Origin: a virus
DNA length: 29,836 nt
Virus record (IMG/VR): IMGVR_UViG_3300048927_000198
Coordinates: 1 to 29,836 of that record
Reading direction: 5' to 3' (one strand)
The notes beneath the pieces are model-generated. The model did no database searches. It was not told the origin of the DNA and saw only the letters and a list, made by a program, of their open reading frames with translations. The stretch's first letter is position 1. The number at the start of each line of letters is the position of its first letter. Positions 1-29,836 of this stretch are shown one piece after another. A program made the translations under genes and the position numbers.

Positions 1-2
1 AC

Positions 3-149
3 CCGGCGCCTGTCTCGTCCAGCCAGCAAGCGTGCATTCGCCGGCTGAACGACCAAGGCTACCTGGCCGTTGTGTGTCAGGGGCATTTCGACGCCATGGA
101 GTGCCTGAGGGCGTACCTGGCCCTGCCAAAAACGGAGGTTGCAGCATGA
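3..149 (+). CDS. VRR-NUC domain nuclease, C-terminal end only (cut by window edge)
   Basis: An open frame enters from the left edge and ends with TGA at 147-149, giving 48 residues. Its pattern is typical of the end of VRR-NUC (PD-(D/E)XK-like) phage nucleases: an SSSQQACIRRL segment, then LNDQGYLAVVCQGHFDAM and a final helix ECLRAYLALP. In that family the Q of the conserved Q-x(n)-G-Y region lies after the catalytic core, so the core itself is outside the window. Such proteins are structure-specific nucleases found in phage replication and recombination operons. The stop overlaps the next start (ATGA, 146-149), which indicates co-translation with the recombinase. The call rests on a short piece and pattern memory. 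Confidence 0.6.
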   Translation, partial: PAPVSSSQQACIRRLNDQGYLAVVCQGHFDAMECLRAYLALPKTEVAA

Positions 150-1435
150 CCAATACCGCCGCTGTGAAAATCAGCGATGCAGAGATTCGCCGGCAGGCCG
201 CCGGCCAGGTGCGCGACCTGCGCGCTTTGGGCAACCATGGCCTGTACTTCCGGTTTCACCGGTCCCGCGAGCGCGGGTCGTGGTACCTCGTGCACAAGGG
301 CAAATGGAACCTGATCGGCTCGTATCCCGAGCTGAGCGCCGCCAAGGTGGCCGCCGCACTGCCGGATATCCGCCTGCGCCTGGAAGCGGGTGAGGGCTCG
401 AGCCTGTCGAGCTGGGTGCTGACTGGCGACTTGCTGGACTGGTTCGCTGAGCGCATGTCCCGTGATCGCAGCCTCTCGGCCAAGCGTAAGCGCACGGCGG
501 CGTCGGCGATCAAGCAGCACCTGGCGCCGCGCTTGGGCGAAACGCCACTGGCCCAGATCGACAAAGCGCTGCTCGACCGCGAGCTGATGTGGCCGCTGCA
601 GGGGTCGCTGTCGATCGACTACGTTCGGCTGGTGTTCCAGCTGCTGGCTCTGGCCTTTCGGCAGGCCGCCAAGCTCGGGCTGATCAGCACCAACCCCATG
701 GCCGGCATCCGCTTTCGTGACTTCTCCAAGGCCAAGGTTACGGTAAAGCCGTCTCGACTCCGTGGCGTGCACCTTGAAGACCTGATGGCGCGCATGAAGA
801 CCACCCTGACCCACAACCCGCAGCATGGCCTGCTGGCCCTCATGATGCTGTGCCACGGCACCCGACTGGGCGAAACCCGGATGGCCCGTTGGAGCCATAT
901 CAGCCTGGCCGAGCGGGAGTGGTTCATTCCCGCCGAGCACACCAAGACTGGTGTGCAGCACCGCCTACCACTGACCGACCAGGTGCGCTTCCTGCTGATG
1001 GCCTGCCGTGAGATCCAGCTCAAGCAGGGTTACGAGGGCGAGTTCCTGTTCCCAGGGCGGCAGGGCAAGCCTATGAGCGAGTCGAAGGCCTCAGCAGTGT
1101 TCGCGGTCATGGGGCAGGGCGAGTGGACCAGCCACGACCTGCGCAAGCTGGCCCGTACCGGCTGGGCTGACCTCGGTGTTGACCACCTGGTGGGTGAGCT
1201 GCTGATCAACCACGCCATGGGTCATAACGTGAAGGTGTACATCCAGTCCGACGTCATGGCCCGCAAGCGCGAGGCGCTGGAGAAGTGGCATGCACACCTT
1301 GATCAGAAGGGTTTCGAGTCGGTTCACGGCTTGACCGGTGATAGATCGACGGATTCATGGATTCTCTCGCGGGCCGCAGAGCGTGCGGGCTTAGACGAAC
1401 TTCCGGTATCCACCATAAGCGAGGATTCGAAATGA
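146..1435 (+). CDS. Tyrosine recombinase (phage integrase family)
   Basis: A 429-residue tyrosine recombinase with all catalytic residues: R240 (HGTRLGE), K267 (HTKTG), H330 and R333 (SHDLRK), H356 (NHAMGH) and nucleophile Y365 (VKVYIQ). Residues about 25-80 resemble the arm-type DNA-binding domain of P4-like integrases, and about 95-190 the core-binding SAM-like domain. The frame is open back to position 32, but the start at 146 has a GGAG site 9 bases upstream and overlaps the VRR-NUC stop, so I choose it. Integrases usually sit next to the attachment site. This one lies between a nuclease and a late regulator, about 28 kb from the attachment site at the right end. It may therefore be a second recombinase that resolves or rearranges phage DNA rather than the prophage integrase; that role is inference. 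Confidence 0.93.
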   Translation: MTNTAAVKISDAEIRRQAAGQVRDLRALGNHGLYFRFHRSRERGSWYLVHKGKWNLIGSYPELSAAKVAAALPDIRLRLEAGEGSSLSSWVLTGDLLDWFAERMSRDRSLSAKRKRTAASAIKQHLAPRLGETPLAQIDKALLDRELMWPLQGSLSIDYVRLVFQLLALAFRQAAKLGLISTNPMAGIRFRDFSKAKVTVKPSRLRGVHLEDLMARMKTTLTHNPQHGLLALMMLCHGTRLGETRMARWSHISLAEREWFIPAEHTKTGVQHRLPLTDQVRFLLMACREIQLKQGYEGEFLFPGRQGKPMSESKASAVFAVMGQGEWTSHDLRKLARTGWADLGVDHLVGELLINHAMGHNVKVYIQSDVMARKREALEKWHAHLDQKGFESVHGLTGDRSTDSWILSRAAERAGLDELPVSTISEDSK

Positions 1436-1845
1436 GAAATTCTGAGCACGGAGCCGTCGCCTTCCTCTACGGGCTGGAGGGGCAGACACGCAAGATCCGC
1501 GGCGAGATGGAGTTGCTGATATTGGCCGGTAAGGCCGCTGGTGTCGTTCCGGCGTCCTTCGGTCGCATTGATGTGGGTTGGTACGACTCGACGCGCGGGC
1601 TCACTGGCGCGTGGGACCCGCTGGGAGACGACGGTGATGCATTCCGTCTCTTGTCCCGGCTCCGGCTTGACCTTGAGCAGAACACGACCTCCGAAATCGA
1701 GGAGTCATGGGTCTGCGTGTCCGGGTACGGCCATTCTGTAATGCAGGAGTTCAGGTCTGAGCCTTCGAGAATCGTGGCGACCCGCCGGGCAATCGTCCTC
1801 GTTGCTGCGCAGATTGGCTGGGCTCTCGAAGAGGGTAGGCGATGA
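1432..1845 (+). CDS. Hypothetical phage protein, 137 aa
   Basis: The start overlaps the recombinase stop as ATGA (1432-1435), with GAGGA a few bases upstream, so it belongs to the same early operon. The 137-residue product is soluble, with no membrane segment. It contains a helical N-terminus, a central W/D/G-rich stretch (VGWYDSTRGLTGAWDPLGDD) and an Arg-rich C-terminal helix ending EEGRR. I do not recognise a family. Its position between the recombinase and the small zinc protein suggests an accessory DNA-metabolism or regulatory role, but nothing in the sequence proves that. Confidence 0.75.
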   Translation: MRNSEHGAVAFLYGLEGQTRKIRGEMELLILAGKAAGVVPASFGRIDVGWYDSTRGLTGAWDPLGDDGDAFRLLSRLRLDLEQNTTSEIEESWVCVSGYGHSVMQEFRSEPSRIVATRRAIVLVAAQIGWALEEGRR

Positions 1846-2159
1846 GGAAGAGCCACGGCCCGGCCTTCAAGAAGGCTGTGATCAATCTGGCTCAGTGCCC
1901 TTTGTGCCGTGGGAGAGCGGTCACCAAGGGGTTGTTTCACGAACTGCCATGCGACCACTGCAACGCCTCGGGCTGGGTAGTGGCTGCAACCGGTGAGGCC
2001 CTGGCCCTGGATGAACTGGTGACCCAGCTCAGCATGAGGCTTCGGGCAGCGCTCCGGCAGATCGAGCAGTTGAAGAGCCCTCAGGCATCCGGGCCTGAGG
2101 CGACATATCAGGGAAGCAACCGGCGCGGCGCCGGCGGCACCAACTACACCGGTGATTGA
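1842..2159 (+). CDS. Small zinc-ribbon protein with two CxxC knuckles
   Basis: A 105-residue protein starting in an ATGA overlap with the previous gene. Two cysteine pairs, C19-P-L-C22-R-G and C37-D-H-C40-N-A-S-G, form a DnaJ-like or rubredoxin-like zinc ribbon. The segment from about 53 to 80 is helical (ALDELVTQLSMRLRAALRQIEQL) and could be a coiled coil. The last 25 residues are Gly/Arg-rich and probably disordered. Similar small CPxCxG...CxxCxGxG proteins occur just before the late regulator in other Pseudomonas prophages, so a nucleic-acid or protein-binding role in regulation is plausible. The exact function is unknown. Confidence 0.78.
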   Translation: MRKSHGPAFKKAVINLAQCPLCRGRAVTKGLFHELPCDHCNASGWVVAATGEALALDELVTQLSMRLRAALRQIEQLKSPQASGPEATYQGSNRRGAGGTNYTGD

Positions 2160-2170
2160 GGGGAAAGGAC

Positions 2171-2857
2171 ATGATCTACAACAGCGTATCGGGTGCAGTA
2201 GTTGCCGCTCTGGCGGCAGGGGAGAAAGGCGCTGCGAAAGGCCAGGCATGGCAGAAGCTATACAAGTCGGCAGAAGAAGAGGGTGGCTGCCTGGCTTCGT
2301 TGGGAGGGAATTCAGGCGGCTTTGACCGGGCTCAGGTGGACTACTGGCTGGCTGCGCGCCTGCACCACCTGCTCATTCCTCGTCACTGGAGCGCCCTCAA
2401 TGCGAAGTACGCCACCAACAAGGCGAAGCGGCTGCAGGGCATCACGGCCATCGCGCCGCTGATCGCTAGCCCAGCACCTCAGCTGTTCATCTACAAGGCG
2501 GTTACTACCTGGGCCATCCCGAAGCTCAAGGGCGCTCGCCGAAAGGGGCCTCGCTCGGTTGCGGTTGATATTCCGCTGGATGCGCCTGAATGGCGTCGCG
2601 AGAACCTGGTCAACGCCGCATTAGCTGCTGGCCAGGCTGAGCGGAAAAAGGCAGAGGCCTTGGCCGAGGACCTGATCATTCTTCCGGACAGCTTCTATGA
2701 CATGAACACTTGGGATCTGGACGCCACATCCGAGCCTACGCGCTACCGCTGGCGGGCCGGTATCAAGGAAAAGCTGGACGGCATGATCAACGATTCTTTG
2801 GCAGAGGTCCGGACGATTCTCGAGGCGGAAGGCCTGCTGATCAAAGACGCCGCATAA
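2171..2857 (+). CDS. Putative Q-type late antiterminator / late gene regulator
   Basis: A 228-residue protein. I start at ATG 2171, with GGGGAAAGGAC just upstream, rather than at the in-frame TTG 2156. The middle contains a DYWLAARLHHLLIPRHWSAL segment and an AKYATNK stretch, similar in style to the LPxxW...L.aKY region of phage antitermination Q proteins, and the rest is basic and helical. Position supports this call more than sequence does: it is the last gene of the early operon, and directly after it comes a TTGACA promoter-like site and then a terminator, with holin and packaging genes beyond. That is where lambda places Q. I see no strong zinc motif, so the family assignment is tentative. 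Confidence 0.55.
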   Translation: MIYNSVSGAVVAALAAGEKGAAKGQAWQKLYKSAEEEGGCLASLGGNSGGFDRAQVDYWLAARLHHLLIPRHWSALNAKYATNKAKRLQGITAIAPLIASPAPQLFIYKAVTTWAIPKLKGARRKGPRSVAVDIPLDAPEWRRENLVNAALAAGQAERKKAEALAEDLIILPDSFYDMNTWDLDATSEPTRYRWRAGIKEKLDGMINDSLAEVRTILEAEGLLIKDAA

Positions 2858-2864
2858 TTGCCTA

Positions 2865-2895
2865 TTGACATCAGTGAGAGAGTGAGAGAAATTAT
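2865..2895 (+). promoter_or_regulatory. Candidate late promoter (pR'-like)
   Basis: A perfect -35 hexamer TTGACA lies at 2865-2870, with an A+T-rich -10-like AATTAT at 2890-2895 (spacer 19) or a poorer hexamer at 17-18. It begins 8 bases after the stop of the Q-like gene and points into the late operon. A GAGA-rich tract fills the spacer. The -10 is weak and the spacing is long, which would fit an activated or paused promoter. The assignment is inferred from sequence and position. Confidence 0.45.
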
Positions 2896-2937
2896 CCCCA
2901 TCCTGTCATTCCTGCGCACGTTGAGGACTGACCCCCG

Positions 2938-2967
2938 AAAGCCCGGCCTTAGCAGCCGGGCTTTGTC
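2938..2967 (+). terminator. Intrinsic terminator-like hairpin after the late promoter (tR'-like)
   Basis: A perfect 10-bp stem (2938-2947 with 2955-2964) with a 7-base loop; the right arm ends in TTT followed by GTCGTT. It lies about 40-60 bases after the predicted late start point, so unmodified polymerase would stop here. The A-run on the left arm also lets it serve the reverse gene that ends at 2969. Confidence 0.65.
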
Positions 2968-2968
2968 G

Positions 2969-3301
2969 TTATTGAGCGAGCGACTCAAGCGACTTAGGCG
3001 CTACACCTACTGCTCTTAGACCCTTTGAGGTCAACACAACGTCCAGGAGTCGGCCATGGCTTTCCCGGGCGTAAATGATCTCTTCTGCGTGAAGCCAGAA
3101 CAGCGTGTCGCGGAAGTAAACCTCCTGTTCAGTCTCTTCTTCTTGACCTACAAGTCTTCCGGCCTCGTAGGTGCCTTTTTTTGACACTTCAAGACCAAGT
3201 GACTCGGCACCTAAGCGCACCGGCCTCGGGAAGCTCAGCTTTAGGTAAGAAAGAATCTTGCCGCACATGTCATCGAACAACTCAATGTTGGTATTTGCCA
3301 C
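2969..3301 (-). CDS. Hypothetical protein with winged-helix-like C-terminus (reverse-strand accessory gene)
   Basis: A 110-residue protein on the reverse strand with a GTG start at 3301 preceded by AAGGAG about 8 bases away. Residues about 60-98 follow a pattern common in small winged-helix proteins: RDTLFWLHAEEIIYARE, then a turn and VVLTSKGLRAVGV (helix, wing strands, LT-x-KGL). No zinc or catalytic motif is seen. It sits alone against the late operon, between the late terminator and the holin, so Q-dependent transcripts would run antisense through it. This is a typical place for a gene expressed in the lysogen. A DNA-binding regulator is possible, but the target is unknown. Confidence 0.7.
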   Translation of the reverse strand: MANTNIELFDDMCGKILSYLKLSFPRPVRLGAESLGLEVSKKGTYEAGRLVGQEEETEQEVYFRDTLFWLHAEEIIYARESHGRLLDVVLTSKGLRAVGVAPKSLESLAQ

Positions 3302-3401
3302 TGTTAACTCCTTGTATTAGTTGAGCTAATAACGTAGCACATTGCCATCTATATGAGTCTTATCTTCCTTTCATTCTCCCTGTTTAGAAGGGGGTAAAGA
3401 G

Positions 3402-3725
3402 ATGCCGAACATGCCCGAGAAGGATCCTGGCCTGTGGGCCGCTGTGCTCGCCTGGGTGCTGGCTCACCAGCCTCAGTTGTATGCCGCTGGCCTTTCGGTC
3501 GCGATTGCTGCCCTCCGGGTGGTGTACGGCGGCGGCACGCGCAGACAGATGATTTTGGAGGGCGCACTCTGCGGCCTCATCACCCTTGCTCTAGTGCCGC
3601 TACTCGAATGGATGGGCCTGCCGCAGGGCATGGCCACCTTCGCGGGTGGTGCGGTTGGCTTCATGGGTGTGGAGAAGCTTCGCGGCTACTCCGACCTGTT
3701 CCTATCTCGAAAGGCTCAAGGCTGA
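3402..3725 (+). CDS. Holin, lambda S family (possible dual start)
   Basis: A 107-residue membrane protein recognisable as lambda S. MPEKDPGLWAAVLA matches the lambda start MPEKHDLLAAILA in pattern and position, and the RVVYGGGTRRQMILEGALCG part matches the lambda RGRYNGGAFTK...ATMCA region. Three membrane segments are expected, roughly 10-42 (split), 53-70 and 76-92, with a short charged tail. It forms the lethal inner-membrane holes that time lysis. Two possible starts, M1 and M4, copy the spacing idea of the lambda holin/antiholin pair, but here the extra N-terminal residues carry no added Lys. The gene is 22 kb from the endolysin and spanins, so the lysis functions are split. Confidence 0.9.
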   Translation: MPNMPEKDPGLWAAVLAWVLAHQPQLYAAGLSVAIAALRVVYGGGTRRQMILEGALCGLITLALVPLLEWMGLPQGMATFAGGAVGFMGVEKLRGYSDLFLSRKAQG

Positions 3726-3928
3726 TGGCCTGCAGTGGGTGCGCCGCCAGGCGCGAATGGTTCAACAAGTGGACAAAGGTGGCGTATGAGCGAGCCAGAT
3801 CACTCTTCGACGGTAACCCTGGCTCAGCTCCAGGTGACGCCGGAACAGATGGCAATGATCCAGAAGAACGAGCAGGCCTTCCTGTCAATCTTCAAGAAGA
3901 TCCTGGCCGAGCAGGCCAAGACCAATGA
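3725..3928 (+). CDS. Small protein with N-terminal CSGC motif, 67 aa
   Basis: The start ATG overlaps the holin stop by one base (TGATG, 3723-3727). The product begins MACSGCAARREWFNKWTKVAYERARSLF, a basic amphipathic segment with a CxxC pair that I associate with small genes beside the holin in Pseudomonas prophages. After about residue 30 it is Gly/Asp/Pro-rich and probably disordered. The last two thirds overlap the next gene in another frame, and only the first 30 residues look constrained. Function is unknown. The alternative is that it is not translated and only the downstream gene is real. Confidence 0.5.
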   Translation: MACSGCAARREWFNKWTKVAYERARSLFDGNPGSAPGDAGTDGNDPEERAGLPVNLQEDPGRAGQDQ

Positions 3929-4031
3929 GCTGCTAGCCAGCTTCCTCCAGGCGCTGGCGGATGACCAAGGTGATGAGCCTGACTCTGATGCCGGACCGCG
4001 CAACTATCTGGATGGCACGCCATGCCGTTGA
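3786..4031 (+). CDS. Small acidic helical phage protein, 81 aa
   Basis: The start ATG at 3786 has AAAGGTGG upstream; an in-frame upstream extension with poor composition is rejected. The product is acidic, with a helical centre (VTPEQMAMIQKNEQAFLSIFKKILAEQAKTNELLASFLQALAD) that could form a coiled coil, and it ends in the YLDGTPCR style of small phage genes. It overlaps the previous gene by 143 bases and the HNH gene by 10 bases. No family function is known to me. Its place between holin and HNH nuclease is typical of Pseudomonas siphoviruses. Confidence 0.72.
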   Translation: MSEPDHSSTVTLAQLQVTPEQMAMIQKNEQAFLSIFKKILAEQAKTNELLASFLQALADDQGDEPDSDAGPRNYLDGTPCR

Positions 4032-4390
4032 GACCCCAGCGGCCATGTCGAGCCACGGGCTGTCGTGCTCTGCACCGCAATGCCAATGGCTACTGCGATG
4101 GCCACGCCGAACTGGCTGCCGAGCAGGCCAAGGCCTGGGCGACACGCAAGGGCTCAGGCCGTGGTGGTCGCCCATGGCGGCGCAAGCGTGAACGAATCCT
4201 GAAGCGAGATCAGTATCTCTGTCGTTGTGATGACTGCGTTCAGCTTGGCCGCATCCGAGAGGCGCATGAGGTGGACCACATCGTGGCACTGGCCCACGGC
4301 GGCACGGACGATGACGACAACCTTCGGGCGATAAACCGCGACTGCCACAAGGTGAAGACGCTGTTGGAATCGAAAACGATCAAAAAATGA
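4022..4390 (+). CDS. HNH endonuclease associated with DNA packaging
   Basis: A 122-residue HNH nuclease. The HNH core is HEVDHIVALAHGGTDDDDN...CHKVK, with D85-H86, N100 and H109 as the expected metal and catalytic residues. Extra cysteines (C9, C14, C25, and C67/C69/C72 with C108) could hold structural zinc. In cos-type phages an HNH protein next to the terminase genes is needed with TerL for cleavage at cos, as shown for HK97-like phages, so this is probably a packaging factor rather than a homing enzyme. It overlaps the preceding gene by 10 bases and is followed by the presumed cos region. Confidence 0.92.
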   Translation: MPLRPQRPCRATGCRALHRNANGYCDGHAELAAEQAKAWATRKGSGRGGRPWRRKRERILKRDQYLCRCDDCVQLGRIREAHEVDHIVALAHGGTDDDDNLRAINRDCHKVKTLLESKTIKK

Positions 4391-4526
4391 TCGAAATCGA
4401 CGAAAAAGATACGAAATCCCATCGGCGGGGAGGGGGAGGGTCAAAAGTTCAGGCCCTTTCGCTCGGACACCGCGCCCTCAGTCGTTTTTTTACACCCGCG
4501 AAATATAAAGTTTAATGGAGGCGCCG
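4391..4526. other. Probable cos region between the HNH and terS genes
   Basis: A 136-base stretch with no gene. It has an A-rich start with repeats of GATCGAAA/GACGAAAAAG (4377-4410), a purine tract GGCGGGGAGGGGGAGGG at 4425-4440, a run of seven T at 4486-4492 and an A+T-rich GAAATATAAAGTTT piece before the terS ribosome site. In HK97-like cos phages the cos site and terminase-binding repeats lie exactly between HNH and terS. I cannot place the nick from sequence alone. Confidence 0.5.
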
Positions 4527-5006
4527 ATGCCAGGGGTTGCCGGGCGCTCCGGCCGTCGCCCAAAACCCACGGCCCAGAAGGCGTTGGCCGGCAATCCCGG
4601 CAAGCGCAAGCTGAACAAGGACGAGCCAGATTTCGCCTTGGTGACGAACGTGGACGCGCCCGAATGGCTATGCGAACACGCCACCAGGGTTTGGGAAATG
4701 CTGGTTCCGGAATTGCTTCGGGCCAAGGTTCTTGCCTTGACCGACATGCACAACGTCGAGGCGTTCTGTTCTGCCTACGGAAACTGGCGAAGAGCACAGG
4801 AATCGGTTATTGCCCACGGCATCGTGGTTGCTGGAGCCACCGGCGGGCCTGTGAAAAACCCGGCGCTCACTGCAGCTAACGAAGCGATGCGCCAGATGGT
4901 CACCTTCGGTTCCATGCTGGGTCTGGACCCGGCCAGCCGCACGCGGATCATCGGCGGCAACAAGCAGAAATCCACCAACGAGTTCGCAGCCCTACTGAGT
5001 TCCTGA
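4527..5006 (+). CDS. terS: Terminase small subunit, P27 family
   Basis: Product of 159 residues from ATG 4527, which has GGAGG six bases upstream; the in-frame ATG at 4515 lies before that site, so I reject it. The start [29 protein letters not shown] is the usual basic leader of P27-type small terminases. It is followed by helical segments ([26 protein letters not shown]) and the conserved end [15 protein letters not shown]...[10 protein letters not shown]. The protein binds the packaging site and delivers it to TerL. It overlaps terL by one base (TGATG), so the two subunits are translationally coupled. Confidence 0.93.
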
Positions 5007-6727
5007 TGGCCAGAGCCAAGTACACCAACGTCGACAAGGCGATGGCGTGGGCAAAGTCCGTCCTCAAAGGAAAGTTTCCTGCTTGCCGCTTCATCCATCA
5101 GGCGATCGAGCGGCACTTCGACGACGTAGCGGCCAGCCGCTCGAAGGACTACCCGTACAAGTTCGACCCAGCCAAGGCCGAGAAGAAGCTGCGCCTCATG
5201 CAGCTGCTGCCCCACACCAAGGGCGAATGGGCGTTCAAGCGACAGCTGATCACCCTGGAGCCATGGCAGCTCTTCGGCCTGGCCTGCACCTTCGGATGGG
5301 TACGGAAGAAGGGCGGGTACCGGCGCTTCCGCGAGAGTTACTGGGAGGTGCCGCGCAAGAACGGCAAATCGGTGATCGCCGCCGGCGTCGGCATCAGCAT
5401 GTTCACCGCCGACAACGAGTTCGGCGCCGAGGTCTACTCGGGTGCGACCACTGAGAAGCAGGCGTGGGAGGTGTTCCGGCCTGCAAGGCTGATGGTCAGC
5501 CGGTCGCCCATGCTGATTGAGGCAGCTGGCATCGAGGTCAACGCCTCGAACTTGAACATTCCGTCGAACGGCAGCCGATTCGAGCCGCTGATTGGTAACC
5601 CAGGTGATGGTGCGTCGCCGTCCTGCGCGATTATCGACGAATACCACGAGCACGACAGCGCGGCCCAGTACGACACGATGCTTACCGGCATGGGTGCACG
5701 CCGGCAGCCGTTGATGTTCATCATCACCACCGCCGGCGCGAACATCGAGGGGCCGTGCTACGACAAGCGCCGGCAGGTCATCGAGATGCTCAACGGCACC
5801 GTGCCGGACGACGAGCTGTTCGGTTACATCTGGACGCTCGACGAGGGTGACGACTGGACCGACCCGAAGAACCTGGCCAAGGCCAACCCCTGCATGGGCG
5901 TGTCGGTGTTTCAGGAGTACCTGGAGAGCCAGCTGGCAAGGGCGATTCGCTCGGCGCGGTTCACCAACACGTTCAAGACCAAGCACTTGAACCTGTGGGT
6001 GAGTGCCAAATCCGGTTTCTTCAACATGGAAAGTTGGAAGGCCTGCGAGGACAAGACGCTCACGCTTGAGCAGTTCGAGGGGCAGGAGTGGATGGCGGGT
6101 TTCGACCTGGCTCGCAAGCTCGACATGAACTCCAGAGCCAGGCTGTTCTGGCGCGAGATCGACGGAAAGATCCACTACTACAGCGTGTCTCCGGCGTTCT
6201 GGGTTCCCGAGGACACCGCAAATGACGTGGACAACAAGCGCATGGCCGAGCGCTTCCAGGCCTGGGTCAACACCGGCCACCTGACCGCCACACCTGGCGC
6301 CGAGGTGGATTACCGCGAAATCCTCGAGGACACCAAGGAAGCCAACAAGTTGGCACCGATCAGGGAGAGCCCGATCGACCCGCACGGCGCCACTGGCCTG
6401 AGTCATGACCTGGACGACGAGGGTTTCAATCCGATCACCATCACCCAGAACTACACCAACATGTCCGACGGCATGAAGGAACTGGAGGCCGCAATCGAGG
6501 CGGGCAGGTTCCATCACGACGGCAATCCGATCATGACCTGGTGTATTGGCAACGTCATCGGCAAGAACCTGCCCGGTAATGATGACGTGGTGCGCCCGAT
6601 CAAGCAGGGCGACGACAACAAGATCGATGGCGCCGTGGCGCTGATCATGACGATAGGCCGGGTGCTCGCGAACGCGGATACCCAAGGCTCTGTCGACGAC
6701 TTCCTTTCCAGACCGATGAGCATGTAA
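5006..6727 (+). CDS. terL: Terminase large subunit (packaging ATPase/nuclease)
   Basis: A 573-residue HK97/P27-type TerL. The ATPase half has the Walker A variant VPRKNGKS (115-122) and Walker B CAIIDE (207-212), followed by the coupling motif TTAG (241-244). The C-terminal RNase-H-like nuclease shows the expected acidic residues in GFDLARKLD (D367), IDPHG (D458) and [10 protein letters not shown] (D541). It pumps DNA into the prohead and cuts at cos. The length is usual for the family and nothing appears damaged. It overlaps the portal gene by one base (TAATG). Confidence 0.97.
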
Positions 6728-7998
6728 TGGCAGACACCGACTACAGCATTGATCTGCGCACGCGCAGTCCCTTCTGGGCACGCATGGCGAGCTTCTTTGT
6801 CGGCGGCCGCCTGGTCTCGCCAGAGAAAGGGTCGCAGAACGGACCAGTGTCCGCCTCTGGGGTGGTAGGCGATTCGGTCGTGAGCGACGAGCGATCGTTG
6901 CAGATCTCCACGGTGTTCGCTTGCGTCCGCCTGATATCCACGGTCGCGGCCGGCCTGCCGCTGGATGTTTTCGAGACCACCGGCGATGACCGGAGAAAGG
7001 TCGGCATCGACAACCCGCTGGCCCGACTGCTGCGCTACAGCCCAAATCAGTACATGACTGCTGTCGAGTTCCGCGAAGCTATGACCATGCAGCTCTGCTA
7101 CTACGGCAACGCTTATGCTCTGATTGAGCGAAACAGCATCGGGGATGTGATCAGCATGATGCCCCTGTTGTCGGTGAACATGGATGTCCGCCTTGAAGGT
7201 AAGCGCGTGGTGTACCGATACCGCCGAGACAGCGAGTACGCAGATTTCAAACCGGCGGAAATCTTCCACCTGAAAGGTTTCGGATTCAACGGACTGGTCG
7301 GCCTGTCGCCTATCGCTTTCGCGGCGAAAACAGCAGGGGTTGCGGTGGCAATGGAGGATCAGCAGCGCGACTTCTATGCCAACGGTGCCAAGTCGCCGCA
7401 GCTGCTGATGACCGGTGAAGGGAAAGTGCTCAACAAGGATCAGCGTGCCCAGGTCGAAGAGAACTTCAAGGAGATTTCCGGCGGCCCAGTTAAGAAGCGG
7501 CTGTGGATTCTGGAAGGTGGATTTACCACCCAGGCCATCGGCGTCAGCCCCCAGGATGCGGAGACGATGGCGGCTCGCAAGTTTCAGGTCAGCGAGCTGG
7601 CGCGCTTCTTCGGAGTGCCGCCGCACTTGGTGGGCGATGTGGAAAAGTCTACTAGCTGGGGATCGGGAATTGAGCAACAGAACCTCGGGTTTCTGCAGTA
7701 CACCCTCTCGCCGTACCTGAACCGCTGGGAATACGCGATCGAACGCTGGCTGTTGAAGCCAGGCGAGGTCGGTCGCTTCCATGCTGAGCACAATATCGAC
7801 GGACTGCTGCGCGGCGACTCCACGGCACGTGCCAATTTCATGGGCGTCATGGCCGACAAAGGGCTGCGCACCCGCAACGAATTACGACGGCTGGACAACA
7901 TGCCGCCCTTGCCCGGCGGGGATGAAGCCACCGTCCAGTCCCAGAACATACCCCTTACCCAACTCGGCCAACCAAGCCCCGCACCTAGCGGGGCTTGA
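6727..7998 (+). CDS. Portal protein, HK97 family
   Basis: A 423-residue portal. Family signs are VFACVRLISTVAAGLPLDVFE, the NPLARLLRYSPNQYMTAVEFREAM and YYGNAYALI stretch, and the KFQVSELARFFGVPPHLVGD helix followed by an IEQQNLGFLQYTLSPYLNRWE segment near the end. Twelve copies form the ring at the head vertex through which DNA enters and to which the tail connector binds. The start shares the last base of the terL stop. The end of the gene carries a strong inverted repeat (7974-7996) that encodes the Pro/Ala/Gly-rich tail. Confidence 0.96.
   Translation: MADTDYSIDLRTRSPFWARMASFFVGGRLVSPEKGSQNGPVSASGVVGDSVVSDERSLQISTVFACVRLISTVAAGLPLDVFETTGDDRRKVGIDNPLARLLRYSPNQYMTAVEFREAMTMQLCYYGNAYALIERNSIGDVISMMPLLSVNMDVRLEGKRVVYRYRRDSEYADFKPAEIFHLKGFGFNGLVGLSPIAFAAKTAGVAVAMEDQQRDFYANGAKSPQLLMTGEGKVLNKDQRAQVEENFKEISGGPVKKRLWILEGGFTTQAIGVSPQDAETMAARKFQVSELARFFGVPPHLVGDVEKSTSWGSGIEQQNLGFLQYTLSPYLNRWEYAIERWLLKPGEVGRFHAEHNIDGLLRGDSTARANFMGVMADKGLRTRNELRRLDNMPPLPGGDEATVQSQNIPLTQLGQPSPAPSGA
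7974..7996 (+). other. Strong hairpin at the end of the portal gene
   Basis: A perfect 9-bp stem (7974-7982 with 7988-7996) with loop ACCTA. It overlaps the last codons of the portal and is followed by GATCATTC, then the protease ribosome site GGAGG. There is no T run, so termination is unlikely. A role in messenger stability or in separating portal and protease yields is plausible. Confidence 0.6.
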
Positions 7999-8016
7999 TC
8001 ATTCTGGAGGCAGCAA

Positions 8017-8676
8017 ATGCCAAGCATCAAAAAGACCTTGGCCTTCGACCAGGCCGAGATCAAGTTCGCCAGTTCCGGCGCCCAGGGCGTGTTCGAGGGC
8101 TACGCGAGCGTGTTCAGCGTCGTCGATGGCGACGGCGACATCATCTTGCCCGGGGCTTTCAAGTCGGCCCTGCAGACGCAAAGCCGTCAGGTGGGAATGT
8201 TCTTCAACCACCGTACCTGGGAGATTCCGGTGGGCAAGTGGCTGGAGATCGCCGAGGACAGTAAGGGCCTGCATGTTCGCGGCGAACTGACCAAGGGGCA
8301 CTCCGGCGCCGTTGACCTGCGGGCCGCGATGGAGCACCAGACCGTGCGCGGCATGTCGGTCAACTTCTCGGCCCGCAAGGACGACTTCGACCTAATCGCC
8401 ACCGGCCGCGCGTTCAAGAACATGGCCAGCCTCAACGAAATCAGCATCTGCACCCAGCCGGCTAACGAGCTGGCTACGGTTGAGTCGCTGAAAAGCCTGG
8501 AGGCAATCACCAGCATCCGCGACGCGGAGCACTGGCTGCGGGACGTAGCCGGGGTTTCCAAGTCCGAATCGCAGGCGTTCATCGCCCGCATCAAGTCCGC
8601 AGTTCGGAGTGAGTCCGAAGGCGGCGACGACATCGCCGCGCTCATCGAGCGCATCAACACCTTCCCGAAACTCTGA
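8017..8676 (+). CDS. Prohead maturation protease, HK97 gp4 family
   Basis: A 219-residue serine protease. The start has GGAGG seven bases before the ATG. The family pattern is clear: FEGYASVFSVVDGDGDIILPGAF, then H65 in MFFNHRTWEIPVGKW and S114 in RGMSVNFS as catalytic residues, then LNEISICTQPANELA. It enters the prohead, removes the delta domain of the capsid protein, then digests itself. The gene order portal-protease-capsid is that of HK97. The C-terminal part after about 165 is probably the self-cleaved tail. Confidence 0.95.
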   Translation: MPSIKKTLAFDQAEIKFASSGAQGVFEGYASVFSVVDGDGDIILPGAFKSALQTQSRQVGMFFNHRTWEIPVGKWLEIAEDSKGLHVRGELTKGHSGAVDLRAAMEHQTVRGMSVNFSARKDDFDLIATGRAFKNMASLNEISICTQPANELATVESLKSLEAITSIRDAEHWLRDVAGVSKSESQAFIARIKSAVRSESEGGDDIAALIERINTFPKL

Positions 8677-8691
8677 ACCGAGGATTTACCC

Positions 8692-9846
8692 ATGTCCGAA
8701 CTGGCCCAAGTCCAGAAGGCGATCGAGACCGCGCAGACTCGTATGACCGAGCTGTTCGACGCTCAAAAGAAAGAAATCGAAGCCACCGGCGCCGTCAGCA
8801 AGCAGCTGCAGTCCGACCTGACCACTGTGCAGGAAGAACTCAAAACCGCAGGCACCCGGCTGTTCGACCTGGAGTCGAAGATGGCCGGTGGCAACCTGGA
8901 CAACCCCGAGAACAAGAAGTCCTTTGCCGCCCAGGCTGCCGAGGACCTGAAGAAGGGCTGGAACGGGTCTTCCACCGGCAAGGTCGATGTGAAGAGCTTC
9001 AGCAAGGCGCTGGGCTCTGGCGGCGCATCGGCGGGCGCTCTGGTTCAGCCCCAGATGAACGCCGGCATTCTGATGCCGGGCCTGCGCCGCCTGACCATCC
9101 GTGACCTGCTGGCGCAAGGGCGCACCAGCTCCAATGCCATCGAGTACGTTCGTGAGAACGTCTTCACCAACAGCGCGGCGCCTGTGGCTGAAGGGGCGCT
9201 GAAGCCCGAGTCGCAGCTGACCTTCACCAAGGAAACCGCCAACGTCAAAACTATCGCCCACTGGATTCAGGCCTCGCGCCAGATCATGGACGATGCTCCG
9301 ATGTTGGAATCCTATGTGAACGGCCGTCTTCTGTTCGGTCTGGACCTGGTAGAAGAGGGGCAGCTGCTCAACGGTGACGGTACCGGCGACAACCTGGTTG
9401 GCCTGAACAAGGTTGCGACTGCCTATGACGCCGACCTAGACGCTGTGGGCGATACCCGTGCCGACAAGATTGCACACGCAATCTTCCAAGTGACCGAGTC
9501 CGAATTTGAAGCCTCCGGCATCATCCTCAACCCGCGCGACTGGCATGCAATCTCGCTGCTGAAGGACGAGCAGGGCCGTTACATTTTCGGCGGCCCGGCG
9601 GCCTTCGCTGCGCGTGTCATGTGGGGCCTGCCGGTTGTGGCCACCAAGGCTCAGGCACAGGGCACCTTCACCGTTGGCGGCTTCGACCTGGCGTCGCAGA
9701 TCTGGGACCGCATGGATGCGACCATCGAGATCAGCAACCAGGATCGCGACAACTTCGTGAAAAACATGCTGACCATCCTCTGCGAGGAGCGCCTGGCGGT
9801 CACTCACTACCGCCCGACCGCCATCATCAAAGGCGCATTCGCCTAA
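8692..9846 (+). CDS. Major capsid protein, HK97 gp5 type (cross-linking chainmail residues kept)
   Basis: A 384-residue protein very close to HK97 gp5 (385 residues) along its whole length from MSELA. Residues 1-105 are the coiled-coil delta domain that acts as scaffold. By alignment from memory the protease should cut after K105 in the FSK-ALGS stretch, equivalent to HK97 K103/S104. The E-loop lysine of ALKPES (K171, equal to HK97 K169), the partner Asn in RDNF (N358, equal to N356) and the catalytic Glu in CEERL (E365, equal to E363) are all present. Covalently linked rings are therefore predicted. Start site GAGGA is upstream. Confidence 0.97.
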   Translation: MSELAQVQKAIETAQTRMTELFDAQKKEIEATGAVSKQLQSDLTTVQEELKTAGTRLFDLESKMAGGNLDNPENKKSFAAQAAEDLKKGWNGSSTGKVDVKSFSKALGSGGASAGALVQPQMNAGILMPGLRRLTIRDLLAQGRTSSNAIEYVRENVFTNSAAPVAEGALKPESQLTFTKETANVKTIAHWIQASRQIMDDAPMLESYVNGRLLFGLDLVEEGQLLNGDGTGDNLVGLNKVATAYDADLDAVGDTRADKIAHAIFQVTESEFEASGIILNPRDWHAISLLKDEQGRYIFGGPAAFAARVMWGLPVVATKAQAQGTFTVGGFDLASQIWDRMDATIEISNQDRDNFVKNMLTILCEERLAVTHYRPTAIIKGAFA

Positions 9847-9860
9847 TCACCGGACGAGGA

Positions 9861-9880
9861 CAGGGCGGGCAACCGCCCTG
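9861..9880 (+). other. Hairpin with GCAA tetraloop after the capsid gene
   Basis: A perfect 8-bp stem, CAGGGCGG with CCGCCCTG, closed by a GCAA (GNRA) tetraloop, lies in the 43-base gap after the capsid stop. It has no T run. It probably stabilises the 3' end of the capsid message or limits read-through to the weakly led next gene. Confidence 0.6.
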
Positions 9881-9889
9881 GTCATGTAG

Positions 9890-10165
9890 ATGATCAAGAT
9901 CCGCGCACTGCGCCAGTTCTCCCATTACCACGCCGGCACGTTCGACCAGTACGAACAGAGGCGCGTGCCTGTCGAAACGGCTGAAGCATTGGTGGGTATG
10001 GAGCTTGCCGAGTATGTCGACGACCCCCAGGCTGCTGACCAGCAGCAGGACCAGCAGCAGGACCAGCAGCAGGACCAGCAGCAGGACCAGCAGCAGGACC
10101 AGCAGCAGGACCAGCAGCAGGACGAAGCACCGGCTGCTGACGCCAAGGCAGGTAAGAAAAAATGA
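9890..10165 (+). CDS. Small phage protein with seven DQQQ repeats, 91 aa
   Basis: The product is 91 residues. Residues 1-49 form a compact head (MIKIRALRQFSHYHAG..., VPVETAEALVGMELAEYVDD). Residues 50-77 are seven perfect DQQQ repeats, followed by an Ala/Lys tail (EAPAADAKAGKKK). No good ribosome site is visible before ATG 9890. It sits between the capsid and connector genes, a place where many phages hold a short head accessory protein. The N-terminal half looks structured and the C-terminal half is a flexible, highly acidic and Gln-rich arm. Its overlap with the next gene (ATGA) supports translation. Function is unknown. Confidence 0.75.
   Translation: MIKIRALRQFSHYHAGTFDQYEQRRVPVETAEALVGMELAEYVDDPQAADQQQDQQQDQQQDQQQDQQQDQQQDQQQDEAPAADAKAGKKK
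10037..10120 (+). repeat. Seven perfect tandem copies of a 12-bp unit (GACCAGCAGCAG)
   Basis: The 84-bp tract is seven exact copies of GACCAGCAGCAG, in frame with the 91-residue gene and encoding (DQQQ)7. The unit length is a multiple of three, so slippage would change the protein length without breaking the frame. Perfect identity between copies points to recent expansion. Confidence 0.95.
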
Positions 10166-10491
10166 CCGTCACGGCACTGGAACTGCTGCCGATCGGCACG
10201 ATTCGCCAGCATCTCCGTGTCGATCATGAAAGCGAAGATGCGCTGATCGAACTCTATGCCGAGTCAGCGCTGGCCTGGGCTTTGTGGTACTGCGACAACC
10301 CGAAGCTGATCGACGCGTCTGCCTTCCCGGCAAGCTTCAAGGCAGCGTTGCTTCTGTTGATTGGCCACTCCTATGCCAATCGTGAGGCCATCGTTACCGG
10401 CACCATCGCAACCGAGCTACCGATGGCCGTCGAATCATTGCTTTGGTCCTCCCGTGATTGGAGAGGGCCGCCAGATGAGGTGGCGACATGA
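10162..10491 (+). CDS. Head-tail connector protein, HK97 gp6-like
   Basis: A 109-residue, mostly helical protein with the pattern of gp6-type adaptors that bind DNA and the portal: IRQHLRVDHESEDALIELYAESALAWALWYCD, FKAALLLLIGHSYANREAI and PMAVESLLW. It attaches below the portal as the first connector ring. It starts in an ATGA overlap with the DQQQ gene and ends in an ATGA overlap with the next gene. Confidence 0.88.
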   Translation: MTVTALELLPIGTIRQHLRVDHESEDALIELYAESALAWALWYCDNPKLIDASAFPASFKAALLLLIGHSYANREAIVTGTIATELPMAVESLLWSSRDWRGPPDEVAT

Positions 10492-10826
10492 GGGCCGGAG
10501 ATCTTCGTCACCCCATCGAGATTCAGCAGTTTTCCGCTGTGCGTGACCTTGGCTCAGGCGAGTTTGGTGAGCCAGCCTGGCAGATCTTTGCCAGCACCTG
10601 GGCTTCGGTTGAGCCGTTATCCGCGAAAGACTTGATTGCCGCGCAGTCGGCCCAGTCAGAAGCCACGGCCCGGGTTGTCATCCGGTACCGCCCAGGCGTT
10701 CTGCCAACCATGCGCATCATCCATCGCGGCCAGATCTACAGCATCGAAGGCCCGCCCCTGGAAGACGACAAGTCCGGCCAGGAGTACCTGACCATCCTCG
10801 TGTCGAAAGGGGTGAAAGATGGCTGA
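10488..10826 (+). CDS. Head-tail adaptor / head closure protein (SPP1 gp16-like)
   Basis: A 112-residue small beta-barrel protein: MRAGDLRHPIEIQQ at the start, WASVEPLSAKDLIAAQSAQSEATARVVIRYRPG in the middle and IIHRGQIYSIEGPPLEDDKSGQEYLTILVSKGV at the end, which is the standard pattern of phage head-tail adaptors. It plugs the connector after packaging. It overlaps both neighbours by a few bases. Confidence 0.92.
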   Translation: MRAGDLRHPIEIQQFSAVRDLGSGEFGEPAWQIFASTWASVEPLSAKDLIAAQSAQSEATARVVIRYRPGVLPTMRIIHRGQIYSIEGPPLEDDKSGQEYLTILVSKGVKDG

Positions 10827-11301
10827 TGTTGAGTTCAGCATAACCGGCTTGGATAGCTTGCTGGGAAAGCTGGACTCGCTGAGCTACGACATTCGTCGCA
10901 AGGGTGGTCGGGCCGCACTGCGGAAGGCCGCTCAGGTGGTTATGCAGAAAGCCAAGGAAGGCGCTGAGCGCATCGACGATAAAGAAACCGGTCGCTCGAT
11001 CGCTGACAACATCGCCCTGCGCTGGAACGGCAGGCTGTTCAAGCAGACTGGCAATCTCGGATTTCGGGTTGGCGTGCTGCATGGAGCAGTGCTCAAGGAC
11101 GGCGGCGACCTCAGTCCGAACTCCCCGACGCCGCACTGGCGGCTGATTGAGTTCGGTACCGAGAACATGGCTGCTGACCCGTTCATGCGTACGGCCTTGG
11201 CCAACAGCATTAGCGAGGTCACCAATACCTTCGTCACCGAGTACGAAAAAGCGATAGACCGCGCCATCCGGCGGGCTGCGAAGAAGGCTGCATCCTCATG
11301 A
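10819..11301 (+). CDS. HK97 gp10-family tail completion protein
   Basis: A 160-residue protein with the gp10-family pattern: an amphipathic start (ITGLDSLLGKLDSL), ALRKAAQVVMQKAKEGA, then HWRLIEFGTENMAADPFMRTALANS, where the EFGT and PFMRPA-like pieces are family hallmarks, and a Lys/Ala-rich helix to the end. It is thought to act at the head-tail joint or in tail completion. It overlaps its neighbours by 8 and 4 bases. Confidence 0.93.
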   Translation: MADVEFSITGLDSLLGKLDSLSYDIRRKGGRAALRKAAQVVMQKAKEGAERIDDKETGRSIADNIALRWNGRLFKQTGNLGFRVGVLHGAVLKDGGDLSPNSPTPHWRLIEFGTENMAADPFMRTALANSISEVTNTFVTEYEKAIDRAIRRAAKKAASS

Positions 11302-11666
11302 CACCACCTATTTTTCAGATCTGCTCCCAGGCTGCGGGCGTCACGGCGCTGCTCGGTGCCGGTGCGAATCTGCGGCTCTACTCGTTTGGCGAGGCCCCGC
11401 AGGATGTCACCAAGCCCTACGCAGTATGGCAGTTGGTCAATGGCGAACCGGAGAACTACCTGGCCGGCCGTCCCGACGCCGACGGCCTCACGCTGCAGGT
11501 TGACGTTTACGGCACGACCAGTACTTCGGTCCGCCAGGTGCGTGACGCCATCCGTGACGCCATTGAACTGGGTGCCTATGTCACTCGGTGGGGTGGCGAA
11601 GCGCGAGACCCGACCACCAAGAACTACCGAACCAGCTTCGACGTGGACTGGATAGTCCAGCGCTGA
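11298..11666 (+). CDS. Tail terminator / completion protein (DUF3168-like, gpU role)
   Basis: A 122-residue protein with the DUF3168 pattern: IFQICSQAAGVTALLG, RLYSFGEAPQDVTKPYAVWQLVNGEP and LTLQVDVYGTTSTSVRQVRDAIRDAIE. In this position, just before the tail tube gene, such proteins cap the growing tail tube and dock it to the head. It starts in an ATGA overlap with the gp10-like gene. Confidence 0.88.
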   Translation: MTPPIFQICSQAAGVTALLGAGANLRLYSFGEAPQDVTKPYAVWQLVNGEPENYLAGRPDADGLTLQVDVYGTTSTSVRQVRDAIRDAIELGAYVTRWGGEARDPTTKNYRTSFDVDWIVQR

Positions 11667-11729
11667 GGTTTCCGCCGTTCCAGGCCCGCTTCGTGCGTGC
11701 TTTCTTTTATTCATTACATGGAGAAACCC

Positions 11730-12461
11730 ATGGCAATCCTTACCCAAGGCACCGAGATCTTCGCGCTGGTACCGGCTGCTGGCAATCCATCGCTTTTCAC
11801 GGTGATGGAAATCGAGTGCGCAACCGCGTTCAACCCTGGCGGCAACCCGGCCGACCAGATTGAAACCACCTGCCTCAGCCAGCGCGTTCGGACTTACCTC
11901 CGCGGCCTGCGCACCCCTGGCCAGGCTTCGATGACCCTCAACGCCGATCCGCGCAATGCCTCGCACATTCGCTTGCATGAACTCTCGGAAGACGACGATA
12001 TCGAGACCATACACTGGGTCGTGGGCTGGTCCGATGGCAAGGCACTGCCGGGTGTTGCGGTGGCTGGTAGCGTGGATGAGATCCAGGTCACCAGCGGCGG
12101 CACCGGCTATACCGCTGCGCCCACCGTGACTATCACTGGCGGTGGCGGTACTGGCGCAACCGCCGTGGCGGTTCTCGATGGTGATGAGGTGGCTTCGATC
12201 ACGATTACCAATCCTGGTAGCGGCTACACCAGTGCGCCGTCCGTGTCGTTCAGTGGCGGTGCCGGCAGCGGCGCAGCGGCTACTGCTTCGGTCAATGCTG
12301 AGCCGGACTTCACCCTGCCGACTTCCCGCACCTGGTTCCTGTTCGACGGCTACGTCGCTGACTTCCCGTTCGACTTCGCCGCAAACGCAGTGGTCACCAC
12401 CGCTGCTTCCATCCAGCGCTCGGGTGGTTCGGCCTGGATCCGCAAAACCACCAACGCCTGA
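11730..12461 (+). CDS. Major tail tube protein with inserted Gly-rich repeat domain
   Basis: A 243-residue protein. I use ATG 11730, which has GGAG seven bases before; an in-frame start at 11697 lacks a site. Residues 1-108 and 191-243 together look like the usual tail tube ([46 protein letters not shown] at the end). Between them, about 112-190, lie two repeats built on [24 protein letters not shown] and [24 protein letters not shown], which look like an extra surface domain. Tube proteins stack as hexamers around the tape measure. The insert probably decorates the outside of the tail. Confidence 0.92.
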
Positions 12462-12469
12462 GGTACTTC

Positions 12470-12889
12470 ATGAAGCTGAGCATCGACACGCTGAAAAGCA
12501 CCGGCTCTTTCACTGGTCGCCCAGTTGAGAAGGAAATCAACTGGAAGCAGGGTGACAAGGCGTTTACCGCAACAGTGTTCGTCCGGCCGCTTGGCTACCA
12601 GGCAGCGGTCAGCGATGTGCTGTCCGCCGGCGGCAAGCAAAAGGACAACATCGCCGGGCGTATCGCTGCGGCGATCTGCGACGAAGATGGAAACACCGTT
12701 TTTTCCCCAATCGACATCACTCATGGCCCGCTTGATCCAGTCGAGCTTGAGAAGGACCCGGACAGCACCAAGCGCCTGGGGGCGCTTGACGGAAACCTCA
12801 CCGTCGCCCTGATGGTGGCCATCAATGAGGTCAACAACATGGGAAAGACGCCGAGCTCAGCGACCTCGACGAGCTCTGGCATGAACTAG
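12470..12889 (+). CDS. Tail assembly chaperone, gpG-like
   Basis: A 139-residue acidic protein 8 bases after the tail tube gene. It has the family look of gpG chaperones: TLKSTGSFTGRPVEKEINW, GDKAFTATVFVRPLGYQAAVSD and a helical end with MVAINEVNN. Its last residues after N123 form a Ser/Thr-rich tail that is made only when ribosomes stay in frame. Near its end lies the slip site GGGAAAG, which lets a fraction of ribosomes move into the next frame to make the GT fusion. The chaperone coats the tape measure during tail assembly and is absent from the virion. Confidence 0.9.
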   Translation: MKLSIDTLKSTGSFTGRPVEKEINWKQGDKAFTATVFVRPLGYQAAVSDVLSAGGKQKDNIAGRIAAAICDEDGNTVFSPIDITHGPLDPVELEKDPDSTKRLGALDGNLTVALMVAINEVNNMGKTPSSATSTSSGMN

Positions 12890-13149
12890 TTATGTGCGGC
12901 ATCGGCGGGAGAACGATTGCTGAGGCAAAGGAGCGCCTCAGCCTCCAAGAGTTCAGGTCCTGGGTGAAGTTTCGAAACCGTCGAGGTTCGCTTCACCTGG
13001 GCATGCGCATTGAGCGTGGCACGGCACTTCTGGCCACGCTGTATGCAAACACCCACACCAAGGATGGCGGGTACAAAGTCTACGACTTCATGCCTCATGA
13101 ATCAGAGCCTGCGCTGACGCTTGAGGAGGCCATGAAGACCTGGGCATAG
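12470..13149 (+). CDS. Tail assembly chaperone gpGT, made by -1 ribosomal frameshift
   Basis: Decoding is frame 0 from 12470 to 12847, then -1 from 12847 to 13149, giving about 226 residues. The -1 frame after the slip reads DAELSDLDELWHELVMCGIGGRTIAEAKERLSLQEF without a stop and continues into the 85-codon frame that otherwise lacks a ribosome site. The T part (WHEL..., EFRSWVKFRNRRG) resembles DUF4035-type T domains. As in lambda, the T part should recruit tail tube subunits to the tape measure coated by G. The independent start at 12892 inside the T part is probably not used. Confidence 0.88.
12841..12876 (+). promoter_or_regulatory. Programmed -1 frameshift signal: GGGAAAG slip site plus hairpin
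   Basis: The heptamer GGGAAAG at 12841-12847 is in the correct phase (ATG GGA AAG in frame 0) and equals the lambda G/GT slip site. Five bases downstream, GAGCTC (12853-12858) can pair with GAGCTC (12871-12876), a 6-bp stem at the spacing expected of a stimulator. Confidence 0.88.
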
Positions 13150-13182
13150 CCCGTCACTGCTGCCGACCGCAGGAGGTAATGC

Positions 13183-15738
13183 ATGGCAAGCAAATCGCTG
13201 GGCACGCTCACGCTCGACCTGATTGCCAAGATCGGCGGATTCACCGGCCCCCTGGACCAAGCCAGTCGTGAGTCGCAGAAGCGAATGGCTGAAATCAAAA
13301 AGTCGGCCGAGAATCTGGGCAAGGGCATCGGCACCGCTCTTGCCGCGGTGCCTGCAATCATCACAGGGCTGGTCACCAGTTCAGCCCTGGCGGCCAAGGA
13401 AATCACTAACCTTTCGAATCTGGCCGGGCTCAGCACCACGGAGTTCCAGCGGTACGCCGCCGGTGCCGCCTCGGTTGGGGTGGAGCAGGACAAGCTTTCC
13501 GACATCTTCAAGGACACCAACGACAAGATTGGTGACTTCCTTGCCACTGGCGGAGGCGAGCTGAAGAACTTCTTCGAGACCGTTGCTCCGAAGGTTGGGG
13601 TTACCGCCGAGCAGTTCCGCAACCTGAACAGCGCCGACGCGTTGCAGCTTTACGTCTCCAGCTTGCAAAAGGCCAACGTCAGCCAGGCGCAAATGACCTT
13701 CTTCATGGAGGCGATCGCCGACGAGGCCACGGCCCTGGTACCGCTTCTGGCAGACGGGGGGAAGAGGTTCAAGGAACTGGGGGATGCCGCGCAGTCTGCC
13801 GGCATGATCATGGATGAGCAGACTATCGGTGCCGCGCGGCAGTTCAGCACAGAGCTGACCGTCATAGGTCAGTACGCCAGCTCGGCGAAAACTGCGCTTG
13901 CAGCTGAGTTCATGCCAGTTCTTGCGCAGTTGACCAAGGACTTGGCCGACACCACCAAGGAGGCCGGCGGGCTTCGTCAGGTCGTGCATGAGTTCGCTGA
14001 TGACTTCGTCGAGGTGACGGCGGTCACCGCGAGCCTTGCAGATGGTATCGGCCGCGCTTTCAAAATCACCGCGGGGGGAATCGCCAGCGGTTTCGCAACG
14101 ACCATGGCGTACTTACAGAGCATTGGTGCGACAGCCAACACCTTGCTGGGCGCCGTTACGTTCGGCGACATGTCGAAGGAATTTAAAGAGAACGCCCAGC
14201 AACTGACCAACGACGCGATCATAAACTCAAGGACCGCCGGCAGCATCATGTCGGAAGTTGCCGAGTCCTTTAACAAGCCTTGGTCTGGCGATGTCATCCG
14301 CAACTATGTGAAGGAAGCGAAGAAAGCCGCAGCGGAGCTTCCCAAGATCGCTCCACCTGGAAGCGGGAAAGCGGGGTTTGTAGGACAGACGGATGCGCAG
14401 AAGGCTGCCGCCAAAGAGGCTGAAGCTGCTGCGAAGAAGTTGAACCAGGCGTTTGAGACCACCGAGGAGAACCTGCAGCGCCAGATCACACTGATCAACA
14501 CCAGCACGGATGCCAGGAAGAACGCCACAGAAGTGGCGAAGCTCCAGTTCGAGATCGAGTCTGGAAAGTTGATCGGCATCAATGCCAAGCAGCAGGAGCG
14601 CCTGAACGGTCTTGCCGCCGAGCTGGACCGTTTGCAGCAATTGAAAAAGGCCAACGAGGATGCGGCCAAGGCCCGTGCCTTTGGCGATACGCTGTCTCAG
14701 GCCAACAGCACCGCCCGGGAAGGTTTCGACCTGGAGTTTGCGGGCGCCGGCAGCGGTGACAAGCTTAAAGAGCGCCTGAAGGCCGACCTGGCTATCCAGC
14801 AGGATTACCAGAGCCAGTTGGCTGATCTGCAGAAGCAGTACAACGGCGGCGACATCAGTGAGGAACTGTACACCAAGGAAACCGAGCTGCTGCGCGAGGC
14901 CCTTGATGAGCGCATGGAGATCCAGCAGGACTACTACGCCCGTCAGGATGAAGCGCAAAACAATTGGCTGGATGGCGTTTCTTCCGCCTGGGAGAACTAC
15001 CGCGACTCAGCCATTGATTACCAGCAGCAGGCTGCTGATTTCACCTCCAGCACGCTGGACAACCTGACTGCCTCTGTGGGTGAAGGTTTTTCATCGATGA
15101 TTCTCGAGTCCGAGAGCCTTGGGGATGCGGCCGCCAATGTGGCGACCACCATGGCCAAAGCCACCATCAATGCGCTCAGTCAAATGGCCGCCCAATGGCT
15201 GGTGTATCAAGGCGTTCAGTTGATCGCAGGTAAAACGGCTCAGGCCAGTGCCGCGACGACCCTCATCGCAAATGCGCAGGCAACTTCGTTCCAGGCCCAG
15301 ATCGCGGCATTCGCCAGTACCGCAGCAATCCCTATCGTTGGCCCCATCCTGGCCCCGGCTGCTGCAGCCACCGCTGCCGGTATCACCGCGCCAATGGTTG
15401 CAGGCGTGGCTTCCGCCGCTCTGGCAGGTATGGCTCACGATGGTATCGACGCGGTGCCAGAGACGGGCACCTGGCTGCTGCAGAAAGGGGAGCGGGTCAC
15501 CACGGCCGAAACCAGCGCCAAGCTGGACAACACCCTCAGCAGGATCCAAGCAAATCAAGGCGGCGGCGGAACCGTTGTGAACATCGTAGGCGATCGGGAG
15601 AAAGCAGGGTCCGTTGAACGGCGAACTTCCCCCAATGGCCAAGAGGAAATTGACATGTTCGTGGCTGACATCTGGGGTGGCGGGGACAGAGCTCAGGCCA
15701 TTGAAAACGCCTATGGGCTAACACGGCGAGGCAGCTAA
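13183..15738 (+). CDS. Tape measure protein (gpH-like)
   Basis: An 851-residue protein led by AGGAGG. It starts MASKSLGTLTLDLIAKIGGF, the usual phage tape-measure start, followed by long helical regions (coiled coil at about 400-610 with LQFEIESGKLIGINAKQQERLNGLAAELDRLQQL), hydrophobic Ala-rich segments at about 45-75 and 715-760, and the lambda gpH-type C-terminus with GIDAVPETGTWLLQKGERVTTAETSAKLD. It sets tail length. Lambda gpH is nearly the same size (853 residues), so a tail of about 130 nm is expected. It is the largest head-tail gene but one and appears intact. Confidence 0.96.
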   Translation: MASKSLGTLTLDLIAKIGGFTGPLDQASRESQKRMAEIKKSAENLGKGIGTALAAVPAIITGLVTSSALAAKEITNLSNLAGLSTTEFQRYAAGAASVGVEQDKLSDIFKDTNDKIGDFLATGGGELKNFFETVAPKVGVTAEQFRNLNSADALQLYVSSLQKANVSQAQMTFFMEAIADEATALVPLLADGGKRFKELGDAAQSAGMIMDEQTIGAARQFSTELTVIGQYASSAKTALAAEFMPVLAQLTKDLADTTKEAGGLRQVVHEFADDFVEVTAVTASLADGIGRAFKITAGGIASGFATTMAYLQSIGATANTLLGAVTFGDMSKEFKENAQQLTNDAIINSRTAGSIMSEVAESFNKPWSGDVIRNYVKEAKKAAAELPKIAPPGSGKAGFVGQTDAQKAAAKEAEAAAKKLNQAFETTEENLQRQITLINTSTDARKNATEVAKLQFEIESGKLIGINAKQQERLNGLAAELDRLQQLKKANEDAAKARAFGDTLSQANSTAREGFDLEFAGAGSGDKLKERLKADLAIQQDYQSQLADLQKQYNGGDISEELYTKETELLREALDERMEIQQDYYARQDEAQNNWLDGVSSAWENYRDSAIDYQQQAADFTSSTLDNLTASVGEGFSSMILESESLGDAAANVATTMAKATINALSQMAAQWLVYQGVQLIAGKTAQASAATTLIANAQATSFQAQIAAFASTAAIPIVGPILAPAAAATAAGITAPMVAGVASAALAGMAHDGIDAVPETGTWLLQKGERVTTAETSAKLDNTLSRIQANQGGGGTVVNIVGDREKAGSVERRTSPNGQEEIDMFVADIWGGGDRAQAIENAYGLTRRGS

Positions 15739-15741
15739 CAG

Positions 15742-16200
15742 ATGGCGAGTATTGATTACCCGAAAAAACTGCCGCTGCCTCTCCAGGAGAATTACTCCCT
15801 GGAAACCTTCGACCCGATGATTCGAACTCGGATGGTCACGGGGCGAGCTAGGCAGAGAGTCAGGCATAGCTTCGTCCCTACCGTTGTAACGGCTTCGTTC
15901 ATCTTCAATGAAGCTCAAGCGGCATTCTTTGAGGCGTGGTACGTCAGGACGCTCGGGAATGGGATTGAGTGGTTCAACTGCAGGCTACAGACGGCAGAGG
16001 GCTTGAAGCCTTATGAGTGTCGCTTTACTGAGATTTATGACGGCCCAAGCTTGGTGCAGATTTCGATCTGGCGTTATTCCGCAAAACTGGAGCTACGCCA
16101 ACGCCCTCTGATCCCTGAGGGCTGGGAGCAGTTCCCAGAATACTGGTTCAACAAGAACGTGATCGACCTGGCGGTAAACAGGGAGTGGCCCAAAGCATGA
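15742..16200 (+). CDS. Minor tail protein (gpM-position), 152 aa
   Basis: A 152-residue protein three bases after the tape measure. It contains LPLPLQENYSLETFDPMIRTRM, a beta-rich middle (VTASFIFNEAQAAFFEAWY, GIEWFNCRL) and YWFNKNVIDLAVN near the end. It holds the place of lambda M, the first tail-tip protein, and similar proteins occur in many Pseudomonas siphoviruses. Family recognition is by position and style, since no enzymatic motif is seen. Confidence 0.82.
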   Translation: MASIDYPKKLPLPLQENYSLETFDPMIRTRMVTGRARQRVRHSFVPTVVTASFIFNEAQAAFFEAWYVRTLGNGIEWFNCRLQTAEGLKPYECRFTEIYDGPSLVQISIWRYSAKLELRQRPLIPEGWEQFPEYWFNKNVIDLAVNREWPKA

Positions 16201-16676
16201 GCCTTCTCGAAGAGTGCTACGCATCGGGCCGCGGAGAACTGGTTGACACCATCGAGGCGCGGAAGGAGGGCGGCACCGTCTCCCACCTGTATTGCTCCGG
16301 CTACCAGGACAGGATCTGCGGCACGGAGGATGGCCGTGTTCTCACCTTCGTTGCCATGGCCATGGACCTGGCCCTGCCGAAGAACGACAACAGCGCCTTC
16401 CAGAACCTGATCCTTGGACTGGACAACGTCACCGGGGAGGTTCAGGAGGTGGTCGAGGAGGCCAAGGCGGACGGTGACCGGTTCATCATCACCTTTCGGC
16501 GCTACCTGACCGAAGACCTGTCATACCCGGCTGAGCGGTACCGAATGACGCTGCTCAGCAGGGAATATGAAGATGACGTCGCAAAACTGACTGCCGGCTT
16601 CTACGACCTGCTCAATACCACCGGCAATCGCCTCACCCTCACTGCTACCAGGGCACCTGGCCTGAAGTACGTCTGA
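16197..16676 (+). CDS. Minor tail protein, DUF1833-like (gpL-position)
   Basis: A 159-residue protein starting in an ATGA overlap with the previous stop (16197-16200). The segment VDTIEARKEGG...HLYCSGYQDRICGTEDGRVLTFVAMAMDLALPKNDNSAFQNLILGLDNVTGEV matches the DUF1833 pattern in tail-tip operons. It is followed by YPAERYRMTLLSREYEDDV. It occupies the slot of lambda L and probably forms part of the tail tip. A direct catalytic role is not indicated. Confidence 0.87.
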   Translation: MSLLEECYASGRGELVDTIEARKEGGTVSHLYCSGYQDRICGTEDGRVLTFVAMAMDLALPKNDNSAFQNLILGLDNVTGEVQEVVEEAKADGDRFIITFRRYLTEDLSYPAERYRMTLLSREYEDDVAKLTAGFYDLLNTTGNRLTLTATRAPGLKYV

Positions 16677-16678
16677 CC

Positions 16679-17083
16679 ATGATCGAGAAATTCATGCGCG
16701 CCCCGTATCGCGAGGGTGCACGGGGGCCTATTGCCTTCGATTGCTGGGGCATGTGCCGGGCGGTCCGCCACGACCTGTTTGGGCTGCCATGGCTTCCGTC
16801 CTTGGGGGCGGTTGGCAAGGACAAGATCCGCGAAAACACCAGAGCCTATCGCAGTCTCCGAATGGCAATGGAGGAATGCGACCCAGAGCCTGGCGCCATT
16901 GCCGCGGTGCTTCGCGGAACTGCGCTGCTGCATGTCGGCACGGTCCTCCTGAGCGAAGGCCGGCTGAAAGTGCTGGACACAAACCCCGGAGGCGCCTGCA
17001 TCCGAACAACCGGCGACTTCGAAGCCGCTCACCCCAAGGTGGTCTACTACCGTGATCGAGTTCTATCCGAACAAGCTGAGTAA
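16679..17083 (+). CDS. NlpC/P60-type tail-tip peptidase (gpK-like)
   Basis: A 134-residue NlpC/P60 cysteine peptidase. The nucleophile is C22 in FDCWGMCR and the general base is probably H85 in LLHVGTVL; a third polar residue was not assigned. It lacks the N-terminal Mov34-like half of full lambda K, so it is a short version. It probably cleaves peptidoglycan stem peptides during DNA entry or processes a tail component. The stop lies 32 bases inside the next gene. Confidence 0.88.
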   Translation: MIEKFMRAPYREGARGPIAFDCWGMCRAVRHDLFGLPWLPSLGAVGKDKIRENTRAYRSLRMAMEECDPEPGAIAAVLRGTALLHVGTVLLSEGRLKVLDTNPGGACIRTTGDFEAAHPKVVYYRDRVLSEQAE

Positions 17084-19766
17084 CACGGCGCCGCTGGGCA
17101 CCTGGAAGACCGATCGCCGCATGACGATCGAGGAGTGGCTGAAGTCCCAGGCGCCATCCTATGAGCGTCGCGAGAGCCCGCCGATCAGCATTGTCCTCAA
17201 TGATGAGGTGATTGAGCAGGAAGACTGGCACAAGGTCTCATTCAAGCCGTCGCACCTACTGCAGATTTACCGTGAGCCGAAAGGCACGGATCCTTTTTCC
17301 ATCACATACGCCTTGTTCAAGGGCGCCAAGGCGGTGCTCAAGGCGCTGATGCCGAAGATGCCTGGCATGCCTTCGACGGCCGGCGCCCAGTCCGGCGACC
17401 CGTTGACCGAGGCAAGTGCCAAGGGCAACAAGGTGAAGCTTGGCGACACCATCCGGCAGATCGCCGGCCACCAGCGCACCTATCCTTCCTACCTGACCCA
17501 GCCTCGCCGATACTTCGCTGGCCCCCGTGATCAGCGGGTGGAGATGCTGTTGTACGTCGGCGAAGGCGAATATGACATCCCGATCAGCAAGGTGCGCGTC
17601 GGCCAGACCCCGCTGATTTCCCTCGGCGCCGACGCGACGTTTTCCATCTATCAACCAGGTGCTGATCTGTCCGCTGATTCGGCTCACCTCAACTGGTTCA
17701 ACGTCCCAGAGGTCGGGGCCAGCTCCAGTGGCTCGGCTGGGCTTGAGCTGACCGTGGCCACCACGCTCACCCAGTACGCCAATGCTGCGGTCTATCAGTT
17801 TTCCGGCGACACCATCAGCATCCCATCTGGGTCGGGAGCGTTCCCTGCGGACTGGTCGGCCGGCCTGATCATTCGTGTTGTTGCGCCATACACCTATGAA
17901 GCGGTCGATGGCGGTGCAAGCCGAGACATCATCAAGGGCCCGCTGGAAATGCTGAGCCCGTCTCCAGGCATGCAAATCGAGATTGCCGGAAACAATGCCG
18001 GCTACTACGTGGTGAACAGCTACACCCCGGCGGCAAGTGGCAGCCCTGCACAAATGACGCTGAACTACGACGGTGGCTCCCCGGTTGTTGGTCTGACTCC
18101 AGGGACTGGACAGGCCAGCATCGGGCCGCGCGGCCTGCGTTATCGCATCACTGCCTTCAGCACCACCCTGATGACGCTGGAGCGCCTGGCGTCGGATGGC
18201 TCAACTGATGACGCCTGGCCAGGTTTCGACACCATGCAGTCGGTCGTGGCTGTGATATCCCTGGATGCCTCTAACCTGCAGGGCGGATATCGCGGGCCAT
18301 TTGCATGCTGCCCTGAGGGAGAGAAGGTCACCGAGCTTGAGTACTCAGTCTTCTTCAGCAACGGGCTGTGCGGTATTGGTCGGGAAGGGCAAATCTACGA
18401 GATCCCGTCATATCACACCTTCGAGTATCGAGACATGGACGTGGCCGGCCCTTGGACGGTGATCGAGAAGGTGCACAGCGGTTCATCGCTGGATGCGCAG
18501 GGTTTCACAAACCGCATCGTCCTTCCTTACCCCATGCGGGCAGAGGCGCGGATCAAGAAGCGCTTCATCGACCTCGGCGGCCGGGCCAACGAGGAGGCGC
18601 GAGACGACGTTACCTGGTATGACCTGCGCGGGAGGATGGTCAACTCGCCAACGAGTTACCCAGGCCTCACGGTGATGACCTGCAAGATTAGAGGCGGCGA
18701 CAGGCTTTCTGCTCAGTCTGAGAGCCAGATCAGTGCCGAGTCCACGACCATTCTGCCGCTGATGGAGGGGGGAAAAGGGGCAACGCGCGACATCGTGCCG
18801 TGGTGCCTGTATCAGCTGCGCAAGCTCGGGTACACCGACGATGACCTTGATCTCCCTGAGTGGCAGGCATTCCACGAGATCTGCAAGGCGCGCGGCGACA
18901 CTTACGACGAGACGATCGACTCCCCGATCATCGTGAAGGACATGATCAACAACGCCCTGGCCTGCGGGTACGGCGAACTGGTGACCTTCCGTGGCCTGCT
19001 GCGACCCGTACGCGACGCTGCGCGGCCGATCTTCGAGGCCATACAGTATGGGCCCAAGACGCAGACCTACTCACCACAGAACATGACCAAGATGTTGAAG
19101 ATCAGCGGCTCGATGCCGTCGATCAACGACTTCGACGGCGTGGACGTTGAGTACTTCTCGACGAAGACCTGGGCATGGGAGACACGTCCTTGCCGCTGGC
19201 CTGGCGATCTCGGCCAGAAGGTCGAGAAGGTCAAGGTGGTTGGCTTCAGCGACGAGACCCGGGCATGGCGGTTCGGCATGCGCCGGCGCGGCCATCAGAA
19301 GTTCCGCACAGACGTCTATTCCTGGGAGACCGAGATGGACGGCAGCAACAGCGGATATCTGAGCTTTGCTGTGGTGGCTGATGATGCGCCGAAGCGCTGC
19401 CAGAGCGCCATCCTGCTCGACTTCCAGATCACAGGTTCAGGAACGCTGCTGCGATCATCCGAACCCCTGGACTTCAGCGCCGGAGGCGAGCATTGGATAG
19501 GGGTTCGCCGGCTTGACGGCATGCTGTCTGGGCCATGGGTTGCGACCCAGGTCGACACCTACACCGCCCAGGTCGACGCCCTCGACTTCACGCCCGTTGT
19601 TGATGGCCCCCTGGAACCTCCGCACATCCTGTTCGGCCCTGCTGCGCGCTGGGCATACCCGACGCTGATCACCAGCTCGGACCCGGCCAACGGCAATGTT
19701 TCCGTGAAGGGGATGCCCTACGACGCTCGCGTTTACACCTACGACGATCTATTCCCGCCAACTTGA
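17052..19766 (+). CDS. Central tail hub / tip attachment protein (gpJ-like)
   Basis: A 904-residue protein with a GTG start at 17052, 32 bases inside the previous gene and with AAGGTGG upstream. The N-terminal 75 residues (EFYPNKLSNTAPLGTWKT...SHLLQIYREPKG) look like the small gpI-like tip domain fused to the hub, with a hydrophobic stretch near 85-100. The rest is the baseplate-hub fold of phage J proteins: RRYFAGPRDQRVEMLLYVGEGEYDIP, ARIKKRFIDLGGRAN...TWYDLRGR and LPEWQAFHEICKARGDTYDETID. It binds the tape-measure end and carries the fibres. It lacks long fibronectin repeats at the C-terminus, so receptor binding is probably done by the fibres that follow. Confidence 0.92.
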   Translation: MIEFYPNKLSNTAPLGTWKTDRRMTIEEWLKSQAPSYERRESPPISIVLNDEVIEQEDWHKVSFKPSHLLQIYREPKGTDPFSITYALFKGAKAVLKALMPKMPGMPSTAGAQSGDPLTEASAKGNKVKLGDTIRQIAGHQRTYPSYLTQPRRYFAGPRDQRVEMLLYVGEGEYDIPISKVRVGQTPLISLGADATFSIYQPGADLSADSAHLNWFNVPEVGASSSGSAGLELTVATTLTQYANAAVYQFSGDTISIPSGSGAFPADWSAGLIIRVVAPYTYEAVDGGASRDIIKGPLEMLSPSPGMQIEIAGNNAGYYVVNSYTPAASGSPAQMTLNYDGGSPVVGLTPGTGQASIGPRGLRYRITAFSTTLMTLERLASDGSTDDAWPGFDTMQSVVAVISLDASNLQGGYRGPFACCPEGEKVTELEYSVFFSNGLCGIGREGQIYEIPSYHTFEYRDMDVAGPWTVIEKVHSGSSLDAQGFTNRIVLPYPMRAEARIKKRFIDLGGRANEEARDDVTWYDLRGRMVNSPTSYPGLTVMTCKIRGGDRLSAQSESQISAESTTILPLMEGGKGATRDIVPWCLYQLRKLGYTDDDLDLPEWQAFHEICKARGDTYDETIDSPIIVKDMINNALACGYGELVTFRGLLRPVRDAARPIFEAIQYGPKTQTYSPQNMTKMLKISGSMPSINDFDGVDVEYFSTKTWAWETRPCRWPGDLGQKVEKVKVVGFSDETRAWRFGMRRRGHQKFRTDVYSWETEMDGSNSGYLSFAVVADDAPKRCQSAILLDFQITGSGTLLRSSEPLDFSAGGEHWIGVRRLDGMLSGPWVATQVDTYTAQVDALDFTPVVDGPLEPPHILFGPAARWAYPTLITSSDPANGNVSVKGMPYDARVYTYDDLFPPT

Positions 19767-19958
19767 TAAATTATGCATCGATCTCTGTGCAAATTTAATA
19801 GCAAGTAATTGATAACTATGGTGAAGCTGGTGGTAGAGTGATCTTTAGCGCGATCGTTAATCAATTTTCCGATCCCGCTGATCATAAGGGGGAATGGAAT
19901 CCCGAAACATTTGCTAACAGAAAGGGATTTCTCTCACTTTGTTATCCAAGGCAGGAAA
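19767..19958. other. A+T-rich gap before the fibre gene
   Basis: This 192-base gap is richer in A and T than the flanking genes. I see no gene, clear promoter or terminator in it. A weak inverted pair GGGA/TCCC occurs near 19892-19907. The in-frame TTG at 19911 could extend the fibre gene, but the ATG at 19959 has the better AGGA site. The base change suggests a recombination border at the start of the fibre module. Confidence 0.5.
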
Positions 19959-21746
19959 ATGAGCGATAGCTATTCATCGGATGTTACCAAGTCAACTGCA
20001 GGGTCTGAGGCCAGCGATGTAGCAGCATTAGACTCCGCATTTGAATATGGCCAGTACATTGTCGTATCTAGCGACGGGCTTGAACTGATCCTCTACCAGA
20101 AGGACGCATCAGGGAACCCAACAGAGCTTTCCCGCATGCCGACGTCTACGGCAGTTGCTGCAATTTCCAAGCCTCAGCTATTGAATTACTTCCTGGCTGC
20201 TGCGGGAAACAAAGTCGTAACTGGAGGAAGAAACGTTGGCGTGGGTCCAGGCGCTGGGGAGGGGACGTCCTCAGGCAGTCGAAATGTTCTTGCAGGGTAC
20301 AACGCTGGCCGGGACATGGCGGAGGGCAGCGACAACGTCATCATTGGCGATAGCGCGGCTTATCGGGCGCAGGGCGCGCTGAACAACGTAATCGTTGGTT
20401 CCGGTGCAATGTTCTTGAGCAGGTCTGCCTGCTTCTCAAACATCGCCATCGGTCGTAACGCGGCCTACACATACAACGGCAACGAGATCGTTGCAGTTGG
20501 TTCATATGCCCTAAATAGGGCGGTGGGCGGCCCATGCACAGCGGTTGGTACAAACGCAGGTGGAACCACCACCACCGGCTCAAGGCAAACCCTCATTGGG
20601 TACAATGCCCTGGGCGGCGCAGAAAACAATGACGTCATAGCTATTGGTCACGGATCCGAGGCCACCGAGAGCAAGCAGATCGCCCTTGGTACCGGTCTGC
20701 AGGACCACATGAAGGCGTTTGGGATTGATTTTGCCAGGTGGCATTCCGCTGGGTACAACCTGTGGCTCGGCACACGAGGCCCGAAAACGCCGCCAACCGG
20801 CGAGCGAAACCTGGGCATTGGCCGCATGGCCTGTAACAGCGTTACGACCGGTGGTGCCAACATCGGCATTGGTGAATCTGCTCTTGAGCTTCAGCAATCC
20901 CAGTCTTCCAACATCGCGATCGGCGTTGTGGCTGCCCAGATGGGTGTTGACCTGTCCGACTGTACCTATGTTGGAACTCGTGCAGGCCGATACAATGCGA
21001 CCGGGGTGGGGGCAACCGCAATAGGCTTCAGGTCCCTTGAGCAGTGTGTTTCAGCCAACAACAACACAGGACTCGGCGATAGCGCCGGGTGGGTATGCCA
21101 AGGTGCTGGAAACGTCTTCGCTGGCTATGTTGCCGGAGAGTACAAGCGCGACGGCGATGAATGCATTGCCATCGGCAGGGCTGCTGGCAGAAATCGACTA
21201 AACGGCGACAGCTGTGTATTCATTGGTGCTTCCGCAGGATCCATTGCGTCTGGCATCGCGAAAATCAATCAGGCCGACGGCACGGGCGGAACTCCAGCAG
21301 GTGACCGGGTAATTGGCATCGGGTGCAATGCAGTCGACGAGTTTCTCGGCAGTGATGTGATCGCAATCGGTCACAACTCAGGCAGAAGCCTAGTTGCAGG
21401 TGCAAAGCAATCCCTTGGCAGTATCTTTATCGGTAACGCTACTGGCAATCACCCCCTCCAAAAGACAGATGCAGCTAATTGCGTTGCGATCGGCCATGGG
21501 ACTTATAGCGATCGCGACAATCAGGTGATCCTGGGTAACGAGGCGGTCCGCGAGACTGTTTTGAGAGGCGTTACTAAAAACACCGTTTATCTCGTTGGCG
21601 ATCTTCCAGCAGCTGACGCTAGTGGCGCCGGATCCAGGGCATTTGTCTCGGATGCTCAATCAAGCGGGTTCAATTCTGAGGTTTACGGCGGAGGCAGTTC
21701 ATTTACCCCGGTGTTTAGTGACGGCGCTGTTTGGCGCGTAGGGTAA
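19959..21746 (+). CDS. Tail fibre with YadA-like beta-roll repeats
   Basis: A 595-residue protein from ATG 19959 (AGGA three bases before). After a short N-terminal domain (YGQYIVVSSDGLELILYQ), residues about 75-540 hold around 20 copies of a degenerate unit of the form N-x-x-I/V-G-x-x-A-G/A, for example NVIIGDSAAY, NIAIGRNAAY, TLIGYNALGG, VIAIGHGSE, NIGIGESAL and CIAIGRAAG. This is the head repeat of trimeric autotransporter adhesins such as YadA. The end (DLPAADASGAGSRAFVSDAQ...VFSDGAVWRVG) is a tip domain shared by many phage fibres. I infer a trimeric receptor-binding fibre. Spacing between units varies, so the roll may have loops. It is followed by a terminator and a second fibre. Confidence 0.82.
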   Translation: MSDSYSSDVTKSTAGSEASDVAALDSAFEYGQYIVVSSDGLELILYQKDASGNPTELSRMPTSTAVAAISKPQLLNYFLAAAGNKVVTGGRNVGVGPGAGEGTSSGSRNVLAGYNAGRDMAEGSDNVIIGDSAAYRAQGALNNVIVGSGAMFLSRSACFSNIAIGRNAAYTYNGNEIVAVGSYALNRAVGGPCTAVGTNAGGTTTTGSRQTLIGYNALGGAENNDVIAIGHGSEATESKQIALGTGLQDHMKAFGIDFARWHSAGYNLWLGTRGPKTPPTGERNLGIGRMACNSVTTGGANIGIGESALELQQSQSSNIAIGVVAAQMGVDLSDCTYVGTRAGRYNATGVGATAIGFRSLEQCVSANNNTGLGDSAGWVCQGAGNVFAGYVAGEYKRDGDECIAIGRAAGRNRLNGDSCVFIGASAGSIASGIAKINQADGTGGTPAGDRVIGIGCNAVDEFLGSDVIAIGHNSGRSLVAGAKQSLGSIFIGNATGNHPLQKTDAANCVAIGHGTYSDRDNQVILGNEAVRETVLRGVTKNTVYLVGDLPAADASGAGSRAFVSDAQSSGFNSEVYGGGSSFTPVFSDGAVWRVG

Positions 21747-21797
21747 GAAATAGAAACAACCGGATTACGTCAGTCCGGATATCAAGAAACTCACCTG

Positions 21798-21821
21798 AGC
21801 CCGCCTAGTGCGGGCTTTTTT
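21798..21821 (+). terminator. Intrinsic terminator between the two fibre genes
   Basis: A 7-bp stem AGCCCGC/GCGGGCT (21798-21804, 21810-21816), loop CTAGT, with T run 21816-21821. It ends 15 bases before the next start codon, so the second fibre depends on read-through or antitermination. Confidence 0.8.
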
Positions 21822-21836
21822 GTGCCCGGAGAAACT

Positions 21837-23990
21837 ATGCGCTACAACACTGGCAACCCCGTAGGTCCCGATGGTTCGAATTCTCCTTTTGACCTATACG
21901 ACAACTCCGGGATCATTGATCTTCTCTTGACTGGTCCTCTTGGCGAGTACCTGGATCGCCTCGGCGTGCCACTGAAATCGTGGCGCGGGATCATGCAGCA
22001 GGTTACTGACTACCTGATAGATCAAGGCTACGAATCGGTTTACCTGGCATATGGCGCTGGTGTGGTGGTAGAGCGGCAGACTCAGCTTGTTCAGCGCTCT
22101 GGCGAACTTTACCGGGTGATGAATGCATCCGATATTCCGCTTACACTCACCGGCACCTGGGCCACTGATGCACCGAAGCTTCAGGCAGTTGGAGACGCTG
22201 CCCTTAGGCAAGCTCTGGCTAGCGCTTCAGGGACTACCCTGATTGGCCGGGCGGGCGGCACTCTTGAGGCATCCCTTGTCGCGCTTGAGGCGAAAGACGC
22301 AAGCCAGGACGCAAAAGCTCAAGCTAACACCGATGCAATCGCTGGGATTGGCAAGGTGTTCAGCAACGTTCTTGATCCGGCAGTGATCGACCTGCATTTT
22401 GGCCCACTCTGCGGCACCGGTTGGGCTGGGACATCAGAGCCAGGCGGTATCGTTAGCACAACGACCACCGCTTCCGCCGCCCAGAACACGACAGCCCTCC
22501 CTGTGGCGTCAGCAGCCAGTTTTTTTGTCGGTGAGATCATCTGCTGGCTTTCCAGTGATGGGCAATACGACACTGGCGTCATCAAGATCATCGAAGCTGG
22601 CCCGGTCCTGCGGATGGACCGCCAGATGCGTGTGGCTGTGGCGTCCGGCGCCCCGGTGTACAACTTCAACCGGAACGACGCGCACCCAAACACCTACGGT
22701 TACAACGCGATCGCTGACTCGGCCCTACGGCAGCTCACTTCCAAGCGGATATCCATTCTGGAGTACCGAGCCAATGACGGAGCTATCTGGTCACCAATCC
22801 TGAGTGCAACTCTCGTCAGCCAAACCGCATCGGTCTATACCAACCCCGGCGGCGGTCCTGTTGGTGAACGGTCCATCTCTGTGTCCAGTCCCACCGTCAA
22901 TGCCGGTGCATCTTCTTCCTGGGTTGCGCTGACTGGTGGCGACAAGGTGGTTAATTTGGTGCTGAACCCAGGCACCCGCGACCCCGGCAACCTCTCTGGA
23001 ACAGTAGATATTGCTGTTATTGAGAAGACAGCGGATGGAACAGAATTTCAGATTGCTTCAGAAACGGGTATCGCGAGTTATGGAGCGGTTCGTTCTCGTG
23101 ACATCAGCTTCACTATTCGCCCTGGCTCTATGGTGCAGATCAGGGTTACCTCTCCTAATGGTGGGCCATGGACGTTCTACCTGGGCCAGGTCAGTTATTA
23201 CAGCGTGCGCGGATTCCTGGGTTCGCTTAATCGCGGCAAGCATGTACTGCTGGGAGACAGCTGGTTCGCTGGTGGCGATCTCTACAACCGCCTGGTCGCG
23301 CGCCTGCCGAAAGCCACAATCATCAATAAAGGTGTGAGCGGCAACAGGGCATCGGATTTGATCGCCCGATTTGACGCCGACGTGGTACCGCAGGCCCCTG
23401 ATTTCGTCTGGGTCATGATTGGTACAAACGACTATTACGCTGGCATTACTCCGGCATTATTTGAGCAGCAGATCCTTCAGCTCCGTCGAATGATTCAGGC
23501 GCTAGGCGCGCAGCCGATCTTCTTCACAGCCAGCGTTGGTGCAATCGCCCCAACCGGAGGTGGCGGAGACCAGCTGGTGAAGTCGCGTAGCTACGCCCTG
23601 AATGTCCGTTATACCAGCCAGGTCCTGCAGCCTGATGGCGCTGGGACTGTGGCGCGCAGCGCGAACTTCTACGCTCGGGCGACCGTGGCGGCGTCTTCCT
23701 CTCAGATCATCGGCGTGATCCCCGGCATGACCAGGCTGCCAGCGCTGGTAAGATTCCTTCACCAGTCGGTGGCGGGCTTGCAGTTGAGCATCGAGTACTG
23801 TGCTGCAGCAGACGGAACTAGCGCGGTAGACGTTGCAACCTACACCGGGGTCGGGCCGTTCAAGGATCAACCGGCTACGAGGTCGAACACAGAGCTCCGT
23901 TTTGTCGTGCTGCGAGCGACCAACCCGACAGGATCTTCGATTACTGCCTCGATCATTGCCGATATCTGCTGGAACCAGTCGCTGGTGTGA
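21837..23990 (+). CDS. Tail fibre with C-terminal-half SGNH/GDSL hydrolase domain
   Basis: A 717-residue protein from ATG 21837 with GGAGA before it. Residues 1-130 (MRYNTGNPVGPDGSNSPFDLYDNSGIIDLLLTG-type start) form a known phage attachment head. Residues 144-172 are a possible coiled coil, about 180-465 a beta-rich carbohydrate-binding region and about 467-590 the SGNH hydrolase core: HVLLGDSW with S475, NKGVSGN with N503 and GTND at 529-532. The usual late block D-x-x-H is not seen before the fold gives way to a C-terminal beta domain (591-717). Such domains remove O-acetyl groups from surface polysaccharide. Residues 180-590 are paralogous to the next gene. Confidence 0.88.
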   Translation: MRYNTGNPVGPDGSNSPFDLYDNSGIIDLLLTGPLGEYLDRLGVPLKSWRGIMQQVTDYLIDQGYESVYLAYGAGVVVERQTQLVQRSGELYRVMNASDIPLTLTGTWATDAPKLQAVGDAALRQALASASGTTLIGRAGGTLEASLVALEAKDASQDAKAQANTDAIAGIGKVFSNVLDPAVIDLHFGPLCGTGWAGTSEPGGIVSTTTTASAAQNTTALPVASAASFFVGEIICWLSSDGQYDTGVIKIIEAGPVLRMDRQMRVAVASGAPVYNFNRNDAHPNTYGYNAIADSALRQLTSKRISILEYRANDGAIWSPILSATLVSQTASVYTNPGGGPVGERSISVSSPTVNAGASSSWVALTGGDKVVNLVLNPGTRDPGNLSGTVDIAVIEKTADGTEFQIASETGIASYGAVRSRDISFTIRPGSMVQIRVTSPNGGPWTFYLGQVSYYSVRGFLGSLNRGKHVLLGDSWFAGGDLYNRLVARLPKATIINKGVSGNRASDLIARFDADVVPQAPDFVWVMIGTNDYYAGITPALFEQQILQLRRMIQALGAQPIFFTASVGAIAPTGGGGDQLVKSRSYALNVRYTSQVLQPDGAGTVARSANFYARATVAASSSQIIGVIPGMTRLPALVRFLHQSVAGLQLSIEYCAAADGTSAVDVATYTGVGPFKDQPATRSNTELRFVVLRATNPTGSSITASIIADICWNQSLV

Positions 23991-24014
23991 TCTGTATGCA
24001 ACGGAGGCATAAGA

Positions 24015-25412
24015 GTGGCGTGGTGTGAGATAATTCGAGCAAATCATGGATGGATGTATCCTCGAATGCGCTTCACCGCTCTTCTTGCTTCGGTTCTACT
24101 GTTTGCCCAGTCAGTTTTTGCAGAGCCCGAATCTCCACGCACGCCAAGCCCAGCATTCATTGACCTGCATTTCGGTACGCTGTCTGGCGTTGGCTGGTAC
24201 AGCAACGAGCCTGGCGGGGTGGTAGAAGCGGTCTCAACCCAGGCAGTGCCTGCCGGTTCATTCCAGATCACCTTGAACGGCACGAAAGGTTTCAGCCGCG
24301 GCCAGCTCGCCTGCTATCAGGGCGAAGACGACACGCTATATCCCGTTGTGCTCAAGGACGTAGAGCCGGACCGGGTAGTGATCGACAGGCCGCTGCCCAA
24401 GGCCATGCCCGAAGGCGGAAAGCTCTACAACTTCTATAACAATGATGCCCACGCCAACCACTTCGGGTTCGCCTGTGTTGCCGATGATGCTCTGCGGCAG
24501 CTGGCTGCGCGGCCGATGCTGCGCCGGGCCGAGCAGTTCAAAGGCGCATCCGGTTGGGAGGTGATCAATGGGGCGCACTCCGATCCAGTACTGACTGCAG
24601 GGTACCGGGACGTTGGTGATGGTGCAGGTATTGCGATAAGGGTTGGCAATGCCGGCGGCGGCGTGGCTTCGAAGCCTGTTGTCTCGCTCTACGAGAACAT
24701 GGTCACTAACGTGGTTGTGAACCCTGGCAAGCAGGCCGGCAAGCAAGCGGCAACGCTCGATATCGTGGTAACCGAGCTGAAGGCTGACGGGCAGGTAATA
24801 GATGTAGCGAAAACTTCGGTCACCCGAGACGACACCATCGCGTCAGTTGATATCCCATACACGATCACCGCCGGCAGCAAGGTTCGCGTCAAGGTGACGG
24901 TACCGTCATCGACCGAATCGGTGTTCTACCCTGGCTCTATCACCCACTACCATGCGCTTTCGCCAGCCGAGGACATCAACCGTGGCAAGCACGTCTTGTT
25001 CGGCGATAGCTGGTTCGCCTCGGGCGGTGACTTTCACTACCACCTGATCAAGCGTTTGAACAAGGCAACGGTTGTCAGCAAGGGTATCGTTGGTAACCGT
25101 AGTGACCAGCTGGTGGCGCGTTTCTTCAAGGACGTTCCGGCCGAGAAGCCCGATTACGTGTGGATCATGGTCGGGACAAACGACTATTACTACAACACCG
25201 CGAGCTGGCTGTTCCAGGCTCAGGTCACCTACCTGGTGGATTACATCCGTTCGATCGGAGCGAAGCCAATCCTATTTAATCCAACAGTGGGAGCGATCGC
25301 ACCAGGGAATGGTGAAAACCAGCTGATCAAGTCTAGGTCCTATGCACTGAACACTCTGTATGTGCCATCGGTGAGCTTCTTGAGGAGCCCGTTGTTGCAA
25401 GCAGGAAAATAG
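24015..25412 (+). CDS. Secreted SGNH/GDSL hydrolase-like protein, paralogue of the fibre domain
   Basis: A 465-residue protein. The GTG at 24015 has GGAGG eight bases away, while ATGs at 24054 and 24066 are possible shorter starts. From residue 18, MRFTALLASVLLFAQSVFA is a clear Sec signal peptide with cleavage after A36. The mature part repeats the preceding fibre from its residue 180 onward: IDLHFGTLSGVGW, YNFYNNDAHANHFGF, KHVLFGDSW (S332), IVGNRSD (N361), GTND (387-390) and IKSRSYALN. It then stops, without the fibre's last domain and without a phage attachment head. It would therefore be exported to the periplasm or beyond rather than built into virions. As in the fibre, no D-x-x-H block is seen. 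I infer a lysogen-expressed receptor-modifying protein, which is not proven. Confidence 0.85.
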   Translation: MAWCEIIRANHGWMYPRMRFTALLASVLLFAQSVFAEPESPRTPSPAFIDLHFGTLSGVGWYSNEPGGVVEAVSTQAVPAGSFQITLNGTKGFSRGQLACYQGEDDTLYPVVLKDVEPDRVVIDRPLPKAMPEGGKLYNFYNNDAHANHFGFACVADDALRQLAARPMLRRAEQFKGASGWEVINGAHSDPVLTAGYRDVGDGAGIAIRVGNAGGGVASKPVVSLYENMVTNVVVNPGKQAGKQAATLDIVVTELKADGQVIDVAKTSVTRDDTIASVDIPYTITAGSKVRVKVTVPSSTESVFYPGSITHYHALSPAEDINRGKHVLFGDSWFASGGDFHYHLIKRLNKATVVSKGIVGNRSDQLVARFFKDVPAEKPDYVWIMVGTNDYYYNTASWLFQAQVTYLVDYIRSIGAKPILFNPTVGAIAPGNGENQLIKSRSYALNTLYVPSVSFLRSPLLQAGK

Positions 25413-25428
25413 ATAGATCGTCACACAG

Positions 25429-25453
25429 AACCCGCCAACAGGCGGGTTTTTTA
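25429..25453 (+). terminator. Intrinsic terminator before the endolysin gene
   Basis: An 8-bp stem AACCCGCC/GGCGGGTT (25429-25436, 25441-25448), loop AACA, with T run 25447-25452. The endolysin ribosome site GGAGA follows within 10 bases, as at the terminator before the second fibre. Confidence 0.85.
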
Positions 25454-25470
25454 TTGTCTGGAGAAAAGCA

Positions 25471-25914
25471 ATGACTCAATCCCAGCCCCGGGGCGTGCGC
25501 AACCGTAACCCCGGCAACATCGACTTCAACCCGCGCAACGACTGGCAGGGCCAGATCGGCAAGGAACCTGGTGGCCGCTTCGCCATCTTCGACACGCCCG
25601 AGAACGGTATCCGCGCCCTGGGCAAGCTGCTGATCAACTACCGGGGCAAGGACGGCATGCCCGGTGTGGGCGGGAAGGGCATCGACACGGTGCTTGAAAC
25701 CATCAACCGCTGGGCGCCGAGCAACGAGAACGACACCCAGGCCTACGCTGGCGCCGTGGCCAAGCGCCTGGGCGTGCGTATCACTGATCCGATCAACATC
25801 AAGGACCCGGCAACGCTGCGCGGGATGGTGGTCAGCATCATAATCCACGAGAACGGCAGCAACCCTTATGCGCCGGCGATCGTCGATGAAGGGGTGCGGA
25901 GGGCGCTGGCATGA
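25471..25914 (+). CDS. Probable endolysin (RNRNPGNI family, muralytic/virion-associated)
   Basis: A 147-residue soluble protein led by GGAGAAAAGCA. It has the pattern RGVRNRNPGNIDFNPRNDWQGQ, RFAIFDTPENGIRALGKLLINYRGKDGM and ETINRWAPSNENDTQAYAGAVAKRLGV. The RNxNPGNI start and WAP-x-ENDT segment are found in phage lytic-transglycosylase-like or structural lysozyme proteins. It lies directly before Rz/Rz1, which supports the endolysin role. It has no signal peptide, so release through the holin at 3402 is expected. A virion-associated role remains possible. Confidence 0.78.
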   Translation: MTQSQPRGVRNRNPGNIDFNPRNDWQGQIGKEPGGRFAIFDTPENGIRALGKLLINYRGKDGMPGVGGKGIDTVLETINRWAPSNENDTQAYAGAVAKRLGVRITDPINIKDPATLRGMVVSIIIHENGSNPYAPAIVDEGVRRALA

Positions 25915-26420
25915 AGTCTTGGGCGATCAGATCGTTGATTCTGCTGGCACTGCTCGCGTCCTACTGGGGCATGTACCAGCACGGCAGGGCGGTGGAACGG
26001 GCGGAGGCCGGCCAGGCGTCCGCAGAACGAGACAGCGGTGACCGCCTTGCTGAAGTGATCGGCGAGCGGGCGGCGCGCCAGGAAGAACAGCGACGCGCCA
26101 CGGCGCAGGAAGAGGCGAGAGTGCATGCTCATGAAGAAAGAACCATTGCTGATTCTGGTGCTGCTGGCGCCGATGCTGCTGGCCAGCGGCTGCGCGACGA
26201 AGGAACCAATTTCGCCGCCGCCGTCAGTTGCCCCGGCACGGACACCGCCGCTATCACCAGAGGCCAGGCAGCCACCCGCGCCGCCATGGTGCTCTCCGAC
26301 CTGCTCTCACGGGCTGATGCGCGAGCGGGAGAGTTGGCGAAAGCATATGACCGCGCCCGAATAGCAGGCAAACAGTGCGAAATCCAATATGAAAGTTTGC
26401 TGCCAATAACCAAAAACTAG
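25911..26420 (+). CDS. Rz: i-spanin Rz
   Basis: A 169-residue protein in ATGA overlap with the endolysin. It has one N-terminal membrane anchor (about 7-22, RSLILLALLASYWGMYQHG) followed by a long Glu/Ala/Arg-rich periplasmic coiled coil (QASAERDSGDRLAEVIGERAARQEEQRRAT), as in Rz and DUF2514-type proteins. With Rz1 it spans the periplasm and fuses the two membranes in the last step of lysis. The 3' end (residues about 124-153) is repeated in degraded form at 27230. The stop overlaps that of the reverse gene on the other strand by four bases. Confidence 0.88.
   Translation: MKSWAIRSLILLALLASYWGMYQHGRAVERAEAGQASAERDSGDRLAEVIGERAARQEEQRRATAQEEARVHAHEERTIADSGAAGADAAGQRLRDEGTNFAAAVSCPGTDTAAITRGQAATRAAMVLSDLLSRADARAGELAKAYDRARIAGKQCEIQYESLLPITKN
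26131..26364 (+). CDS. Rz1: o-spanin Rz1 lipoprotein, nested within Rz
   Basis: A 77-residue lipoprotein fully inside Rz in another frame. It has a signal MKKEPLLILVLLAPMLLASG with lipobox cysteine C21, then a proline-rich start of the mature part (KEPISPPPSVAPARTPPLSPEARQPPAPP), both marks of Rz1. GAGGCGAGAG lies upstream, and an alternative in-frame ATG is at 26125. The nested arrangement matches lambda Rz/Rz1. It sits in the outer membrane and pairs with Rz. Confidence 0.88.
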   Translation: MKKEPLLILVLLAPMLLASGCATKEPISPPPSVAPARTPPLSPEARQPPAPPWCSPTCSHGLMRERESWRKHMTAPE

Positions 26421-26689
26421 TAAGCATTATTTCGGATGTTGTGGAAGGTGTCTTCAACAAGCTTCTTTCCGCCCTCTCCAGAGCCATGATACATTGACTT
26501 CAAAAAGCTGAGTGTATGTGCTGCTGCGTCTGCAAAGTTCCATGAAACTCTATCGAATTGGCAGTTGCTTAATTCAAATGTCCCAAAGCCACGATAAGTT
26601 ATCTTGCAATCAACAAATGAGCATTCTCTAAATTTGTTGAAGTCGAGGTCAATGGTTTCGTTTTTGAATGTCTTGTTTGAAAATATCAT
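26417..26689 (-). CDS. Pentapeptide-like small protein of the reverse two-gene cassette
   Basis: A 90-residue protein. Residues 1-55 follow a loose beta-helix rhythm (FSNKTFKNETIDLDFNKFRECSFVDCKITYRGFGTFELSNCQF), with recurring F/C about every five residues as in pentapeptide-type sheets. The second half is helical (AAAHTLSFLKSMYHGSGEGGKKLVEDTFHNIR). It starts in an ATGA overlap with the upstream reverse gene (26686-26689) and its stop overlaps the Rz stop. Base composition is A+T-rich compared with phage structural genes, so it was acquired separately. Function is unknown; pairing with a two-membrane-segment protein suggests a membrane-linked host-conversion or exclusion role. Confidence 0.78.
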   Translation of the reverse strand: MIFSNKTFKNETIDLDFNKFRECSFVDCKITYRGFGTFELSNCQFDRVSWNFADAAAHTLSFLKSMYHGSGEGGKKLVEDTFHNIRNNAY

Positions 26690-27141
26690 TGCTTTTGGAC
26701 ATCCTTTAACTTGTTAATGAGGCTGTCTACCGTGTTAGCTGCCGGGCGTGATCTGTATTCTTTGATCAGCCAGCCTAGGCTGGCGCACAAGGCAATATAG
26801 AATATGGCTTTCCAAACCGATTTCTCTAGTATGAATTCTTTGAAATCAGTTGTGAGTAGGGTTATTAGGAGCGTTAGGAATATACCAAGCGGAGCAATCC
26901 ATGAATCTCTCGAACGAAAAGTATCAGAGTTTTCCATTAGCGCAATGCGCAGCTTGTCTTGCGTAATCGTAATGACTTCGCTTGATGTATTTATGTGAAC
27001 GCGAGTTGCAGTCATCGTTCCTATGTCATAGGACGTTGGCGCCGTGTCATTTCCATTTGGCTCAGGCATTTCCTTCAAGAATTCCAGTAGAAAATCGGTT
27101 GGGTGTGAGCATGACGTACATGCTCGCGTTATTTCGATCAC
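26686..27141 (-). CDS. Two-membrane-segment protein of the reverse cassette, N-terminal CxxC
   Basis: A 151-residue protein with GTG start at 27141. C8-T-S-C11 lies close to the start. Membrane helices are at about 81-98 (WIAPLGIFLTLLITLLT) and 109-126 (VWKAIFYIALCASLGWLI), joined by a short charged loop (TDFKEFILEKS), and a basic C-terminal tail follows. The N-terminal 80 residues are soluble and polar. With a promoter-like site only about 8 bases before the GTG, the message would be nearly leaderless, or the real start could be further in. It is the first gene of an A+T-rich two-gene unit. I recognise no family. Confidence 0.75.
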   Translation of the reverse strand: MIEITRACTSCSHPTDFLLEFLKEMPEPNGNDTAPTSYDIGTMTATRVHINTSSEVITITQDKLRIALMENSDTFRSRDSWIAPLGIFLTLLITLLTTDFKEFILEKSVWKAIFYIALCASLGWLIKEYRSRPAANTVDSLINKLKDVQKQ

Positions 27142-27155
27142 GGTAAATCAATTGC

Positions 27156-27183
27156 ATGTTACCTAGGTTCTCGGTTCGGTCAA
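27156..27183 (-). promoter_or_regulatory. Candidate promoter of the reverse two-gene cassette
   Basis: On the reverse strand TTGACC (27183-27178) and TAACAT (27161-27156) are 16 bases apart and face the 151-residue gene. The -35 matches the consensus in five of six places and the -10 in four. It would let the cassette be expressed in the lysogen independently of late transcription. Confidence 0.5.
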
Positions 27184-27229
27184 CTGTCTCAGAGTATCGG
27201 TCCGATTGCCTAGCCTAAGTGCGTCCCTC

Positions 27230-27325
27230 GCCGCCGTGGCGCTCTTCGACCTACTCGCACTGGATGATGAGCGAGCGGGAGAACTGGCGAAAGCTTATGA
27301 CGCCGCCCGGATAGTGGGCCGATAG
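27230..27325 (+). pseudogene. Remnant 3' end of a second Rz gene
   Basis: Positions 27230-27319 align without gaps to Rz 26280-26369, and about 74 of 90 bases agree by hand count. The translated pieces correspond: AAVALFDLLALDDERAGELAKAYDAARIVGR then a stop, against AAMVLSDLLSRADARAGELAKAYDRARIAGK in Rz. No start or upstream coding part is present. It is a leftover of another Rz, now separated from the intact Rz by the reverse cassette. Confidence 0.88.
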
Positions 27326-27369
27326 TGCTAGCGCGGGTACGACGCCCCGACGCCGCCTGGCTGACCAGG

Positions 27370-27399
27370 TTGCCCAAGTGGCCAAAGTATGGCTACGAT
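27370..27399 (+). promoter_or_regulatory. Candidate SOS promoter
   Basis: TTGCCC (27370-27375) and TACGAT (27394-27399) are 18 bases apart, with the predicted start point near 27406 inside the LexA site. This excludes the in-frame GTG at 27378 as a start, since it would lie upstream of the message. Confidence 0.5.
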
Positions 27400-27418
27400 A
27401 CTGTATCGATATACAGTA
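27399..27418 (+). promoter_or_regulatory. LexA (SOS) operator
   Basis: TACTGTATCGATATACAGTA: CTG and CAG are separated by ten bases and the 8-base arms TACTGTAT/ATACAGTA are exact reverse complements. This fits the gammaproteobacterial LexA box CTGTATATATATACAG except in the central bases. It lies 11 bases before the next gene. Confidence 0.92.
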
Positions 27419-27428
27419 TTGGTGCCCT

Positions 27429-27722
27429 ATGTACTTCCTTCTCGTCCGCCGCCGCGTGAATGGCCAGGCCATCCCCTCTGATCAGCTCAGGAAGATCCAG
27501 CCCCTGCGCGCCGACATTCACATTGGCGACCACCACAGCGAGCCGCTTGGGCGCGTGGCCACCCAGGCTTGGGTGTTCAATCCAACGCCTGGTCCGGACA
27601 TCATCCCGCGGCTGCACGATGCCAAGGTCAACGGCATGGCCCAGCTCGGCATGAACATCAACGGGGTCGAGGATATCGACGGCGTGCTGTATGCGCAGTC
27701 CTGGTGGTGCAGGGCGGAATGA
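27429..27722 (+). CDS. LexA-controlled hypothetical protein, 97 aa
   Basis: The product starts MYFLLVRRRVNGQAIPSDQLRKIQPLRADIHIGDHH and continues with RVATQAWVFNPTPGPDIIPRLHDAKVNGMAQLGMNINGVEDIDGVLYAQSWWC. It looks like a compact alpha/beta protein, without membrane segments or known catalytic motif. The LexA box just upstream makes it SOS-inducible. The ribosome site is weak (TTGGTG). The stop overlaps the next gene (AATGATG), so the two form an operon. Possible roles are an antirepressor, an inhibitor of host division or a damage-response helper. I have no sequence evidence for any of these. Confidence 0.82.
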   Translation: MYFLLVRRRVNGQAIPSDQLRKIQPLRADIHIGDHHSEPLGRVATQAWVFNPTPGPDIIPRLHDAKVNGMAQLGMNINGVEDIDGVLYAQSWWCRAE

Positions 27723-28021
27723 TGAGCACATTGCCAAGAGCTTGGCTGGATGAGCTCAACGACCAAGCCGAACTGATCAACGACCCAGATGGCCGCGCAA
27801 TCGTACTGGCCGAGATGGCATTCGCTGCTCACCGGCGCCGAGAGGTCGATTCAGATCAGCTGTCTGACATGCTGGAGTTCGTCGAGGCAGCGCGATACTT
27901 CGGATTGAATGAAGTTGATGAGTGGTACGAGCTAGGGATATTTGGCCATCACGAGCCGTTGCCGGAATGGGGAAATCAGTTCTTCAAGGGAGTTGGCAAG
28001 GCCCCGCCCAAGGATAGGTAG
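27722..28021 (+). CDS. Hypothetical acidic protein, second gene of the SOS pair, 99 aa
   Basis: Tandem ATGs at 27719 and 27722 overlap the previous stop; I use the second, which is better spaced from AGGGCGG. The product is acidic and helical (LDELNDQAELINDPDGRAIVLAEMAFAAHRRRE, SDQLSDMLEFVEAARYFG) and ends with a Trp/Tyr/Phe-rich piece and a basic tail (KGVGKAPPKDR). No family is recognised. Translational coupling to the LexA-controlled gene means it should be induced together with it. Acidic helical partners often pair with small basic proteins, but such pairing here is a guess. Confidence 0.78.
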   Translation: MSTLPRAWLDELNDQAELINDPDGRAIVLAEMAFAAHRRREVDSDQLSDMLEFVEAARYFGLNEVDEWYELGIFGHHEPLPEWGNQFFKGVGKAPPKDR

Positions 28022-28051
28022 GCCGTCGGCAGAACGCCGGAGGAGGGGGCT

Positions 28052-28163
28052 TCGACTGTCTAAAACCGCGCTGCAGCTTCTCGGTTTTACTGGGCGAAAC
28101 TCGCCCAAAATCGCCAATGCATATTAGACAGGGTCGACGCATAGGCCGCTGATGGCGCGGCCT
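28052..28163. other. Block of nested inverted repeats (structured RNA or DNA element)
   Basis: Four pairings crowd into 112 bases: CTGTCTAA (28056-28063) with TTAGACAG (28124-28131), extended by TCGA/TCGA (28052-28055, 28134-28137) past a 2-base bulge; TAAAACCG (28061-28068) with CGGTTTTA (28082-28089); TGGGCGA (28091-28097) with TCGCCCA (28101-28107); and AGGCCGC (28143-28149) with GCGGCCT (28157-28163). The first two share three bases and may compete. There is no T run, so a simple terminator is unlikely. No gene is seen here. Confidence 0.6.
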
Positions 28164-28180
28164 GAGGTCGATTTTCCACA

Positions 28181-28474
28181 CTACTGCTGCATTACTGGCA
28201 GTTGCACGTCAAAAAGGTAGTAGCCGATGATCTCGGCGCGCCGAGCATACCGCTCGATGTCGGTTGCCCGATACAGTTCGTGCCCTGGGTACCGCTCGAC
28301 TATCACATTGCGCATCGCCTCGAAGAACTCCTCAAAAGCGATGCTGTAGCCGTGCTCTGCAAACGTCGCGTGCAAGGCATGGTGAAACCGCTGCTCATCT
28401 TTCGGGTGCTTCGTGTACCAGGTGCTCACGCGTAGCCACGGAGACAGAGACTTTTCCAGAGCTTTGAGATCCAT
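28181..28474 (-). CDS. Hypothetical protein at the prophage right end, 97 aa
   Basis: The start at 28474 has AGGAAG seven bases upstream on the reverse strand, so I prefer it to the longer in-frame start at 28519. The product starts MDLKALEKSLSPWLRVSTWYTKHPKDEQRFHHALH and continues with EEFFEAMRNVIVERYPGHELYRATDIERYARRAEIIGYYLFD. It is helical and rich in His, Tyr and Arg, without membrane segment or clear catalytic site. Small reverse genes like this are often seen just inside the attachment site of Pseudomonas prophages and may be expressed in the lysogen. No family is recognised. Confidence 0.75.
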   Translation of the reverse strand: MDLKALEKSLSPWLRVSTWYTKHPKDEQRFHHALHATFAEHGYSIAFEEFFEAMRNVIVERYPGHELYRATDIERYARRAEIIGYYLFDVQLPVMQQ

Positions 28475-28544
28475 TCCGCACTTCCTGAGGAGCATTATAG
28501 CAGCGGAGTTTATCGCCAAACTGCTTGAAAATTACAGCAAAAAA

Positions 28545-28620
28545 CGATTCCAAAACTGAAGCGGCTACCCTTGCAGTATGCGGCCTGTAGCCGTGCCGTT
28601 TCGTCTTTGTTTTGGAATCG
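28545..28620. repeat. Large inverted repeat next to the attachment site
   Basis: CGATTCCAAAAC (28545-28556) and GTTTTGGAATCG (28609-28620) are exact 12-base inverted copies. Inside them CGGCTAC (28562-28568) pairs with GTAGCCG (28588-28594). The structure ends 20 bases before the tRNA-like sequence. It could be a recombinase arm site, a cruciform or a small RNA. Confidence 0.75.
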
Positions 28621-28640
28621 ATTTGGCCGTGCAGACGGCA

Positions 28641-28720
28641 TGGGTAATGGATTTATCCCACGGTCTTGAAAACCGTCGATGGGCAACTATCCTAGAGTTC
28701 GAATCTCTACGCTTCCGCCA
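28641..28720 (+). tRNA. tRNA-Ser(UGA) 3' fragment, probable prophage attachment site (not a functional tRNA)
   Basis: The sequence has a D-arm-like part (28641-28659), the anticodon arm ACGGT-CTTGAAA-ACCGT (28660-28676) with anticodon TGA at 28667-28669, a serine-type long variable arm GATGG/CTATC with GCAA loop, the T-arm TAGAG/CTCTA with TTCGAAT loop, and acceptor strand CGCTTCC-G-CCA ending at 28720. The partner 5' strand GGAAGCG is missing: the seven bases at the right place (GACGGCA) do not pair. A phage that integrates into the 3' part of a tRNA leaves such a fragment at one end and the restored tRNA at the other, so the intact gene should be at the left end. It may be called as a whole tRNA by software. 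Confidence 0.78.
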
Positions 28721-28725
28721 TATTC

Positions 28726-28755
28726 AAAGCCCTGATTATTCAGGGCTTTTTGCGT
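28726..28755 (+). terminator. Terminator of the host tRNA locus
   Basis: A 9-bp stem AAAGCCCTG/CAGGGCTTT (28726-28734, 28741-28749), loop ATTATT, then TT and GCGTTTTT. It follows the CCA end by five bases, as tRNA terminators do, and supports placing the host side of the junction here. From 28756 to 28899 I see no gene or regulatory site except a doubled TCTTGCAGT near 28830-28846. Confidence 0.85.
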
Positions 28756-28899
28756 TTTTGGGGCTTAGAAAATCTGCCCATGGGAACACCTTTGGGAATG
28801 GTTGATTTCGGCAGCAAGGACCTACCTGTCTTGCAGTCTTGCAGTCCGGATAGCCACAAGTGTTCTCCAGCTGGTTCGTTCGCCCCCAAGCCCGCGCCC

Positions 28900-29813
28900 T
28901 CAAATCCCCCCAGCCTGGTGCATACAGGTGTTCAGGTCTTCAAGAAACGCCCGCAAAATCGGCGGCGGTGTCACGCCGCGCCGGGTGATCACGTCGAAGG
29001 GCGAGGTGAGGTCCAGGGTATTCGCACCCAGCCGGCGCATTTCGCCGGTCTTGACCCACTGCTCGGCGAAATGCACCGGCAGAAAACCGATATAAGCACC
29101 GGAAATGATCAGGATCGCGGCCGCCTCGATGTTCTCCACGGTCGCGGCGGCCTTGGTGATGCCCAGTTGCTCCAGGTCATATTGCTGCATGTAGCCGCGC
29201 ACCACGATATGGCACTGGCGGACCTCTTCAAGCAGCCGGCCGTTCGCCGCCTTGCTGGCGTACAACGGATGGCGTCGGCCGCAGTAGAGCCCCAGGGCTT
29301 CGTCGTACAGCGGCAAGTACGAAAGCCCCGGCACGCGCAGCGGAAAATGACCGATGGCCAGGTGCAGCCGGCTGTCCAGTACACGCTCTTCCAGCTCCGC
29401 CGGGGCGCCGATGTAGATGTGCAGGTGGGCATCGTGCCCGCGTGAAACAAAGCGCTGGGTGGTGCGCGGCAGAGGCGAGGCATTGTCGGTCAGGGTGGAG
29501 TCGATGATGCCCAGGTTGAGCTTGCCGCTGATGTGCTGCTTGAGCACGTCGGCATCCAGGCAAAAACTTTCCACGGCGCTGAGCAGGCGCAAGGTCGCTT
29601 CGTGGATGGCCACACCCTGTTCGGTCAGGCGAAAGCCACTGCGCCCGCGTTGGCACAGCTTGACCCCAAGGCGGGTTTCCGGTGGGTCATCTGTTCGCTG
29701 ATGGTCGACTGGCCGGCGTTGAGGGCGGCCTGCGCGGCAGAAAAGCCACCGCACCTGACGATGGTGGTGAATACCCTGAGGAGCTTCAGATCGACGTCGT
29801 GGAGCTGGATCAC
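28900..29813 (-). pseudogene. LysR-type regulator gene with a one-base deletion (frameshifted)
   Basis: The gene starts at GTG 29813 with AGGAGG five bases before. The first frame gives a typical LysR helix-turn-helix (DLKLLRVFTTIVRCGGFSAAQAALNAGQSTISEQMTH) and then breaks. The neighbouring frame resumes with ETRLGVKLCQRGRSGFRLTEQG and runs through a full effector domain to TGA at 28900. Adding one base at about 29680/29681 restores the family motif H-L-E-T-R-L-G and a 304-residue protein of normal length. It is host DNA beside the prophage. It is either a recent pseudogene or a sequencing error, since no long homopolymer explains the loss. Confidence 0.85.
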
Positions 29814-29836
29814 TGGGGCCTCCTGGCGGTGCGTCA

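What the first reader, a model, noticed from the sequence alone, without database searches (positions are those of the whole stretch)
21837..25412. Virion fibre hydrolase and a secreted copy of the same domain in tandem
The fibre (residues about 180-590) and the next gene share one architecture: IDLHFG, NDAH, GDSW, G-N-R, GTND and KSRSYALN in the same order. The fibre adds a phage attachment head and an extra C-terminal domain. The second protein instead has a Sec signal peptide and no attachment part. SGNH domains on phage tails are known to deacetylate surface polysaccharides. Having one copy on the particle and one exported from the cell suggests a matched pair in which the virion enzyme recognises or opens the receptor and the lysogen-made enzyme removes the same group from the cell's own surface, blocking re-infection or freeing progeny from debris. 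I know of O-antigen-modifying prophage genes, but not of a paired fibre/secreted paralogue system described as such.
Basis: partly seen in the sequence, partly recalled or inferred. Interest (0 to 1): 0.82.

Follow-up and report, generated by a model that had tools for sequence, protein, structure and literature searches.

The report
Phage fibre esterase with exported twin
A temperate Pseudomonas phage carries the same sugar-ester-cutting enzyme twice, once on its tail fibre and once as a separate protein made for export from the cell, and the second copy sits where related phages keep genes that alter the bacterial surface, so it probably changes the phage's own docking sugar.

Summary
Fibre 21837-23990 and the next gene (conserved start 24066, stop 25412) share a 417-aa enzyme region at 39% identity, and the second protein has a signal peptide instead of a virion head. 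It is not a fibre fragment. Nine distinct records carry the tandem, the exported copies form one fully supported clade, dN/dS is about 0.05-0.12, and all catalytic residues are kept. Two further phages carry a separate exported-type copy on the opposite strand, one with a Tat-type signal. The gene lies in the slot where D3-type phages keep their serotype-conversion genes. In one case the fibre enzyme and the exported gene sit as one block in two unrelated phage backbones. The enzyme is an SGNH hydrolase with its His block at the N-terminus (H-S-G-N order), fused to a CBM-like beta-sandwich. Best reading: the exported esterase edits the surface glycan that the fibre uses as receptor. Gene order suggests late expression; expression in the lysogen is unproven. 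A fine-tuned 'matched pair' is not supported: there is no gene conversion, and partners have been reshuffled. Substrate, export and timing are untested. I found no description of such a pair in the papers searched.

The parts
21797..21817 (+). Terminator-like hairpin upstream of the fibre gene
   Evidence: same element upstream of all related fibres inspected
21837..23990 (+). Tail fibre gene, 717 aa: D3-type virion head (aa 1-150), linker, permuted SGNH esterase with CBM-like sandwich (aa 181-596), C-terminal region (aa 597-717)
22377..23624 (+). Enzyme region of the fibre: D281-x-H283 (22677-22685), Ser475 (23259-23261), Asn531 (23427-23429)
23625..23987 (+). Fibre-only C-terminal region of 121 aa, absent from the exported copy
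24033..24067 (+). Conserved hairpin (7-bp stem ATTCGAG/CTCGAAT) whose 3' foot overlaps the start codon of the exported gene
   Evidence: all 7 pairs form in 4 distinct versions; 4 of 7 pairs changed on both sides
24066..25412 (+). Exported SGNH esterase, paralogue of the fibre enzyme (conserved start ATG 24066; alternative in-frame GTG 24015 with GGAGG at 24003)
24066..24122 (+). Predicted Sec signal peptide MRFTALLASVLLFAQSVFA
   Evidence: sequence features only; no dedicated predictor run
24444..24452 (+). Block V-like D-A-H of the exported enzyme, N-terminal to Block I
25008..25010 (+). Predicted catalytic Ser of GDSW (Block I) in the exported enzyme
25179..25181 (+). Block III Asn of GTND in the exported enzyme
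25427..25450 (+). Terminator-like hairpin behind the exported gene

Best explanation
The tail fibre carries a polysaccharide O-ester hydrolase (most likely a deacetylase) used to recognise or process a surface glycan of the Pseudomonas host. The next gene makes a Sec-exported version of the same enzyme without virion parts. It most likely acts on the same class of glycan from inside the cell: on O-units in the periplasm, and on the envelope and debris at lysis. It thereby removes the group the fibre needs, so progeny are not trapped on debris or sister cells, and re-infection may be reduced. In other words, it works like a receptor-destroying or serotype-conversion gene, but uses a copy of the phage's own fibre enzyme. 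Shown by computation: paralogy, conserved active-site residues, purifying selection, signal-like N-termini, position in the conversion slot, and block transfer with the fibre enzyme. Inferred: deacetylase activity, shared substrate, export, timing, and effect on adsorption.
For: Shared enzyme region, 39% over 417 aa. Ser, Gly, Gly and Asn invariant in 27 rows; His invariant wherever covered; an acid 2 or 3 residues before it in every covered row. Exported clade of nine is 100/100, dN/dS about 0.05-0.12 where dS is not saturated. Predicted structure of the exported protein (pLDDT 75, pTM 0.72): CBM22/CBM4-like sandwich (Z up to 13.6) and SGNH core (Z about 12), top Foldseek hits CE2 carbohydrate esterases. 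Slot: D3 has iap, O-antigen acetylase and wzy-beta directly after the homologous fibre; phi297, BUCT566 and Fyn8 have O-antigen polymerase with or without acetylase; L011 and L012 have acyltransferase-3/SGNH, L014 a glycosyltransferase, L013 a lipoprotein-type SGNH hydrolase. Block transfer: L003 and L006 share 81% DNA identity exactly over fibre enzyme plus exported gene (L003 4331-7321) and nothing else. A separate exported clade on the opposite strand, Tat-type in L045, in L045 and L043 (one-clade test p-AU 0.036). Literature: SGNH tail proteins are active esterases and G7C gp63.1 is an O-antigen deacetylase (PMC13123978, PMC10743462); the same Klebsiella paper states that D3 acetylation prevents superinfection.
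Against: No activity, export or expression data. A Sec signal reaches only the periplasm; access to surface glycan needs periplasmic action, type II secretion or lysis. Same-strand position and lack of a promoter argue against constitutive expression in the lysogen. Fibre and exported copies are not co-tuned. SGNH fibres without an exported copy exist: L040, L042, L044, Vibrio phage 1.154.O (all but the last may be fragments), so the copy is optional.
Confidence: 0.58

Rival explanations
1. Lysis helper: the exported SGNH enzyme de-esterifies peptidoglycan in the periplasm so that the endolysin encoded next can cut it.
For: The gene lies directly before the endolysin/Rz genes and is probably co-transcribed late. 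The review describes an SGNH peptidoglycan esterase with a CBM in the SGNH domain (Neisseria Ape1).
Against: Endolysin class differs between tandem phages (phrog_873 type in the window, GH19 in L001, SleB-type Hydrolase_2 in L006) while the fibre class stays SGNH. The closest relatives are fibre enzymes, and relatives with beta-helix fibres lack the gene. From general knowledge, P. aeruginosa-type peptidoglycan is not known to be O-acetylated.
Confidence: 0.12
2. Lysogenic fitness factor unrelated to the receptor: the exported esterase acts on exopolysaccharide (for example alginate), plant polysaccharide or biofilm matrix.
For: CBM22/CBM4-like sandwich and CE2/acetyl-xylan-esterase-like fold. 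One host is Pseudomonas sp. NFIX28.
Against: Linkage to SGNH fibres, including block transfer with the fibre enzyme, and position in the O-antigen conversion slot of D3-type phages.
Confidence: 0.17
3. The second protein is a virion or cytoplasmic protein whose signal-like N-terminus is not used, or the gene is a decaying duplicate.
For: One degenerate, internally deleted copy exists in another Pseudomonas genome (G352 contig 43). No secretion experiment.
Against: dN/dS about 0.05-0.12 and intact catalytic residues in all nine; no head or C-terminal fibre region in any; signal-like N-termini in all nine; a Tat-type signal in the other exported lineage.
Confidence: 0.07

Closest known systems
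Pseudomonas phage D3 serotype-conversion cassette (iap, oac, wzy-beta)
   Same: Same place in the genome, between a homologous tail fibre and the endolysin; temperate Pseudomonas phage; genes that change O-antigen
   Different: D3 adds acetyl groups and changes polymer linkage; here the gene is an exported hydrolase that is a paralogue of the fibre's own enzyme
G7C gp63.1 and Klebsiella SGNH receptor-binding proteins
   Same: SGNH esterase on the virion fibre, predicted polysaccharide deacetylase (PMC10743462, PMC13123978)
   Different: No exported paralogue found described there; block order here is permuted. The Klebsiella paper mentions adjacent SGNH proteins only where the RBP itself has no detected domain
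AlgJ/AlgX permuted SGNH-like proteins
   Same: H-S-G-N order and D-x-H instead of D-x-x-H (PMC9487903)
   Different: Here canonical GDS and Block III Asn are kept; no Pfam hit to that family; phage-borne with a CBM-like insert
CE2 carbohydrate esterases (CtCE2, CjCE2A)
   Same: Jelly-roll carbohydrate-binding domain before the SGNH core; top Foldseek hits
   Different: CE2 keeps Block V at the C-terminus; here no conserved His follows Block III and the D-x-H lies before the sandwich
Vibrio phage 1.154.O tail protein (MG592522)
   Same: Only annotated phage record with the same enzyme architecture (31.6% identity, 91% cover); best BFVD hit covers the whole length at TM 0.80 and 28% identity (entry unnamed, probably this or a similar phage)
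   Different: Single copy on the fibre, no exported copy in the record

Membership tests
SGNH/GDSL hydrolase superfamily | Block I Ser, Block II Gly, Block III Asn | tested here: met
   Invariant in fibre and exported copies of all 27 rows; Pfam PF13472 above cut-off in both window proteins
SGNH/GDSL hydrolase superfamily | Block V Asp-x-x-His C-terminal to Block III | tested here: not met
   No conserved His after Block III in any row; a D-x-H-x-N-x-x-G motif lies N-terminal to Block I instead. Read as a circular permutation inside the superfamily, for which AlgJ/AlgX are the precedent
SGNH/GDSL hydrolase superfamily | Alpha/beta/alpha SGNH core fold | tested here: met
   Model residues 305-433 match SGNH enzymes at Z about 11-12, aligning to TesA residues 1-131 of about 178, i.e. 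without its Block V part
SGNH/GDSL hydrolase superfamily | Esterase activity | not testable with these tools
   Needs purified protein
CE2 carbohydrate esterases | N-terminal jelly-roll CBM plus C-terminal complete SGNH domain | tested here: not met
   Sandwich and SGNH core are in CE2 order but Block V is not C-terminal
AlgJ/AlgX family | H-S-G-N order with D-x-H | tested here: met
   definition from PMC9487903
AlgJ/AlgX family | Block III Tyr and GTSYS Block I | tested here: not met
   Block I is GDSW and Block III GTND; Pfam returns only GDSL families. Works alike, not a member
Serotype-conversion (O-antigen-modifying) prophage genes | Located in the conversion slot of a temperate phage | tested here: met
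   Same slot as D3, phi297, Fyn8 and BUCT566 cassettes
Serotype-conversion (O-antigen-modifying) prophage genes | Changes O-antigen of the lysogen and phage adsorption | not testable with these tools
   Needs lysogens and LPS analysis
SGNH receptor-binding deacetylases (G7C gp63.1 type) | SGNH domain on a virion fibre | tested here: met
   Fibre head matches tail families and D3-type fibres fused to the SGNH region; presence in virions not tested
SGNH receptor-binding deacetylases (G7C gp63.1 type) | Removes O-acetyl from surface polysaccharide | not testable with these tools
   Needs purified protein and host polysaccharide

The most novel reading that the evidence does not exclude
Temperate phages have repeatedly split their fibre's receptor enzyme into two products, one on the virion and one exported from the infected cell. 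The exported twin destroys the receptor on the producing cell, as viral receptor-destroying enzymes do. The pair is inherited as one cassette with its own start-site RNA hairpin, and has arisen at least twice (Sec, same strand; Tat, opposite strand).
Probability: 0.42. Interest if true: 0.8.

Novelty: new variant of a known kind. Interest (0 to 1): 0.62.

Why it matters
Phages that bind surface sugars must avoid sticking to debris of the cell they just lysed and to cells that already carry them. If true, this shows a simple solution: copy the fibre's own enzyme, give it a signal peptide, and keep both as one cassette. The slot and the tandem layout predict which enzyme edits which receptor, so receptor chemistry and superinfection control become testable together in environmental Pseudomonas phages. 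It also adds a phage family with a permuted H-S-G-N esterase layout.

Tried and rejected
Fibre-fragment or decaying-duplicate reading: rejected by monophyly, purifying selection and intact catalytic residues, although one remnant exists. Gene conversion between the copies: none seen, 41.5% within against 41.8% between phages. Strict co-divergence: the Mantel correlation is positive (r 0.69, p 0.0045), but phages L001 and L008/L010 have 99% identical fibres with exported copies about 78% identical, so partners reassort. Hidden second copies in single-copy records: none found (most records may be fragments). Direct detection of Block V by Pfam on the N-terminal piece alone: no hit, so the permutation rests on motif, conservation and absence of any other conserved His C-terminal to Block III; coordinates of the model were not available to measure the active site. 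Full-length fibre model was poor (pLDDT 57, pTM 0.45) and was not searched. Genome surveys in the genus, order and class gave few further hits. Literature searches for a fibre/exported paralogue pair found none; the library lacks most subscription papers, so this is weak evidence of novelty. VIA-align and Foldseek lists do not exclude other fold families.

Full report
WHAT IS THERE. The window is a 29.8-kb virus record with terminase, portal, major head, tape measure and TipJ-like tail genes in order. A fibre gene (21837-23990) is followed after a short gap by a second gene ending at 25412. The two proteins align over 417 aa at 39% identity (E 1e-90) and both hit Pfam GDSL families. The fibre head (aa 1-150) matches phage tail families and the fibres of D3, phi297, PMG1 and other Pseudomonas phages. 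The second protein lacks the head and the 121-aa C-terminal region, and begins with a Sec-type signal.

START SITE. All nine tandem records share the start MRF/MRY/MRP, which is ATG 24066 in the window; GTG 24015 is an extra in-frame option there. A hairpin is conserved at this start. Its 7-bp stem forms in all four distinct versions, with both-sided changes at 4 of 7 pairs, and the start codon sits at the foot of the 3' arm. It may control translation of the exported gene or be a DNA operator; this was not resolved. In the window itself the folding energy is not unusual (z -0.85), in the relatives it is lower than shuffles (z -1.8 to -4.4).

THE ENZYME. GDSW, G-x-x-GNR and GTND are SGNH Blocks I-III. 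Block V is missing from the C-terminus: no His after Block III is conserved in any of 27 sequences. Instead D-A-H-x-N-x-x-G lies about 185 residues before GDSW. This His is invariant wherever covered, and an acid stands 2 or 3 residues before it. A second invariant His (DLHFG) is also N-terminal, so the choice of catalytic His is an inference. This H-S-G-N order with D-x-H is known from AlgJ/AlgX (PMC9487903), but here the canonical Ser and Asn blocks are kept. AlphaFold2 gave a usable model of the exported protein (pLDDT 75, pTM 0.72). Residues 150-297 match CBM22/CBM4-type sandwiches (Z up to 13.6). Residues 305-433 match SGNH enzymes only over the part before their Block V. Residues 50-129 match a small domain of a phage tail-tube protein (Z 12.2). 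The best viral fold match covers the whole length at TM 0.80.

RELATIVES. IMG/VR and genome scans gave nine distinct records with an SGNH fibre followed by the exported copy: the window, L001, L002 (= L005, Pseudomonas sp. NFIX28), L003, L004, L006, L008, L010 and L035 (= genome G352; its fibre ORF is truncated). The exported copies form one 100/100 clade. dN/dS is about 0.05-0.12 where dS is not saturated. Two more records, L045 and L043, carry an exported-type copy on the opposite strand behind the lysis genes; that of L045 starts MDRRTFLL, a Tat-type signal, while that of L043 is cut by the contig end so its signal is unseen. A single origin of both exported types is weakly rejected (p-AU 0.036). 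SGNH fibres without a second copy are L040, L042, L044 and Vibrio phage 1.154.O, and L041, where the fibre is followed by a tRNA-like sequence, probably an attachment site.

THE SLOT. In D3 the homologous fibre is followed by iap, O-antigen acetylase and wzy-beta, then the endolysin. phi297 has wzy-beta there, Fyn8 the D3 set, and BUCT566 an oligosaccharide polymerase. Haboob and PS-1 have nothing or little there. In IMG/VR relatives with beta-helix spikes on the same head, the slot holds acyltransferase-3/SGNH proteins (L011, L012), a glycosyltransferase (L014) or a lipoprotein-type SGNH hydrolase (L013). The exported paralogue is seen only behind SGNH fibres. Contrasting nine SGNH tandems with nine relatives that have other spikes gives Fisher p 4e-5, but the records are related and were not sampled independently, so this number is only illustrative.

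MODULE TRANSFER. L003 and L006 align at 81% DNA identity from L003 4331 to 7321, that is from the start of the fibre enzyme to near the end of the exported gene, and nowhere else. L006 has the D3-type backbone. L003 has a T7-type terminase and matches L041 over 5.6 kb. So fibre enzyme and exported gene travelled together. This is the strongest single hint that they work together.

WHAT SPEAKS AGAINST A FINELY MATCHED PAIR. Fibre and exported copy of one phage are no more alike than those of different phages, and near-identical fibres occur with clearly different exported copies. The two enzymes probably share a substrate class, not co-evolving fine specificity.

MECHANISM AND TIMING. Most likely the exported enzyme removes the O-acyl group that the fibre recognises. 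It would do so on O-units in the periplasm and on the envelope at lysis, limiting wasteful adsorption and perhaps superinfection. Gene order (same strand, short gap, terminator behind, no promoter found) favours late expression. The opposite-strand type in L045 would fit expression in the lysogen. Activity, export and effect on adsorption are not shown. The lysis-helper rival is less likely because endolysin classes differ among the tandem phages.

NOVELTY. SGNH deacetylase fibres and O-antigen-modifying prophage genes are known (PMC10743462, PMC13123978, PMC8787464). An exported paralogue of the fibre enzyme in the conversion slot was not found in the papers searched. I rate it a new variant of a known kind.

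Noticed in passing
24033-24067 and same place in L001, L002, L003, L004, L006, L008, L010, L035: A conserved hairpin with compensatory changes overlaps the start codon of the exported gene; its pattern was found nowhere else in the fetched loci. Possible translational control element or operator.
   Followed up: partly
L013 7994-9415: Behind a beta-helix spike on the same fibre head, a non-permuted SGNH hydrolase with a lipoprotein-type signal (LGACS) fills the conversion slot.
   Followed up: partly
19959-21746; L010 9547-11220; L008 from about 6264; G352 contig 43: A repeat-rich spike-like protein (NVIIGxxAAYRxxGAxNNVI repeats, phrog_4636 tail spike) lies upstream of the fibre in the window but downstream of the exported gene in other phages, so it moves around within this region.
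   Followed up: no
Residues 50-129 of the exported protein model (about 24216-24455): Small beta domain within the N-terminal part resembles a domain of the tail tube of Acinetobacter phage Mystique (PDB 9n71, Z 12.2; weak sequence hit E 0.0019).
   Followed up: no
L029 (G352 contig 43), 9450-9668 minus: Degenerate, internally deleted remnant of the exported gene in a Pseudomonas genome that also has an intact copy.
   Followed up: partly
L035 4714-5958: The fibre ORF of this phage is truncated at its N-terminus while the exported gene is intact.
   Followed up: no
L031 9543-11732 (genome G188): A distant single fibre with the same order of motifs (about 24% identity) on a different head, without a second copy.
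   Followed up: partly
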